NCBI RefSeq assembly: GCF_030540825.1
Contig: NZ_JAUOEO010000001.1
Coordinates: 469,001-533,000 of the forward strand
DNA: 64,000 bases
Direction: 5' to 3'
DNA from: Flavivirga spongiicola
GTDB lineage: Bacteria; Bacteroidota; Bacteroidia; Flavobacteriales; Flavobacteriaceae
The translations under genes and the position numbers were made by a program. Below are positions 1-64,000 of this stretch, one piece after another. A model generated the notes under the pieces. It was not told the DNA's origin and ran no database searches. It saw nothing but the letters and a program-made list of their open reading frames with translations. The number at the start of each line of letters is the position of its first letter. Position 1 is the first letter of the stretch.

Positions 1-358
1 TCTTTTACTGGTTTTTTTAGGTGGTGGCTTTGGTAGTGTACTACGATTTGTTATTGGTAAATATCTAAATAGTGCAGAAACTGGTATTCCTTATGGCACT
101 TTTGCAGCCAATATTTTAGGAAGTTTACTTATTGGTATCATTCTTGGCTTAGCAGCAAAAAATGATTCTTTAACGCAAAACCAAACCTTACTTTTAGCCA
201 CTGGTTTTTGTGGTGGCTTCACCACCTTTTCAACCTTTGCTTACGAAAACCATGTATTTTTAAAATCGGGGGATTTTACAAGTTTTGCTATCTATACTAT
301 TGCTAGTTTTATTATTGGTTTTTTAGCTGTGTTTTTTGGAATGTATTTGGTGAAATGA
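1..358 (+). CDS. crcB: Fluoride exporter CrcB/Fluc (5' end outside window)
   Basis: Partial gene: the open frame enters from the left edge and stops at TGA 356-358, leaving about 118 residues. Visible family marks are the Gly-rich first helix (GGGFGSVLRF), the FAANILGS stretch with the conserved Asn, and GFCGGFTTFSTFAYE with the Thr/Phe-rich fluoride pore motif. CrcB proteins are usually about 120-130 residues, so only a few N-terminal residues are missing. It forms a dual-topology dimeric channel that expels fluoride across the inner membrane. No fluoride riboswitch can be checked because the upstream DNA is outside the window. The identification is firm. Confidence 0.95.
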   Translation, partial: LLLVFLGGGFGSVLRFVIGKYLNSAETGIPYGTFAANILGSLLIGIILGLAAKNDSLTQNQTLLLATGFCGGFTTFSTFAYENHVFLKSGDFTSFAIYTIASFIIGFLAVFFGMYLVK

Positions 359-458
359 GGTTTTGACTTTGTCAGAAAAATACGCTAACTTCGTTTAACA
401 TTAGATACAAAACATTAAAACGATTTCATATCAAGTCGTTAAACGATTCAAGATTTAT

Positions 459-1067
459 TCAATGCTTATCAAAAACCTTAACCCCTGCCTCAATCCTTGT
501 TTTTAAATAGTTTTTTCTAGGCACTATAGGACAAGAATACTTATCATTATAAGCACAATACGGGTTATATGCTTTATTAAAATCAATTATAAAAGTATTT
601 CCTTCTGGAATTCTAGCATCAATATAACGTCCGCCTCCATAACTTTCTAATCCGTTAGTTTCATCTAAAAAAGGAAGAAATAAATAATCTTCATAACCTT
701 CTTTTTCTATCAAGCCCAGATTTTGATAAATATTTAAGGAGAAGCTTTTTCCTTTTAAGTCAAACGATAATTCTCCATATTTTACATATTCAGGAAGTCT
801 GGTAGTTGTTGTTTTCATTTTAAAAGACTTTTCATTTGGCGTTCTTTTAAACTGCGCTTTTACTACATAAGTTGAATCAAAGTTGAAGAAGTCCAAACCT
901 TCAAATTGCTTTCTGTCTTTATCTTTTAATGGTGATGTTGTGGCATCTTTGTATTCTGCGTTTATTTTTCTTTGAAACTCGGTGTCTCCTAAAAGAGCTC
1001 TCTTTTCCTGAGCGCAACTAAATATAGATGCTAAAAATAACACCATTAGAATGTTTCTTGAAGCCAT
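459..1067 (-). CDS. DUF1684 family lipoprotein
   Basis: Secreted lipoprotein of about 202 residues. The C-terminal signature (NPYCAYN, YSCPIVPRKN, then an I-x-A-G-x-K ending) is that of DUF1684, a domain of unknown function common in Bacteroidota and Actinobacteria. I start at the ATG at 1067 because it gives a standard signal peptide (MASRNILMVLFLASIFSC) ending in a lipobox Cys. A start 13 codons upstream at 1106 is possible but would put charged residues before the signal. It lies 9-48 bp downstream of the cytochrome P450 gene on the same strand, so the two are probably co-transcribed. Function is unknown; export to the periplasm or outer-membrane face is inferred from the lipobox. Confidence 0.85.
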   Translation of the reverse strand: MASRNILMVLFLASIFSCAQEKRALLGDTEFQRKINAEYKDATTSPLKDKDRKQFEGLDFFNFDSTYVVKAQFKRTPNEKSFKMKTTTTRLPEYVKYGELSFDLKGKSFSLNIYQNLGLIEKEGYEDYLFLPFLDETNGLESYGGGRYIDARIPEGNTFIIDFNKAYNPYCAYNDKYSCPIVPRKNYLKTRIEAGVKVFDKH

Positions 1068-1115
1068 TGTTTTTATCTTTTTAAAAGAGGTTATACTATT
1101 ATGCATGTTCTTTTT

Positions 1116-2534
1116 TTAGTCTGGTACTACTGGTATAAAAGTTATTTTTAAGTTTTCAGGATACATGGTAAACTCAAATCGTTCTCTAATGGTTTCTGGT
1201 TTTACTTCTAATTTAAAATCAAAATGCTTACATAAGGTGGAAATTAAAGCAACCATTTCTGTTTTTGCTAAATGCATGCCTGGGCAATATCTTGGGCCTG
1301 CTCCAAAGGCCCTCATAACATTGGGAGCATGATTTTTATGCATCGGACACTCACTAGCCATCCATCTTTCAGGAACAAAATCATTAGGATTAGAAAAATA
1401 ATCGCTATGCGTTTGCGCTACCTTATTCTGTAAAATAATACTAGTTCCTTTTGGTATAGATACCTTATCTATAATGACGTCTTTATTAGATTCCAAATAC
1501 AATTGAGGTGTTGTTGGCTTTAATCGCATCGCTTCCTGAGCCACTGCGCTTGCATATTTTAAGTCCTCTATATGTTCATAAATATTTGGTGCATCTTCAG
1601 TGTATACTTCCTTAGCTTCCTCTCTAACCTTATGTACAACTTCTGGGTGTTGTGCTAAATAAAATAGCCCCCAAGATAACGAGTTCGACGTTGTATCTTC
1701 TCCTGCCAGTAACATGGTAAACACATTGCCATAAATCTCTTCATCCGTAAAATTTACATCCTCATTTTCTATTAATAAAGCTTCTAAAAAATTTGAGGGT
1801 GCTTCTTTTAATTTCGGATTCTCTGCTAATCTCTTTTTAGCCTCATCAATAAACTCATAGATGACTTTTTCTATAGATTTTAATGAATCGTCAAGTGTTT
1901 TATCTTTTTTTCTTTTGAAATACCTCCAAATAGGTATTGGTGCTGTAACACGCGCATTAATCATTGGGAAAATGACTTCTAAATGATTTTGAAAACTGTT
2001 GGACTTATCATTTATGGTATCCAGCTTATGTCCGAAAGCAATCTCCGTAGTAATATCGATTGTAAACGCCATAAATTCTTTTTGCACATTTACTATGGCC
2101 TTTTGCTGGGAATAGTTTTTGAATTTTTCAAGAATAGTCTTAGTCTTATCCAAAATAATTGGATAATACGCTTTTACGTTTTTTACATTTAGAGCTTCAG
2201 CTGTTGGTTTTCTATGTCTTTTCCACGCAGTTCCTTCTGCATTAAAAACACCATCGACTCCCATTTCTTTTAAAATTTCATCAATCTTAGAAAAACGTTT
2301 AAAACCTTCTGGTCTTAATCTCAACATTTTATTATTAAAATCTGGATTTGCAGAAACCACAAATTCTTTCCCAACAAAATGTATTTTAAATAGCTCGCCG
2401 CACTCTTCAACCCAGCGTTCTAAAACCTGATGTTTATTATAGGTGTTAAATTGAGGCAAATGCCCTAATAAGAATGTTCCTTTTGGGGATTTTAAATCAT
2501 TAATTTCATTAATCTGACTATCAACCATATACAC
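1116..2534 (-). CDS. Cytochrome P450 monooxygenase
   Basis: A full-length 472-residue P450. Visible motifs are the I-helix oxygen-activation motif AGEDTT (277-282), the K-helix ExxR as EAMR (334-337), a PERW-type meander (388-391) and the haem loop FGAGPRYCPG with axial Cys417. There is no membrane anchor or fused reductase, so it is a soluble class that needs separate ferredoxin/reductase partners, and none are encoded nearby. Flavobacterial relatives are often annotated only as P450, so the substrate (fatty acid, terpenoid or xenobiotic) cannot be read from the sequence. ATG at 2528 (codon 3) is an equally good start. It is followed closely by the DUF1684 lipoprotein on the same strand. Confidence 0.95.
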   Translation of the reverse strand: MYMVDSQINEINDLKSPKGTFLLGHLPQFNTYNKHQVLERWVEECGELFKIHFVGKEFVVSANPDFNNKMLRLRPEGFKRFSKIDEILKEMGVDGVFNAEGTAWKRHRKPTAEALNVKNVKAYYPIILDKTKTILEKFKNYSQQKAIVNVQKEFMAFTIDITTEIAFGHKLDTINDKSNSFQNHLEVIFPMINARVTAPIPIWRYFKRKKDKTLDDSLKSIEKVIYEFIDEAKKRLAENPKLKEAPSNFLEALLIENEDVNFTDEEIYGNVFTMLLAGEDTTSNSLSWGLFYLAQHPEVVHKVREEAKEVYTEDAPNIYEHIEDLKYASAVAQEAMRLKPTTPQLYLESNKDVIIDKVSIPKGTSIILQNKVAQTHSDYFSNPNDFVPERWMASECPMHKNHAPNVMRAFGAGPRYCPGMHLAKTEMVALISTLCKHFDFKLEVKPETIRERFEFTMYPENLKITFIPVVPD

Positions 2535-2630
2535 GTTACACTTTAAATCTAATTGGGTTTAGAATATTATCTTTTCTTAAATATTGAAAAAAATTCTCAT
2601 TTCAAAAATACAACTTAAGAATATTTTATA

Positions 2631-2638
2631 TAGCTTTG
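2631..2638 (+). promoter_or_regulatory. Probable -7 promoter element (TAnnTTTG type)
   Basis: TAGCTTTG matches the Bacteroidota -7 consensus TAnnTTTG exactly. It lies about 20 bp before the start of a 27-codon leader ORF and about 255 bp before the MFS gene. A matching TTG at the -33 spacing is not evident, so the call rests on the -7 box and its placement. Confidence 0.5.
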
Positions 2639-2658
2639 TGACTTCAAAATAAATAAAA

Positions 2659-2742
2659 ATGCGTAGTAACGTCACAATTTATAGAAAGCAATGGACCTCT
2701 TGTTTAAAGACAAGGAGTAGGGCTTATGATATATTGTGGTGA
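2659..2742 (+). CDS. Putative 27-residue leader peptide upstream of MFS exporter
   Basis: A short ORF (ATG 2659, TGA 2740) begins about 20 bp after a TAnnTTTG box and ends 25 bp before a strong intrinsic terminator, with the MFS exporter gene beyond. The peptide is basic and polar (MRSNVTIYRK at the N terminus, ending AYDILW), with no membrane segment or known domain. The 3' third of the ORF can form a small hairpin (TCTTGT with ACAAGG). The arrangement promoter - short ORF - terminator - efflux gene is that of ribosome-sensing attenuators. That it is translated, and that it regulates, are inferences. Confidence 0.4.
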   Translation: MRSNVTIYRKQWTSCLKTRSRAYDILW

Positions 2743-2767
2743 TATGAATATAAAATATTACAATATT

Positions 2768-2797
2768 AAAAAGTCCGACTTCTAAGTCGGACTTTTT
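2768..2797 (+). terminator. Intrinsic terminator inside the MFS leader
   Basis: A perfect 12-bp stem (AAAAAGTCCGAC / GTCGGACTTTTT) with a 6-nt loop TTCTAA, followed by further T-rich sequence. It lies between the probable promoter at 2631 and the MFS gene at 2894. The nearest gene to the left is transcribed away from it, so it has no ordinary gene to terminate other than the short leader ORF. Confidence 0.8.
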
Positions 2798-2893
2798 ATT
2801 TTTAGTGAAACTTGGAAACTTAATAAGTTGAACTAATCCAGACAAAAACAAAACCAAAATATGTAAAAACAGAAACTTGAACAATTAGAACTA

Positions 2894-4144
2894 ATGAAAA
2901 CTTTATTCAACAATTACTTAAACACTTTTAAAGGCCTATCACAAGAAGTATGGTGGTTGGCATTAATAACTCTTATTAATAGAGCGGGTACCATGGTGAT
3001 TCCGTTCTTATCATTATATCTAACAAAGAGCCTTAATTTTACTTTAAGTGATGTTGGATGGATTATGAGTGCTTTTGGGTTAGGTTCGGTCATTGGTTCT
3101 TGGTTAGGTGGAAAATTAACCGATAAAATTGGGTATTATAAAGTCATGGTTTTTAGTTTACTTACTACTGGTATTCTATTTATAGCATTGCAATTTCTAA
3201 GCACATTTGTAACATTTTGTTTAGGTATATTTTCAGTGATGCTCGTAGCAGATATGTTTCGTCCTGCTATGTTTGTAGCACTAAGTGCTTATAGTAAGCC
3301 GAAAAATAAAACACGGTCTGTTACTTTAATTCGTCTGGCAATAAACCTTGGATTTTCTGCTGGTCCTGCTATTGGTGGTATTATTATCACATCACTTAGT
3401 TATGGTGGCTTATTTTGGGTAGATGGTATTACATGTATGATGGCTACTTTAGTTTTAATAAATGTTTTAAACCCCAAAAAGGCAAAAACACTGGATGATG
3501 TAAAAACAGAAAATCCAAAATCTGCTTATGGAGATAAAGCATTTTTAATATTTCTTGCTGCCATGATATTATTTGGGATTGTATTCTTACAATACTTCTC
3601 AACGATGCCTTTATACTATAAAGATGCGCATCAATTAACAGAGTTGGAGATTGGAATTCTTTTAGGAATGAATGGGTTTTTAATTTTTGCTTTTGAAATG
3701 CCATTAATAAAATGGTTAGAAAACACCAATTTCACTAAATCTGGATTAATGCTTTTCGGAGGCATTTTAACTGGTTTAAGTTTTATTATCTTAAACTTTA
3801 CAAATTGGACTGGTGTTTTAATAATTGGCATGTTGTTAATGACATTTGGAGAAATGATAGCCTTCCCATTTTCAAACGCATTTGCTATGGATAGAGCTAA
3901 AAAAGGAAACCAAGGTGAATATATGGCTCTCTATAGTATTGCGTTTTCAATAGCCCATATTTTTGGTCATAATGCAGGTATGCGAATGGTTGATGCACTT
4001 GGTTTTGATAACACCTGGTATATTATTACATTACTTGCTGCACTATGTGTATTATTACTATTTATACTAAGACAGTATTTGAACGCAAAAAAGAGACGTA
4101 AAGAAAAAGCGAAAAACGAAGAAAGAGAAATTTTATGGATTTAA
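2894..4144 (+). CDS. MFS family drug-type efflux transporter
   Basis: A 416-residue inner-membrane protein with about 12 hydrophobic helices in two halves and a cytoplasmic central loop (around 195-215). The loop 2-3 motif GSWLGGKLTDKIG (about 67-79) is the classical MFS motif A (G-x-L-a-D-r-x-G). The overall layout resembles the MdtH/drug:H+ antiporter group. The C terminus is a highly charged tail (KKRRKEKAKNEER). Its last 10 bp overlap the start of the VOC gene, and PfpI follows, so the three form an operon. The leader with short ORF and terminator suggests inducible expression. The substrate is unknown. Confidence 0.88.
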   Translation: MKTLFNNYLNTFKGLSQEVWWLALITLINRAGTMVIPFLSLYLTKSLNFTLSDVGWIMSAFGLGSVIGSWLGGKLTDKIGYYKVMVFSLLTTGILFIALQFLSTFVTFCLGIFSVMLVADMFRPAMFVALSAYSKPKNKTRSVTLIRLAINLGFSAGPAIGGIIITSLSYGGLFWVDGITCMMATLVLINVLNPKKAKTLDDVKTENPKSAYGDKAFLIFLAAMILFGIVFLQYFSTMPLYYKDAHQLTELEIGILLGMNGFLIFAFEMPLIKWLENTNFTKSGLMLFGGILTGLSFIILNFTNWTGVLIIGMLLMTFGEMIAFPFSNAFAMDRAKKGNQGEYMALYSIAFSIAHIFGHNAGMRMVDALGFDNTWYIITLLAALCVLLLFILRQYLNAKKRRKEKAKNEEREILWI

Positions 4145-4512
4145 ACCAAGTCACTATTCCATCATTAGATGTCGAAAAAGCAATGGCATTTTATAAAACC
4201 TTGGGATTGCATCTTATTGTTGATGCGATCCCAAGATATGTACGATTTGAATGCCCTGATGGAGACAGTACCTTTTCAATTCATAAAGTAGATGCTTTAC
4301 CACAAGGTGACGGTATTACTCTTTATTTTGAAGATGATAATCTCGATAATTTAGTTTCTAATGTCAGAGAAAAAGGTATTAGTTTTACACAATTACCTGA
4401 AGATAAATCGTATTTATGGCGTGAGGCACGTTTACGGGATCCAGATGGTAATAACATCATTTTATTTCATGCTGGAAAAAACAGAAAAAATCCGCCATGG
4501 CGTATAAATTGA
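4135..4512 (+). CDS. VOC-superfamily (glyoxalase/bleomycin-resistance type) protein
   Basis: 125 residues forming one vicinal-oxygen-chelate module pair: VTIPSLDVEKAMAFYKTLGL at the N terminus and the typical closing LRDPDGNNIILFHAG near residue 105. Members bind a divalent metal and act as lyases, dioxygenases or drug-binding proteins; the size fits a single-domain dimeric member. The start codon lies inside the end of the MFS gene, which implies translational coupling. An exporter next to a VOC protein is compatible with resistance to a reactive or toxic compound, but that is inference. Which metal ligands are kept cannot be decided without an alignment. Confidence 0.85.
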   Translation: MDLNQVTIPSLDVEKAMAFYKTLGLHLIVDAIPRYVRFECPDGDSTFSIHKVDALPQGDGITLYFEDDNLDNLVSNVREKGISFTQLPEDKSYLWREARLRDPDGNNIILFHAGKNRKNPPWRIN

Positions 4513-4538
4513 TTATCAATAACTTATACAGATTCAAG

Positions 4539-5288
4539 ATGAAACAGATTATATTACTTTTTATTTCAATTTTGATTGTTGGTTGTAATTCTTCAGAAAA
4601 AAAGACAACTAATGAGGTACTTCACGTTATTCAGAATGACAAAGTATTTCCTAAATTGGAACCGAATCGTTACAATGTCGCTTTCCTAATTATGGATGGT
4701 GTTTATAACACCGAATTCACGGCTCCTTTCGATATTTTTCAGCACACCATTTTTAGAGATAGTATTAAAGCCATGAATGTGTTTTCCGTCGCCAATACAG
4801 ATGAAGCCATTACTAGCTTTGAAGGTATTAGAATACTTCCTGATTTTAACTATACAAAAGACTCATTACCAAGCATTGATATTCTTGTTGTTCCAAGTGC
4901 AGAACATCATTTAGATTCTGATTTGAAAGATAAAATCATGATTGATTTTGTTAAACAAGTTGATAAAAATGCGCAATTTATGACGTCTCATTGTGATGGT
5001 GCTTTTGTTTTAGCTAAAGCAGGGTTACTTAACAACGCTGTTTCTACAACATTCCCAAGCGATATTGACGAAATGAGACATATGTTTCCCAAATTAGATA
5101 TTAGAAAAGAAGTGCTATTTGTTCATGATGGGAAATATATCACCTCAGCTGGTGGTGCCAAAAGTTTTGAAGCCGCTTTATATTTATGTGAATTACTCTA
5201 TGGAAAAAAAATAGCACAATCTATAGCTGGAGGTTTAGTGATTGACTGGGATTTAAACAAAGTGCCCCATACTGTTATACCCCATTAA
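4539..5288 (+). CDS. DJ-1/PfpI family lipoprotein
   Basis: 249 residues from ATG 4539. This start gives a clean lipoprotein signal (MKQIILLFISILIVGC, Cys16), whereas the in-frame ATG at 4497 would put 14 extra residues before it and overlap the VOC gene. The DJ-1/PfpI (class I glutamine amidotransferase-like) fold shows in YNVAFLIMDGVYNTEF, and in the nucleophile elbow TSHCDGAF with Cys142. DJ-1 relatives include isonitrile hydratases, glyoxalase III-type deglycases and the sensor half of AraC regulators. A membrane-tethered exported version is uncommon. Its stop codon overlaps the stop of a decayed convergent hydrolase gene. A broken second copy of its 3' quarter lies at 16407. Confidence 0.85.
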   Translation: MKQIILLFISILIVGCNSSEKKTTNEVLHVIQNDKVFPKLEPNRYNVAFLIMDGVYNTEFTAPFDIFQHTIFRDSIKAMNVFSVANTDEAITSFEGIRILPDFNYTKDSLPSIDILVVPSAEHHLDSDLKDKIMIDFVKQVDKNAQFMTSHCDGAFVLAKAGLLNNAVSTTFPSDIDEMRHMFPKLDIRKEVLFVHDGKYITSAGGAKSFEAALYLCELLYGKKIAQSIAGGLVIDWDLNKVPHTVIPH

Positions 5289-5575
5289 ATAGTGTCTAAC
5301 ACTTTTTTAAATGCTTCTTTTTTTGATGTATTTTGACAGTTCCGGTGCATTTAAGTATAGCCCTTATTATCTAAACCCTTATCCATAGCTTTTTTTAAAT
5401 TAATAAGCACTTCTTCTTCGTTATTTAACAAGGTATAATCTAAGGCCAATCTTAAAAAACAAAAGATCTATCAGGAAATAAAACGGCATTTAGTTTATAA
5501 CAATAAAAAGCTTTTTCAATATTGTTTATTCGTAATTGATTCTGTCCAGTTTCATAAGTTAATGCAAATTATAGA
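5098..5575. repeat. Direct repeat DR-L (left copy, about 478 bp)
   Basis: This block aligns end to end with 16407-16883 in the same orientation, with about nine in ten bases identical by eye and several small indels. It holds the last third of pfpI (intact here) and the C-terminal part of an alpha/beta hydrolase gene (broken here). The two copies are 11.3 kb apart and bracket the whole polysaccharide locus 1. Confidence 0.9.
5285..5575 (-). pseudogene. Remnant of the alpha/beta hydrolase gene (C-terminal about 97 codons)
   Basis: Reading leftward, this matches the last 97 or so codons of the intact hydrolase at 16591-17961, including its ending (V-L-D-T-I here, V-L-D-S-I there). Single-base indels, for example near 5352-5365, break the frame, and there is no upstream part: homology ends abruptly near 5575. 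The stop codon (TTA on the plus strand at 5285-5287) overlaps the pfpI stop at 5286-5288, so the ancestral genes converged with overlapping stops. Confidence 0.85.
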
Positions 5576-5729
5576 CATGCATGCCGTTAGAAATATAGCT
5601 CAATCTCCTGCAAGCGTGTGGGTAATTGACGGAACACCAGTGCTATTTTTCTGTTGGAATGAAAGTTGAAAAAAACTGATTGATAACTTAGAAATTATTT
5701 ACGTTGAACTCATGCTAAACTAAGACATA
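5576..5729. other. Unassigned spacer next to the left repeat
   Basis: 154 bp between the end of DR-L and the regulator gene. It contains a short plus-strand open stretch from ATG 5577 to TGA 5667 (about 30 codons) with the string VWVIDGTPV, which loosely resembles the V-I-D-G-x-P-V of TonB-receptor plug domains. It is too short to identify and may be a fragment left by the rearrangement that created the repeats. Confidence 0.3.
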
Positions 5730-8700
5730 TTATCCCTTATTACTTATGCTTTCATTAAGGTTATAATCATTCAAGAATTCGACCATATCGGTATCTTTAG
5801 ACAGTTTTCTAAATAATTTTGGAGATACATTAAATTCTTTTTTAAAACATTTAGAAAAATATTTAGAATCGTTAAATCCAACTTTATAAGCGACTTCCGA
5901 AATAGAATAATCATGTTTGCAAATAATTATGGCTGCTTTTTTTAGCCTAATCAACCTTACAAATTCCACCAATGTTCTACCGGTTAAGGCAACACATTTT
6001 CTGTATAAAGTTGTCTGACTCATTTTTAATTTGTTTGCCAGACAAGACAAATTAAATTCAGGATTTTGAATTTCACTTTCTATCTCAAGAACAATCTTAT
6101 GCAATAGTATTTCGTCTGTAGATTTCGCAATTTCCACTTTAGGAACACTAATAAATTCTCTTTTATATTTATCTCTAATTTGTTCACCTGTAAAAATTAT
6201 ATTCTCAACTTTTAATACCAGTTCATTAACACTAAATGGCTTATTAATGTGTTCTATAGCACCAGCTTTTAACCCTTCTACTTTTGTGTTTAGATCATTA
6301 TCTGAAGTCATTAAAATAATGGGGACATGAGACAAAACCTTATTATTTAGTATTTTTTTACACATCTCTAAGCCGTTTATCTTTGGCATTATAATATCAC
6401 TAATAATTAAATTTGGGGTATGTTTTATAGCTAATTTTAATCCTTCAAGCCCATCTTCTGCCAAAATAATTTCGTAATTAGCTTTAAATACATCAAATAA
6501 AAACATTTGAAGTTCATAATTATCTTCAACAATTAAAATTGTATGCCGCTTGTTTGTTTCTGATAGATAAGTATCATTCAAATTAGCAGAATCTTTTATA
6601 ATATTATCAAAAGAACTTAATTTAGAATCTTGAATAACTAATTTTTCCTCTTCTGAATATACATCTTTTAGGGGTAAACAAATTTTAAACAAAGTCGTAT
6701 TTGAATTTGAAAACGCTGTAATTGATCCATAGTGTAACTCAACGAGTTCCTTAGTTAGTGCCAACCCAATACCACTCCCTTTAATTTTACTTCCGGCTTT
6801 AGATTGATAGAACATCTCGAAAATTTTGCTAAGATCTTCTTCAGAAAGAGGAGCCCCTGAATTTGAAATTTTAATTTCAACCCTTTCATTATATAACCTA
6901 ACATCAAAACAAATTTCGCCAAATTTAGGGGTGAACTTAAATGCATTAGAAAGAACATTATATAACACATGTTCTATTTTATCTCTATCGTACCATAAAT
7001 CTAAACCTTCTGAAGGCATATTTACTCTAAAGTCTATATTTTTTGAGTTTGCATGATCTTCAAAAGAAAAAACGATCTCTTTCAAAAGCTCCACAAAGTC
7101 ATTTTTAGCAACCCGCAACTTTAATTTCCCAAGTTCTCTGTTTCTGGCAATTGTTAATTTAGAAGCAATATGTGATAATCTTTTAGCATTATTGTAAATA
7201 GTTTTAAACCTTTGATTAATTATTAGTGAATCATTATTAAACCCAGAACTAATTAACCTCTCGATCGGACCTAGAATTAATGTAAGTGGTGTTTGAATTT
7301 CATGAGACATTTTTGTAAAAAAGTCCATTTGTATTCTATGCAGTTTTTTTTCATTATTATTTCTAATTTCTTCCTTGTATAACTTATCTTTTAAAGATAC
7401 CCATTTACTAAAAGCATAAACTGTTAAAAGGCCTATTAAAACATAAAATACGTAAGCCCAAAAACTTAACCACCAAGGATTTATAACTTGTATCGCTATT
7501 TCTTTTGGTTTTAAATTCCAAGTTCCTTGTTTTGTGCCTGCTCTTAGTCTAAATCTATAATCTCCAGGAGGAATATTCGTATAAACTGCTTTTAGTTCGT
7601 TATCTGAATGTATCCACTCTTCATCAAACCCTTCCAATTTATAGGAATAAAAGTAATTGGGATTTAATACACTGCCAATAGCAGCAAACCTAAAAGAAAT
7701 TGATGATTGATTATAAGATAATTTAAGTTGCTTTACATTTTCAATACCATTCGAAATTTGTTTTGGAATAACCGTACTTGCAGATTTATTTAATATCTCT
7801 ATAGCACTTATATTCAACTTCGCTTTTACCTCTCTTTTTTCTAAATCTCTCGGATAAAATGCATCAAGACCATTTTTGCCACCAAAATAAATTTTCCCAA
7901 GATTATCTATAAATGAGCTTCTACTCATAAAAACATTACTATGAAACCCATCAATTAACTTATAATTCTTAGAAAGAAGGCTTTTGTTATTAAAGTGCCA
8001 AACACCTTGATCTGAACTTAACCAAATATTATTTTCATCTTCAATCTTAACACATTTTAAGTTGATTCCATCAAACGGTTTATAATCAATAAACCCCTTT
8101 ATTTCCTCAGATTTAATATTGTAATCATAAAGTTTCCCATTTGTAACAATCCATAGGTCTTCTTCAAAAGTCGCCATAGATTCAATAGAAAAATTTTCAT
8201 TAACAGTATCTCCTAAAAAAGAGGATTTACTAAAATTAGATAATCTCAGATCAGATATATTTTCATTAAATTTAAATAGTCCTCCTTCATTAAATGCCAC
8301 CCAAATGGTTCCATATTTATCTTCTAGAATACTTTGAGAAATTGCGCCTTTTAAACCGTGGGAATTAACAGGAAAACTAGCCAAGATTTTTTTATTATGA
8401 CTGTAAATATCTATTGAAGTATTTGTTGAAATCCACATTCTGTTTCTAGAATCTTTAAAAAGATATCTCACCTCAGAAATTCCCTGACTTTTATCCTTTT
8501 TCGTATTAAGTTTGGAGAAATGTTTGTTTTCAGAATGATATACCCATAGTCCATTTTGGTAAGTTCCCACCCAAATATCATTATTAGAATCTTCCCCTAT
8601 AGTAAGTACATAAATACCTTTATTGCGATTTTTATCAATTGAATAATTTGTAGCTTTTTCACTTAATAAATCAATTTTAGTTATGCCTTCACCACTGGTA

Positions 8701-9803
8701 CCTATCCACAGTTCGTTTAAACTACTTTTATAAACTGAAATGGCTCTAATTGATAAATCTGATTCTGTTCCGGTATAGTATTCGATCGTGTTATCTGTAT
8801 ATGGTAAAACATTAATATTCCCATAATGTGTTAAAACCCACAAGTTATTACTTGAATCTTCATTTAAAGACAATATGGTATTTGTGCTCAAAGAATATTT
8901 ATCTATCGGATTGTATTTAAAATGATCTAATTTTACGTGATTTAGATCTAGTTTATACAAACCTCCGCCATCTGTTCCAAAGTATAAGTTATTGTAGCTA
9001 TCACAAAAAATTGAAATAAAAGCTTTACTCTCAAAGGTATCTGTAAGCTCCTTATAACTGGTGTTCTTCCTAAATATGCCATTTTTGAACTTATAACTAA
9101 AAACGCCTAAGCCCCATACTCCTATCCATAAGTTATCATCTTTATCAATGGTAATAACCATTTTTTCTGATGAAGAATTAAACTTAGTCTTTAATTCATG
9201 TAATACCTTATCTTGCAATGAAAAAACAAAAAGCTCATTTTTATTTGTTTTAAAATATATGGTGTTTAAACTGTCTTTTAAGATATCTTCAATATCCGGA
9301 TTAAACGTATTAATCACCTTTTTTAAGGATTCATTTTCAATAGTATAGCTATAGATCCATCCATTATAATCTGCAATCATTAATTCTTTAGCAAATGAAA
9401 CAATGGCTTTGACCTTAAAGGAGATTAATGGCTCAGAACCGCTATTAACAGCCTCAAATAATCCTTGCTTATTTTGTCTTGCTAATAACCCGTTTTTTAA
9501 TTGTATCCAGATTTTCCCTTGATAGTCTTTAATTATTTTTCTTATGGACTCATTTTTAAATGCATCATCAAGTGTTAATTTATAATCGATTAAAGTATAA
9601 GAGTAGCCATTGTATTTAATAAGCTTATTGTCACTTACCAACCAGAAATTATTAAAGTCATCTTCTAAAACTTGGCCAATACGATAATATTTTCCATTTA
9701 CAGTTACAGATAACTTTTCAAAGTTAGATTTTGATTGTCCACTTAGATTAAGACTAAATACTCCCAAGAAAATTATCAAAAAAAACAGTTTAATGAAATT
9801 CAT
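5730..9803 (-). CDS. Hybrid two-component system regulator (HTCS) of PUL 1
   Basis: A 1357-residue one-protein sensor-regulator. Order: signal peptide (1-22); two seven-bladed propellers of Reg_prop repeats (about 30-660, many D-x-x-x-N-x-W-v-G/S blades); a Y_Y_Y domain (about 690-770); a membrane helix (about 780-805); HisKA with the phospho-acceptor in MSHEIQTPL (about 833); HATPase (about 930-1035, KGSGIGLALTK); a receiver domain with Asp in LIISDIIMP (about 1134); and an AraC-type HTH (about 1235-1335). HTCS proteins sense oligosaccharides in the periplasm and activate the adjacent susCD operon. It is divergent from susC across a 470-bp spacer, the usual arrangement, so it very probably controls PUL 1. 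Confidence 0.96.
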   Translation of the reverse strand: MNFIKLFFLIIFLGVFSLNLSGQSKSNFEKLSVTVNGKYYRIGQVLEDDFNNFWLVSDNKLIKYNGYSYTLIDYKLTLDDAFKNESIRKIIKDYQGKIWIQLKNGLLARQNKQGLFEAVNSGSEPLISFKVKAIVSFAKELMIADYNGWIYSYTIENESLKKVINTFNPDIEDILKDSLNTIYFKTNKNELFVFSLQDKVLHELKTKFNSSSEKMVITIDKDDNLWIGVWGLGVFSYKFKNGIFRKNTSYKELTDTFESKAFISIFCDSYNNLYFGTDGGGLYKLDLNHVKLDHFKYNPIDKYSLSTNTILSLNEDSSNNLWVLTHYGNINVLPYTDNTIEYYTGTESDLSIRAISVYKSSLNELWIGTSGEGITKIDLLSEKATNYSIDKNRNKGIYVLTIGEDSNNDIWVGTYQNGLWVYHSENKHFSKLNTKKDKSQGISEVRYLFKDSRNRMWISTNTSIDIYSHNKKILASFPVNSHGLKGAISQSILEDKYGTIWVAFNEGGLFKFNENISDLRLSNFSKSSFLGDTVNENFSIESMATFEEDLWIVTNGKLYDYNIKSEEIKGFIDYKPFDGINLKCVKIEDENNIWLSSDQGVWHFNNKSLLSKNYKLIDGFHSNVFMSRSSFIDNLGKIYFGGKNGLDAFYPRDLEKREVKAKLNISAIEILNKSASTVIPKQISNGIENVKQLKLSYNQSSISFRFAAIGSVLNPNYFYSYKLEGFDEEWIHSDNELKAVYTNIPPGDYRFRLRAGTKQGTWNLKPKEIAIQVINPWWLSFWAYVFYVLIGLLTVYAFSKWVSLKDKLYKEEIRNNNEKKLHRIQMDFFTKMSHEIQTPLTLILGPIERLISSGFNNDSLIINQRFKTIYNNAKRLSHIASKLTIARNRELGKLKLRVAKNDFVELLKEIVFSFEDHANSKNIDFRVNMPSEGLDLWYDRDKIEHVLYNVLSNAFKFTPKFGEICFDVRLYNERVEIKISNSGAPLSEEDLSKIFEMFYQSKAGSKIKGSGIGLALTKELVELHYGSITAFSNSNTTLFKICLPLKDVYSEEEKLVIQDSKLSSFDNIIKDSANLNDTYLSETNKRHTILIVEDNYELQMFLFDVFKANYEIILAEDGLEGLKLAIKHTPNLIISDIIMPKINGLEMCKKILNNKVLSHVPIILMTSDNDLNTKVEGLKAGAIEHINKPFSVNELVLKVENIIFTGEQIRDKYKREFISVPKVEIAKSTDEILLHKIVLEIESEIQNPEFNLSCLANKLKMSQTTLYRKCVALTGRTLVEFVRLIRLKKAAIIICKHDYSISEVAYKVGFNDSKYFSKCFKKEFNVSPKLFRKLSKDTDMVEFLNDYNLNESISNKG

Positions 9804-10273
9804 ACTTAAAACTTAAAATCAATAGGAATTATTAATCAGTAATAAAATTCGGGGATTTGGAAAACTATTTAATAAATTAATAAAATAACCACTAGAAGCT
9901 TTATAAAAAGTGTACGTTTTCGACTTTATGGTGGTTAAAATGAACAAATAAATCAAATTGTCAATTTCACACACCCATTTGTTCGAATCCTCTTCCTGTC
10001 TCTCGGAATTATTAACCAAATTCGTCTTCGAGTTCAAAAAATAATTGTGCTGAAAAAATTCAATTGAAACCTCTTTCTTTTAAATATAAGGAATTTTAAT
10101 GTATTCCAATAACCGCACTATCAATGAGCTATTAGAATCAAATAAATATTTGTTTAAAAAACCATTAATCATGGTATTCTACTTTATAGAAGAACATTTA
10201 TAGGATTACAAGGAAATCAAGTAAAAAGGCAACTTAATAACTAAATAATGAATTCTAATTAAAACTTTACTGT
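9804..10273. promoter_or_regulatory. Divergent control region between HTCS and susC
   Basis: A 470-bp AT-rich spacer with no convincing gene; both genes fire outward from it. HTCS operator sites and the susC promoter must lie here by position. I see no perfect TAnnTTTG box close to either start, which fits promoters that depend on an activator. No palindrome stands out. Confidence 0.5.
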
Positions 10274-13200
10274 ATGAAAAAATTAATGAATAAAGGATTA
10301 CTTATACTTTCATTGGTATTAACATTTTCAGTGCATGCACAGGAAATATCAGTCAATGGAATTATTACTGATGCTACAGGACAACCCTTACCAGGAGCTT
10401 CAGTTGTAGTAAAAGGAACAAACAATGGCGTTTCTTCAAATTTTGATGGGAAATATAGTATTAAAACAAACACTAGTGACACTCTTATTTTTTCTTTTAT
10501 AGGTTATTTAACCCAAGAAGTTCTTGTTTCTAATAATAATACAATAGATATTGTTTTACAGGAAGATACAAGTATTTTAGATGAAGTTGTTATAGTTGGT
10601 TATGGTACACAGAAAAGAGAAAATCTTACAGCTGCTGTTTCTAGTGTTAACTTAGATAAAGTAGATGCCAAACCAATCACTAACTTAGGACAGGCATTGC
10701 AAGGTATGTCGGCAGGAGTTACTTCAATTCAATCCAGCTCTCAACCAGGATCCAGTGGATCTAGCATTAGAATTAGAGGTCTTAATACATTAGGCACAAC
10801 AAATAATACGCCGCTAATCGTTATAGATGGTTCGGTTGGAGGGTCTTTAAATGATGTTGCTCCGGGCGATGTCGCATCCATCTCTATTTTAAAAGATGCT
10901 TCTTCCACAGCCATGTACGGTGCCAGGGCAGCAGCCGGTGTTATTTTAATAACTACTAAAAGAGGGAAGTCGGGAAAAATGACTTTTAAATATGATGGTT
11001 ATGTTGGATTTGACGAGGCTACAGAACTACCAGATGTTATTTCCGATTCGGCAACTTACATGGAATTGCTTAGAGAATGGACCAATGATCCTGCATTCCC
11101 TTCAGATGCCCTTATTGCAGAATTCCGAAACGATGGAGGAGCCAATCCTTTAAAATACCCAAATGTAGATTGGTTTGAAACTATTATGGGAGGACAAGCG
11201 GCATTACAGTTTCATAACTTTAGTGTAAGCGGAGGTAGCGAAGCTGCACGAGTTGCGGCATCTGTTAATGTCTTAGATCAAGATGGATTAGTGGCTAATA
11301 CTGGATACAAGAGAATAGGGTTTCGTTTAAATACTAATTTTAAGCTTTCGGACAAATTAGACGGAGGTATGGATTTGTTTGGAAACAACTCACTAAGAAA
11401 AAGCCCAGGAGGTAGCATACAAAATCTAATTCCTAACATTCATTCAACCGTACCTTATACAGTTCCCATTAATAATGGCTTATATGGCTACGACGGGTGG
11501 ACTGGTTCTGGAGGACATAATCCTTTGGCACAAGTAAATTCTAGATACCATGAGAGGGAAACCAATAAGTTTACGGGAAAAATATTTGGAACTTACAAGT
11601 TCTTGCCTAATTTAAAATTAACAGCTTCAGCTACGGTATATAATGCTCAAAGCAACGCTATAGATTTAGTTAAAAAATTAACGCTGCATCACTTTGAGGA
11701 TGATTCAGAGGAGATTGCTAGAACTAATAATGAATTAGAAGAATCAAATTCAAGAAATAGAGTTATTACATTAAATGCTATTTTAGAGTATGATACCACT
11801 ATTAAGGAAAAGCATAATATTTCTTTGCTGGCTGGATACTCTCAAGAAGAAAATTTATGGAATACATCTTCAGCTTCTGGAAAAGGTCTAGTAGACGAAA
11901 GTATTTTTGTATTAGATGGCCCACAAGATCAAACGTCTTTTCAAATAGGAGGTAACAAAACCTTTAATAATTTGCGTTCTTATTTTGGAAGGCTAAACTA
12001 TGATTTTGATGGCAAATACCTTTTAGAAGCAAGCTTTAGATACGATGGATCTTCAAAATTTGTAAAAGATTTACGTTGGGGATTCTTCCCTTCTTTATCC
12101 CTTGGCTGGAATATACATAAAACAGATTTTTTAAGTCATGTAGATTTTATTACATCACTAAAGCTTAGAGGCTCTGTAGGACAGGTAGGAAATAATACTA
12201 GTTTAGGAAACTACTCTGCAATTTCCACTTTAGAGTTTGGAAATAACTATTCTTTTAACAATTCTATTGAGCCTGGTATTTACCTTAACGAACTGGCAAA
12301 CCCTGAATTAATTTGGGAAACCACTACGACTTATGGCATAGGAATAGATTTCGGGTTATTCAATAATAAAATCACTGGAGAATTTGATATCTATAAAAAT
12401 AGAACCGATGGGATTTTAAGAAGAGTACAGGCACCTTATTTTGGAGGAATACCTCAATCGCCTTTTGAGAATCTAGCAATAGTAGATGGTAAAGGTTATG
12501 AACTATCTCTTAACTATAGAAATAGTGAGCATAAAATTAAATATTCGGCAGGACTCACCTTATCACATTCTGAAAACAAAATTGTTTCATTTAATGATGG
12601 TCAGTTTCAGGAAGTTTCTGGTAACTATATAAATAAAGTAGGGCACCCTATTAATTCTATATATACTTATGAGCATGAAGGCATATTTAGAACACAAGAA
12701 CAGATTAACAACCATGCCACACAACCTCAAACGCCTCAAATAGGAGATCTTATATATAAAGATCAGTTAACAGTAGATACTAATGGGGATGGTGTTTTTG
12801 ATGAAGCCGATGGAGTTATTGACTCTGATGACCGTGTAATTAAAGATCCTTCTGCACCAAAAATAAACTTTGGTTTAAACACAAATGTAGAATATAATGG
12901 ATTTGACTTAAACGTATTACTTGTAGGTGCTTTAGGTAGTAAAGATTTTGTTAGAACGTCTCCAGCCAGACCTTTTATTTATCCAGGTCGTGGTATTACA
13001 GGAAAAGAATGGATACATGCTTATCATGAAACTAGAAATCCAGATTCTAATACAAATGTTCCGAGATTGGATGAAGGTTCAGGAAACTTTAGAGCAAGTG
13101 ATTATTGGATGCATGACTTTAGTTTCCTTAGAGTTAGAACCTTACAGTTTGGCTATACAATTCCAGAAAATATTGCTAATAAATTAACGCTGTCAAAAGC

Positions 13201-13327
13201 ACGTTTATACGTCAATGGCCAAAATTTATTCACATTCGAAAATGTACCTCACTTTGATCCTGAGAGTGTTGGACGGGTTTATCCTTTAACTAAAACAGTA
13301 ACATTAGGAGTTCAATTAACCTTTTAA
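10274..13327 (+). CDS. SusC/RagA-type TonB-dependent glycan importer
   Basis: 1017 residues. Signal peptide (1-22, ending in SVHA-QE), a CarboxypepD_reg-like domain (about 25-105, VNGIITDATGQPLPGASV), then the SusC hallmark DEVVIVGYGTQKRENLTAAV at the TonB-box/plug junction, a plug domain (PLIVIDG, IRIRGLNTLG) and a beta-barrel closing in the aromatic terminus TLGVQLTF. It imports oligosaccharides captured by SusD through the outer membrane, powered by TonB-ExbBD. susD follows 16 bp later and an HTCS regulator is divergent upstream, so this is a complete polysaccharide-locus core. The glycan cannot be read from the transporter. Confidence 0.97.
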   Translation: MKKLMNKGLLILSLVLTFSVHAQEISVNGIITDATGQPLPGASVVVKGTNNGVSSNFDGKYSIKTNTSDTLIFSFIGYLTQEVLVSNNNTIDIVLQEDTSILDEVVIVGYGTQKRENLTAAVSSVNLDKVDAKPITNLGQALQGMSAGVTSIQSSSQPGSSGSSIRIRGLNTLGTTNNTPLIVIDGSVGGSLNDVAPGDVASISILKDASSTAMYGARAAAGVILITTKRGKSGKMTFKYDGYVGFDEATELPDVISDSATYMELLREWTNDPAFPSDALIAEFRNDGGANPLKYPNVDWFETIMGGQAALQFHNFSVSGGSEAARVAASVNVLDQDGLVANTGYKRIGFRLNTNFKLSDKLDGGMDLFGNNSLRKSPGGSIQNLIPNIHSTVPYTVPINNGLYGYDGWTGSGGHNPLAQVNSRYHERETNKFTGKIFGTYKFLPNLKLTASATVYNAQSNAIDLVKKLTLHHFEDDSEEIARTNNELEESNSRNRVITLNAILEYDTTIKEKHNISLLAGYSQEENLWNTSSASGKGLVDESIFVLDGPQDQTSFQIGGNKTFNNLRSYFGRLNYDFDGKYLLEASFRYDGSSKFVKDLRWGFFPSLSLGWNIHKTDFLSHVDFITSLKLRGSVGQVGNNTSLGNYSAISTLEFGNNYSFNNSIEPGIYLNELANPELIWETTTTYGIGIDFGLFNNKITGEFDIYKNRTDGILRRVQAPYFGGIPQSPFENLAIVDGKGYELSLNYRNSEHKIKYSAGLTLSHSENKIVSFNDGQFQEVSGNYINKVGHPINSIYTYEHEGIFRTQEQINNHATQPQTPQIGDLIYKDQLTVDTNGDGVFDEADGVIDSDDRVIKDPSAPKINFGLNTNVEYNGFDLNVLLVGALGSKDFVRTSPARPFIYPGRGITGKEWIHAYHETRNPDSNTNVPRLDEGSGNFRASDYWMHDFSFLRVRTLQFGYTIPENIANKLTLSKARLYVNGQNLFTFENVPHFDPESVGRVYPLTKTVTLGVQLTF

Positions 13328-13343
13328 AAAAAATACAGATATA

Positions 13344-14906
13344 ATGAAAAAAATATTTTTAAATATTGTATTAATGGCATTTTTATTTATCTCTTGCTCT
13401 GATGATTTATTAGAACAAGTCCCGAATAATAAACTGTCTACTGAAAACTTTATTCCAAATTTGGCATTAACTGCCGTTTATGACGGGTTACAACATAATT
13501 TCACGGGCCTTTCCTGGATGTGGCAAATGGGATATTCTCCATTGGCATCAAACAGATATGATGCCGATCAAAGATTTAACGGCAATATAGAATCTGGTGT
13601 TGGATTAGATCCTTCTACTAGAGGGTTTCAAAGATTTTGGCAAGGGAATTATGAATTAATTTTTAAAGCTAATTTTTTCTTAGATAATGCAAAACCAACG
13701 GAAGATTTCGATCAAAATGAGATTGACAATTTTATTGCTCAAGCTAAATTTATTAGAGCTTTTGCTTATAGTCAATTAGCAGTGTTCTTTGGTGATATCC
13801 CACTACAATTAACTTCAAAAACACCAGTATCTGAACTGAGAGAAGTTGTAAAAAATAGCAAAGCAGAAGTTATTGAACAAGTATTAAAAGACTTAGACGA
13901 AGCTATTCCTAACTTACCGGTTAACGTAGAAAAAGGTCGTATTTCAAAAGGTGCTGCCTTAGGATTAAAAGCACGTGTATTACTTAGAGAAAATGATTAT
14001 CCAGGAGTATTAGCAGCTACAAATCAAATTATAGATATGGGAATTTATGGGCTATTCGGAGAAACATCGCCAGGTGTATTTGCTCCAAATGCGTATAAAG
14101 ATTTATGGAAATTTGAGAATGAGGGAAGTGAAGAGGCTGTTTTTGATATTCAGTTTGAAGGTCCCAACCTAAATGAAGGACAAGCTTACGAAACTTATGG
14201 GAGTATGAGAACAGCGCGTGTAGGATACGAATGGTTTTGGGCTACTAAATTTCTTGTAGATCAATATGAAAATATTGACGGAACACCTGTAGATACTGCA
14301 CCATACGCTTTTGATGATGCAAGATTTCAAGGTCGCGATTATAGGTTTGGAGCTACAATAACCTACCCAGGAAAACTGTTGTATAATGGACAAATATGGG
14401 GCCCTGGCTATCCCATTTATGCAAGGGCAAAAACAAACTTATTAATAACAAAATACGTTTGGGAAACTGATGATGCGAGTATAGCAGGTGTATTCGATTC
14501 CCCTATTAATTATACCTTAATTAGATATGCAGACATTTTATTAATGAATGCAGAAGCAAAAATTGAAACCAATGATATTGCAAATTCAGGACCGAACTCT
14601 GCTATTAATTCAATTAATAGCATTAGAGCTCGTGGAGGGCTACAGCCAACAACGGCAACAACTCAAGAAGAACTGAGAGCTGCTGTTAGGCAAGAAAGAA
14701 AAATTGAATTTGTTGGCGAAGGTTTATATATGTTTGATATTAGAAGATGGGGAATTGCCGACGTAGAAATGGAAAGAGATGTAGAAAGATACGATGGTTT
14801 AGTTACCCACCCTCGAACATATTCTCCAAAACTGTTAGAATGGCCAATACCACAATACGATATAGATAATACAGAAGGGTTAATTCAAAACCCTCTATGG
14901 CAATAA
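13344..14906 (+). CDS. SusD/RagB-type glycan-binding lipoprotein
   Basis: 520 residues with a lipoprotein signal (MKKIFLNIVLMAFLFISC, Cys18). The N-terminal SusD-like TPR region contains FIAQAKFIRAFAYSQLAVFFGDIPL, and the C-terminal part shows the family ending (RQERKIEFVGEGLYMFDIRRWG, then LLEWPIPQYDI and a final NPLWQ). It sits on the cell surface as a lid on the SusC barrel and binds the incoming glycan. Spacing to susC (16 bp) implies one transcript. Nothing is missing or truncated. Confidence 0.97.
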   Translation: MKKIFLNIVLMAFLFISCSDDLLEQVPNNKLSTENFIPNLALTAVYDGLQHNFTGLSWMWQMGYSPLASNRYDADQRFNGNIESGVGLDPSTRGFQRFWQGNYELIFKANFFLDNAKPTEDFDQNEIDNFIAQAKFIRAFAYSQLAVFFGDIPLQLTSKTPVSELREVVKNSKAEVIEQVLKDLDEAIPNLPVNVEKGRISKGAALGLKARVLLRENDYPGVLAATNQIIDMGIYGLFGETSPGVFAPNAYKDLWKFENEGSEEAVFDIQFEGPNLNEGQAYETYGSMRTARVGYEWFWATKFLVDQYENIDGTPVDTAPYAFDDARFQGRDYRFGATITYPGKLLYNGQIWGPGYPIYARAKTNLLITKYVWETDDASIAGVFDSPINYTLIRYADILLMNAEAKIETNDIANSGPNSAINSINSIRARGGLQPTTATTQEELRAAVRQERKIEFVGEGLYMFDIRRWGIADVEMERDVERYDGLVTHPRTYSPKLLEWPIPQYDIDNTEGLIQNPLWQ

Positions 14907-14941
14907 TCTTCACATTTGAGTTAGTTTAATTTTATTGACTT

Positions 14942-14965
14942 GGGGTAGTAATACAATACTATCCC
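14942..14965 (+). terminator. Hairpin after susD
   Basis: GGGGTAGTA and TACTATCCC pair around a 6-nt loop, with one G-U pair. It lies 36 bp after the susD stop but has no following T run, so it is more likely an mRNA-stabilising or partial-termination hairpin between susCD and the glycosidase gene than a full terminator. Confidence 0.4.
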
Positions 14966-15108
14966 AGGTTAATTTTCTTAACGGTTAGTATGCCCAAAAA
15001 TTAAAGCTTATTCAATTCTCCCTTTATAGAAACAATTAAAAATGAATTATTACAAATAAAAGATTCAGCTAAGTTAAAAATCAACAAAAATAAAGCGAGT
15101 AACTATCA

Positions 15109-16167
15109 ATGAAACCAATTAAATTTATAATTTATAGTTTATTATTCTTTAATTTTACTATAGGGCTTTCCCAAGTATCAACCGATGATTTAACTATATC
15201 TAATAATCTCGCACCTTTATCTCCTAACAATATATTTAAAACAGAAGGTTATTATAATTGGGGCGGGTCCATATTGAAAAGTCCTGACGGGAAATATCAT
15301 CTATTTTATTCTAGATGGGAAAAAAAATACACCTTTTCAGGGTGGTTGACTCATTCAGAAATTGCTCATGCAACATCTGATAATGCTTCTGGTCCCTGGA
15401 CGTATGTTTCCACAGTTTTAAAAGGTAAGCGAAAAAATACCTGGGATGCTATTGCTGCACATAGTCCCAAAATTAAATTCTTTAATGGCAAATATTATCT
15501 TTACTACACATCTACAAATTTAGAAGATAAAAATATCTCTGACAAAGAATTACTTAATATAGCAACCAAAGGGCCTAACCATCCGTTATGGTATAAAGCC
15601 TTACGTCCAAATCAACGAACTGGTGTGGCTGTATCTAATTCCATTTGTGGTTCTTGGAAACGAATGAAAAACCCTTTAATAGAACCTTCCGGCCCCATTA
15701 GTACACTTGCTATAAACCCAGCCATATCCAAAGGAAAAGACGATAAATTCTATTTAATTGTTAAAGGAGATAAACCCAACGAAAAGAAGTTTATTAGAAA
15801 CCAGGCCATTGCCATTTCAGACTCGCCTACCGGTCCTTTCACCATTCATAACAAACCTGTTATAGACTATATAGGAGCAGAAGACATGTCCATTTGGTAT
15901 GACGAAACACGTAAACGTTTTTACGGTGTATTTCATGCTCACACTTTTATTGGACTTATTAATTCTATAGACGGAATAAATTGGTCTAAAGCAGATGACT
16001 ATATTTTAATGCTTCAATCGTTAAAAATGAGTAACGGATCATCTTTAAATCCCTACTCTATTGAAAGACCATTTATTTATATTGAAAACAAAAAGCCAAA
16101 AGTTATCAGTCTTGCTGTTTTAGACCATAATGAGGCATATTCTGTATTTATCCCCATATATGAATAA
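15109..16167 (+). CDS. Secreted five-bladed beta-propeller glycosidase (GH43/GH117-like)
   Basis: 352 residues with a signal peptide ending near residue 22 (LSQ). The repeated blade pattern G-K-Y-H/Y-L-F/Y-Y-S (DGKYHLFYSRW about 63-73, NGKYYLYYTS about 124-133), SPSGPW/SPTGPF-type turns and acidic positions (WDAIAAHSP, GAEDMSIWYDE about 262-272) are those of the GH32/43/62/117 propeller superfamily. Such enzymes cleave arabinose, xylose, fructose or anhydrogalactose ends; the exact family and substrate cannot be fixed by eye. As the only glycosidase beside susCD it is the best clue to the PUL 1 substrate. It is separated from susD by 202 bp, so it may have a promoter of its own. Confidence 0.8.
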   Translation: MKPIKFIIYSLLFFNFTIGLSQVSTDDLTISNNLAPLSPNNIFKTEGYYNWGGSILKSPDGKYHLFYSRWEKKYTFSGWLTHSEIAHATSDNASGPWTYVSTVLKGKRKNTWDAIAAHSPKIKFFNGKYYLYYTSTNLEDKNISDKELLNIATKGPNHPLWYKALRPNQRTGVAVSNSICGSWKRMKNPLIEPSGPISTLAINPAISKGKDDKFYLIVKGDKPNEKKFIRNQAIAISDSPTGPFTIHNKPVIDYIGAEDMSIWYDETRKRFYGVFHAHTFIGLINSIDGINWSKADDYILMLQSLKMSNGSSLNPYSIERPFIYIENKKPKVISLAVLDHNEAYSVFIPIYE

Positions 16168-16406
16168 TACATCGTTTTATAGTTTTGGAATAAGTACCCT
16201 GCAACCAACCTCTTAAATCTCACTACTAATTTGTCTGCTTTTTTCTTGCAAGTTCGCCCATTTTCTTTACAGCAAAAAGGAAAGTCTTTCATTGAAATGC
16301 TAACTAATCGATAGAAAGGAAAATTAGTGAGGTTTGTATATTTTAGGCAAGTTTTTTAAAGCTATTATGAACCATTCATTAATAGTTTGTAGGTACGCCG
16401 TAATTT
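16168..16406. other. Spacer between glycosidase gene and right repeat
   Basis: 239 bp without a convincing gene. An imperfect inverted pair (CTCACTACTAATTT near 16217 and AATTAGTGAG near 16322) is present but weak. This is the junction where the right repeat begins, and no IS end is recognisable. Confidence 0.4.
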
Positions 16407-16594
16407 TATTAGAAAAGAAGTGCTATTTGTTTATGATGGGAAATATATCGCCTCGGCTGGTGGTGCCAAAAGTTTTGAAGCTGCTTTATACTAATGTGAA
16501 TTACTTTATGGAAAAAAATAGCACAATCTATAGCTGGAGGTCTAGTGATTGACTGGGGTTTAAGTAAAGCTCCCCATTAGTTATATCTCATTAA
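16407..16594 (+). pseudogene. Remnant of the DJ-1/PfpI lipoprotein gene (3' quarter)
   Basis: Matches the last 63 or so codons of the intact gene at 4539-5288. It has no 5' part. A TAA interrupts it (TAC TAA here against TAT TTA in the intact gene, near 16490), and a run of A has lost one base (7 against 8, near 16513), shifting the frame. It still ends at the position equivalent to the intact stop, overlapping the convergent hydrolase stop at 16591-16593. Confidence 0.88.
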
Positions 16595-16883
16595 ATGGAA
16601 TCTAACACTTTTTTAAATGCTTCTTTTCCGATGTATTTTGACAATTCCGGTGCATTTAATATATAGTCCTTATTATTAAAACCCTTATCAATAGCTTTTT
16701 TTAAATTAACAAGCACTTCTTCTTCATTATCTAACAAGGCATAATCTAAGGCCAATCTCAAAAAAACAAAAGATCTATCAGGAAATAAAACAGTGTTTAG
16801 TTTATGACAATACAGGGCTTTTTCAATATTGTTTATTCGTAATTGATTCTGTCCGGTTTCATAAGCTAATGCAAATATAGCAT
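16407..16883. repeat. Direct repeat DR-R (right copy, about 477 bp)
   Basis: Second copy of the block at 5098-5575, in the same orientation. Here the hydrolase half is intact and the pfpI half is decayed, the mirror of the left copy. Homology begins at TATTAGAAAAGAAG and ends at TAATGCAAAT, outside which the two loci are unrelated. Confidence 0.9.
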
Positions 16884-17961
16884 AGTTAATACGCTCACCC
16901 ATTTTTTTTAGATCATCATCTTCAGATAAAAGATATTTATTTCTGAAATTATCAAACTCTTTTTTCCACCATCTATAGTTGCTTTTGGTATTTCCAAACT
17001 CAAAATCAAATTTACTTTTAAAAGTATTCCTAATCTTAATTTCTAAACGCTTAATAGCTTCGCGTTTTTTAGTGTCACTTTTATATTTCTTACTTTTTTT
17101 TAAGGTCTTTGTTTTTAAAACTAAACTATCCAATTTAAAATGTCTTGAATAGTTTCTTATTATCCTTTCATATTCCCATACCGCCAGTTCAATTTGATTA
17201 TTATTTTCTAACAATTTGGCAGAGATATAGTTACTATCAAAAGCTTCCTTAACAAAAAGATTATCAGTAGATTTAATACCTTTTTTATACGCTTGAAGCT
17301 CTAACCAATCAAAAGCCTTTAGAATTTGATTAGAAGGAGGCCAACTATGATTTCCGCTGTATGTAAAGAGTTCATTATCAATATTAAATTTAGAGTACCA
17401 GTCTTTTACAGTAAACATTTCTTGGTAATTCATATCTTCGTCACCAACCAACCCAGCATACGAAAAAGTATCTATGGTCGGAACACGAGACCTGTTAGAT
17501 GGAAATCCAGCACCACAACCAATAATACCTTGAATTTGCTTTGTAAGTACAGCTACTGCTGTGGCTAATCTAGAGCCTCCAGAAAAACCCGCGGTGTATA
17601 TTTGATCTTGGTTAATATTAAAAATGCCAAATACCGTTACAAACAAATCATCTATTCTTTTTAAATTTTCATCAAAAGGACCATTTCGACAATTATTAGA
17701 ACAGATTAATATATAATTATGTTTTTCTGCTGCTTCAATAAAAGGTTGAATTCCTACCTTTCCTCTTGCAGCTGGTTCAAAAATAAAAACAATTGCAGAT
17801 GATTCTAGTTTATTAAACTCGGTTGGTAGATATAAGGCAAAAGTGTCTCCTGTATTTTTAACCTTTATAGAATCAATAATTTTTTGAGTTTCAAAATCAT
17901 TATTTTGTCCAATTAAAGAGCCAAAACTGAAGATAAAAATAAGAACAAAAAACTTAGGCAT
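16591..17961 (-). CDS. Secreted alpha/beta hydrolase (esterase-like) with TPR-like C terminus
   Basis: 456 residues with a signal peptide (MPKFFVLIFIFSFGSLIGQ). An esterase/dienelactone-hydrolase-like domain fills about 30-240: nucleophile elbow GFSGGS with Ser127, an acidic loop VGDEDMN (Asp174/176), and a candidate catalytic His205 in SGNHSWPP. The C-terminal half is helical, with TPR-like Leu/Ala spacing (about 370-440). It could remove ester substituents from the glycan handled by PUL 1, but it is convergent with that locus and its ancestral neighbour is pfpI, so the link is weak. Its last 97 codons are duplicated as a pseudogene at 5285-5575. Confidence 0.8.
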   Translation of the reverse strand: MPKFFVLIFIFSFGSLIGQNNDFETQKIIDSIKVKNTGDTFALYLPTEFNKLESSAIVFIFEPAARGKVGIQPFIEAAEKHNYILICSNNCRNGPFDENLKRIDDLFVTVFGIFNINQDQIYTAGFSGGSRLATAVAVLTKQIQGIIGCGAGFPSNRSRVPTIDTFSYAGLVGDEDMNYQEMFTVKDWYSKFNIDNELFTYSGNHSWPPSNQILKAFDWLELQAYKKGIKSTDNLFVKEAFDSNYISAKLLENNNQIELAVWEYERIIRNYSRHFKLDSLVLKTKTLKKSKKYKSDTKKREAIKRLEIKIRNTFKSKFDFEFGNTKSNYRWWKKEFDNFRNKYLLSEDDDLKKMGERINYAIFALAYETGQNQLRINNIEKALYCHKLNTVLFPDRSFVFLRLALDYALLDNEEEVLVNLKKAIDKGFNNKDYILNAPELSKYIGKEAFKKVLDSI

Positions 17962-18049
17962 AAGGTTTTAATTATATACTAAAATTAAGCAAACTAAGAT
18001 TACATACTACATCGTTCTATATTTTTAACATTAATTTTTTATATAAATA

Positions 18050-18493
18050 CTAACCCCGTTTTACTATGGATCCATTTTTTACGACTTGAGATAGCACTAT
18101 TTGTGTTTTACTCTCACCGTATATGATAAGTTGGTCTATAAATGATTCCATATGTTTTTGATTTTTTAAAACCACCTCCATAACAATGTTTTCGTCACCA
18201 GTAATACGATAACAATTAACCACCTCATCATAGGTCTTTACTTTTTCTAAAAAAGGTTTTAACTTTCCCATAAAGGCACGTAATGTTATGATGGCTTTAA
18301 GTTGATAACCAACTTCTAACGGAGAAACAATCGTTTTATATCCTTCTATAATACCCAAGTCTTCCATCTTTTTAATACGCTCTGAAACTGCTGGAGAACT
18401 CACGCCAACACGTCTCCCAATTTCAGCATTAGAAAGACGCGCGCTCTCTTGTAAACACCTTAAAATCTTCCAATTAAGACTATCAATATCCAT
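18050..18493 (-). CDS. Lrp/AsnC family transcriptional regulator
   Basis: 147 residues, the normal length for the family. N-terminal winged HTH (DSLNWKILRCLQESARLSNAEIGRRVGVSS split over 4-32, then PAVSERIKKMEDLGII) followed by a RAM/AsnC ligand-binding domain (about 65-140, with VVNCYRITGDENIVMEV). These proteins form octamers and sense amino acids. A TAnnTTTG box lies upstream on the same strand (18538 to 18531), and a divergent promoter serves the 18616 gene, so it may control itself and its neighbour. The effector is unknown. Confidence 0.95.
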   Translation of the reverse strand: MDIDSLNWKILRCLQESARLSNAEIGRRVGVSSPAVSERIKKMEDLGIIEGYKTIVSPLEVGYQLKAIITLRAFMGKLKPFLEKVKTYDEVVNCYRITGDENIVMEVVLKNQKHMESFIDQLIIYGESKTQIVLSQVVKNGSIVKRG

Positions 18494-18530
18494 TTAATGA
18501 AATTTAACTATAAATAATTAAAATTTAAAG

Positions 18531-18538
18531 CAAATATA
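18531..18538 (-). promoter_or_regulatory. -7 box for the Lrp/AsnC gene
   Basis: On the minus strand this reads TATATTTG, a perfect TAnnTTTG, 38 bp upstream of the start codon. No TTG lies at the -33 spacing. Confidence 0.5.
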
Positions 18539-18561
18539 CATTTTTACTTTAAAACCTAAAG

Positions 18562-18590
18562 TTGAATATGGTTTCTTGTGAGTAATTTTG
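18562..18590 (+). promoter_or_regulatory. Promoter of the 18616 gene (TTG-N18-TAATTTTG)
   Basis: TTG at 18562-18564 and TAATTTTG at 18583-18590 with an 18-bp spacer fit the Bacteroidota vegetative promoter. The start codon is 26 bp downstream. Confidence 0.65.
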
Positions 18591-18615
18591 GTAAAAACGC
18601 TAAGAGAAAAAGAAT

Positions 18616-19011
18616 ATGTCATCTAATACCCCATTAAATCTATCGGAATTACCGATTTATAAAAAAGCTGTTGAGATTTTTACGCTTTCTCAAAATATTT
18701 CCATGTATTTAAATCACGATTTATCTGTTTTAAAAAATGATGGTACTGAAGATTCTAACATTTATTTCTCAGGCGATATTGTCCAGCAATCCATATCATT
18801 AGCTCCTGAAATTTTAAATGCAGAATTAGAGCGTTGTTCAGAAAGAAAGTATAAGCACATTGCTTCACTTAAACGTCTTACCAATATGCTTTATAAAAAC
18901 TCATATCGCTTAGAACGTTCAAATAGCAACGGTAAAGATTTCTTACCAATTTTACGTAGTGAATTAAAAAAGTTTAAAAAACTACAACGTACTTGGTTGT
19001 TAACTCTTTAA
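18616..19011 (+). CDS. Small helical protein of unknown function
   Basis: 131 residues, predicted mostly helical, no signal peptide or membrane segment. The opening (ELPIYKKAVEIFTLSQNIS) and the later SLKRLTNMLYKNSYRLER loosely recall four-helix-bundle proteins of the S23/23S-intervening-sequence type, but the match is too weak to name it. It is preceded by a good vegetative promoter and is divergent from the Lrp/AsnC regulator, which may therefore regulate it. It is convergent with the next gene, whose stop codon lies 1 bp away. A real gene on codon use and promoter; function unknown. Confidence 0.7.
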   Translation: MSSNTPLNLSELPIYKKAVEIFTLSQNISMYLNHDLSVLKNDGTEDSNIYFSGDIVQQSISLAPEILNAELERCSERKYKHIASLKRLTNMLYKNSYRLERSNSNGKDFLPILRSELKKFKKLQRTWLLTL

Positions 19012-19012
19012 T

Positions 19013-19435
19013 TTAATTAGTTAGTTTTTCAAATTTTTGCCCACAAGGTTCTATACATTGATACCATAGTATTAGATTAGAACCTTCAATTTTATAAAAA
19101 ACCTTTGTACCACCAGAAGAGCAATCACTCGGTATAATTTCCCCATCAATATCATTTCCTGTAGTAGCTGAGTAAGTACCTGAGTTTGATGTTCCTTCTT
19201 CTATACTCGCATAACATAGAATTCCATTTACTGTTATTGTACCATTACTAAAAAACTCAATAATTCTATTACTGTCTATTGAAGTAAATGTACCACTGCC
19301 ATCTCCAGGATCCATAAGTTGTTCTATTATTTTCCATTTACCCAGTAGTTTTGAATTTTCCTCTTTTGGTTTGCTGTCATCTGAAGTGCAGTTTATTAAA
19401 AATAACGACATAAGGATTAAGAGACTGTTTTTCAT
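19013..19435 (-). CDS. Lipocalin-like domain lipoprotein
   Basis: 140 residues with a lipoprotein signal (MKNSLLILMSLFLINC, Cys16). After a charged linker it shows LLGKWKIIEQLMDPGDG and a second strand IEFFSNGTITVNG, the opening of the small lipocalin-like beta-barrels common in Flavobacteriia. The C-terminal region holds three Cys residues, two of them in WYQCIEPCGQ, which may form disulphides in the periplasm. These lipoproteins are numerous and of unknown ligand. Monocistronic: neighbours on both sides face away or converge. Confidence 0.8.
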   Translation of the reverse strand: MKNSLLILMSLFLINCTSDDSKPKEENSKLLGKWKIIEQLMDPGDGSGTFTSIDSNRIIEFFSNGTITVNGILCYASIEEGTSNSGTYSATTGNDIDGEIIPSDCSSGGTKVFYKIEGSNLILWYQCIEPCGQKFEKLTN

Positions 19436-19577
19436 TACATAGATTGTTAAGGATACATCCTTAAGATGCTCTAAACAATAAATGGTTGCGTATCACTGCT
19501 ATTATAAATTAATGATACTCAAAATGGAATTAAGGCGCTTTTTTCTCTCAAAGTTCTATATTTGGAAAAACTTAATT

Positions 19578-20273
19578 ATGACATTAATAAATGATAACTC
19601 ACTAAGAAGTAAATACACAATAATAATATTTGGAATTATTGCTTTTATAGATATTACTTCAATAGTTTTAAACCTTTATCAAAGTGAGATTCTTAAAGGT
19701 TATGAAATTAATAAATATAGTGATGAGGATCTAGAGCTTATCGATTATGCTGTTATGATATTGGGAATAATACAGTTTTTAACTTTTATAACAGCTATTG
19801 TTTTATTTATAAAATGGTTTAGAAAAGCATATGGTAATTTAATCAGATTAGGTGTTAACATGGATTATACCGAAAATAGTGCTGTTTGGGGCTATTTTAT
19901 TCCTTTTGTGAATTGGGTAAAACCCGTAAAGACTATGAAAGAAATATATCTAAAAACACAACAATTAATAAAAGATTACAACACAAATATTACTGTTGAT
20001 CAAAATACTGGGTTTATCGTATTATGGTGGGTTATTTACTTAATTAATGGATTTGTAGCAAATTTTGCCACAAAACAAATGAATAGAGCTGATACCATAG
20101 ATGCATTTATAGACGCAAATAATGCTTATATTTTTTCAGAATTAATTGATTTATTTGCTGTTGGACTGGCTATTCATCTTGTACAAAAAATATCAAAGTT
20201 AGAATTAACTTTAATGGAGACAGATACTTCTATGTCACTGATAGATCAAATTGGAAATACCTCGAAAACTTAA
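19578..20273 (+). CDS. DUF4328 family membrane protein
   Basis: 231 residues from ATG 19578 (in-frame ATGs at 19482, 19512 and 19524 would add up to 32 unlikely residues). Helices lie near 14-35, 55-80, 150-170 and 190-205. The conserved DUF4328 core is visible: FIKWFRKAYGNLIRLG followed by WGYFIPFVNWVKPVKTMKEI. The family is found in Bacteroidota and Actinobacteria inner membranes and has no known role. The gene stands alone, bounded downstream by a repeat-rich spacer before icmF. Confidence 0.85.
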   Translation: MTLINDNSLRSKYTIIIFGIIAFIDITSIVLNLYQSEILKGYEINKYSDEDLELIDYAVMILGIIQFLTFITAIVLFIKWFRKAYGNLIRLGVNMDYTENSAVWGYFIPFVNWVKPVKTMKEIYLKTQQLIKDYNTNITVDQNTGFIVLWWVIYLINGFVANFATKQMNRADTIDAFIDANNAYIFSELIDLFAVGLAIHLVQKISKLELTLMETDTSMSLIDQIGNTSKT

Positions 20274-20297
20274 TTGTATTCATCATTTAAAATTAAA

Positions 20298-20345
20298 AGA
20301 CCCTTCGACGAAGTCTGTCTTGAGTACTTCGACTACGCTCAGTAT
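20298..20345. repeat. Interspersed palindromic repeat, family R2
   Basis: Begins with AGACCCTTCGACGAAGTCT and goes on to a TTGAG / TACTTCGACTACGCTCAG segment. The same element, differing at about six of the first 27 positions, occurs inside icmF at 22501-22552; a related inverted pair lies at 32737-32808. Confidence 0.7.
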
Positions 20346-20366
20346 AAACTCAAGCTGAAAGGCTCG

Positions 20367-20495
20367 GGATAAGCAGTTCACACGCTTTTTGCTTAGGCAA
20401 AAAAGTGGTTCTCTGTTCTATTTAACAAGATCCCTCGTCTTCGCTCAGGATAAGCGACTCACACACTTTTTGCTTAGGCAAAAAGTGGTTCTCTG
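20367..20495. repeat. Two direct copies of a 48-bp hairpin-bearing repeat
   Basis: Copies at 20367-20415 and 20448-20495 share GGATAAGC, a central hairpin and a GTGGTTCTCTG end. In the second copy the hairpin is perfect (CACTTTTTGC, loop TTAG, GCAAAAAGTG, 20464-20487). Both lie between the convergent DUF4328 and icmF genes, where the hairpins with T or A runs could end transcription in both directions. Confidence 0.75.
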
Positions 20496-20496
20496 C

Positions 20497-23400
20497 TTAC
20501 ATATTTCGTCTATACTGCCCGCCTACTTCAAATAACGCACTCGTTATTTCTCCTAAAGAACATATTTTACAAACTTCCATTAATACTTCAAAAATATTTT
20601 CATTTTGAATAGCTTTAGTTTGTAGTTCTTTTAATAATGCTTTTGTATCGTTTGCTTTATGAAGATTTTCTAAAGTTTTTATTTGAAATTGCTTCTCTTC
20701 TTCTGTAGCACGAATCACCTCTTTAGGAAGAATTGTAGGAGAACCTTTAGAGCTTAAAAATGTATTCACTCCTATAATAGGAAAATCACCATTATGTTTT
20801 AAGGTTTCATAGTACAAACTTTCTTCTTGAATTTTACTACGCTGATACATCGTTTCCATGGCTCCTAAAACACCACCTCTCTCAGTAATCCTATCAAACT
20901 CAAGCAATACAGCTTCTTCTACTAAATCGGTCAGTTCTTCAATAATAAAAGACCCCTGAATTGGGTTTTCATTCTTAGCTAAGCCTAATTCTTTATTTAT
21001 AATGAGTTGAATGGCCATAGCACGACGCACCGATTCTTCCGTTGGCGTTGTAATTGCTTCATCATAAGCATTCGTGTGTAGCGAGTTACAATTATCATAA
21101 ATAGCATATAACGCTTGTAAGGTAGTACGAATGTCATTAAAGTCTATTTCCTGTGCATGCAAACTACGCCCTGAAGTTTGAATATGATATTTAAGCATTT
21201 GCGCTCTCGCATTCGCACCGTATTTATGCTTCATGGCTTTTGCCCAAATTTTTCGAGCGACACGACCAATGACTGCATATTCCGGATCGATACCATTTGA
21301 AAAAAAGAACGATAGGTTCGGGCCAAATTTATTGATATCCATACCCCGACTTAAATAATATTCTACATAAGTAAAACCATTAGAAAGTGTTAGAGCCAGC
21401 TGTGTTATGGGGTTAGCTCCTGCCTCAGCAATATGATAACCAGAAATAGATACCGAATAAAAATTACGAACATTATTTTCAATAAAATATTCTTGAACAT
21501 CACCCATTAATCGTAACGCGAATTCGGTTGAGAAAATACAAGTATTTTGAGCTTGGTCTTCCTTTAAAATATCAGCTTGTACCGTTCCCCGAACTTGTGC
21601 AATGGTTTTTGTTTTTATATCATTATAAATATCTGGTGGTAATACTTGATCTCCAGTAACTCCGAGCAACATCAATCCTAAACCATTATTACCTTCTGGT
21701 AGTTCACCATAATATTTTGGTCGTTCCTTACCTTTATAGATGGCAGCAATTTTAGCTTCAATTTCTTTTTTTAAACCATTTTCTTTAATATAAATTTCAC
21801 ATTGCTGATCTATAGCTGCGTTCATAAAAAAGCCTAATAACATAGGTGCCGGACCGTTAATGGTCATACTCACAGAGGTCATAACATCAGCCAAATTAAA
21901 ACCAGAATACAGTTTTTTAGCATCATCTAAACAACAAACAGAGACACCGGCATTTCCTATTTTCCCGTAAATATCAGGACGATGATCTGGATCGTTTCCA
22001 TAAAGTGTCACACTATCAAATGCGGTTGACAAACGTTTTGCCGGCAATCCCATACTCACATAATGAAAACGGCGGTTAGTTCGTTCTGGCCCACCCTCTC
22101 CAGCAAACATACGTGCTGGGTCTTCTCCGGTTCTTTTAAATGGATACAATCCTGATGTAAAAGGAAACTCCCCTGGAACATTTTCTTGTAAACACCAATG
22201 CAAAATATCTCCCCATGCCTGATATTTAGGTAATGCTACTTTTGGAATTTGAGTATGTGATAGAGACGCTGTATGTGTTTCAATCTTAATTTCTTTATCT
22301 CTAACTTTAAATGAATAGATCGGGTTTTTATATGTATTCACTTTTTCGTCCCAGCCTAAAATAACTTCCCAATTATAAGGGTCTAGATTTAGTTTTACTC
22401 TATCGAATTCTTTCAATAATAGTTCTAAAAAGCTTCTGTCATTGTTATTCTGAGCAACGCGAAGAATCTCTTCTTGATTTAAACCTAATTTTCCAATGAA
22501 AGACCTTTCGATGGAGTCTATATTGAGCGCAGTCGAAGTACTCGAAGTGACATTCATAACTGAACAAATTGTCTTATATATACCATAAAGCTTTTGTGCA
22601 ACTTCAACTTGGTTACTTGCCTTTTGGTCATAAGCACGATTCGTTTCAGCTATTTCAGATAAATAACGTGTTCTAGATGGCGGAATAACAAAAATCTTCT
22701 CACTCATTTCATCAGAAATAGTAAAAGTCGATTTTAAATCAGCTTCTGCCTTTTCGACCAACATATCAATAATGGCCTTGTAAAGCGTATTCATTCCCGG
22801 GTCATTGAATTGAGATGCAATGGTTCCAAAAACTGGCAATTCATCTTGTGGAACTTCCCAAAGGTTATTATTACGCATGTACTGTTTTTTAACATCCCGT
22901 AAAGCATCTAAAGCGCCGCGTTTATCAAATTTATTGATGGCTACTAAATCCGCAAAATCAAGCATGTCAATCTTTTCTAACTGCGTTGCCGCTCCAAATT
23001 CAGGAGTCATAACGTACAACGACACATCAGAATGTTCTATAATTTCAGTATCAGATTGCCCAATACCAGACGTTTCTAAAATAATTAAATCATATTCAGC
23101 AGCTTTTAAAACTTCAACGGCTTCATTTACATATTTGGACAATGCCAAATTTGACTGACGTGTTGCCAAGCTACGCATATAAACACGAGGAGAGTTAATA
23201 GCATTCATACGAATTCTATCTCCTAACAAAGCGCCTCCGGTTTTTCTTTTTGAAGGATCAACCGAAACAATACCGACCGTTTTTTTTGGAAAGTCAATTA
23301 AAAAGCGTCTCACCAATTCGTCAACTAAGCTAGATTTCCCAGCACCTCCAGTACCTGTAATCCCTAAAACGGGTGTTTTAGAATTCTTATTTTTAGAGTG

Positions 23401-23961
23401 AATTTTATCTAATGTATCTTTAGCTATTTCCGGGAAATTTTCAGCAGATGAAATAATACGAGCAATCGATTTTGAGTGTTTTTTTTCTAAATTATCGACT
23501 TCTCCATTTAATGTATCTCCTATTGCAAAATCTGATTGTTTAACCAAATCATTAATCATGCCTTGCAATCCCATTTCACGCCCATCATCAGGAGAATAAA
23601 TGCGCGTAATGCCATGATCCATCAAATCTTTAATCTCAGAAGGCAAGATAACACCGCCTCCGCCACCAAAAATCTTAATATGACTAGCTTTTTTTTCCTT
23701 TAATAAATCATACATATACTTAAAATACTCATTGTGCCCACCTTGGTAAGAGGTTAAACAAATAGCATTTACATCTTCCTGAATAGCAGTATTTACGACT
23801 TCTTCCACACTTCTATCATGCCCTAGGTGGATCACCTCAACCCCCGTGGCTTGGATGATTCGACGCATAATATTTATGGATGCATCATGACCATCAAATA
23901 ATGATGCTGCAGTTACTATACGTACTTTATGTTTGGGCTTGTATGGTGCTTGTTGTTTCAT
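20497..23961 (-). CDS. icmF: Fused acyl-CoA mutase IcmF (B12-binding, G-protein chaperone, mutase)
   Basis: 1154 residues in the IcmF order. A B12-binding domain (10-140) carries the lower-ligand motif DGHDAS with His25 and an IFGGGGG loop. A MeaB-type GTPase has P-loop GTGGAGKSS near 203-211. A linker precedes the TIM-barrel mutase domain (about 570-1100) with [19 protein letters not shown] and [13 protein letters not shown]. IcmF interconverts isobutyryl-CoA and n-butyryl-CoA, and some members act on isovaleryl-CoA or pivalyl-CoA; the [10 protein letters not shown] context differs from methylmalonyl-CoA mutase. A separate small B12 subunit is not needed. About 17 residues of the linker (about 470-487) are encoded by an interspersed repeat. 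The cofactor is adenosylcobalamin; location cytoplasmic. Confidence 0.93.
22501..22552. repeat. Family R2 repeat inserted in frame within icmF
   Basis: Begins with AGACCTTTCGATGGAGTCT and ends with a CGCAGTCGAAGTACTCGAAG palindromic part. It resembles the intergenic copy at 20298. On the coding strand it adds about 17 codons rich in Ser and Thr ([11 protein letters not shown]) between the G-protein and mutase domains. Confidence 0.7.
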
Positions 23962-24077
23962 TCGTAAAGAATCTTAGTTTTAAGTGTCGCAATTTACGAA
24001 ATATTCAAAAAAATAAGCTATTCGCGTAAGATTATCTAAAATTATAATATCAACTACTTCTTATCTATTTTTTAGAT

Positions 24078-24085
24078 TAGTTTTG
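24078..24085 (+). promoter_or_regulatory. -7 box for purU
   Basis: TAGTTTTG fits TAnnTTTG. Transcription would begin close to 24092, so the first in-frame ATG at 24094 would be almost leaderless and the ATG at 24109 is the better start. Confidence 0.5.
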
Positions 24086-24108
24086 AAAATAAATTGATTT
24101 TGGATCAT

Positions 24109-24963
24109 ATGAATAAAATTACGCTTTTAATCCACTGTAAAGATCGTTCCAATATTATTGCATCTGTAACACGCTTTATTGCTGAAGAAGGTGGTAATAT
24201 TGTCTATATAGACCAACATGTAGATAGAGAACAGGACATTTTTTTCATGCGATTAGAAAGTGAATTCAATGATGATTCCTTTTCTACAAGCGATTTTAAA
24301 GAATCATTTAAGAATACATTAGTTAATGGGTTTGAAATGAAATGGCGTATTTATTCTTCTGAAATCAAGCCAAAAATGGCCTTGTTTATTTCTAAATACG
24401 ACCATTGTTTATATGATTTATTAGGACGCTATAATTCTGGGGAGCTTAACTTGAGTATTCCATTTATAGTAAGTAACCACTTAGATTTAAAATCTATTGC
24501 TGACAACTTCAAAATTCCGTTTCATCATATCCCTGTTACTAAAGACACTAAAAATGAAGCTGAAGACAAACAACTGGAATTATTAGAAAAACATGATATA
24601 GACTTTATAGTTTTAGCAAGGTATATGCAAATTGTTTCTGGAAAACTAATTAGTAGATACCCAAACAAAATAATTAATATTCATCACTCTTTCCTTCCTG
24701 CATTTGTAGGCGCAAAACCATATCATTCGGCATATAAACGCGGTGTTAAAATTATTGGAGCTACAAGTCATTATGTAACCGAAGAGCTTGACGCCGGACC
24801 AATAATTGAACAAGACGTAGCGCATGTATCACACACACATTCTATTCAGGACTTGATAGCTAAAGGGAGAGATTTAGAAAAAATTGTGTTGGCAAATGCA
24901 GTTAAATTACACGCCGACAGAAAAGTAATGGTTTACAATAATAAAACGGTCATTTTTTCTTAG
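24109..24963 (+). CDS. purU: Formyltetrahydrofolate deformylase
   Basis: 284 residues. An N-terminal ACT domain (about 1-75, MNKITLLIHCKDRSNIIASV) is followed by a formyl-transferase/hydrolase domain with the catalytic set: Asn and His in IINIHHSFLPAFVGAKPY and the Asp in ATSHYVTEELDAGPIIEQD. It hydrolyses 10-formyl-THF to formate and THF, balancing the one-carbon pool for purine synthesis. The family length is about 280, which supports the chosen start; a start at 24094 would add five residues. Monocistronic, with a -7 box just upstream. Confidence 0.93.
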   Translation: MNKITLLIHCKDRSNIIASVTRFIAEEGGNIVYIDQHVDREQDIFFMRLESEFNDDSFSTSDFKESFKNTLVNGFEMKWRIYSSEIKPKMALFISKYDHCLYDLLGRYNSGELNLSIPFIVSNHLDLKSIADNFKIPFHHIPVTKDTKNEAEDKQLELLEKHDIDFIVLARYMQIVSGKLISRYPNKIINIHHSFLPAFVGAKPYHSAYKRGVKIIGATSHYVTEELDAGPIIEQDVAHVSHTHSIQDLIAKGRDLEKIVLANAVKLHADRKVMVYNNKTVIFS

Positions 24964-25119
24964 GTATATTAAAATAATCAGATCTTCTTCTTTTTTTAAT
25001 AAAGTTGTGACTTTACTTTTTCTCTTGTGTCTAATAAATACAGTTTAAGATAAAAAAGCCCACGATTGTAAAATTTAAACGAAACATTAGTGGGAATATT
25101 TGGTTTATTGGTTTATACG

Positions 25120-25150
25120 AAAGACACCTTACTCTCAGGGTGTCTTTTTT
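25120..25150 (+). terminator. Intrinsic terminator downstream of purU
   Basis: AAAGACACC pairs with GGTGTCTTT around a 10-nt loop and runs into a T tract. It lies about 160 bp after the purU stop. Confidence 0.75.
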
Positions 25151-25236
25151 TAGATGACAATTTCAACGGAAACCTTGAGACAAAGCTTCGATGATTTTTT
25201 TTCGATTAAATCCAAAAAAACATATTAGACATAAAT

Positions 25237-25270
25237 TTGAAATGATTTTAATATCTAAAACATATATTTG
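25237..25270 (+). promoter_or_regulatory. Promoter of the DUF4197 gene (TTG-N23-TATATTTG)
   Basis: TTG at 25237-25239 and TATATTTG at 25263-25270 with a 23-bp spacer; the start codon is 23 bp downstream of the -7 box. Confidence 0.6.
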
Positions 25271-25293
25271 TTAAACATATAAAACCCAAAACT

Positions 25294-26001
25294 ATGATTC
25301 GTAAATTTTTAGCTTTTGTCTTAATTTTTAACCTTACTGCATGTGCAGAATTACAACAAGTTGTTAATCAATTACCACAAGGTGGTGGTATTATTGGTAA
25401 TGCAGAAATTGCTTCCGGCTTGAGACAAGCATTAGACTTTGGAATAGACAAACAAGTCACAAAACTGACACAAACCGATGGTTTTTTTAAAAATGAATTA
25501 GTAAAAATACTATTACCACAAGAATTACATAAAGTTGATAAAGCTCTTAGAGATGTTGGTTTAAGCAAACTAGCAGACGAAGGTTTAAAAGTACTTAACA
25601 GAGCTGCTGAAGATGCTGTAAAAGAAGCAACACCGATTTTTGTTGATGCTGTTAAAGGTATTACTTTCGCAGATGCTAAAAATATTCTACTTGGTAATAA
25701 TGATGCTGCAACTCGCTATTTAAACAGCAAAACTCAAACAGCTTTATATAGTAAATTTAGCCCTGTTATAAATAACTCCTTTAGTAAAGTCGGAGCAGAT
25801 AAAATTTGGAGTAACTTAATTAATAAATACAACAACCTTCCTTTTACTAATAATGTAAATCCAGATTTAACCGACTATGTTACTGGTGAAGCTTTAAAAG
25901 GTGTATTTAAGATGATTGCTATAGAAGAAACAGAAATTCGAACTAAGCTATCTTCAAGAACAACAGATTTATTGAAAAAAGTTTTTGCTTTGCAAGATTA
26001 G
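25294..26001 (+). CDS. DUF4197 family lipoprotein
   Basis: 235 residues with a short lipoprotein signal (MIRKFLAFVLIFNLTAC, Cys17). The rest is helical and carries the DUF4197 pattern: IASGLRQALDFGIDKQV, LLPQELHKVDKALRDVG, FADAKNILLG, and a final DYVTGEALKGVFKMIA-x-EE. DUF4197 proteins are periplasmic lipoproteins found across Gram-negatives; the role is unknown. It has its own promoter and shares a bidirectional terminator with the convergent downstream gene. Confidence 0.9.
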   Translation: MIRKFLAFVLIFNLTACAELQQVVNQLPQGGGIIGNAEIASGLRQALDFGIDKQVTKLTQTDGFFKNELVKILLPQELHKVDKALRDVGLSKLADEGLKVLNRAAEDAVKEATPIFVDAVKGITFADAKNILLGNNDAATRYLNSKTQTALYSKFSPVINNSFSKVGADKIWSNLINKYNNLPFTNNVNPDLTDYVTGEALKGVFKMIAIEETEIRTKLSSRTTDLLKKVFALQD

Positions 26002-26022
26002 GTAGATAAAATATTAAGTTTT

Positions 26023-26056
26023 AAAAAAACCGAATGTTTAATCATTCGGTTTTTTT
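26023..26056. terminator. Bidirectional terminator
   Basis: A 14-bp stem, AAAAAAACCGAATG with CATTCGGTTTTTTT, and loop TTTAAT. The A run on one side and T run on the other serve both converging genes; the stop codon of the leftward gene lies inside it. Confidence 0.88.
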
Positions 26057-26548
26057 ATATAATCCATCAAAGGCTACAGTAATATCTTTATCATTGGTAA
26101 TGGTTTCCCAATATTGCCTTACGGAACCATCATCATTTAAAGTCCAGGTCACACGATGGTAAAAAGGGTTTCCTTCTTTATTAGTAGCAACATCTGTTTT
26201 TAAAATCATCTGGTTACCGACTCTTTTCCCCTTTAAGTGTAAGCTTCCTCCTTGGTTATCGATCCAAATTTGCTCCCATTGCTTTGTAACACCATTATAA
26301 AAATTATTACTTGTTCCAGTGAATTTCCCTCTGGCACTTGTCCAATTTTCTCTTAAAATACAATTATCTTGAATTTTATCAATCACATTTTTCCCTGCAA
26401 CCTTTCCATCTGTATTAGTAACGGTCCAAGTACCTATCCAAAAGTCAAATTCATTATGCTTTTCATTACAACATTTACAATTAGCATCTTGCGCATAATT
26501 CGAAAATGAAAAAAATAAGACAAGAAAAGCGCTTAAAAATAACTTCAT
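26042..26548 (-). CDS. Secreted DUF1579-like protein
   Basis: 168 residues with a signal peptide (1-19, ending SNYAQ). The mature part opens with a Cys cluster (CKCCNEKHNEFDF) and then the beta-barrel pattern FWIGTWTVTNTDGK, KQWEQIWIDNQGG and FYHRVTWTLNDDGSVRQYWE. This resembles DUF1579 and related lipocalin-like domains that bind small molecules, but I cannot assign it exactly. The CKCC motif could bind a metal or form disulphides after export. Monocistronic. Confidence 0.7.
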   Translation of the reverse strand: MKLFLSAFLVLFFSFSNYAQDANCKCCNEKHNEFDFWIGTWTVTNTDGKVAGKNVIDKIQDNCILRENWTSARGKFTGTSNNFYNGVTKQWEQIWIDNQGGSLHLKGKRVGNQMILKTDVATNKEGNPFYHRVTWTLNDDGSVRQYWETITNDKDITVAFDGLYKKTE

Positions 26549-26727
26549 AATGAACAGTTTTGGTTAGTTTCTTAAAATTATTGATTCTTTTGATAACAGA
26601 TATCTAAATTAACAAAAGTTTACAACTATCTAAAAATGAACCTGTTTTAACAAAATAGTTTTGATATTTCTTTTAATTTCTGAATAAATAATGTATATTT
26701 AGTTACTTTCTATTTCGTGGGGGATAC

Positions 26728-26934
26728 ATGGAAAAAATGGACAACATACAAATTCATAAAAGAAAACTCAATCAGCGGTATAAAGAACTTATTGAGCAGG
26801 CTTATAATTTTCGTCAAACAGATTCTGCTCTAAGCGATATTTCTGAATATCGGGCTATCAAACTACTTGACGAACTTAACAAGTTAACATACTTATACAG
26901 AGAACCTTCTCATCAACTTCTACATAAGATTTAG
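26728..26934 (+). CDS. Small conserved-looking hypothetical protein (68 aa)
   Basis: A 68-residue helical, charged protein (IHKRKLNQRYKELIEQAYN, then SEYRAIKLLDELNKL). No signal peptide, no known domain. A G-rich stretch (GGGGGA) lies just before the start, unusual here, where ribosome-binding sites are weak. A near-consensus TATATTTA box lies about 35 bp upstream. Codon use is like the neighbours, so it is probably real. Function unknown. Confidence 0.55.
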   Translation: MEKMDNIQIHKRKLNQRYKELIEQAYNFRQTDSALSDISEYRAIKLLDELNKLTYLYREPSHQLLHKI

Positions 26935-27000
26935 CAATTCTTTAACTTTCATATTACATCCAAAACATACTATTTTCCGTACTTTATATAAAAACAAGTT

Positions 27001-27147
27001 ATGAGTACACATTTTTGTAGAGTTGGAAAAATAAAGCCAAACTTAAATAAGCTAATTAGCTTAAAAGAATTAGAAAATAAAATTGCAAACTTTGTAGAAG
27101 ATACTACTAGGATTGATTATTCTCAAGATTTAGGCGCAAGTTTTTAA
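27001..27147 (+). CDS. Putative 48-residue small protein
   Basis: ORF from ATG 27001 to TAA 27145-27147, helical in its middle (NKLISLKELENKIANFVED). Its 3' end overlaps the 3' end of the convergent BtuF-like gene by 41 bp. Codon use is flavobacterial and the start follows a purine-poor AT-rich leader. No recognisable family. It may be chance. Confidence 0.35.
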   Translation: MSTHFCRVGKIKPNLNKLISLKELENKIANFVEDTTRIDYSQDLGASF

Positions 27148-27925
27148 AATATTTAAAAGCTTTAGTTAGCCTGGAGCCATACCAGGAAAACATTTCTCCA
27201 TCTGCTAGTACAATATCTGCGTTGGGATAAAACGCCTGTATACCCTTTTTATGCTTTTCTTTAAACGGATAAGGCTCGCTAGATAAAAGCACAATATTTA
27301 CATCTTTATTTACAGTCGATTCATTAAGTGCTATCTCTGGATAACGAATCTCATTTTCAAAAACATTTTCAAACTTGTTAAGCTTCAATAAATAATTAAC
27401 AAAAGTATTATTTGCAGCAACCATCCATGGATCTTTCCATATAAAATAAACGGCTTTTAGCCTTGGTTTATTTTTAATGAATATATTAAAATCTTCTATC
27501 TCTCTTAGAATGGTATCAATTATAGTAAACGCTTCTTTTGTTTTATTAAAAATCTCACCGTATTGATGAATCAATTTTAAACTATCATCGATTATAAAGA
27601 TATCTGAAACATGTACGTTACAAATGGTCTCACAAGCTTCAACAAGATCTTTAGTGTTCTCTTCTTTATTGCAAAGAATAATATCAGGTTGCAACCCTCT
27701 AATTTTATCTAAATGAATTTGCTTTGTACCCCCTACAACAACGGCATCTGTTCTAATATGATGTGGATGAACACAAAACTTGGTAACACCAACAAGCGCG
27801 TTCTCTAAACCTAAATCACATAGTAATTCGGTTTGACTTGGGACTAACGAAACGATGCGCTTAGGGGTTTCTTTTAAATGAATGATTCTGTTTAGTTGGT
27901 CTTTTATTGTTTTTATAGGTTTCAT
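27107..27925 (-). CDS. BtuF-like helical-backbone metal/cobalamin-binding protein
   Basis: 272 residues from the ATG at 27925. An in-frame ATG at 27964 would add 13 residues read out of a neighbouring repeat. The fold shows in PKRIVSLVPSQTELLCDLGLENALVGVTKFC and PDIILCNKEENTKDLVEA, the two-lobed TroA/BtuF type with a long backbone helix. There is no signal peptide, unlike periplasmic BtuF, so it may act in the cytoplasm, as many Bacteroidota homologues appear to do. Such proteins bind cobalamin or metal chelates. A B12 link is plausible beside icmF and nrdJ, but no transporter genes adjoin it. Confidence 0.78.
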   Translation of the reverse strand: MKPIKTIKDQLNRIIHLKETPKRIVSLVPSQTELLCDLGLENALVGVTKFCVHPHHIRTDAVVVGGTKQIHLDKIRGLQPDIILCNKEENTKDLVEACETICNVHVSDIFIIDDSLKLIHQYGEIFNKTKEAFTIIDTILREIEDFNIFIKNKPRLKAVYFIWKDPWMVAANNTFVNYLLKLNKFENVFENEIRYPEIALNESTVNKDVNIVLLSSEPYPFKEKHKKGIQAFYPNADIVLADGEMFSWYGSRLTKAFKYFKNLRLNLENNQS

Positions 27926-27941
27926 TCTAATGTATATTGAC

Positions 27942-28092
27942 GATTTGTGTATATAATGTAGCATGCAAAAAGACGTTACATTTTTAATTTATCATTTTTA
28001 AATGCCAAATTTAAAATTTGGTAGACTTTGTAAAAAGCGATAACCTTTCATTTTAGTCTAATCAGCTACGTTTTATACATCGTGCTAACAAC
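27942..28092. repeat. Cassette-boundary inverted repeat, copy A
   Basis: The left arm GATTTGTGTATATAATGTAGC and the right arm AGCTACGTTTTATACATCG are imperfect inverted copies enclosing about 110 bp. It separates the BtuF-like gene from DUF5946. A second, tighter copy lies at 28875-28962. Confidence 0.65.
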
Positions 28093-28103
28093 TCTTTACT
28101 TTT

Positions 28104-28631
28104 TTAAGTTAAAAAACGTTTTGCAATATTGTCTACTACACTATGATGAGTACCCCATTCATTATAAACTTCCAATGCCCATTTTCTTATCAAATCTTTA
28201 CATGCCTTCTCATTAGTCAATTTTTCTATAATATCTGTTGTCGTAATCTTTCCTCTTTCAAGGATTTTTGGAGGACTTAGGTACTCATTTTCTTTACCAA
28301 TCTTATATTTATTCAAGCAATCACTTAGTTTTGATGATAGTTTATAAGTCCATTTAACATCATATTTAATAATCAAATGTAATCTAGAAAGATGAAAATG
28401 ATTATTCCATCTGCCGTGGATTTCTGGATGTTGCAATGTATGGGAGTCAACTATCAGAAATTTATATATATGATTTTCTATATTGGAAAAATCTATGCTT
28501 AGGAGTCCTAAATTAAAAATTTCTAAGCATTCGTGAATTCCTCTTTTTGTATTAGCACCGCAAAATTGACACTTTCCATTATTTAAAAGTGTAACTCCAT
28601 TCTTTTCTGCTAAATCAATATAATCTTTCAT
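28104..28631 (-). CDS. DUF5946 family protein
   Basis: 175 residues. The family signature is visible: a CQFCGANTKRGIHECLEIF zinc-like Cys cluster (about 21-40), then IVDSHTLQHPEIHGRW (about 60-75) and a His-rich NNHFHLSRLHLIIKY segment. DUF5946 proteins are cytoplasmic and uncharacterised. The gene sits in a small island of accessory genes bounded by copies of a long imperfect inverted repeat, so it was probably acquired as a mobile cassette. The stop lies 11 bp inside the repeat boundary. Confidence 0.75.
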   Translation of the reverse strand: MKDYIDLAEKNGVTLLNNGKCQFCGANTKRGIHECLEIFNLGLLSIDFSNIENHIYKFLIVDSHTLQHPEIHGRWNNHFHLSRLHLIIKYDVKWTYKLSSKLSDCLNKYKIGKENEYLSPPKILERGKITTTDIIEKLTNEKACKDLIRKWALEVYNEWGTHHSVVDNIAKRFLT

Positions 28632-28696
28632 TGTCTTTTAGCTTGTTTCCAACGAGTTTAGTGTATTGAACTCATCTTAGGCAACGTTTTTATTTT

Positions 28697-28863
28697 TTAA
28701 TTTCGCTTTTCAATTCCTCCATTTTTTTTGTTAGTCATTACACATAGAGCATCTTCAACACGAATACCTTTTCAGTTTGAATACTATTGTATACAAAATT
28801 CACTAACTTTTTGGTAAGTTTTTCATCTGATGGTTTAGAATTTAGAAAGTCAAAAACCCCCAT
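28697..28863 (-). pseudogene. Frameshifted small accessory gene
   Basis: ATG at 28863 opens a frame MGVFDFLNSKPSDEKL... that stops at 28738 after 41 codons. The +1 frame from about 28765 continues with VEDALCVMTNKKNGGIEKRN and stops at 28697. Joined, they look like one small soluble protein broken by a single-base indel. It lies between DUF5946 and the second repeat copy. No family recognised; an intact 41-residue ORF is the alternative. Confidence 0.4.
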
Positions 28864-28874
28864 AGTTCTGTTTT

Positions 28875-28962
28875 ACAACGGTTTGTGTATGGAACGTAAC
28901 ATATAAAAAGACGCTTACTTTTCGATTTAGCACTTATTAGCTACGTTTTATACACGTTGCTG
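28875..28962. repeat. Cassette-boundary inverted repeat, copy B
   Basis: The left arm ACAACGGTTTGTGTATGGAA and the right arm CTACGTTTTATACACGTTGC are inverted copies 30-40 bp apart. The stop codon and last residues (Q-R-V) of the GrpB gene are read from this element, as expected where a cassette end supplies the stop. Confidence 0.75.
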
Positions 28963-29544
28963 TTCGCTGGTTTTTCCGCTGATTATATCCAAAGTTTCTT
29001 TCACAAAATCAGTTTTTCCAAGTACATACGAGCCTCTATCATTTTTGAATTTGGATGCTAATTCGAGTTTTAAATTTTCGTATTTCTTTGCCCGTTTATA
29101 ATTCGTATTTAGATAATCCCGAAAGTCAATTTGTTTCCACATCACATTATCTTTTGGGCACATATGTATATGGAAAACCTGTTCTTTTGTTCCGTCAACA
29201 TTGTATCCTTTTCCGAATGTTGAATATTCCGCTATATTTTCTCTTGCTGGAACTTTAAAATGTGAATATCCCAATTCCGCGAATTCGTCGATTAGTTTTT
29301 CGTCGAACAATAATTCTTTGGGGATTTCAATCATTAAATCGATATAGGGTTTGGATTTGATTGTAGTGATTGATGAGCTACCAAAATGCTCAATTCGTAA
29401 TATTTTTTCTTTCTCGACTTTATCTAATATTCGATTTTTTTCGTCTTCGTAGATGTTTTTCCATTCAGGATTATGGTCGACCAATTCAATCGGAAAAAGT
29501 GTGTTCCAATCTTCTTTGGTTAAATCATTTAGGGTCTTTTTCAT
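28948..29544 (-). CDS. GrpB family nucleotidyltransferase-like protein
   Basis: 198 residues with the GrpB/UPF0157 pattern: ELVDHNPEWKNIYEDEKNRI, then the nucleotidyltransferase-fold motif IEHFGSSSI (about 53-61) followed by KPYIDLMIEI. The family resembles minimal nucleotidyltransferases, and a role in CoA or nucleotide metabolism has been suggested, without proof. The final codons and stop are supplied by a repeat (28875-28962), which marks it as a cassette-type gene. Base composition of this stretch seems less A-rich than the flanks. Cytoplasmic. Confidence 0.85.
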   Translation of the reverse strand: MKKTLNDLTKEDWNTLFPIELVDHNPEWKNIYEDEKNRILDKVEKEKILRIEHFGSSSITTIKSKPYIDLMIEIPKELLFDEKLIDEFAELGYSHFKVPARENIAEYSTFGKGYNVDGTKEQVFHIHMCPKDNVMWKQIDFRDYLNTNYKRAKKYENLKLELASKFKNDRGSYVLGKTDFVKETLDIISGKTSEQQRV

Positions 29545-29654
29545 TGTATCCGATTTTTTAAGCTTCCGCCCAATTATTGAATAAACACAATTATGTTTAT
29601 TTTCATTATACGGTTTTTAAATATTCTTGTTACAAATTAAAAAGAAAACTAAGC

Positions 29655-30473
29655 TCATAGACGCTTCAACTCAATTTCCATCTCTTGTTGAAGTTCTTTT
29701 GCTTTTATAGCAGCAGCTTTAGCAAAATCATCTTCGTTAGAGGCATAAATAATACCGCGAGAGGAATTAATAAGTAGGCCAACTTGATTATTCATTCCAT
29801 ATTTACAAACATCTTGTAAATTACCTCCTTGAGCACCAACCCCTGGCACTAATAAAAAGCTATCTGGAATAATTTGTCTAATATCTGCCAAATACTCTGC
29901 TTTGGTAGCGCCTACGACGTACATTAAATTTTCTGAATGTTCCCAAGTTTTGGAAGTCTCTAAAACTTGTTTATATAATTCTTTTCCATCAACCGTTTTT
30001 GTTTGAAAATCAAAAGCTCCCTGATTGGATGTTAATGCCAAAAGTATGGTATGTTTATTTTCAAAAGCTAAAAAAGGCTCCACTGAATCTTTACCCATAT
30101 AAGGAGCAACAGTAACAGAATCAAAAGCTAAATCTTCAAAAAAAGCTTTGGCATACATCGTACTTGTATTACCTATATCACCTCGTTTAGCATCAGCAAT
30201 AGTAAAAATCTCAGGATGCTTTTCGTTTAAATAATTGATGGTTTTCTCTAAAGCTTTCCAACCTTTTATACCATACGCCTCATAAAACGCCGTATTGGGC
30301 TTATAGGCTACGCATAAATGATGTGTTGCATCAATAATCGCTTTATTGAAAGCAAAAATAGAATCTTCTTCTTTTAAAAGGTGTGGTGGTATTTTTTTTA
30401 AATCAACATCTAATCCTATACATAAAAAGGATTTCTTTTTTTTGATTTGACTTATGAGTTGGTTTGTTGTCAC
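29655..30473 (-). CDS. pyrF: Orotidine 5'-phosphate decarboxylase (type 2)
   Basis: 272 residues, the length of the longer type-2 OMP decarboxylases found in Bacteroidota and Actinobacteria. The N-terminal strand [14 protein letters not shown] and the catalytic Lys/Asp pair in [13 protein letters not shown] (about 92-104) are present, as are the phosphate-binding end [11 protein letters not shown] and [10 protein letters not shown]. It converts OMP to UMP, the last step of de novo pyrimidine synthesis. It is separated from the upstream prfA by a palindromic repeat of 80 bp, so the two may be co-transcribed. Confidence 0.96.
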
Positions 30474-30483
30474 TTAGGCTATT

Positions 30484-30566
30484 TTGTCATTCCTGCGAAG
30501 GCAGGAATCCATTTAAAAAATTAATTTAGTTCAATTCATAAGATTCCTGCCTTCTCAGGAATTGAA
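30484..30566. repeat. Interspersed palindromic repeat, family R1
   Basis: The left hairpin ATTCCTGC-GAAG-GCAGGAAT (30489-30508) and right hairpin ATTCCTGC-CTTC-TCAGGAAT (30543-30562) are inverted copies of each other. The same element occurs at 49538-49621. It fills the prfA-pyrF spacer. Confidence 0.8.
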
Positions 30567-30567
30567 A

Positions 30568-31644
30568 TTAAATTACATCATCGTTAGCCTTTAACTTTTC
30601 AGTGTTTTCAGCTAACATCAATTCATCAATTATTTTTTGAATATCACCATTTACAATATTGCTTAAATCGTAAAGCGTTAAACCTATTCTATGGTCTGTT
30701 ACTCGTCCTTGCGGATAATTATAGGTGCGAATCTTAGCACTTCTATCACCTGATGATACCATGCTACCACGTTTAGCAGCATCTTCTTCCTGCTTTTTTG
30801 CCAGCTCTAAATCGTATAAACGGGAACGTAATACTTTAAAAGCTTTCTCTTTATTTTTATGCTGTGATTTTTGATCTTGACATTGTGCTACCAATCCCGT
30901 TGGAATATGTGTTAAACGGACTGCCGAATAGGTCGTGTTTACAGATTGACCTCCCGGACCTGAAGAACAGAAAAAATCTATTCTAACCTCTTTTGGATTA
31001 ATTTCTACATCAAACTCTTCAGCTTCTGGAAATACCATAACCGTTGCAGCACTAGTATGCACACGTCCCTGAGTTTCTGTTTGTGGTACACGTTGCACGC
31101 GATGTACACCAGCTTCAAACTTTAAAGTGCCATAAACATCGTCACCGCTTACTTCAAACTGAATTTCTTTAAAGCCACCATTAGTGCCCTCACTAAAATC
31201 TACAGTATCTACTCGCCATCCTCTACCCTCACAGTATTTAGTATACATTCTAAATAAATCGCCTGCAAAAATACTAGCTTCGTCTCCACCGGTTCCTGCA
31301 CGTAATTCAACTACCGCATTTTTAGAATCTTCTGGGTCTTTAGGTATTAAAAGGACTTTTATTTCTTCTTCTAACTTAGGAATACCCTCCTTGGCTTCGT
31401 CATATTGCATTTTAGCCATTTCAACCATTTCTGCATCACTTCCATCAGCAATAATAGATTCGGCTTCCTCCAAATTATCTGTAAGTTCTATATATAATTC
31501 TCGCTTATCCATAAGAATTCGCAAGTCTTTATATTCTCTATTAAGCTCTACATAACGTTTTTGATCTGTAATAATGTCGGGTTGAATAATTAAATCACTA
31601 ACCTCATCAAAACGCTGTTTTACTATTTGTAATTTCTCTAACAT
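30568..31644 (-). CDS. prfA: Peptide chain release factor 1
   Basis: 358 residues, standard for RF1. The catalytic GGQ motif is in [17 protein letters not shown] (about 226-242), and the RF1-type codon-recognition region lies in the [21 protein letters not shown] stretch near 186-206. It releases peptides at UAA and UAG codons. Downstream on the same strand is pyrF. The start at 31644 gives the usual [20 protein letters not shown] terminus. Cytoplasmic; a core gene. Confidence 0.97.
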
Positions 31645-31762
31645 CTACCTTTTAATTGGGGATCAAAAATACGATAATTTATGAATTTTCAACACGAATA
31701 TGCCCGTCTATTAATCATTAGGTTAGAATAATATTCAACTTCCAGCGTTTCTAATCATATAT

Positions 31763-32050
31763 ATGAATCAATTATTTTCCATATTCGTTTTTTACAGGCC
31801 TTTTATTTTTTGGTCTTTTGGCTTAAATATTATTTTTTCATTTTTAAAATATGATATCATTCCAATTCTTATTGTTAAACTATTATTAGTCGTGTTCTTA
31901 TGGTTCTTAATAAATGAAACAAATGCAAAACGAAAACTGATATTTTACAAAAATCTGGGTATTTCTACTTTCAAACTGTTTTCATTATTATTCATGATTG
32001 ATTTATTATTAAGTACTCCTTTTCTTTTACTTCTTAAGGAATTTGTATGA
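31763..32050 (+). CDS. Small membrane protein coupled to ABC ATPase
   Basis: 95 residues with three hydrophobic segments (about 12-30, 34-52 and 70-90) and a positively charged middle (NETNAKRKLIFYKN). Its stop overlaps the start of the ATPase gene (ATGA overlap at 32047), so translation is coupled. It has none of the usual ABC permease features and is too short for a normal one. It may anchor or partner the ATPase. No known family recognised. Confidence 0.65.
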   Translation: MNQLFSIFVFYRPFIFWSFGLNIIFSFLKYDIIPILIVKLLLVVFLWFLINETNAKRKLIFYKNLGISTFKLFSLLFMIDLLLSTPFLLLLKEFV

Positions 32051-32709
32051 TTATAGAAATTGATAATGTTGAACTTTATTTTAACAACAAACCCATTATA
32101 AATGGTGTTTACCTAAAAGCTGAAACAGGAAAAATCACTGGTATTTTAGGGAGCAATGGTTGTGGAAAAAGTTGTCTTTTGAATATTGTTTTTGGTAATC
32201 TAAGAGCCAAATATGGCTTAGTAAGAATTAACAATACGCCTATTTTAAAACCACTGTACCAAACTAAATTAGTTAGTTATTTGCCTCAGCATCATTTTGT
32301 TCCCAATAAGATGAAAATTAAAGCTGCCTTTAAACTTTTTCAGGTAGACTGGGGTGCATTTGTTAATATTTTTGAAACATTTATTCCATTTAAAAAATTT
32401 TATTTCAATAAGTTATCTGGAGGAGAGCGTAGAATTATAGAAATTTACTTGATATTAAAATGCTCTAGGGAAATAGTGCTTTTAGATGAACCTTTCTCTC
32501 ACGTTGCTCCTTTATATATTGAAAAAATAAAAGATCTCATTGAAGAAGAAAAACATAAAAAAGCCATCATTATTACAGATCATATGTATGAACACATCAT
32601 AGCTGTTTCTGATACTACTTATCTTTTAAAAAATGGCTGCACCAAACTAATTGGCAGCCTAAAAGAACTAGAAGATTATAAATATTTAAGCATTGGTACT
32701 TTTAATTAA
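32047..32709 (+). CDS. Orphan ABC-type ATPase
   Basis: 220 residues, one nucleotide-binding domain. Walker A GSNGCGKS (35-42), Q-loop SYLPQHH (about 78-84), signature LSGGERR (about 124-130), Walker B IVLLDEP (about 141-147) and H-loop IITDH (about 176-180) are all present. The D-loop after Walker B reads FSHVAP rather than the usual SALD, which is odd. No full-size permease is encoded nearby; the partner is the 95-residue membrane protein with which it overlaps. The substrate is unknown. It resembles LptB/LolD-sized ATPases only in general architecture. Confidence 0.85.
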   Translation: MIIEIDNVELYFNNKPIINGVYLKAETGKITGILGSNGCGKSCLLNIVFGNLRAKYGLVRINNTPILKPLYQTKLVSYLPQHHFVPNKMKIKAAFKLFQVDWGAFVNIFETFIPFKKFYFNKLSGGERRIIEIYLILKCSREIVLLDEPFSHVAPLYIEKIKDLIEEEKHKKAIIITDHMYEHIIAVSDTTYLLKNGCTKLIGSLKELEDYKYLSIGTFN

Positions 32710-32736
32710 ATAAAAAAACTGAAAATTTTTATAAAC

Positions 32737-32808
32737 GTCAGTTCGAGCGCAGTCGAGAACTTTTTAATGCCTTATATTTTAAGACATCCCGACTGTGCTC
32801 GATGTGAC
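32737..32808. repeat. Inverted-repeat element between ABC ATPase and nrdJ (R2-related)
   Basis: GTCAGTTCGAGCGCAGTCGAG (left) and CCCGACTGTGCTCGATGTGAC (right) are inverted copies around an AT-rich middle. It lies between convergent genes and can end both transcripts. Confidence 0.65.
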
Positions 32809-32832
32809 AATTTTTAGTTATACATGTTAATA

Positions 32833-35388
32833 TTAACCGCATTTTGAAGACCCGCAATCTTTACAGGTTAAACAACCTTCTTGATATATTAGGTTTTCCG
32901 ATTTACAAGAATTGCATGTATGCCCCTTTACTTGTGTACCATCAGCTACATAACGTTTTAAGGCGCGACCTACACCATTTTTCCATGTATTAATAGACTC
33001 GCTATCTAATTGTAAACTATTAATTAAATCGACAATTTTATCTATCGGCATCCCATGACGAAGTGTACTGGAAATAAGTTTTGCATAGTTCCAAAATTCT
33101 GGATTAAATTTATGAGACAAGCCTTCTATCGTCGTTTTATAACCTCTTTTATTTTCATATTGAAAATCGTAACGAGACGTACCATTTTCATTTCTGTTTT
33201 TTATTATTAATCCATTGTTTACCCAGCGAGGAATTAAAATACCATCCTCATCATCCGTTAAACCCGTAAAAATTTCATAAGGCTTCTCATCAATAATACC
33301 AATAAAAGCAATCCATTTTTCTTTATTATTCTGAAAACGAACTACATCAGCTTCCAATACTTGAGGCCGTTTTACAGGGAATGTTGTTAATAAATCTTTA
33401 GATGCCTCTTCTTTTTTATCATCATTAGAAATTAATACGCCAGAACGAGAACCGTCCCTATAAACAGTCACTCCTTTACATCCTACTTCCCAAGCTTTTA
33501 AATATAACTCTCCCACTAAATCTTCAGAAACATCATTAGGCAGGTTAATGGTTACACTTATGGAATGGTCTACCCATTTTTGAATGGCACCTTGCATACT
33601 TACTTTACTTAGCCAATCCACATCATTTGAAGTTGCTTTATAGTATGGAGATTGCTTTATTAAATCATTTAGCTCATCCTGTGAGAAATTTTTAGAGGTA
33701 TCAATGCCATTTACTTCCATCCATTGTTTAAACCTGTGATGAAAGACAACATATTCTTCCCAAGAGTCACCGACTTCATCAACAAAATCCACACGTGCTT
33801 CTTTATCGTTTGGGTTTACTTTCCTCCTACGTTTATAAACCGGTAAAAACACTGGTTCAATACCAGATGTTGTTTGTGTCATTAAACTCGTTGTGCCGGT
33901 TGGTGCTATGGTAAGTAAAGCTATATTTCGTCTTCCATATTCTAACATTTCGTAATACAGCTTACTATCTGCATCTTTTATACGCTGTATAAATGGATTG
34001 TTTTTTTCACGTTCTGCATCAAAAATAGAAAAAGCACCACGTTCTTTTGCTAAATGCACCGATGCTCTATACGCTTCTATAGCAATTGTTTTATGAACTT
34101 TCAATGAAAAAGCATTACCTTCTTCACTCCCATATTGAATCCCTAATCCAGCCAACATATCCCCTTCTGCTGTAATACCAATGCCTGTTCTACGCCCTTC
34201 TTCTGCTTTTCGCTTTATATTAATCCATAAATTGCGTTCGGGTCCTTTCACCTCACTTAGCTCTGGATCTGCATCAATTTTCTGTAAAATAGTATCAATT
34301 TTTTCTAACTCTAAATCAATGATATCATCCATGATACGCTGAGCTGCTTTAATATGTTCTTTGAATAAAGAAAAATTAAACTTAGCGTGTTTTGTAAAAG
34401 GATTCTCTACATAAGAGAATAAATTAATAGCTAATAACCTACAAGAGTCATAAGTACATAAGGGAATTTCTCCGCATGGGTTTGTAGAAACTGTTTTGTA
34501 TCCCAAATCGGCATAACAATCTGGAATAGATTCATTTATAATGGTATCCCAAAATAAAATTCCCGGTTCGGCAGATTTCCAAGCATTATGCACAATCTTT
34601 TTCCATAAGTCATTAGCCTTTATTGTTTTAGTAACTTTAGGATTTGCACTAAAGACCGGGTACTTCTGAATATAATTGGCACCAGTTTTTACGGCTTTCA
34701 TAAAATCATTATCCATTCTAACCGAGACATTTGCCCCTGTAACTTTACCCTGCTCCAGTTTTGCATCGATAAAATCCTCTGAATCTGGATGGTTAATGGA
34801 AACCGACAGCATCAATGCACCACGTCTACCATCTTGTGCAACTTCCCTAGTGGAATTAGAATAGCGTTCCATAAAAGGAACGATACCTGTGGATGTTAAT
34901 GCAGAGTTTTTAACCATAGAACCTTTTGGACGAATATGAGACAAATCGTGTCCAACACCTCCTCTGCGCTTCATAAGCTGAACTTGCTCTTGGTCAATTT
35001 TCATAATACCTCCATATGAATCTGATTCCCCTGAATTACCAATTACAAAACAATTAGAAAGTGACGCTATTTGATATGGGTTCCCTATTCCTGCCATTGG
35101 ACTACCTTGTGGCACAATATATTTAAAATCTTTTATTAAATTAAAAATAGCATCTGCAGATAATGGGTTTGCATATTTTTTCTCAACTCTAGCTAACTCG
35201 TTAGCAATTCGAAGATGCATATCATTTGGAGTTAACTCATAAATATTTCCTTCTGAGTCTTTAAGTGCATATTTATTTAGCCAAACGCGTGCAGCTAAAT
35301 CGTCGCCTTTAAAATATTTTAATGATTCATTAAAGGCTTGGTCTTGAGAGTAAGTTTTTGGTTGTGTTTTTATCACGTTATCTTTCAT
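32833..35388 (-). CDS. nrdJ: Adenosylcobalamin-dependent (class II) ribonucleotide reductase
   Basis: 851 residues. Class II features: LSNCFVIGNSGESDSYGG near 110, then MKRRGGVGHDLSHIRPKGS, the STNPCGEIPLC active-site segment near 300, the APTGTTSLMTQTTSGIEP loop near 495, and a C-terminal zinc-ribbon tail with four CxxC-type Cys pairs ending in SSKCG. It reduces ribonucleotides to deoxyribonucleotides with adenosylcobalamin in place of an iron or radical subunit. The ribbon tail carries the redox Cys pair. No NrdR box or cobalamin riboswitch is seen upstream (35389-35574). It may be an alternative to class I elsewhere in the genome. Confidence 0.95.
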   Translation of the reverse strand: MKDNVIKTQPKTYSQDQAFNESLKYFKGDDLAARVWLNKYALKDSEGNIYELTPNDMHLRIANELARVEKKYANPLSADAIFNLIKDFKYIVPQGSPMAGIGNPYQIASLSNCFVIGNSGESDSYGGIMKIDQEQVQLMKRRGGVGHDLSHIRPKGSMVKNSALTSTGIVPFMERYSNSTREVAQDGRRGALMLSVSINHPDSEDFIDAKLEQGKVTGANVSVRMDNDFMKAVKTGANYIQKYPVFSANPKVTKTIKANDLWKKIVHNAWKSAEPGILFWDTIINESIPDCYADLGYKTVSTNPCGEIPLCTYDSCRLLAINLFSYVENPFTKHAKFNFSLFKEHIKAAQRIMDDIIDLELEKIDTILQKIDADPELSEVKGPERNLWINIKRKAEEGRRTGIGITAEGDMLAGLGIQYGSEEGNAFSLKVHKTIAIEAYRASVHLAKERGAFSIFDAEREKNNPFIQRIKDADSKLYYEMLEYGRRNIALLTIAPTGTTSLMTQTTSGIEPVFLPVYKRRRKVNPNDKEARVDFVDEVGDSWEEYVVFHHRFKQWMEVNGIDTSKNFSQDELNDLIKQSPYYKATSNDVDWLSKVSMQGAIQKWVDHSISVTINLPNDVSEDLVGELYLKAWEVGCKGVTVYRDGSRSGVLISNDDKKEEASKDLLTTFPVKRPQVLEADVVRFQNNKEKWIAFIGIIDEKPYEIFTGLTDDEDGILIPRWVNNGLIIKNRNENGTSRYDFQYENKRGYKTTIEGLSHKFNPEFWNYAKLISSTLRHGMPIDKIVDLINSLQLDSESINTWKNGVGRALKRYVADGTQVKGHTCNSCKSENLIYQEGCLTCKDCGSSKCG

Positions 35389-35574
35389 TAGTAAGTTGTG
35401 GATTTTGGATTATTTAATTAAAGTATAAATAAACCATAAATGTACAACTTAAAACATGACAAAAATCATAAAGTTTACAAGCTAAAATATATAAAGCACT
35501 AAATATCAATATTATAACTATTTATTAACATTAAAAAGTTAACAAATTTTTGGAATAAAAAAACAGGGATTATT

Positions 35575-36549
35575 TTAAAAATTGACAGCAAATCCAACAC
35601 CTAAAATCTGTTTCCACTGTATCTTGGCACCAGCTTCATCAAACTCCCCTTCAATCTCCGAAGGTTCTTTCGTTTTTACATCATCATCATATTTTAAATG
35701 GGAGCCTAAGTTTGCTCTAATAAAACTATTTACTTTAAAATTAAAATCGATCCTCCAATCTAAATCCACATTTCCAAAATTGTTCACATAATCAGAATAC
35801 AAACTCACGACATGTTTCAGGTTAACATTATCAGCTACTTCCATTTCGTAGCTATTGGTCATCAAAATACCGACCTCTCTTCTTACGCGATCTCCTGGAG
35901 TAACAACATTTCCATCCACATCCAACACCGCAGGAGTAACCCCAAAAGAACCAGCATTAGCCAAATCTTCATCCAGTACAAAAGTTGCTTTTAAAGTTAA
36001 TGGAGAAAAATAAAATGACAATTCTTCAATATCTTTTCCATATTCCATACCACCACCAAAGAATAAATACCCTGGAGCTAGCAATCTGGAAATTGGTGTA
36101 TCTTTATTTGGATACTTATAACCATTAGTAAGTTGGGTTTTAAAATTAAGTCTTGCAGAATAAAACCAGTTTGATTCCTCATCTGGCTTATAACCTATGT
36201 TTGAAGTAAGTTCAAACAAATCATCAGTTTTTCTTAGTTCTCTTGACTCCTGTTTATTTATCCCATAACGCACGGATGCGTCATTTCTCCATGAAAAGTA
36301 CTTATCTCTATAATTTGCAGAAGACTGAACTCCAAAAAGTCCAGATATCGAATTACTACCACCGGAATTCCAATTAACAAATGAAACTTCACTTAAATCT
36401 ACAGTAGCTTTATTTTTTTGAATCCATTGTGGTCCATCTTTCTTTTTTTTAGCCTTTTTTTCAGTCTTTTCTTGTAAAAAAAGTGAGTCTGGTTGTGCAG
36501 AAATTAATTGAAAAAAGAAACAAAGAGGGATTAGAAATATGGTTTTCAT
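35575..36549 (-). CDS. DUF3078 family outer-membrane-associated protein
   Basis: 324 residues with a signal peptide (MKTIFLIPLCFFFQLISAQ). A lysine-rich stretch (KKAKKKKDGP) is followed by DLSEVSFVNWNSGGSNSISG, the DUF3078 opening, and by alternating strands such as SARLNFKTQLTNGYKYP. The family is a beta-rich, probable outer-membrane barrel of unknown role, common in Bacteroidota. It lies downstream of purM with a 76-bp gap. Confidence 0.85.
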   Translation of the reverse strand: MKTIFLIPLCFFFQLISAQPDSLFLQEKTEKKAKKKKDGPQWIQKNKATVDLSEVSFVNWNSGGSNSISGLFGVQSSANYRDKYFSWRNDASVRYGINKQESRELRKTDDLFELTSNIGYKPDEESNWFYSARLNFKTQLTNGYKYPNKDTPISRLLAPGYLFFGGGMEYGKDIEELSFYFSPLTLKATFVLDEDLANAGSFGVTPAVLDVDGNVVTPGDRVRREVGILMTNSYEMEVADNVNLKHVVSLYSDYVNNFGNVDLDWRIDFNFKVNSFIRANLGSHLKYDDDVKTKEPSEIEGEFDEAGAKIQWKQILGVGFAVNF

Positions 36550-36625
36550 CGTTTAACTAGGGTTAATTATACAAACTAAAATTTTCAATCAATAATCATT
36601 CCATTTTTATAATGCAGACCGAGAT

Positions 36626-37804
36626 TTAGTAATTAAACTCACCAAACTCAGATTTTATTGTGAGTTTTTTTGTTTTTGATTCTTCTACTCTACCGATTAT
36701 TTTAGCATCAACATGAAAAGATTTAGAAATACCAATAATATTTTCAGCAACTTCTGGAGACACATATAATTCCATTCTGTGACCACAATTAAACACTTGA
36801 TACATTTCTTTCCAATCCGTTTTAGATTCTTTTTGTATGAGTTTAAATAATGGCGGAATTGGAAACATATTATCTTTTACTATATGAAGCTCATCTACAA
36901 AATGAAGGATCTTAGTTTGAGCACCTCCACTACAATGGATCATACCATGAATAGTTTCGCTATTAAATTCTGATAATATTTTTTTAATAATTGGTGCATA
37001 TGTTCTTGTAGGAGACAACACTAGCTTACCTGCATCTATAGGAGCATCTTCAACAGCATCCGTTAATTTTACATCGCCGGAGTATACTAAATCTTCAGGA
37101 ACGGATGCATCAAAACTTTCAGGATATTTTTCTGCCAGATACTTGCTAAAAACATCATGACGAGCTGACGTTAAGCCATTACTCCCCATTCCTCCATTAT
37201 ATGCTTTCTCGTAAGTCGCTTGTCCAAAAGATTCTAATCCAACTATAACATCACCAGCCTTAATGTTTGCATTGTCAATAACATCATCTCGTTTCATTCT
37301 TGCCGTTACTGTAGAATCTACAATAATAGTTCTTACTAAATCCCCAACATCAGCTGTTTCACCACCTGTAGAATGAATCGTTACGCCAAACGATTTTAAG
37401 TCTTCAAGCAATTCCTCTGTACCATTAATAATCGCTGAAAGCACCTCTCCTGGAATTAAATTTTTGTTTCTTCCAATGGTTGAAGACAACATAATGTTAT
37501 CGGTTGCACCAACACATAATAAATCATCAATATTCATTATTAAAGCGTCTTGGGCAATCCCTTTCCAAACCGAAATATCTCCAGTTTCTTTCCAATACAT
37601 ATAAGCTAAGGATGATTTTGTTCCAGCACCATCTGCATGCATGATCAAACAATAATCATCATCGTTTGTTAGATAATCTGGTACTATTTTACAAAATGCT
37701 TTTGGAAATAACCCTTTATCTATATTTTTTATAGCATTATGCACATCTTCTTTTGATGCTGAAACTCCACGTTGCGCGTATCGTTTTGAAACTTCTTGAC
37801 TCAT
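36626..37804 (-). CDS. purM: Phosphoribosylformylglycinamidine cyclo-ligase (AIR synthase)
   Basis: 392 residues from the ATG at 37804. The frame is open to 37885, but the usual Bacteroidota N terminus is MSQEVSKRYAQRGVSASK, so the 27 residues upstream, abutting the GSIII stop, are probably not translated. Motifs: HADGAGTKSSLAY (about 52-64), the Asp-rich NIDDLLCVGATDN, STGGETADVGDLVRT, and GLESFGQATYEKAYNGGMGSN split across 190-215. It makes AIR from FGAM with ATP. It stands alone from other purine genes but is in the same direction as the glnN gene. Confidence 0.93.
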   Translation of the reverse strand: MSQEVSKRYAQRGVSASKEDVHNAIKNIDKGLFPKAFCKIVPDYLTNDDDYCLIMHADGAGTKSSLAYMYWKETGDISVWKGIAQDALIMNIDDLLCVGATDNIMLSSTIGRNKNLIPGEVLSAIINGTEELLEDLKSFGVTIHSTGGETADVGDLVRTIIVDSTVTARMKRDDVIDNANIKAGDVIVGLESFGQATYEKAYNGGMGSNGLTSARHDVFSKYLAEKYPESFDASVPEDLVYSGDVKLTDAVEDAPIDAGKLVLSPTRTYAPIIKKILSEFNSETIHGMIHCSGGAQTKILHFVDELHIVKDNMFPIPPLFKLIQKESKTDWKEMYQVFNCGHRMELYVSPEVAENIIGISKSFHVDAKIIGRVEESKTKKLTIKSEFGEFNY

Positions 37805-37885
37805 AATATTTTGTTGTGCTGCAAATTTAGTTTTTTGAATTAAAAAATCTCGCTTTTTACAACGGGATTTCATAACTTTTGACAA

Positions 37886-40072
37886 CTATCTTGTAAATAA
37901 TAATTCCCGATACTTTGTTAATGGCCAAATTTCGTCATCAACCAGCAATTCCAACTTATCGCAATGATAGCGAATATCATCAAATAAAGGCTTCACATGA
38001 TTACAGTATGCTAATGCTTTCTTTTCTATATCCTCAAACGCGTTGGCTTTTTTACGTTCATTTATCATTTTTGTAACATTTACATTAATGCCTTCAATAT
38101 GACTAGAAATCTCTTCGATTAAGTTGATCTGCTCTTTAGAAACTGTATTAAATTTTTTGTCAAATATTTCTTTTAAGCCTCTAACATTTTCAATTAAAAT
38201 ATTCTGATACTTAACAGCAGTTGGTACAATATGGTTACGTGCAATATCTCCCAACACACGGCTTTCAATTTGAATATGCATGATATAAGCTTCAACCTCT
38301 ATTTCATAACGCGCTTCAGCCTCAATTCTACTCATAACATTCATTTCTTCAAATAATGTAATGGTTTGCTTTGAAATTTTTGCTTTTAAAGCTTCAGGCG
38401 TTGTTTTATTATTACTTAAACCTCTTTTCTTAGCTTCTTCTTCCCATGCCTTGTCATAACCATTCCCTTCAAATAAAATATTTTTAGTCGATTTAATATA
38501 CTCTCTCAATACATTAAATATAGCTTCGTCTTTCTTTAAATCTTTCTTATCGATTAATTTATCTACTTCAATTTTAAAATCCCTTAATTGTTTCGCCACA
38601 ATGGTATTTAAAATAGTCATCGGGTTGCCACAATTCGCTGTAGAGCCTACTGCTCTAAACTCAAATTTATTGCCAGTAAACGCGAAAGGAGACGTTCTAT
38701 TTCTATCTGTATTATCAAGTAAAACGTCAGGTATTTTACCAATAACATTTAGTTTAAGCTCTGTTTTTTCCTGAGGCGATAATTTCCCTTTAGTCACCCC
38801 TTCTAACTCCTCTAAAACTTTGGTTAATTGTTCCCCGATAAATACTGAAATGATAGCTGGTGGTGCCTCATTGGCTCCTAACCTGTGATCATTACTAGCT
38901 GATGCAATCGCTGCTCTTAAAAGTGCTTCATGCTCATGAACCGCTTTAATAGTATTAATAAAAAAAGTTAGAAACTGAAGGTTACTCATGGGGGTTTTTC
39001 CTGGACCTAGTAAATTAACACCAGTATCTGTAGACAATGACCAGTTATTATGTTTACCAGAACCATTAATGCCTTCAAATGGCTTTTCATGTAACAGTAC
39101 TTTAAAATTATGGCGTGATGCTACACGTGCCATAATATCCATTAAAAGTGAATTATGATCTACCGCCAAATTTGCTTCTTCATAAATTGGAGCTAACTCA
39201 AATTGATTAGGAGCCACTTCATTATGTCTGGTCTTTACAGGAATACCTAAAAGCATACATTCTGTTTCCAATTCGCGCATAAAATTCAACGCTCTACTAG
39301 GAATAGATCCAAAATAATGATCATCTAATTGTTGTCCTTTAGCAGGAGAATGACCTAATAATGTCCTACCTGTTAAGGAAATATCCGGGCGGCTCTCAGC
39401 CAACATTTTATCTATTAAAAAATATTCTTGCTCCCATCCCAAAGAAGAAGACACTTTCTTTACATTTTTATCAAAATATTTGCATATTGCTGTTGCCGCA
39501 TCATCCACCGCATGTAGCGCTCTTAATAAGGGGGTTTTATAATCTAATGCTTCACCTGTATAAGCCACAAAAATGGTTGGAATACATAACGTCGTACCGT
39601 ATATAAATGCTGGCGATGTTGGATCCCAAGCAGTATAACCACGCGCTTCAAATGTATTTCTAATACCTCCACTTGGAAAGCTGGAAGCGTCTGGTTCCTG
39701 CTGTACCAATTGACTGCCTCCAAATTTTTCGATAGCCATACCATTACCTATAGTTTCAAAAAATGCATCATGCTTTTCTGCCGTAGCCCCTGTTAATGGT
39801 TGAAACCAATGCGTATAATGAGTGACTCCTTTTGATAATGACCAATCTTTCATAGAAGATGCCACTTGATCTGCTATACTTCTATCTATTTTTTTACCAT
39901 ATTGAATAGCATTCATAACACCTATAAAAGCATCTTTTGTTAGGTATTGACGCATGGTGTTCTCATTAAATACATGTTTTCCAAACAAGTCTGATCGACG
40001 TTCTTTCTCTTCTACGATAACAGGCTTATAAGCCAGCGATTCTTTAATAGCATGAAATCTTAATGTTGACAT
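37886..40072 (-). CDS. glnN: Glutamine synthetase type III
   Basis: 728 residues, typical of GSIII and about 1.5-2 times the length of GSI or GSII. GSIII signatures: SSLGWEQEYFLIDKML near 210, TRHNEVAPNQFELAPIYEEAN near 285, GINGSGKHNNWSLSTDTG near 340 and RNRTSPFAFTGNKFEFRAVGSTANC near 460. It assimilates ammonia into glutamine as a dodecamer. It is divergent from a type II enzyme (40349), an unusual pair with a shared 276-bp control region. The stop is directly before the purM frame. Confidence 0.96.
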   Translation of the reverse strand: MSTLRFHAIKESLAYKPVIVEEKERRSDLFGKHVFNENTMRQYLTKDAFIGVMNAIQYGKKIDRSIADQVASSMKDWSLSKGVTHYTHWFQPLTGATAEKHDAFFETIGNGMAIEKFGGSQLVQQEPDASSFPSGGIRNTFEARGYTAWDPTSPAFIYGTTLCIPTIFVAYTGEALDYKTPLLRALHAVDDAATAICKYFDKNVKKVSSSLGWEQEYFLIDKMLAESRPDISLTGRTLLGHSPAKGQQLDDHYFGSIPSRALNFMRELETECMLLGIPVKTRHNEVAPNQFELAPIYEEANLAVDHNSLLMDIMARVASRHNFKVLLHEKPFEGINGSGKHNNWSLSTDTGVNLLGPGKTPMSNLQFLTFFINTIKAVHEHEALLRAAIASASNDHRLGANEAPPAIISVFIGEQLTKVLEELEGVTKGKLSPQEKTELKLNVIGKIPDVLLDNTDRNRTSPFAFTGNKFEFRAVGSTANCGNPMTILNTIVAKQLRDFKIEVDKLIDKKDLKKDEAIFNVLREYIKSTKNILFEGNGYDKAWEEEAKKRGLSNNKTTPEALKAKISKQTITLFEEMNVMSRIEAEARYEIEVEAYIMHIQIESRVLGDIARNHIVPTAVKYQNILIENVRGLKEIFDKKFNTVSKEQINLIEEISSHIEGINVNVTKMINERKKANAFEDIEKKALAYCNHVKPLFDDIRYHCDKLELLVDDEIWPLTKYRELLFTR

Positions 40073-40303
40073 TTTCAGAAAATTAATTAAGTTTAATAAT
40101 GATTATATTATGACTGCAAAAATAAGTAGCAAAAACAATAAAAGCATGAAAATACAAAAATTTATTGTTACCATTTTTGCAATTTTTATATAAAATAATA
40201 CTCTTTTTTTAAAATAAACCTTAAAATAATGGGGGATGAATAAAAATAACTAATACTTTTATTAAAAGACCCCCTATAAATACAAAGTATTTATATAATA
40301 ATT

Positions 40304-40311
40304 TATATTTG
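40304..40311 (+). promoter_or_regulatory. -7 box for the type II glutamine synthetase
   Basis: TATATTTG fits TAnnTTTG exactly and lies 37 bp before the start codon. A -33 TTG is not obvious, so an activator may be needed. Confidence 0.5.
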
Positions 40312-40348
40312 TGCATATTATTAAAATCTCATTCATAAAATATTCATT

Positions 40349-41365
40349 ATGGCAAAAATTAAATTAGAATACCTTTGGTTAGATGGTTACAAGCCAACAC
40401 AAAACTTGAGAAGTAAAACTAAGGTAGAAGAGCATGAAAACTTCAAAGGAACATTAGAAGAAATAGGAAACTGGTCTTTTGATGGTTCTTCAACACAACA
40501 AGCTGAAGGCGGATCATCTGACTGTGTATTAAAGCCTGTTGCTATTTATCCAGACCCAGCACGCAAAAACGGTTATTTAGTAATGACTGAAGTACTTAAT
40601 GCTGATGGTACTGCACATGAATCTAACGGAAGAGCTGGTATTGATGATGATGATAATGATTTCTGGTTTGGATTTGAGCAAGAATATTTTATTATGGATA
40701 CGCATACGCAATTACCTTTAGGGTTCCCTATTGGCGGTTATCCTGGCCCCCAAGGAATGTACTATTGTTCTGTAGGCGGAAAAAACACACATGGTAGAGA
40801 TTTTGTTGAAAAACACGCTGATTTATGTATTGAGGCTGGATTAAACTTTGAAGGTATTAATCAAGAAGTTGCTAGTGGTCAGTGGGAATTCCAATTGTTT
40901 GCCAAAGGTGCTAAAAAAGCGGGAGATGAGATATGGATTGCAAGATATTTATTAGACAGATTGACTGAACAATATGGCTACTATATTGAATACCATCCGA
41001 AACCAGTAAAAGGTGATTGGAATGGTTCTGGTATGCATGCAAACTTCTCTAATACATTATTAAGAACATGTGGATCTAAAGAAACATATATGAAAGTATG
41101 TGAAGCGTTTAGACCTGTAACTACAGAGCACATTGATGTATATGGCGAGTTTAACGACCAACGTTTAACTGGTTTACATGAAACTGCTTCTATAAGCGAT
41201 TTCTCTTATGGCATTTCAGATAGAGGTGCTTCTATAAGAATTCCTATAATCACTGTTGATAAAGGCTGGAAAGGTTATTTAGAAGATCGTCGTCCTGCAT
41301 CAAATGCAGATCCATATAAAATTGCTGCCAGAATTATTAAAACTGTTAAATCCGCTGACGTTTAA
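40349..41365 (+). CDS. Glutamine synthetase type II (eukaryote-like)
   Basis: 338 residues, the short GSII form related to eukaryotic enzymes. The N-terminal part shows YLWLDGY and NWSFDGSSTQQAEG, the central part FGFEQEYFIMD (about 110-120) and PLGFPIGGYPGPQGMYYCSVG, and the C-terminal HETASISDFSYGISDRGASIRIP (split 278-300). It forms a decamer and makes glutamine. It is divergent from GSIII, so the strain carries two different synthetases side by side, perhaps for different nitrogen states. A strong terminator follows. Confidence 0.95.
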   Translation: MAKIKLEYLWLDGYKPTQNLRSKTKVEEHENFKGTLEEIGNWSFDGSSTQQAEGGSSDCVLKPVAIYPDPARKNGYLVMTEVLNADGTAHESNGRAGIDDDDNDFWFGFEQEYFIMDTHTQLPLGFPIGGYPGPQGMYYCSVGGKNTHGRDFVEKHADLCIEAGLNFEGINQEVASGQWEFQLFAKGAKKAGDEIWIARYLLDRLTEQYGYYIEYHPKPVKGDWNGSGMHANFSNTLLRTCGSKETYMKVCEAFRPVTTEHIDVYGEFNDQRLTGLHETASISDFSYGISDRGASIRIPIITVDKGWKGYLEDRRPASNADPYKIAARIIKTVKSADV

Positions 41366-41395
41366 GAATACTGGTTTTTTTCATAATAAAAGAGA

Positions 41396-41430
41396 CCGTC
41401 TAAAAAATGATTTTTAGACGGCTTTTTTTT
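41396..41430 (+). terminator. Intrinsic terminator of the GSII gene
   Basis: CCGTCTAAAAA pairs with TTTTTAGACGG (11 bp, 4-nt loop ATGA) and is followed by C and eight T residues, 31 bp after the stop. Confidence 0.9.
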
Positions 41431-41601
41431 GATCATTTTCAAAAAGTATCGTTTTATTTTATATTAATGAATTCATGAAATGAAAAAATTTACTTGCCGA
41501 GTTTAAATTCAGCGAAGCTAATTTTGCGATTTCACGAGAATGACAATTTCAACGAAAGTCCTTCCTTTAACAATAGACAGGTCCCGGAGAATTCTTTTCG
41601 A

Positions 41602-41967
41602 TTAATACTTCATCAAAAGGTCTCTATACTCTTTTAGGTCAGATATATTTATTTTGTTATTAAGATTTTTTATTAGAGCTATTAAATATTTAAGACTTTC
41701 TACAGGAGAAACATCTTCTTTTTCTTCAATATAGTCATCGTCTTCATCTGTTGGCTCATCATCTAGGATAGGTATAAGAAATGAGCTGTATTCTTCTATG
41801 TGCTCGTAAGTAAGCCTAAGAACCTTTACAACTAATGGAACTTGCTCTTCTAAAGCATAAGTTCTTAATTCTTTGATGTCATCGATTAATGTCTCTGTAT
41901 TTATACCTGTTTTGTCAAGATTTCCCAGGATTTTATCGATTAGTTTAATTGCTTTTTTGTTTTCCAA
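41602..41967 (-). CDS. Acidic helical hypothetical protein
   Basis: 121 residues, strongly acidic in the middle (DDEPTDEDDDYIEEKEDV) with helical flanks (KAIKLIDKILGNLDKTG and SLKYLIALIKNLNNKI). No signal peptide or domain. Monocistronic, and its upstream side carries the 196-bp inverted-repeat element, which may include its promoter. Function unknown; the Asp/Glu stretch could bind metal or another protein. Confidence 0.6.
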   Translation of the reverse strand: MENKKAIKLIDKILGNLDKTGINTETLIDDIKELRTYALEEQVPLVVKVLRLTYEHIEEYSSFLIPILDDEPTDEDDDYIEEKEDVSPVESLKYLIALIKNLNNKINISDLKEYRDLLMKY

Positions 41968-42005
41968 AGGGTTAAGATTATTTGAATAATTAACTTATTA
42001 TAATT

Positions 42006-42201
42006 GAACTCGTCTTGACTTTTTATGATTAGTTACAAAATCATCCTCATTCTTCAACGGAGCAGGTATTTTATTCCCATATTTATCTTTTTATTACATC
42101 ATAGAGATGTTACAGTCCACAAAAAGACTAGATATAGAAACACCTGCCTGCTGGAAGGAATGCATGACTTTTCGCTTAAATAAAAAAGTCAAGATGAGTT
42201 C
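42006..42201. mobile_element. MITE-like element with 20-bp terminal inverted repeats
   Basis: GAACTCGTCTTGACTTTTTA (42006-42025) and its inverted copy AAAAAAGTCAAGATGAGTTC (42182-42201, one or two mismatches) bound a 196-bp unit. Read leftward, the inside holds a broken coding stretch: MHSFQQAGVSISS... ending in two stops and continuing in the same frame with KDKYGNKIPAPLKNEDDF. This looks like a degenerate transposable element or a fossil gene rather than an ordinary spacer. No target duplication could be confirmed by eye. Confidence 0.55.
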
Positions 42202-42321
42202 TGTGCAAATTTATATTTTTAGAAATCAAATATGAATACTTTTTAAGATTTTGTTTATTTAAACTGAACCCTTTTAACAATTCTTTTTACATAAAAAAAA
42301 CAGTGTGATAATATCACAAAA

Positions 42322-42347
42322 AAAGCTTCTCATTTCTGAGAAGCTTT
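42322..42347 (-). terminator. Terminator of rpsT
   Basis: AAAGCTTCTCA pairs with TGAGAAGCTTT around loop TTTC; on the minus strand the stem runs into a T tract. It lies 28 bp after the rpsT stop. A second small hairpin (TGTGAT-AAT-ATCACA) lies at 42303-42318. Confidence 0.85.
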
Positions 42348-42374
42348 CAAAGTATTTTAAAACTTTAAATCTAA

Positions 42375-42626
42375 TTAAAGTGCAGCAATATGTTTAGCTA
42401 AACCTGATTTAAGGTTTGCAGCTTTATTAGCATGAATAACGTTTTTCTTAGCTAATTTATCTAACATAGCCACTACTGAAGGAAACAAAGCTTCAGCTTC
42501 TTTCTTATCAGTTAACTCACGTAACCTTTTAATGGCATTACGAGTCGTTTTATGCTGATACTTGTTTATTAAACGCTTAGATTCGTTACTTCTAATTCTT
42601 TTTAACGCTGACTTATGATTTGCCAT
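42375..42626 (-). CDS. rpsT: 30S ribosomal protein S20
   Basis: 83 residues, the usual length, lysine and arginine rich. The opening [19 protein letters not shown] and later [17 protein letters not shown], with [19 protein letters not shown] at the end, are diagnostic. It binds 16S rRNA helix 44 early in assembly. A tRNA-Glu gene lies 26 bp upstream on the same strand and may be co-transcribed. Confidence 0.98.
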
Positions 42627-42652
42627 TTGTTCTTTTTATTATTAAAATATTG

Positions 42653-42724
42653 TAGCCCGTAGGGGAATCGAACCCCTCTTACCAGGATGAAAACCTGGCG
42701 TCCTAGCCGATAGACGAACGGGCC
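42653..42724 (-). tRNA. tRNA-Glu (UUC)
   Basis: 72 nt without an encoded CCA. The acceptor 5' arm GGCCCGT pairs with ACGGGCT (first pair G-U), the anticodon stem CAGGT/CCTGG encloses the loop with TTC as anticodon (Glu), and the T loop is GGTTCGATTCC. On the minus strand, just upstream of rpsT and followed by it. Confidence 0.97.
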
Positions 42725-42872
42725 ATTTGTTTTTTGAGTGCGCAAATATAAACATAAAATTTAAACTTGCAATACTTTCAAATAACTAACAATGTCTCCA
42801 TTGCGGATGCAAAAATACAACTATTTTTAAATGTCACAATAGCTAGATGAATTTTTTTAAAAAAAAATTAAA

Positions 42873-44351
42873 TTAGTATGCTTTTGCAAACAAAACTCTA
42901 CCCTTTGAAGGGTTTCCTGAATACACACAAACACCTTCTACTTCTTTCATATCTAAAGGAATACAACGAATGGTTGCTTTTGTTAGTTCTTTAATTTTTT
43001 CTTCCGTCTCATTTGTGCCATCCCAGTGCGCAGAAATAAACCCTGTTTTGGTTTCTAAAACATCTTTAAATTCCTCAAAAGTGTCCACTTCTGTAATATG
43101 GGTGTTTCTAAAATCTAAAGCCTTATTAAATAAAGCCTCTTGAATTTCTTTTAGTAAGCCCTCAACGGTTTCTACTAGCTCTTCTAAATTAACCGTTTGT
43201 TTAGTTAATGTATCTCTACGGGCAATTTCCACAGTGCCATTCTCTAAATCTTTAGGTCCAATAGCAATTCTCAATGGAACACCCTGTAATTCATGTTGTG
43301 CAAATTTAGCACCAGGTCTGTGAGTGGTTCTATTATCAAATTTTACAGATATATTTTTGCCTCTCAAATTGCTTAAAATACCGTTAGCAACTTCAGTAAT
43401 AGCGTTTAAATCCTCTTCACTCTTATAAATAGGCACAATAACAACCTGATTTGGTGCCAAGCTTGGTGGTAAAACCAATCCGTTATCATCACTATGTGTC
43501 ATAATTAATGCTCCCATTAACCGTGTAGAGACACCCCAGGATGTTGCCCAAACATAATCTTGCTTTCCTTCTTTATTAGCATACTTAACATCGAAAGCTT
43601 TGGCGAAATTCTGACCAAGAAAATGAGAAGTACCAGCCTGTAACGCTTTTCCGTCTTGCATTAAAGCTTCTATACAGAAAGTCTCTTCTGCTCCGGCAAA
43701 ACGCTCGCTCTCAGTTTTCACACCCTGTATTACAGGTATAGCCATGAAGTTTTCAACAAACGTTGCATATACATTATTCATTAATTTTGTCTCAGCTATG
43801 GCTTCGTCTTTCGTTTCATGTGCTGTATGCCCTTCTTGCCATAAAAACTCTGCTGTTCGTAAAAATAAACGCGTACGCATTTCCCAACGCACTACATTGG
43901 CCCATTGGTTTATTAAAAGCGGTAAATCTCTATAAGATTGAATCCATCCTCTATAAGTGTTCCATATAATAGCTTCACTTGTTGGTCGTACAATTAACTC
44001 CTCTTCTAGTTTTGCTTCAGGATCTACTCGTAGTTTCCCTTTCTTATTTGGGTCATTTTGCAATCTATAATGTGTTACAATGGCACATTCTTTTGCAAAT
44101 CCTTCAGCATTTTTTTCTTCTGCTTCAAATAAACTTTTAGGTACGAATAACGGAAAATAGGCATTTTGATGCCCAGTCTCTTTAAACATTTTATCTAATT
44201 CCGCTTGCATTTTTTCCCAAATTGCAAAACCATAGGGTTTGATGACCATGCATCCTCTAACTGCCGAATTCTCAGCCAGGTCTGCCTTTACAACCAATTC
44301 GTTATACCATTTTGAATAATCTTCTGCTCTACTGGTAAGTTTTTTGCTCAT
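42873..44351 (-). CDS. proS: Prolyl-tRNA synthetase (type 3, archaeal/eukaryote-like)
   Basis: 492 residues. Class II motifs: [10 protein letters not shown] (about 70), motif 2 around [24 protein letters not shown] (split 155-180) and a [10 protein letters not shown] motif-3 region near 285. The family tail with the late Cys and a terminal Tyr (ending AKAY) is typical of this type, which lacks the editing insert. I start at ATG 44351 because the promoter at 44405-44435 lies inside the frame upstream; the ATG at 44435 would be before the transcription start. It attaches proline to tRNA. It is divergent from the lipoprotein at 44451. Confidence 0.95.
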
Positions 44352-44404
44352 ATCAATTTTTTGGCACAAATATTGTGACTCTGTTAAATAAAAGAATAGT
44401 TTAG

Positions 44405-44435
44405 CAAAACTAACTATTTTTGTTACGTTCAACAA
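44405..44435 (-). promoter_or_regulatory. Promoter of proS (TTG-N17/20-TAGTTTTG)
   Basis: On the minus strand a TTG at 44432 or 44435 and TAGTTTTG at 44412-44405 have a 17 or 20-bp spacer. It decides the proS start at 44351. An overlapping plus-strand box (TATTTTTG 44415-44422) serves the divergent gene. Confidence 0.6.
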
Positions 44436-44450
44436 TTAAATTCTAGAGAT

Positions 44451-45587
44451 ATGCAATTTAACAGCTACTTAAAAGAGAAAGTGTCATTTGTAGCCATTCT
44501 TGGTTTGCTATTTGTTTTAGCATCATGTGGTTCTTATCAATATGTCGGTGTGGACGATGATGGTATTTATGGCAATGCACAAAAACAAGTTAATGTTGAA
44601 ACTCCTTCACCAGGTAGAACAGTTGTTGAAGTGCCAAACAGTTCTAAAAGCAATTACTATCAAAATCATTTTAGAAATAAATCTTTAGAAGCTGAAAACA
44701 TGTTTTCTGATGATGCCATTTTTACTGATATTGATTCTTACGAAGGAAATAATTATGTTGAAAATGATACCTTAGCTAATGACTACCAAGGTTATGCGGG
44801 TTGGGGGCAAAATAGTAATAGTGTTACTATTAACTACGTAGACAACGGATGGAATAACTGGGGTTGGAATGCAGGATTTGGTTGGGGCTGGAATAGATGG
44901 AATAACTGGGGTTGGAATAGATGGAACAACTGGGGATATTATGATCCTTTTTGGTGTCCTCCTTATTACGGTGGTGGATTTTACGGAAACTACTGGGCTT
45001 ACAATAGCTACTACCGTCCTTATAGACATTATGGTTACTATGGAAATAACAGATATTACAGCAGAAGAAATGTTGCATATAACACTAGTAGAAGAGGAAG
45101 TTACTATGCAAATAACTCAAGAGGTTTAAATAGGAATAATATTAGTTCATCCTCACGTCGTAGCTCAGTAAGTAACCTGAATAGGCGTACAACTACTTCA
45201 AAATACAATACGTCAAGGAGAAGCAGTACTGGTACTACAATAGCAAGATCAAATAATACAAGAAACTACAATTCTAACGGAACTCGCAGATATACTACCA
45301 ATACTCAAAGAAGAACTGTCGCTTCGAGAACACCATCAGCGAATTCAGTAAGAAGGTCATCATCTTCAACAGTAAGAAGAAATTCAAGCACTGTTTATAG
45401 ACCTTCCAGTACTAGCAGAAGCTCATCTGGTAATAATGTTTCTAGGAGGTCTTCATCTTCCAGAAGTTCAAGTTACACACCAAGTAGAAGCTCTAGATCC
45501 AGTTCTGGTAGTGTCAGATCTTCATCTAGTAGTCGTAGCTCAGGAAGTCGCAGAAGTTCTGGATCTTCAGGAGGCAGACGTCGTTAA
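44451..45587 (+). CDS. Repetitive Trp/Asn/Tyr- and Arg/Ser-rich lipoprotein
   Basis: 378 residues with a lipoprotein signal (VLASCGSYQYVGVDDDG, Cys near 26). Middle section (about 115-195) is made of repeats such as NRWNNWGWNRWNNWGYY with many Trp, Gly and Tyr; the C-terminal part (about 200-378) is Arg/Ser/Thr rich (SSRRSSVSNLNRRT, SRSSGSRRSSGSSGG) and low in complexity. A surface or cell-wall-interacting role is possible for such a basic tail, but it is inference. It is divergent from proS and followed 28 bp later by the OmpP1-type porin, probably in one operon. A -7 box TATTTTTG lies at 44415. Confidence 0.8.
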   Translation: MQFNSYLKEKVSFVAILGLLFVLASCGSYQYVGVDDDGIYGNAQKQVNVETPSPGRTVVEVPNSSKSNYYQNHFRNKSLEAENMFSDDAIFTDIDSYEGNNYVENDTLANDYQGYAGWGQNSNSVTINYVDNGWNNWGWNAGFGWGWNRWNNWGWNRWNNWGYYDPFWCPPYYGGGFYGNYWAYNSYYRPYRHYGYYGNNRYYSRRNVAYNTSRRGSYYANNSRGLNRNNISSSSRRSSVSNLNRRTTTSKYNTSRRSSTGTTIARSNNTRNYNSNGTRRYTTNTQRRTVASRTPSANSVRRSSSSTVRRNSSTVYRPSSTSRSSSGNNVSRRSSSSRSSSYTPSRSSRSSSGSVRSSSSSRSSGSRRSSGSSGGRRR

Positions 45588-45615
45588 AATTAAAAAAAAA
45601 GAAAAATACAATCAT

Positions 45616-47154
45616 ATGAAAAAGTTATGTTTACTGTTCATAGGTGTCCTATCTATGTCCACAATTTACGCTCAAGATATTAGTGACGCTATAAGATTTT
45701 CTCAAGATGAAATACAAGGAACAGCTCGTTTTAGAGCATTAAGTGGCGCTTTTGGTGCCTTGGGTGGCGATATGAGTGCCGTTAGTTTAAACCCAGCTGG
45801 TTCAGCTATTTTTAGTAGAAGTCATGCCTCCTTTACGGTATCAAATATAGATACTGAAAACAATACGCGATATTTTAATGGCGTCAATAATTCTAATGAC
45901 TCTGATTTTGATATCAATCAAGGTGGAGCAACTTTCGTATTCGCCAGTAATAATAGTTCCCCATGGCGAAAATTCACAATTGGAATTGCTTATGAAAGGA
46001 CTAATAACCATGATACTAATTGGAGAGCAAGTGGCTTAAACACAAATGATGATGGCAATTTCAGCAACTCAATTGCTAGTTATTTTTATGATTTCGCAGA
46101 TGGTAAAAGATTAGATGAAATATCTGCTTTACCAGATGAATCATTAAGCCAGGCTTATCAAGACATAGGGGCTGTTTATGGGTTTGCTCATCAGCAAGCA
46201 TTTTTAGGCTTTGAATCATTTATTCTTCAACCTGATGACATTAATAACGATGCCAATACAACATATTCTTCCAACGTAAGCCCTGGGAATTTCGACCATA
46301 ATTATTCTTATTTAGCAACAGGATATAACGGTAAAGTAACATTTAATATAGCAACTCAATATGAAGACAATTTATATTTAGGATTAAACCTAAATTCGCA
46401 TTTTATTGACTATCGACGATCTAGTTTGTTATTTGAAAACAATTCAAATGCGGGGTCTATCGTTAATCGTATAGAATTTGAAAATAATTTGTCTACTACA
46501 GGTACCGGTTTTTCTTTCCAATTAGGAGGTATATTAAAACTATCAAATGAATTTAGAGTTGGTGTTACTTATGATTCCCCCACCTGGTATACCATAGAAG
46601 AAGAGACAACGCAATACTTAGCTACGGTAAGGGATGATGCAGGTTCTAATGTTACACAAGTTATAAATCCTGATGTAGTTAATATTTATCCGCAATACAA
46701 ACTACAAACGCCTGCAAAATTAACAGGAAGTTTAGCATATGTTTTTGCAAAACAAGGGCTTATTAGTTTTGATTATTCTCGTAAAGATTATAGCCAAACG
46801 AAATTTAAACCAACTTCGGATGCTTTTTTTGCAGATCAAAACGATATTATAAGCAATATATTAACTGATGCTGCAACCTATAGACTTGGTGGTGAATACA
46901 AGCATAAACAATTTAGTTTTAGAGGTGGTTACCGTTTTGAGGAAAGCCCATATGTAAATGGTTCCACTATTGGTGATTTAAATGGCTATTCTTTAGGAAT
47001 TGGTTACAATTTTGGGAATACGAAGTTAGATATTACTTATGATCAATCTGAACGTTCCTCAGAGACACCTCTGTATAATGTTGGATTAACTGATATTGCT
47101 AATATAGACCGAACAAATTCTAATATAACCTTGTCTTTAAGTTTCAATATTTAA
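45616..47154 (+). CDS. OmpP1/FadL-type outer-membrane transport protein
   Basis: 512 residues from ATG 45616, which gives a signal peptide (MKKLCLLFIGVLSMSTIYAQ). The frame is open to 45436 but that part is the third frame of the preceding gene. The start DISDAIRFSQDEIQGTARFRALSGAFGALGGDMSAVSLNPAG (split over 21-62) with its NPAG motif is the hallmark of FadL/OmpP1 hatch regions; the rest is alternating beta strands ending in NITLSLSFNI. Such barrels move hydrophobic molecules. It follows the repetitive lipoprotein and ends in a terminator. Confidence 0.9.
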   Translation: MKKLCLLFIGVLSMSTIYAQDISDAIRFSQDEIQGTARFRALSGAFGALGGDMSAVSLNPAGSAIFSRSHASFTVSNIDTENNTRYFNGVNNSNDSDFDINQGGATFVFASNNSSPWRKFTIGIAYERTNNHDTNWRASGLNTNDDGNFSNSIASYFYDFADGKRLDEISALPDESLSQAYQDIGAVYGFAHQQAFLGFESFILQPDDINNDANTTYSSNVSPGNFDHNYSYLATGYNGKVTFNIATQYEDNLYLGLNLNSHFIDYRRSSLLFENNSNAGSIVNRIEFENNLSTTGTGFSFQLGGILKLSNEFRVGVTYDSPTWYTIEEETTQYLATVRDDAGSNVTQVINPDVVNIYPQYKLQTPAKLTGSLAYVFAKQGLISFDYSRKDYSQTKFKPTSDAFFADQNDIISNILTDAATYRLGGEYKHKQFSFRGGYRFEESPYVNGSTIGDLNGYSLGIGYNFGNTKLDITYDQSERSSETPLYNVGLTDIANIDRTNSNITLSLSFNI

Positions 47155-47179
47155 AATATATCTGAATTAAAATATTATT

Positions 47180-47212
47180 AAAAAGCTTGAATTGTAAAAG
47201 TTCAGGCTTTTT
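47180..47212 (+). terminator. Terminator after the OmpP1 gene
   Basis: AAAAAGC-TTGAA pairs with TTCAG-GCTTTTT (imperfect) around a 9-nt loop and ends in a T run. Confidence 0.75.
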
Positions 47213-47300
47213 AATTTAAATGTAATTTATAAGCTAATTTAGAGACAAACACTCATATATAATAATTTGTTAAGACAAAACATAACAAAAGTGTTTTACT

Positions 47301-47308
47301 TATCTTTG
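47301..47308 (+). promoter_or_regulatory. -7 box for folE
   Basis: TATCTTTG fits TAnnTTTG and lies 28 bp before the start codon. No good -33 TTG at the expected spacing. Confidence 0.5.
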
Positions 47309-47335
47309 CAGACTAAAAACACCACTTTTTAGCTA

Positions 47336-48013
47336 ATGAAAATTGAAAATAACATAGAACAATTCGAATCTTTAGGAGATGACCATATTGGAACTTCTTC
47401 AAACACACCACTACGAAATGATGCCTTTAAACTTTCTAATGAAGAAAAAATAGACATTATTAAAGATGATGTGCGACATATTATGGAAACTTTAGGTCTC
47501 GACTTAACAGATGATAGCTTAAACGGTACACCTAACCGTGTTGCTAAAATGTTTGTAAAGGAAATTTTTGGAGGATTAGATCCTAAGAAAAAACCAAATG
47601 CTTCCACATTTGAAAACAAGTATAAATATGGGGAAATGCTTGTTGAAAAGAATATTACTGTTTATTCAACTTGTGAACACCATTTACTACCTATCGTTGG
47701 AAAGGCTCATATTGCTTATATTTCTAACGGAACTGTTGTTGGTTTATCTAAAATGAATCGTATTGTAGATTATTTTGCTAAACGTCCACAAGTCCAGGAA
47801 CGTCTTACTATTCAGGTAGTCAAAGAACTTCAGGAGGTTTTAAAAACTCAGGATGTTGCTTGTGTTATAGATGCCAAACATTTATGCGTGAATTCGAGAG
47901 GTATTAGAGACATTGAAAGCAGCACAGTTACTTCAGAATTTGGGGGGAAATTTAAAGAAGAAGCAACACGTAGAGAATTTTTAGATTATATAAAATTAGA
48001 TACTAAGTTTTAA
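47336..48013 (+). CDS. folE: GTP cyclohydrolase I
   Basis: 225 residues. The catalytic part has YSTCEHHLLPIVGKAHIAY (zinc Cys and His) near 105-123, GLSKMNRIVDYFAKRPQVQERLT (split 134-156) and the closing AKHLCVNSRGI with the third zinc ligand Cys. The N-terminal 40 residues are an acidic extension. It makes 7,8-dihydroneopterin triphosphate from GTP, the first step in folate synthesis. It has its own -7 box and is followed by cysS 37 bp later, probably co-transcribed. Confidence 0.96.
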   Translation: MKIENNIEQFESLGDDHIGTSSNTPLRNDAFKLSNEEKIDIIKDDVRHIMETLGLDLTDDSLNGTPNRVAKMFVKEIFGGLDPKKKPNASTFENKYKYGEMLVEKNITVYSTCEHHLLPIVGKAHIAYISNGTVVGLSKMNRIVDYFAKRPQVQERLTIQVVKELQEVLKTQDVACVIDAKHLCVNSRGIRDIESSTVTSEFGGKFKEEATRREFLDYIKLDTKF

Positions 48014-48050
48014 TTTATTTTTAACCATAACCAAATCATTATAATTTAAC

Positions 48051-49532
48051 ATGCAACTTTTTCAGCATCAACAAATAAAACTATACAATTCACTTACAGG
48101 CAAAAAAGAAACATTCAAACCAATTAACGAAGGTTATGTGGGTATGTATGTTTGTGGCCCAACAGTTTACAGTAATGTACACTTAGGCAATGTAAGAACT
48201 TTTATGTCTTTTGATATGGTATTTAGATACCTAAAACATTTGGGATACAAAGTGAGATACGTTAGAAATATTACGGATGCCGGTCATTTAGAAAATGATG
48301 CTGATGCTGGTGAAGATAAAATCACTAAAAAAGCACGTTTAGAGCAAATCGAACCTATGGAAGTTGTGCAACGCTATACGGTAGATTTTCACGATATTCT
48401 TAATACACTTAATTTTTTACCACCTAGCATAGAACCTACAGCTACTGGTCATATTATTGAACAAATTGAATTGATAAAAAATATCATCACTAATGGATTT
48501 GCCTACGAGGTAAATGGCTCAGTCTATTTTGATGTACATAAATTCAATGAAACTAACGATTACGGAAAATTAAGCAAGCGTAAACTTGAAGATTTAATTC
48601 ATAACACACGTGAACTTGATGGACAAAGCGACAAAAAGAACCCACAAGATTTTGCGCTTTGGAAAAAAGCGGAGCCACAGCACATCATGCGTTGGCCTTC
48701 TCCCTGGAGTGATGGTTTCCCTGGGTGGCATTTAGAATGTACAGCCATGAGCACCAAGTATTTGGGAGAACAATTTGATATTCATGGTGGTGGTATGGAT
48801 TTAAAATTCCCGCATCACGAATGTGAAATTGCTCAAAACGAAGCTGCCAAAGGAAAATCTCCTGTTAATTACTGGATGCATGCTAATATGCTGGAACTTA
48901 ACGGGCAGCGTATGTCCAAGACTACAGGAAATACTGTTAACCCTGATGAGTTATTATCAGGGAACAATAAATTCTTTAGTAAGGCTTATGGTCCAAGTGT
49001 TATTCGTTTCTTTAATGCACAATCATCCTACCGAAGTGTTTTAGATTTAACTGATGATGGTTTGTTAGCAAGTGAAAAAGGCTTTTATAGATTGATGGAC
49101 GCTGTTAACCTTTTAGATGATTTAAAGCCTTCTAAAGCTTCTACAATTGATATAAATGCATGGAAACAGAAATGTTATGATGCCATGAATGATGATTTTA
49201 ATTCACCAATTTTAATTGCTCATTTATTTGAAGCTGCTAAATATATTAATCAAATTAAAGAAGGTTCTGAAACATTAACTACCGAAGACTTAAACACTTT
49301 TAAGACTACCATTAATAACTTTGTTTTTGATGTTTTGGGTCTTGAAAATGCTAGTAAAAGTGACTCTGGAACTGATAAGTTATCTGGAGCTGTAGATATA
49401 TTGATTAAATTACGACAAGAGGCCAGAGCAAATAAAGACTTTGCTTTGTCAGATAAAATCCGTGATGAACTTGCAGAAGTTGGTATTCAACTTAAAGACG
49501 GTAAAGACGGCACGACGTTTTCGACTAATTAA
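48051..49532 (+). CDS. cysS: Cysteinyl-tRNA synthetase
   Basis: 493 residues. HIGH-type motif HLGNV in [19 protein letters not shown] (about 28-46), zinc ligands Cys29 and the later Cys and His in LECTAM and PHHECE, and the KMSKS-type motif as RMSKTTGN (near 285). It charges tRNA-Cys. Start at ATG 48051 gives the usual [20 protein letters not shown] terminus. The downstream spacer is filled by a family R1 palindromic repeat. Confidence 0.97.
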
Positions 49533-49537
49533 ATGTT

Positions 49538-49621
49538 TTTGTCATTCCGTACTTGATGTGGAATCCATTTATAAAAATTAAGTTTCAATTAAAAAGATTC
49601 CTGCCTTCGCAGGAATGACAA
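49538..49621. repeat. Family R1 palindromic repeat abutting yidD
   Basis: The right hairpin ATTCCTGC-CTTC-GCAGGAAT (49597-49616) is perfect, and the left half (GTCATTCCG...GTGGAATCC) is a variant. It is a second copy of the element at 30484-30566. The ATG of yidD begins at 49622, directly after the repeat's TGACAA end. Confidence 0.8.
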
Positions 49622-49858
49622 ATGAAAAAAATACTCATTGCACCGTTTTTGTTTTTGATAAAAGTGTATCAAACACTAATATCACCATTAACACCTGCAA
49701 CCTGTAGATTTCAACCAACATGCTCTCACTACACTAAAGAAGCCTTACAAAAACATGGGTTATTCAAAGGTGGTAAGCTGGCTATAAGGCGTATTTTTAG
49801 TTGTCATCCTTGGGGAGGTTCTGGTTATGATCCTGTTCCCGAAAAGGATGACAACTAA
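49622..49858 (+). CDS. yidD: Membrane protein insertion efficiency factor YidD
   Basis: 78 residues. Diagnostic YidD features: the N-terminal amphipathic helix [20 protein letters not shown], the Cys pattern in [15 protein letters not shown], and the ending [24 protein letters not shown]. It assists YidC in membrane protein insertion. It begins immediately after a palindromic repeat, so its leader is the repeat itself and the hairpin could affect expression or separate it from cysS. Confidence 0.96.
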
Positions 49859-50066
49859 AAACTTCCCTACGCGCCTACTCGCATGTTCTCTAAAAATGTC
49901 CACTGTGCATTTTCTTAACGTTCCCGTAGTTTGTCTGTTATCAAGAGCTACAGATCTGAACCACTAAGTGTGAAGTTTGTATTTTTTGTCATGTACTTAG
50001 CAACATTTTAATTTTATAAATTATAAATTAAATCATATTTAAATCACGTTAAATTCAACTTTCAAT
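49859..50066. other. Spacer between yidD and the DUF5107 gene
   Basis: 208 bp, no gene or hairpin of note. The two genes converge here. Confidence 0.6.
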
Positions 50067-53000
50067 TCAATAACTTAAAGATTCCTCTATAAGAGACCAT
50101 AGGTCCTCATTAATATGACTATCTTTCTTTAATTTCGAAAGCTGTTTTTTATCACCTTTAAAAAAGGCCATAATTAATTTATAATTTTTATTTCCATCTG
50201 AGTTTTCTATAGTTGATACCAACTTATTTGTTTCTGCATCCCAACCTAATTTTTTAAGAGCCAAAAGACCAAATAAACTATTAAGGCCGTATTTATTTAT
50301 ATTTTTATTCGTGTAATCAACTACATCTTTTAATAAATCTCCTTTCTTGTTATCATTTTTAAGCTTTTCAAAACAAACTGCAAGAAGGTAATCTTGAAGC
50401 CTATTGTCGACATTATAGGGTTTTCCAACTCCCAAATTTTCTGGCCACTTCTTTGAATCGATTAAAAGTTGAATCGCTTTTTTGTATTTTTTATCCTGAA
50501 TATTTTGATTTGCTAAAAATACGTGTGAATCAAAATAAAGATTTCTACTTAACTGTGCCAACTCTGAAGGCAAAACAATGATGTTTTTTAATACATTTAT
50601 ACTTTCATTATATTTTTTTATTTTAACCAATGTTTTCGCATATACTAATTTTATATTGTAGTTCTTTGGGAACTTTTTAAATGCTTTTTTACTACTTATG
50701 TAAGCTTCATCATACTTATTATTTTTCAAATAATACTGAATAAGCTCATCCCAAGTTTTCCAGTCATTATCATTTAACTCTATAGCTCTTTTATAATCTT
50801 GAAGTCTGTCTTCATAACTTCCATCTTCTAAATACGCTGCTCTGAATCTATAAAAAATATCCGAATCTGGTTCTGTAAAACTATTTCTCAAGAGTTCTTT
50901 CCCTTCCTCAATTAAGCCCACAGCGATATAGTTTTGGGCCAAATAGTACTTTAATTTCCAATGCGTGGTTTTATGCATCGCCCATCTTAATACAGGAATT
51001 GTTTCTCTTCTATATGGTAAAACAAAATCTGAAGGCATTGCAACGATATCTTCTAAAAGTTGTTGGCTTGCTTCATCATTTTGTTCTTTTAATAAATATG
51101 CTATCCATAGCTTTATTTTTGCATGTTCCTGATGATTTTTTAATACTACAATTGCTTCATTGGTTAAGCCGATATTTTCATATTGTATGGATAACTCTAA
51201 TGCTGTTTCAATAGGAAATTCATTATTAAAACCTAACTTATCGTTTTCATTATTTTTAAATAAGACATGTTCATTTTGAGCAAAGTGATTTATAGGATCG
51301 ATACTTAAGATGGACGTCAATTGATCATTAAAAGCGCCAATATTGTTTTGTTTTCTTGCTAAAACTATTAACACTTTTCTTGCGTTAAGATTATAAGTAT
51401 TAAAATCTAAAGCTTTTAAAGCATATTCTTTTGCCCTATCATTATTATTAAGACTTAAATGTATCTCTGCCATTTGAGCATACGATACTGAACGGTATTT
51501 CATACCTCGGGCTGCCCAACCTAAAGATTCTAAAGCATTAATATAATCTTTTTTAGCTCGATAAATAATCCCTGCTTTATAATTAGCTTCTGGATTATAT
51601 GTATCCATTCTTAACACCATATTGGCATACTCCAAAGCTTTATTATAATTGGTCTTTCTATATTCCAATTCAGCCAATTTAACCAACGCTTCTTGATGTG
51701 AAGGATCTATTTTAATAAGCTCTAATAAGTTTTTAAAAGCCTTCTCGTATTCTCTATACTTTATAGCTTCCCACCCATCGGTATATAATTTTTGTGATTT
51801 TGAAACTTGCAATGTAGTGTCTGAATAAAAAGGTCTTTTTATTAAAGATCTCTCTACGTTTGTTGTATACTTTAACTTATTATCACCAATAATGACTTTA
51901 ATTTTATCAGTAGGTTTGGATGCTATTTTTTTGGAGAAGACATCCATAGGATTCATCTCCAATGTTTCATTTATTATTTTTTCATCATTAACAAACACTT
52001 GAATATCTTCATTTAAATTCTGAAGTGAATTAACTCCTATATAAGTTTCCCTTTCGAAATGTTGAACATTCAATACGCCATACTCTGAAGCGTCTACCAT
52101 ACCATCAATATTTTTAAATGGAAACCAAATTTCTCTCCACCTGTCCATAGCATGAGGCTCGAAATTAGCTTGGGCTATAGGATTTTTTTCTTTTTCTGGA
52201 AAATATTGATTAAAGAGTCTCCCTGCCTGAAACTCAATATACTGCCCATCTGTATCAGTAAGTAACCCCTCCCAAACACCTCCAGAGCGTGATAAAGCCC
52301 ATAACCAAAGTTTTTGTCCAGGCATTTCTTCGTATGGTGACCAATGACCAAAACCAAAATTTGTATCATGATAATAACCTCCAAAAAAGTCTTTATAATC
52401 ACCTACAATATGATATGATTTATGTGGACCAAAATTATTATTCTTATAGTGAGATAATGTTCTTCCTGCTTCATCTATAGGCCAAAGTTTTGCATTTCCT
52501 CCATGCTCAAGGTATTTATTTCCAGGTATAAAAAATTCTAAATCATTTTTAGCTACAGCCGCAGCGGTCATCCAATTATAATAAGCTTGGTTTAATGGCG
52601 TTGGATTATACCATGATGCTTTGGTTTCAAAATAGGCTTTGTCTTTTTGTAAATTAATCTCAACCCGCCATTCAGTTCTTGATGGTAAATCCATTGTCCC
52701 CACTATACAGCTAACACTTCCATCTTTATTTTCTTTAATAGCATAATCTACAGGGGTCGCTGTTGCTGGAGTATGCCCAATAATTCCGAAATTAAATTCT
52801 ACACCACCAGAAGTCCATGGACCTCGCATAGCAATGTTTCTAAATTTAAGAACATCGTTTTTATATATAAACTCTTTGCCTGTTTCCTTTTCTATGGCTC
52901 CCCAAATTTTCCCACCAACTTCTGGTAAAACCCATAATTTAATATAATCATTCTCTAAAGTAACTACTTTCCATTCTTTATTTTTGGCCGCATACTCATA

Positions 53001-53213
53001 ACCTTCAAATTTAAAATAAGGGTATATTTTTGGATTTTCTTTTAGTATTGGGACCGGGTTTGGCTCATCAAATGTATATGTTTTTATGTACTGAACCGAT
53101 TCACTGATTTTAACTGATTGCGCATTTAAGAAAGGGGCTGAGCACAAAACCATACAACATAAGAAGAAAGGTCGTATCATTTGAACCACCAAGTAGCTAT
53201 ATTTTTTTATCAT
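50067..53213 (-). CDS. DUF5107 domain protein with TPR repeats
   Basis: 1048 residues with a signal peptide (a start at 53180 would give MIRPFFLCCMVLCSAPFLNA directly). The N-terminal half (about 35-420) is a DUF5107 beta-sandwich-like domain: WVLPEVGGKIWGAIEKETG near 93, NIAMRGPWTSGGVEFNFG near 127. The C-terminal half (about 470-1040) contains many tetratricopeptide repeats (for example YEKAFKNLLELIKIDPSHQEALVKLAE split). DUF5107 proteins are periplasmic and appear in polysaccharide and glycoconjugate loci, with a fold like sugar mutarotases; whether they act on sugar is unknown. It closes the leftward cluster that starts with SusC at the right edge. Confidence 0.85.
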   Translation of the reverse strand: MIKKYSYLVVQMIRPFFLCCMVLCSAPFLNAQSVKISESVQYIKTYTFDEPNPVPILKENPKIYPYFKFEGYEYAAKNKEWKVVTLENDYIKLWVLPEVGGKIWGAIEKETGKEFIYKNDVLKFRNIAMRGPWTSGGVEFNFGIIGHTPATATPVDYAIKENKDGSVSCIVGTMDLPSRTEWRVEINLQKDKAYFETKASWYNPTPLNQAYYNWMTAAAVAKNDLEFFIPGNKYLEHGGNAKLWPIDEAGRTLSHYKNNNFGPHKSYHIVGDYKDFFGGYYHDTNFGFGHWSPYEEMPGQKLWLWALSRSGGVWEGLLTDTDGQYIEFQAGRLFNQYFPEKEKNPIAQANFEPHAMDRWREIWFPFKNIDGMVDASEYGVLNVQHFERETYIGVNSLQNLNEDIQVFVNDEKIINETLEMNPMDVFSKKIASKPTDKIKVIIGDNKLKYTTNVERSLIKRPFYSDTTLQVSKSQKLYTDGWEAIKYREYEKAFKNLLELIKIDPSHQEALVKLAELEYRKTNYNKALEYANMVLRMDTYNPEANYKAGIIYRAKKDYINALESLGWAARGMKYRSVSYAQMAEIHLSLNNNDRAKEYALKALDFNTYNLNARKVLIVLARKQNNIGAFNDQLTSILSIDPINHFAQNEHVLFKNNENDKLGFNNEFPIETALELSIQYENIGLTNEAIVVLKNHQEHAKIKLWIAYLLKEQNDEASQQLLEDIVAMPSDFVLPYRRETIPVLRWAMHKTTHWKLKYYLAQNYIAVGLIEEGKELLRNSFTEPDSDIFYRFRAAYLEDGSYEDRLQDYKRAIELNDNDWKTWDELIQYYLKNNKYDEAYISSKKAFKKFPKNYNIKLVYAKTLVKIKKYNESINVLKNIIVLPSELAQLSRNLYFDSHVFLANQNIQDKKYKKAIQLLIDSKKWPENLGVGKPYNVDNRLQDYLLAVCFEKLKNDNKKGDLLKDVVDYTNKNINKYGLNSLFGLLALKKLGWDAETNKLVSTIENSDGNKNYKLIMAFFKGDKKQLSKLKKDSHINEDLWSLIEESLSY

Positions 53214-53265
53214 TTTAATTATATTTTTGTTTAGTAATGATTAGTCATCTTTATTTTTTCCTTCA

Positions 53266-54429
53266 TTATTCTATCCATCCTTCAGGTTCAATTCCTGTTC
53301 TAAATCTACTTTCTTCACAATTTGCAAAAAGAACTGTACAATCTATATTTTGTCCTGGGCAAACTAAATCAGATGTTTCAAATTGTATTGCATTTCTTTT
53401 TTCAATAGGGTCTTCTACAATATTTGTTCGATCAATAAACAAAGAAACTTTTGATGCCGATGTCGCTGTAAATCTTCCAAGAACATATTCATCAGCATCA
53501 TCCGGATTAAACATATTACCTATGAGAGCAGCTGGTGGTGGAGCATTAAGGTTACTATTATTCTCTAATAAATCTTTTAAAATTTTATAATATTCATAAG
53601 CAGAAGAGGATAATGAAAACTGTTGAAGTTCCACCACAATATCTTCTTTAGTGTACAAAGGAACATCTGCAATAAGCAAACCCTTTGTTATAATACCATT
53701 TGAAAATTCATCGCTAAAAATTTTAATTCGATTATTATATCTAATGTTCCAGCAATCTGTGTCACAGGCATAAGAGAAAGAAGCACTTGTAAAAGATTGA
53801 GGGTTATCTATACATTCTCCATTTCTAAAAATAAGACCTCCAGAACATTCATGGCAAATACGCAGTTTTTCAAATGATCGAAAATCCCAATAATAGTAAT
53901 TTTCCTCATCAACTGAATCGACTACATCTACTACAATTGCATGACCTGGCACGAACATTTCGTCCGTATTACTATAAAAAAGTTCACGGCTGTAAGTTAT
54001 TTTAGGGTTACTAATTGGAAGAGATTTTAAAATAGTTTCTGATAAAGATTCATAGCGTTTTCCATTAGGAAGGGTAAATCCCATTTTCCAAGACTCTCCT
54101 TCTTTGGCAACAAAATCAGCAGGAGGTAAATAAACACCACTTACCCCATCTAAGTTTACAACTTCATCTGTATCTGTATTTATAAACCAAACGGTGGCAT
54201 CTTCAATTGGGGTATTTAAGTTCTTAGAAGTAGATAAGTTTACATATGAAACCCCAGGTATTGTTGATACTATACCATCAACCAAAACGAGGTCATCTAA
54301 AAAATCAAATTCTGGTTTTACAGCTGTAATACAGGTTATGTTTTGAAAAACTACAATACAACAAAAAACACTCATAATCCAAGGTTTAATCTTTTTAAGT
54401 AATTTTTTTGAGTTTTTTTTACGTTTCAT
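53266..54429 (-). CDS. DUF4249 family lipoprotein
   Basis: 387 residues, N terminus very basic (MKRKKNSKKLLKKIK) before the hydrophobic signal and a possible lipobox (QNITC). The DUF4249 pattern is visible: LVLVDGIVSTIPGVSYVNLS, IEDATVWFINTDTDEVV and YYYWDFRSFEKL, and a Cys-rich central insert (CHECSGGLIFRNGECID). DUF4249 lipoproteins accompany TonB receptors in the same way SusD accompanies SusC. It follows the TonB receptor gene (58 bp) on the same strand, so the two act together. Confidence 0.85.
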   Translation of the reverse strand: MKRKKNSKKLLKKIKPWIMSVFCCIVVFQNITCITAVKPEFDFLDDLVLVDGIVSTIPGVSYVNLSTSKNLNTPIEDATVWFINTDTDEVVNLDGVSGVYLPPADFVAKEGESWKMGFTLPNGKRYESLSETILKSLPISNPKITYSRELFYSNTDEMFVPGHAIVVDVVDSVDEENYYYWDFRSFEKLRICHECSGGLIFRNGECIDNPQSFTSASFSYACDTDCWNIRYNNRIKIFSDEFSNGIITKGLLIADVPLYTKEDIVVELQQFSLSSSAYEYYKILKDLLENNSNLNAPPPAALIGNMFNPDDADEYVLGRFTATSASKVSLFIDRTNIVEDPIEKRNAIQFETSDLVCPGQNIDCTVLFANCEESRFRTGIEPEGWIE

Positions 54430-54487
54430 AAATTTATCTTTATTTTATTGTATCTGAGCAAAGCAACACAAGTGTTTTTAAGTAAAG

Positions 54488-56890
54488 CTATTCAAAAACG
54501 AAATTATACGTTAAAGAAATCAAAGGGCTATTTAATATGGAAAGTTCATAGGCACTTAAAGGGCTGTTTCTGGAGAGGATACTGTTATTATCACGTTGAC
54601 CATAGAAGAGATTTATAGGATTATTTCTTGCATAGACATTATATATAGTGAAGACCCAATCACTTTTCAAACGCTTATTTTTCTTACTTTTTCCATTCTT
54701 AATTTTCCATGAAAAATCTAATCTATGATAAGTCCTTAAACGCGCATTATTGCGTTTGATAAAAATAGGAACATTGGCATCTTCTAGAATGAGAATACCA
54801 TTTGGAACAGTATAAGGTCTACCCGTTTGTCCTGTAAAATTAAGACTAATAATACTATTTTTATTACTTTCAAAATTCACTGTAGTATTAAGTACATGTG
54901 GTCTGTCAAAATCTGAAGGGTACCACTGGTTATTATTTATTCTATCTGCCAGATTTTCATTTTGCGAACGTAGAAAACTTCTGGACCAAGTATAATTAAA
55001 CCAACCATTAATTTTCCCTTTGGTTTTCTTTAAACTAAACTCTACACCGTAAGCTTTTCCTTTTCCTTGTATTACATCTCTTTGTAAAAACTCTTCAAGA
55101 AAAAAATCTGCTCCTGGTTTATATGCTAAATTATTCTTTGAGTTTCTATAATACCCTTCTAAATCAAGTATTATGTCTTGCGTTAAATTCTTATAAATAC
55201 CTATTCCATAAGAATCACTAATCTGTGGTTTTATATCGGTGTCAGCAGTTTTCCAGCGTGAGGTAGGCAAAGGTGTCGTTGTATTATATACATTTTGTAG
55301 GTATTGATTTAATTTTGCGTAACTAAACTTTAAAGAAGTATTCTTATTTAATTTGACCCGCACTCCTAATCTAGGCTCTAAACCATTGTATTTTTTAACA
55401 GTTTTACCTTTACTAAAAAACCTGGTCTCTGTCGGCACATTACTATTATTATCAAACATTGCCTGAGTATAAGGTCCTACAAGTAAATATTTATTAAAAC
55501 GAAGCCCTCCTGAAAGAGATATGTTTTTTATCAAATCCCAATGCATATTGGCATAGGCAGAAAACTCATAACTTGTTTCAGGTTTTAATGTAACTGGTAA
55601 AATACTATTCCCTGAACCTGGGTCAAGCTCTCCCGGGTTTATTTTATAACGATTCAACTGAATTCCTGTATAGTAGTTCCAAAGATTATTTACTTTTTTA
55701 GTATATTCCGAGATAAAACTCTGATAATTTATTTCAGACTTGTACGTAATTTTATTATCACTTTCTCGTTCCGGAAAAATGTTTTTAGGTGTATAACTAC
55801 TTGTTACAAAAATATTTTTAAGACTAGATCCATCTTTAAAAGTATGTATCCATTTTAATGTACCATTCAAAGTTTTGAAATCGTATTGGTTATTTATAGC
55901 ATTAACATTTTCAATCTGGGAAATCAAATCTAACTGGTAAAAATCTTTACTGTAAAAACCAGTAAAAAACAATTGATCATTTTTTGTAGGAAGATATAAA
56001 AGTTTAAAAGTTGTATCATAAAAATTAGCTTTTGTATTTTTTAATCGTTCCGAAACTAAAGGCAATAAAAATCCAGTAAATCCTGCGCGAGTACCAACAT
56101 TTAGCATTAATTTATTCTTAACAATAGGTGTTTCTAACAATAGCCTACTGGAAACAATACCAACACCTCCACTTAGTTTAAATTTTTCTACATAAGGTTT
56201 TTTCACTTTTACATCTAATATTGATGATGTCCTACCTCCATAGCGAGCAGGAATATTAGACCTATACAAATCAACCGTAGAAATCATATCAGGAGTAAAT
56301 ACAGAAAAAAGACCAAACATATGTGTAGGATTAAAAACAGGTGCATAATCGTATAATATTAGATTTTGGTCTAACGATCCTCCCCGAACAGAAACGCCAT
56401 TACTCACATCTCCAGCATTGTTTACTCCTGCCAATAGTGTCAGTCCTCTAAGAATATCAAATTCTCCAATTGCAGATGGTAGTTTTTTTAGGTCTTGTGC
56501 CTGTATTCTTATAGCTCCCATTTGTGGTGAATCTAAATTATTCGAGATCTTTTCTGCATTTATAACAACTTCAGACAATAGTTCTTTATTTTCTTGTAAT
56601 TGTATTTTTAAACTTATAGCTTCGTTTAGCACTACATTACGGATATATTTTTTATAACCTATATAAGATATTGTAACTGTATATGTATCTTTTGGTAATT
56701 TTATTAAAAAACGCCCATCAACATCTGTAACACCTCCGCAAGAACAGGGTTGAATAGAAATATCTGCATCTTGCAAAGCTTTGCCGGTTGTTTCATTAAT
56801 TACTTTAAAAGATAGTTCATAATTTTGAGATTGAACTACATTAAAATAAATAAAAACAAAAATCAAATTGTAGAAATAAAGAATTTTCAT
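54488..56890 (-). CDS. TonB-dependent receptor with CarboxypepD-regulatory domain
   Basis: 800 residues. Signal peptide (MKILYFYNLIFVFIYFNVVQS), then a regulatory-like beta-sandwich (about 25-110, KALQDADISIQPCSCGGVTD), plug (about 115-230, VSVRGGSLDQNLILYDYAPV and FNPTHMFGLFSVF) and a barrel ending in a Tyr/Phe terminus (YNFVFE). It belongs to the receptors paired with DUF4249 and differs from SusC. The cysteine pair in the regulatory domain is unusual. It imports an unknown ligand through the outer membrane. Confidence 0.93.
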   Translation of the reverse strand: MKILYFYNLIFVFIYFNVVQSQNYELSFKVINETTGKALQDADISIQPCSCGGVTDVDGRFLIKLPKDTYTVTISYIGYKKYIRNVVLNEAISLKIQLQENKELLSEVVINAEKISNNLDSPQMGAIRIQAQDLKKLPSAIGEFDILRGLTLLAGVNNAGDVSNGVSVRGGSLDQNLILYDYAPVFNPTHMFGLFSVFTPDMISTVDLYRSNIPARYGGRTSSILDVKVKKPYVEKFKLSGGVGIVSSRLLLETPIVKNKLMLNVGTRAGFTGFLLPLVSERLKNTKANFYDTTFKLLYLPTKNDQLFFTGFYSKDFYQLDLISQIENVNAINNQYDFKTLNGTLKWIHTFKDGSSLKNIFVTSSYTPKNIFPERESDNKITYKSEINYQSFISEYTKKVNNLWNYYTGIQLNRYKINPGELDPGSGNSILPVTLKPETSYEFSAYANMHWDLIKNISLSGGLRFNKYLLVGPYTQAMFDNNSNVPTETRFFSKGKTVKKYNGLEPRLGVRVKLNKNTSLKFSYAKLNQYLQNVYNTTTPLPTSRWKTADTDIKPQISDSYGIGIYKNLTQDIILDLEGYYRNSKNNLAYKPGADFFLEEFLQRDVIQGKGKAYGVEFSLKKTKGKINGWFNYTWSRSFLRSQNENLADRINNNQWYPSDFDRPHVLNTTVNFESNKNSIISLNFTGQTGRPYTVPNGILILEDANVPIFIKRNNARLRTYHRLDFSWKIKNGKSKKNKRLKSDWVFTIYNVYARNNPINLFYGQRDNNSILSRNSPLSAYELSILNSPLISLTYNFVFE

Positions 56891-56998
56891 TGTCTTATTT
56901 TAATATTTATAAATATTTTTCAGCAATCGTCTAATAACTTTTATCTTCTTTCAATTGCCATAAGCTTACAGTACAAATGCACTAATCATTTACATTCA

Positions 56999-57871
56999 TT
57001 AATTAGTGATTAACTCTAAGGTCATAAGAATTGGTAAATGGTCTGACGCTACAGATTCATTAATAACTTCTACATCAACTATTTTCCAACTACTTTTTGG
57101 TCTAGGAAGTACGTAGTCAATTTGTTTATTTGGGTTCTTAACTGGTACTGTAAATAAGTCTTTATTCAAGTTTTCATAGACCCAGCCCTTCTTTTCTAAA
57201 AGTTTTATTGGATCGGATTGTGGAGTCACATTAAAATCTCCTGTTAATATAGCAGGGAGCGTAAGTGAATCATTAAAAAAAGCTCTTTCTATAACCTCTA
57301 CTGTGGCTTCTCTAGCTAATTGCGAACCGATAGTTTCTAAATAATCAAAATGTGTTGTTAAAAATCGAACCGAAATATCCTTTCCATAAATATGAGATAC
57401 ATCTATGTTTGCACACATAGCTTCATATCTACTGCTACTAGCCGATGGAATAAACACATTACCTATGTATTTTAATGGATATTTTGACAAGATGCCGTCT
57501 CCATAAAACAATTGCGATTCTGGAATAGGGATATCTAACAACCTATACAGATTAGGTGGTTCCTTCTTCATTGAAGGACCAAAAACGCCTTGCATATTTG
57601 TTAACTCACTAAGTTCAGCAACCATTGTTGAATCATGTACCTCTTGTAACCCAACAATATCCGGATCTAATTTATTAATGACATCCGCAATACGTTTCAA
57701 ATCTTTTTTTGAATCTGTCCCCACTCCGTAATGGATATTATAGCTTAAGACTTTTATAGTATTACTTTCTTTAATTACTCGTTTTTTTGTCAGTGAAAAG
57801 ATAGCGCTGCAAGTCAATAGTATTAAAGACATAATTACTAAATACTTAAAACTTTGATTTACTCTATCCAT
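56999..57871 (-). CDS. Endonuclease/exonuclease/phosphatase-family hydrolase
   Basis: 290 residues with a hydrophobic N-terminal signal or anchor (about 10-28). EEP motifs: SYNIHYGVG (about 44-52), GLQEVHD with catalytic Glu, ILTGDFNVTP, a DYV motif, and ASDHLPI at the end. The family includes DNases, sphingomyelinases and inositol phosphatases; export signals plus the outer-membrane neighbours favour a secreted phosphoesterase. It lies between the VCBS protein and the TonB receptor, on the same strand. Confidence 0.85.
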   Translation of the reverse strand: MDRVNQSFKYLVIMSLILLTCSAIFSLTKKRVIKESNTIKVLSYNIHYGVGTDSKKDLKRIADVINKLDPDIVGLQEVHDSTMVAELSELTNMQGVFGPSMKKEPPNLYRLLDIPIPESQLFYGDGILSKYPLKYIGNVFIPSASSSRYEAMCANIDVSHIYGKDISVRFLTTHFDYLETIGSQLAREATVEVIERAFFNDSLTLPAILTGDFNVTPQSDPIKLLEKKGWVYENLNKDLFTVPVKNPNKQIDYVLPRPKSSWKIVDVEVINESVASDHLPILMTLELITN

Positions 57872-57905
57872 TTTAACTCTTATTCATCATTATTTCTGAA
57901 AGTAT

Positions 57906-60900
57906 TTATTTAACATCCTTATGGGTTGACACATTATGCTCTATGGCTTGTAGGGAATCGTTATTATTAGCTACTAAGATCACTTCTTTGTTACCTATTT
58001 TAATAACTTTCATATCCTTAGCATCTTTTGGTGTACAAAAACCACTCTCTTTAATTGAAACAGGCAAAAAATCACCTTTTCCATTACCTTTTAAAAACAA
58101 GCCTACACCTGCATCGTTACGGGGGGTTTCAATTTCAGCTGGAAATAAATTTCCAGAAATCAATAGATCTTTATGTCCATCTAAATCGTAATCATTAACC
58201 AGAATACTATTTATTGAAGATACCTGCGCTAAACTTGGTAATGGTTTTATATTAAAATGCCCATCACCCATGTTTTCTATATAAGCAGAGGCAAAAGTTT
58301 TTGCTTTAAGATTTAATGCTGTCTTTAAAGATGCCCCATAAATATTGCTTAAATCAGAATCACCAAATGCTTCATAAGTTTGAAATTTTTTCCCGAGTGA
58401 AGGTATCTGTTGTGTAGAACAACTTTTCCCTCTTACTGGAAAAGAAACTCCGTGCTCATAATAACTTAGTACAATATCTAAACTACCATTCTCATCAAAA
58501 TCATAGCTATGAACTTCAAAAGGCGCCTTGGATGATGCTTTATATTTATAATTTAGTCCAAGATTACCAACGATAATATCTTGATCACCATCATTATCCA
58601 TATCAGCGGTTTTAACAGAGTAATACCAACCTTCACTTTCTTCTAAACCACTTAAAATTTGCTTTTCAAAATCCCCTTCTTTTGATTGAATAAAAATGGT
58701 TACTGGCATCCATTCTCCAACGACAACCAAATCATTTAATCCGTCCTTATTATAATCGACCCAGCTTGCAGAAGTAACCATTCCTAAATTATTGAACTCA
58801 GGTGCTTTTGTATCTGAAATATCTATATATACTCCACCTCTATTTTCTAATAAATGACTGCTTGCAGCATGAGGGTATTTTTTTGGTGTTAAGCGTCCTC
58901 CAATAAATAAATCTAAATCACCATCATTGTCAAAGTCATTTGGCATTACACACGAGCCGCTTGTTAAGTATTTAGGTAGCGCACTAGTTTTCTTTGTAAA
59001 TTCACCTTTACCATTATTTATGTACAACCTGTCTTGAAGTACTTTATCATTCTCATTAAATTCATTTCCTCCACTAACAACAAATAAATCTAAATCTTTA
59101 TCACCATCTACATCGATTAAAGCCATTCCCATATCTTCACTAGCTTTATCTCTAGTCCACCCCCCACTTTCTATTTCATCAAAAGCTCCTTCTTGATTTT
59201 GAACAAATAGTCTTCCAGGTATTCCAGCAGATCCTCCTAAAAAGAAATCTTCTTTATCATCTCCGTTAACATCTCCAACAACTACTGATGGTCCAAATTG
59301 AGACATTTTATGTGGTAATAATATTTCATATGCATAATCATCATGATTATTCTCTACATGCTTTATATGACTTAACTTTAAAGACTCTGTAACTTCTTTA
59401 AAAGCTCTCTCATTATTTGACTCTAAAGCTTCATTATTTTTATCATTAGTAGAAAGTGAAACTTTATGGACTTGATTAATATCCAAATCATTAAGTATAG
59501 TTTGACTACCATCTTGCCATTGAATTATTGCTTTATCTATTTTGCTTACATCTCCCACCCCAAAATGTAGAATATTTTCACTTTTAGACATATAACCTCT
59601 GGCATTAGATATTTGATTTACTTGCCATATTTTATCAGCCTGATACAATGTTACTTTTGTCCCATAAATAATTTGGCCTTTTTTTGGTATGACTTTGAAT
59701 CTTATATAATTACCAACGCCATTTTCTACTGCATGGTTTCTATAAAGCATCGCATTTTCATCAATATTATTAATAACCAGATCTAAGTCTCCATCTAAAT
59801 CAAAATCGGCATAGGCTGCACCATTTGATAACGTTGGTAATTCCATCCCCCAATCTTTAACTTTATTGGTAAAAGTAAGGTCACCATTATTCTTATATAT
59901 ATAATTTGATAATTTATCGGTAGGAGCAATGCTAACAAAATCCATAACATCGATCATTTTACTAGGATCTACACCTTTTTGTTGAGCAATGACTTTAATG
60001 CTATCTAATTTCCTATTATACGTATCAACTAGGTCGCTATTGCGAATGTTACTTTTTATTCCATTTGTAACAAAAAGGTCTTTATAGCCGTCATTGTCAA
60101 AATCTGCAAATAAAGGTGCCCAACTCCAATCTGTATTTGTTACTCCCGCCAACTGTCCTAGTTCACTAAAAGTACCATCACCATTATTTCTTTGTAATGA
60201 ATTAAACATGTATTGGTAATGACCTCCTTTATTAACAATATGCCAAAATTTTTCAGGCTGCATACCTCCCATATGCGTTTTTATGCGTTTATGATCTTCT
60301 GCAACCATATCAACAACCATAACATCTAAGTTTCCATCATTATCGTAATCTGCCACATCACTGCCCATACTAAAAAAGGAAATATGTTTTGTAGATGTGT
60401 GAATTTGATCTTTAAATGTTCCATTTTGCTGATTCATATACATATGATCAGGTACATCAAAATCATTAGTAACATAAATATCTTGCCAACCGTCGTTATT
60501 AAAATCGCCAACTGAAGCTGACAATCCAAATCCAAAGTTTCTTATATTTCCAGGTATTGTATGATCTATAAATTTGCCATTACCCATATTTCTATAAAGT
60601 CTATCACTAAACTTGATATCAGAAAAACGCTTAACATTCATTTTATCTCCCATATTTGGAATACTAGGTGGTTGATTTACAACATATACATCTAATAGTC
60701 CATCATTATCAAAATCAAAAAAGATAGCCTGTACAGAAAACCCTTTGTCTGCCAGACCAAATTCTGCAGCTTTTTCTGTAAAAGTTAAGTTTCCATTATT
60801 AATATATAATTGATTGGCACTTTTTTTATTTTCAAGATAAATGCTTCTACAAACATAAATGTCCTGATCTCCATCATTATCAATATCGACAAAAGTCACT

Positions 60901-61256
60901 CCAGTTGACCATTTGTTATCAAAACTAATTCCAGATTTATCAGTAATATCCTTAAATTCAAAATCTCCTTTATTTAAAAACAGCCTATCTCTTACTTGAT
61001 TTCCAGTAAAAAAAACATCTTGTAATCCATCATTATTTATATCGCCAACAGCAACTCCTGCACCTGAAATAAACTCAGAATTAATCATATGATTATTTTC
61101 CCTGGTTTGCCTTACTGTATTCTCAAAAATTAAATTTGAATCTTCAGTAGAAATTAACGAAAAAAGGGTGTTGCTTTTTTTTATTTCTTTTTGACAACTA
61201 GAAGTTGCTAGCAATACAAAAAAGCATATAATTAATATTTTAAAAGTATCTGTCAT
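57906..61256 (-). CDS. VCBS/FG-GAP repeat lipoprotein with ASPIC/UnbV domain (CRTAC1-like)
   Basis: 1116 residues with a lipoprotein signal (LICFFVLLATSSC). I count about 14 calcium-loop repeats of D-x-N/D-x-D-G-x-x-D type (DINNDGLQD, DIDNDGDQD, DFDNDGYKD, DYDLDGHKD and others), in two groups around an ASPIC/UnbV domain (about 535-630, ending KAIIQWQDGSQTILNDL). Propellers of this kind bind calcium and carbohydrate on the cell surface. It follows susCD closely in Bacteroidota genomes, as here. Confidence 0.93.
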   Translation of the reverse strand: MTDTFKILIICFFVLLATSSCQKEIKKSNTLFSLISTEDSNLIFENTVRQTRENNHMINSEFISGAGVAVGDINNDGLQDVFFTGNQVRDRLFLNKGDFEFKDITDKSGISFDNKWSTGVTFVDIDNDGDQDIYVCRSIYLENKKSANQLYINNGNLTFTEKAAEFGLADKGFSVQAIFFDFDNDGLLDVYVVNQPPSIPNMGDKMNVKRFSDIKFSDRLYRNMGNGKFIDHTIPGNIRNFGFGLSASVGDFNNDGWQDIYVTNDFDVPDHMYMNQQNGTFKDQIHTSTKHISFFSMGSDVADYDNDGNLDVMVVDMVAEDHKRIKTHMGGMQPEKFWHIVNKGGHYQYMFNSLQRNNGDGTFSELGQLAGVTNTDWSWAPLFADFDNDGYKDLFVTNGIKSNIRNSDLVDTYNRKLDSIKVIAQQKGVDPSKMIDVMDFVSIAPTDKLSNYIYKNNGDLTFTNKVKDWGMELPTLSNGAAYADFDLDGDLDLVINNIDENAMLYRNHAVENGVGNYIRFKVIPKKGQIIYGTKVTLYQADKIWQVNQISNARGYMSKSENILHFGVGDVSKIDKAIIQWQDGSQTILNDLDINQVHKVSLSTNDKNNEALESNNERAFKEVTESLKLSHIKHVENNHDDYAYEILLPHKMSQFGPSVVVGDVNGDDKEDFFLGGSAGIPGRLFVQNQEGAFDEIESGGWTRDKASEDMGMALIDVDGDKDLDLFVVSGGNEFNENDKVLQDRLYINNGKGEFTKKTSALPKYLTSGSCVMPNDFDNDGDLDLFIGGRLTPKKYPHAASSHLLENRGGVYIDISDTKAPEFNNLGMVTSASWVDYNKDGLNDLVVVGEWMPVTIFIQSKEGDFEKQILSGLEESEGWYYSVKTADMDNDGDQDIIVGNLGLNYKYKASSKAPFEVHSYDFDENGSLDIVLSYYEHGVSFPVRGKSCSTQQIPSLGKKFQTYEAFGDSDLSNIYGASLKTALNLKAKTFASAYIENMGDGHFNIKPLPSLAQVSSINSILVNDYDLDGHKDLLISGNLFPAEIETPRNDAGVGLFLKGNGKGDFLPVSIKESGFCTPKDAKDMKVIKIGNKEVILVANNNDSLQAIEHNVSTHKDVK

Positions 61257-61419
61257 TCTACTGAAATTTTGTTGATTAGGTATTTATTGGAGCATTCTTT
61301 TAACAAACTACTTACGTTGAAACCAAGAAAAACAACTTTATTTTATAAAGAAAAAACGCCTATAAAATATATACATATTCTAGAGACGTTTTAGCATTAA
61401 ACTTAAAAAACTAACTTAA

Positions 61420-62988
61420 CTATTTTTTGTCCCACCACAATTTTGTGCTGTTTTTGTCGCCACCAGAAAGTGTCGAAATAGCTGCATTTACTGCTTCGCC
61501 ATTTGTATTAAACTCACTAGTTGTATAAATCATTCTCCTCATAATTTCATCTGCAGCCACATCTGGGTTTTCTGATTCTACTCTTGCATATTGTTTAGGA
61601 TAACCTGTTCGCCTCAATTCTGCCCATGCTTCCCATCCATTTGGATATAGGGCTAACCATTTTTGTGTAATGATTTGCTCTAACTGTCTTTCCATAGTTC
61701 CTCCAGCATCATAAGCTATAGGAATATCGGCAACAGGAGTAGCAGCCGCTTCATAAGCAACAGGTACATTATTACTTGCAATGTAGGCATTGATAGCTGC
61801 AGCATCAGCTCCCGTTTTCTCCATCATAGAAGTTCTTATCCCTTCTTCATAAAGCTCCATAGCCGTGCCTCCCATAGCCCAACCTTCAAGAGCACCTTCT
61901 GCTCTTAGAAAATATACTTCTGCGGCAGACATTAATTCTATAGGTGGATTAACACCTCCTTTAGCCACATCAATAAATCGTGTAGCTAAATCTGAATGTC
62001 CTGCATTTTGGCTTGTTTCTAAAGTCACTTTGGCTTGACCATTAAGTAATCCTTCGTAAGGATTAGAATCACCATCCGAATCACCATCTGCGGCAGGAGC
62101 AAAATACTCACTGATACGAGGGTCATCATAACCTTTTAAAATACTTTCCATTGTAGCACTCATTCTAAACTCTCCCCAATCTGTAATCGTTTCTAAAGGG
62201 TTTCTGTTAGTATCATCAACAGATACTAAAGCATTATCATCATTGGTCATAAATACACCATCAGTCACCGCTTTTTCAGCTTCCGTTTTTGCTTTAGCTG
62301 CGTCTACATATTTGATTCTTAAGGCTAATCGTAAGCGTAAACTATTGGCAAATTTCAGCCATTTATCAGCATTACCACCATAAGTACGATCACCACCTGC
62401 ATAAGAGGATCCTCCAGAGTTTGCTTTTAGTTTAGCAACCGCGTCATCTAAAGTTGTAAAGAAATCGTTATATATGTCTTCTTGAGAATCGTAAGGCACT
62501 GATAATTCCAAGTTCCCAAACTGAGAATAAGGTATTGGCCCCCAATAATCGGTAATTCTATGATAAGCATGTACTCTTACTATTTTTGCCATCGCATTAC
62601 CTACATCATTGCCATTCGCAGCAGAAAGATCTTCTACCAACTTAATTTGTGGTGCAGCTTCACCATAAAATGACCCCCAAGCTAAATCTGCCCAACGTCC
62701 TACTTGCACATATCTATCAGAATCAAATCCTGAAGCTGTAGTGGCAAAATATTGACACCAGATGTCTGAAAATAAATTTTGAGATATCTGAAAACGCCAG
62801 TGTAATCCATTTACAGAAACATATTGTGCTTGTGCAAAAGCTTGTCCTTGTAATATTTGACTATTCTCTAAGGCATCTATATTTAAAGAAAGTGGATTTG
62901 TATTCAGTTCATTAAAATCTTTGTCACAGCCAATAAACAGTATTGACATAAATATACCAAAACTAATTTTTATTAATATTCTTTTCAT
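61420..62988 (-). CDS. SusD/RagB-family lipoprotein of the second locus
   Basis: 522 residues with lipobox (SILFIGC, Cys near 21) and the SusD start DKDFNELNTNPLSL. It contains SusD-type helices (AKIVRVHAYHRITDYWGPIPYSQFGNLELS split over 138-167) and ADKWLKFANSLRLRLALRI. The C-terminal half has the family's WLALYPNGWEAWAELRRTGYP. It matches the SusD-like_2 subgroup. It binds the ligand for the SusC at the right edge, which lies 23 bp upstream. Confidence 0.95.
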   Translation of the reverse strand: MKRILIKISFGIFMSILFIGCDKDFNELNTNPLSLNIDALENSQILQGQAFAQAQYVSVNGLHWRFQISQNLFSDIWCQYFATTASGFDSDRYVQVGRWADLAWGSFYGEAAPQIKLVEDLSAANGNDVGNAMAKIVRVHAYHRITDYWGPIPYSQFGNLELSVPYDSQEDIYNDFFTTLDDAVAKLKANSGGSSYAGGDRTYGGNADKWLKFANSLRLRLALRIKYVDAAKAKTEAEKAVTDGVFMTNDDNALVSVDDTNRNPLETITDWGEFRMSATMESILKGYDDPRISEYFAPAADGDSDGDSNPYEGLLNGQAKVTLETSQNAGHSDLATRFIDVAKGGVNPPIELMSAAEVYFLRAEGALEGWAMGGTAMELYEEGIRTSMMEKTGADAAAINAYIASNNVPVAYEAAATPVADIPIAYDAGGTMERQLEQIITQKWLALYPNGWEAWAELRRTGYPKQYARVESENPDVAADEIMRRMIYTTSEFNTNGEAVNAAISTLSGGDKNSTKLWWDKK

Positions 62989-63011
62989 GTTTTTATCTTT
63001 TAAGTTATTTT

Positions 63012-64000
63012 TTAGAATCCAATTTTTAAGTTCAAACCAATACTCCTTGTTGAAGGTGGCGCAAAAGATTCAAATCCATCTGCTCTTACCTCTTCGTTTG
63101 TGTTTGTACTAGTGTTTGAAGCTAGGTTAGCGCTATTAGGTGAAGTAATAACCTCTGGATCCACAGAAGCATTATTAGATATAAAGAAAAGGTTTCTCCC
63201 TACTAAAGAAATTTTAGCTTTTTTAAATGGTGTCTTATCTAACAAACTTTGTGGGAAACTATAACCTAAAGTAATTTCTCGCATTCTAATGTTGGAGGCA
63301 TCTTCTGAAAAAGCCTCACCAACTGGTGAATTTCTCCCCCCTATTTTAGCCCAAAATTGTTCAGCATTCACCTGTATATCATTAGGCGTTCCATCTGCTT
63401 TAACTACTTCTAAACCAGAAAAAATATTACTACCAAAAACCAAACTACCATCTCTACCTACTAATGTTTTAGCTAGTGCTCCATCTGAAGACAATACAGC
63501 ATTAGTAAAAGAACCTATTTCACCACCTTGACGAATATCTATAAGGAAACTTAAGTTAAAGTTTTTATAAGTAAAGCTATTGTAAATACCACCTAACCAA
63601 TCTGGATTGAAATTAGCAACTAACACATCTTGACCTGATGTGACTTCTGGTGTACCATCGGCTGCAACTAATACTCTGCCTTGTGCATCTCTGGCAAACC
63701 CTCTAGAATACACATTACCCCACTCTTCTCCTACATTCAATTCAAATCTTCTAAAAAAATCACCTCCAAAACTTAGTGTTTCTAATCCGTCTGCCAATGC
63801 TAATATCTCACTATCGTTCTTAGAGAAGTTAACTGTTATATTCCAGTTAAAATCTGGTGTTCTAATTGGGTTTCCTGTTAAAATTAATTCAACCCCCGAG
63901 TTTTGTATATCAGCCCCATTTATAAATCGGGTAGAAACCCCTGACGCCTGTGAGACTTGCTGACCAAATAGCTGATCAATACTATTCGTTTTATAATAGG
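63012..64000 (-). CDS. SusC-type TonB-dependent receptor (5' end outside window)
   Basis: C-terminal third, about 329 residues, of a SusC barrel. The frame is open to the right edge. Visible are FINGADIQNSGVELILTGNP, the receptor-family NVGEEWGNVYSRGF, DWLGGIYNSFTYKNFNLSFLIDIRQGGEIG and the barrel end (TRSIGLNLKIGF). It precedes susD by 23 bp. The SusC here, the DUF4249/TonB pair and the VCBS protein make a two-receptor cluster. The substrate cannot be told from this part. Confidence 0.94.
   Translation of the reverse strand, partial: YYKTNSIDQLFGQQVSQASGVSTRFINGADIQNSGVELILTGNPIRTPDFNWNITVNFSKNDSEILALADGLETLSFGGDFFRRFELNVGEEWGNVYSRGFARDAQGRVLVAADGTPEVTSGQDVLVANFNPDWLGGIYNSFTYKNFNLSFLIDIRQGGEIGSFTNAVLSSDGALAKTLVGRDGSLVFGSNIFSGLEVVKADGTPNDIQVNAEQFWAKIGGRNSPVGEAFSEDASNIRMREITLGYSFPQSLLDKTPFKKAKISLVGRNLFFISNNASVDPEVITSPNSANLASNTSTNTNEEVRADGFESFAPPSTRSIGLNLKIGF

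Follow-up and report, generated by a model that had tools for sequence, protein, structure and literature searches.

Insertion-duplication without the participation of an integrase very probably placed a polysaccharide locus (PUL 1) in the genome of Flavivirga spongiicola, and insertion-duplication is probably recurrent in this genome, as the same architecture surrounds a second, different SusC/SusD locus. PUL 1, here also referred to as case 1, lies in the window analyzed in this study, i.e., a 64,000-bp stretch of DNA (bases 469001-533000 of contig 1 of the 5.90-Mb, four-contig genome), between two copies of the junction of a pfpI gene and a convergent hydrolase gene (Table 1). What makes the arrangement interesting is not PUL 1 by itself but that it recurs within one genome and that the empty sites are known: two different PULs are situated between long direct copies of a host junction, and the empty sites are found in congeners.

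Table 1. Features of the PUL 1 locus (positions in the window) and of two further junction repeats of the genome (positions on contig 1).
Feature	Position	Strand	Length	Basis or remark
Intact pfpI, DJ-1/PfpI family, left partner of ancestral pair	4497..5288	+	263 aa	Pfam E 2e-16; adjoins hydrolase in G003
Left junction copy	5099..5574	+		pfpI 3′ end intact, hydrolase 3′ fragment decayed; alignment and polarised changes
Decayed hydrolase 3′ fragment	5288..5575	-	~287 bp	17/24 polarised substitutions of the hydrolase half and 4 indels
Inserted island	5576..16406	.	10,831 bp	Lacking in the colinear region of G003
HTCS (hybrid two-component system regulator)	5730..9803	-	1357 aa	Pfam
SusC-like TonB-dependent transporter	10274..13327	+	1017 aa	Pfam
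SusD-like lipoprotein	13344..14906	+	520 aa	Pfam
GH43 glycosidase	15109..16167	+	352 aa	Pfam
Degenerate copy of a dispersed intergenic repeat of the genus	16308..16402	+		Stops 4 bp short of the right junction copy
Right junction copy	16407..16880	+		pfpI 3′ fragment decayed, hydrolase 3′ end intact; alignment and polarised changes
Intact hydrolase/esterase-like gene, right partner of ancestral pair	16591..17961	-	456 aa	Orthologue search, source names, weak Pfam match
Case 2 junction repeat, lycopene cyclase-like/redoxin	contig 1 365590-365878 / 381267-381542		290 columns	Repeat scan
Case 5, metK 3′ fragment	contig 1 1433059-1433241 / 1438758-1438935		184 columns	One-sided

Local alignment of the two junction copies of PUL 1 yielded 478 columns, 430 of them identical and 6 containing gaps, which corresponds to an identity of 91.1% over the ungapped columns with 34 transitions and 8 transversions. 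A preliminary description, made from the sequence alone, had recognized two blocks of the same sequence and orientation and proposed that their divergence be estimated; the blocks are real, with ends that lie one to three bases away from those given there (5098-5575 and 16407-16883). Both copies represent the same convergent 3′-3′ gene boundary in direct orientation and span the final ~190 bp of pfpI together with ~287 bp from the 3′ end of the hydrolase gene; the stop codons of the two genes overlap when read in the sequence. Also as described beforehand, pfpI is whole and the hydrolase a fragment on the left, and the reverse applies to the right, where the ~190-bp pfpI fragment is disrupted by an in-frame stop as well as by a 1-bp deletion. 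When the four contigs of the genome (5.9 Mb) were searched for further copies, with 40 of 119 first-look candidates scored, the junction was found at these two places only, with neither a third copy nor the dispersed copies expected of a widely distributed element, which had been considered as another source of the repeats.

The open reading frames (ORFs) of at least 80 aa in the island are those of HTCS, SusC, SusD, and GH43, and no other ORF exceeds 79 aa. The Pfam assignments agree with the regulator, susC, susD, and glycosidase read from the sequence earlier, and with SusC and SusD adjacent and accompanied by a glycosidase and a regulator the island qualifies as a PUL. The name alpha/beta hydrolase given to the right-hand neighbor stands less firmly, as the Pfam match (Abhydrolase_2 at E 0.0055) is below the cut-off and thus gives weak support; the source names of some relatives of this protein are phospholipase/carboxylesterase or predicted esterase. 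The GH43 protein comprises 352 aa and the open frames of many of its closest relatives ~800 aa, so that a second domain was possibly lost or gained. The intergenic repeat next to the right junction copy occurs at several other places across the genus and, when traced as a clue to the mechanism, yielded none.

The state preceding the insertion is found in the congener G003 (Flavivirga eckloniae by protein name), which served as outgroup. Nucleotide comparison showed this genome to be colinear with positions 1-25000 of the window at about 80-84% identity, the insert excepted. The left flank together with the left block matches G003 through position 5575, the right block together with the right flank matches from position 16407, and both matches include the same 477 bp of G003, where pfpI (261 aa) and the hydrolase gene (456 aa) are adjacent, overlap by 4 bp, and lack the 10.83-kb PUL between them. 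The unsplit, PUL-free pair for which a comparison of related genomes had been suggested is therefore present in a colinear relative and, with one gene decaying on each side of the island, the earlier proposal of one ancestral pair split by an insertion with duplication of the junction is supported. A split arrangement with full-length genes on both sides was found in none of the 7 out of 11 congeners having a pfpI orthologue.

The hydrolase orthologue is present in G003 only among these congeners. The other six pfpI-bearing congeners show the order MFS-glyoxalase-pfpI-AsnC regulator with neither hydrolase nor PUL. In five of the six (loci L041, L043, L044, L045, and L046), the position next to pfpI and before AsnC that the hydrolase occupies in F. 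spongiicola and G003 is taken by an unrelated gene of about 165 aa. Outside the genus, three genomes (G012, G029, and G036) have pfpI as convergent neighbor of a more distant hydrolase from the wider family (26-28% identity), and pfpI is convergent with a closer hydrolase (45%) on a contig of a metagenome-assembled genome (L097). At five further loci, the two genes are at least 2.5 kb apart (two with AsnC or MFS nearby, two without) or pfpI is outside the locus. The adjacency across genera implies that the adjacent state is old and that the hydrolase was lost or exchanged more than once. The pfpI junction seems to be a site of repeated gene exchange.

Substitutions between the two junction copies were polarised with G003 as outgroup, which left three ambiguous. 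In the pfpI half, the spare copy on the right accumulated 12 substitutions versus 3 in the intact left copy; in the hydrolase half, where the left copy is the spare one, the counts were 17 on the left and 7 in the intact right copy. The spare halves hence hold 29 of 39 post-duplication substitutions (Fisher p 0.003 for the reciprocal pattern) as well as all six indels of the block, not counting one gap at its very end, where the right stretch was cut. Substitution rates amount to 6.4% and 5.9% in the spare halves and to 1.6% and 2.4% in the intact ones; the similarity of the former two fits one starting date, and the two spare halves seem to have been released simultaneously. A further 65 changes relative to G003 are common to both copies, indicating that the duplication of the junction postdates the split from G003 and was followed by decay of the spare halves. 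Of these shared changes, 44 of 65 are at third codon positions, compared to 11 of 29 in the spare halves (p 0.012), which are without clear coding constraint; for the hydrolase fragment alone, codon positions 1, 2, and 3 account for 9, 1, and 7 changes, respectively. Since the third-position bias is found in the shared changes and not in the spare halves, the divergence of the copies appears to be mostly post-duplication decay and not a difference between two working alleles.

In case 2, the repeats bracket 15,388 bp within the convergent pair of a lycopene cyclase-like and a redoxin gene, with a cargo consisting of a LacI-type regulator, SusC, SusD, a carboxylesterase, a PfkB kinase, an ADP-ribosylglycohydrolase, a permease, and a transaldolase. 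On the left, the whole lycopene cyclase-like gene is followed by a redoxin 3′ fragment; the right side has a 3′ fragment of the lycopene cyclase gene and, after it, the complete redoxin gene. The junction is contiguous in 9 of 11 congeners, where an unbroken match covers the lycopene cyclase gene and extends into the 3′ end of redoxin; the matches of G010 and G004 terminate before that end. In G003, for which both flanks were tested, they overlap by 269 bp. In cases 1 and 2 alike, the target is thus present once in the empty site and the insert is flanked by direct copies of it, with both target genes whole, one per side, and their spare parts beside the insert. Measured against the nine congeners, the lycopene cyclase half of case 2 has 5 substitutions in the spare and 0 in the intact copy, and the redoxin half 11 and 5, respectively, again a reciprocal decay (p 0.012). 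The case is uneven, as the lycopene cyclase halves are 96.5% and the redoxin halves 82.4% identical and the left redoxin fragment groups weakly with G003, G005, and G011 and not with the right copy, which requires gene conversion, faster decay, or a foreign piece. The intact left gene carries a 9-bp insertion at its stop. In case 5, a copy of the metK 3′ end (178 bp, 81%) is located on the far side of a 5.5-kb SusC/SusD pair; both copies match the metK 3′ end of G009, and the case is one-sided. The idea of a PUL gain without an integrase, put forward earlier for PUL 1, is strengthened by the second full case of this genome, the one genome that was scanned in depth.

The scan covered positions 109001-1773000 of contig 1 (1.664 Mb, 28% of the genome) and considered repeat pairs of at least 100 bp at distances of 3-40 kb. 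Seventeen of 54 same-strand pairs were not inside ORFs on both sides, 11 of the 17 having a single extra copy; for inverted pairs the corresponding numbers were 5 of 11 and 0. Chance is excluded by these 11 direct versus 0 inverted two-copy non-paralogous repeats in 1.66 Mb, only one of which reaches 478 columns. The 11 direct pairs comprise five in repeat-rich or paralogous stretches, two MITE-like ones, one unexplained pair (case 6, 392110/397817; 107 bp, 77%), and the three that consist of gene ends around SusC/SusD genes. Four are in a repeat-rich stretch at 1.23-1.28 Mb, and the copies of the pair at 1008012 overlap two ORFs of about 1100 aa over 89% and 98% of their length. Many short dispersed repeats, direct and inverted, are seen at 1233000-1275000. 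Case 3 (250285-250444/263810-263971, around SusC/SusD) and case 4 (1312765-1312933/1326796-1326963, around three large genes) were rejected as junction duplications and classed as MITE-like pairs because their copies have inverted ends (11/12 and 19/21 or 15/16 bases, respectively). The right copy of case 4 seems to interrupt the reading frame of a P-loop ATPase. Adjacent SusC-SusD pairs, defined by BLAST, number 15 in the scanned part, of which 3 are bracketed, 2 of them on both sides. A 310-kb scan of G003 found no inverted pair and two neighboring direct non-paralogous pairs, about 6.2-6.5 kb apart at 5315777-5323953 of its contig 1, which are perhaps a segmental duplication.

The PUL 1 locus itself is sporadic, as expected for a horizontally gained PUL. 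Among the best 120 of 7341 SusC matches, seven other proteins share at least 60% identity, the closest with 78% (P0002) and 77% (P0003) originating from metagenomes and one with 68% from an Arenibacter sp., and in 397 genomes including the own one (two candidates scored per genome) the next best SusC reached 39%. A metagenome protein (P0122) related to the hydrolase shows 86% identity. For SusD, the other 298 genomes yielded nothing at 1e-60 (at most five candidates scored per genome), and the GH43 relatives within the family are not in the same locus. A plasmid origin of SusC was not indicated by 72,556 plasmid records, where the best match was 34% and none reached 60%. Base composition gives no foreign sign either, since the G+C content of the island (0.319) equals that of the flanks (0.321 and 0.328), and a foreign origin is not supported on this basis. 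Among nine genes compared with G003, the hydrolase gene has the lowest synonymous divergence (0.56, compared to 0.83-1.55 for the remaining eight), and pfpI is 79.6-81.4% identical to its counterparts in G001, G006, and G008, with 84.2-89.1% for six flanking genes. Such sequence comparisons suggest that pfpI and the hydrolase gene, perhaps with the PUL between them, may have been imported through recombination in the flanks, with an unsampled relative as the source. The gene trees of pfpI are weakly supported.

Before the insertion, pfpI and the hydrolase gene were adjacent and convergent, with overlapping stops. The HTCS-SusC-SusD-GH43 locus was then inserted as a 10.83-kb piece with a direct duplication of 478 bp of the junction, which left both genes whole, and the two redundant 3′ fragments decayed afterwards. 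The locus may have arrived on a DNA circle that also bore a near-identical copy of the junction, presumably closed by ligation after uptake, and entered by one RecA-type crossover within the junction; conceivably, the pfpI-PUL-hydrolase block moved in later from an unsampled relative by flank recombination. That such events are seen at convergent 3′ ends follows from the fact that only there a duplication leaves both neighbors whole. We consider it somewhat probable that the history was an integrase-free event with the circle as its leading route, while the circle route taken by itself, given this history, falls just short of being probable. The circle is favored since it is the one route with an experimental precedent, in E. 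coli (PMC3240628). Speaking against it are the 65 shared changes and the low constraint in the spare halves: as both copies resemble the recipient's own sequence, the circle needs a near-identical source of the junction, either a near-identical strain or the recipient's own junction. No circle, donor, or intermediate was seen, the plasmid records having provided only SusC matches below 60%.

A one-step illegitimate duplication in place by template switching requires no junction-bearing circle. Here, repair or replication would have left the hydrolase 3′ end, copied PUL DNA, and returned 478 bp back in pfpI, so that a single event yields insert and direct repeat with no homology on the incoming DNA and with copies resembling the recipient's sequence at the time of the event, in line with the 65 shared changes. 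Repeat lengths that vary between cases (478, 290, and 184 columns) and edges without a shared motif also fit. The six edges of cases 1, 2, and 5, however, show no microhomology excess (longest shared runs of 3-5 nt in 12 at a random mean of about 3.2), which old events may have lost, and we know of no bacterial example of such size, which counts against this route as well; we regard it as rather unlikely, yet worth keeping in mind. Tandem duplications are common in bacteria, and replacement of the redundant middle of one (hydrolase copy 1 to pfpI copy 2) by PUL DNA, the 478-bp repeat being the leftover, would create the same gene map, with the redundancy explaining why it was tolerated. As this takes two events, at two loci and each time around SusC/SusD genes, and nucleotide comparison detected no other remnant of a larger duplication in the flanks, it is clearly improbable.

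The features common to the cases are direct orientation, whole neighbors, and differing repeat lengths, and no edge motif is shared among them. No tRNA gene was found in positions 1-26000 of the window or in the case 2 locus (contig 1 364500-383500), no integrase or transposase was found by Pfam in the 4 ORFs of at least 80 aa of PUL 1 or the 10 ORFs of at least 90 aa of case 2, and the window contains no inverted arms of at least 60 bp that could serve as terminal inverted repeats. Given the differing lengths and the lack of integrase, transposase, tRNA, and edge motif, neither a fixed-site recombinase nor a transposon with constant target duplication fits. Elements that restore the 3′ end of their target gene, e.g., phage 21 in icd, leave direct repeats and a displaced fragment. 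PUL 1 could in principle be what remains of such an element whose attachment site contained the gene 3′ ends and whose integrase has since been lost, and the dispersed repeat ending 4 bp from the right junction would agree with that. But the repeats cover two genes of a convergent pair, at two unrelated places and with differing lengths, and the scanned ORFs and regions lack the genes such an element would bring, which makes this origin highly improbable.

The acquisition mode is directly testable, as the empty site is known and the repeat predicts the excision products. An unlikely extension would be that PULs of this flavobacterial lineage are integrase-free circles that enter convergent gene ends through a single homologous crossover that duplicates the junction, with repeats permitting an excision that restores the host genes and the junction acting as a self-made attachment site for a unit having no recombinase of its own; if so, this would apply to 3 of the 15 SusC-SusD pairs of the scanned part, two of them two-sided and the third one-sided. 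Closely related marine Bacteroidota differ widely in their PULs, integrase-bearing elements account for only some PUL gains, and most island finders search for integrases and tRNAs. Such finders would miss the junction-duplication signature, which is simple and can be scanned for in any genome: each side of an island bears the redundant 3′ end of the convergent gene that is whole on the other side. Two PULs of the same structure in one genome hint at a repeatable gain that needs no dedicated integration enzyme.

Insertion-duplication is a known outcome of recombination and the transfer of PULs is well known: integrative and conjugative elements carry PULs, and Bacteroidota gain SusC/SusD loci horizontally. 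Unlike PULs borne by such elements, the DNA between the repeats described here was found to contain no conjugation, integrase, or transposase gene. Papers on PULs bracketed by long junction duplications were not found in the open-licence literature. A foreign module added naturally without an integrase, next to remnants of the earlier arrangement, resembles the homology-facilitated illegitimate recombination proposed for T6SS immunity arrays of Vibrio; in contrast to our cases, one-sided homology displaces a gene there, and the available part of that paper describes no two-sided repeat of a convergent junction (PMC5361080). The closest likeness is to the Campbell-type insertion-duplication of E. 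coli, in which the insert comes to lie between direct duplications of the homologous target. There, 56 of 60 Lac- clones from conjugation had the duplication product, the duplications of 14 sequenced clones measured 109-950 bp, a range covering all three repeats found here, and they were explained by incoming DNA that was cut, recircularised, and inserted by one crossover in a recA-dependent manner (PMC3240628). Whereas those experiments used laboratory plasmids, supplied homology, and selection (PMC3240628), the events in F. spongiicola are old and natural, carry PULs, and would draw on the junction homology of a putative source.
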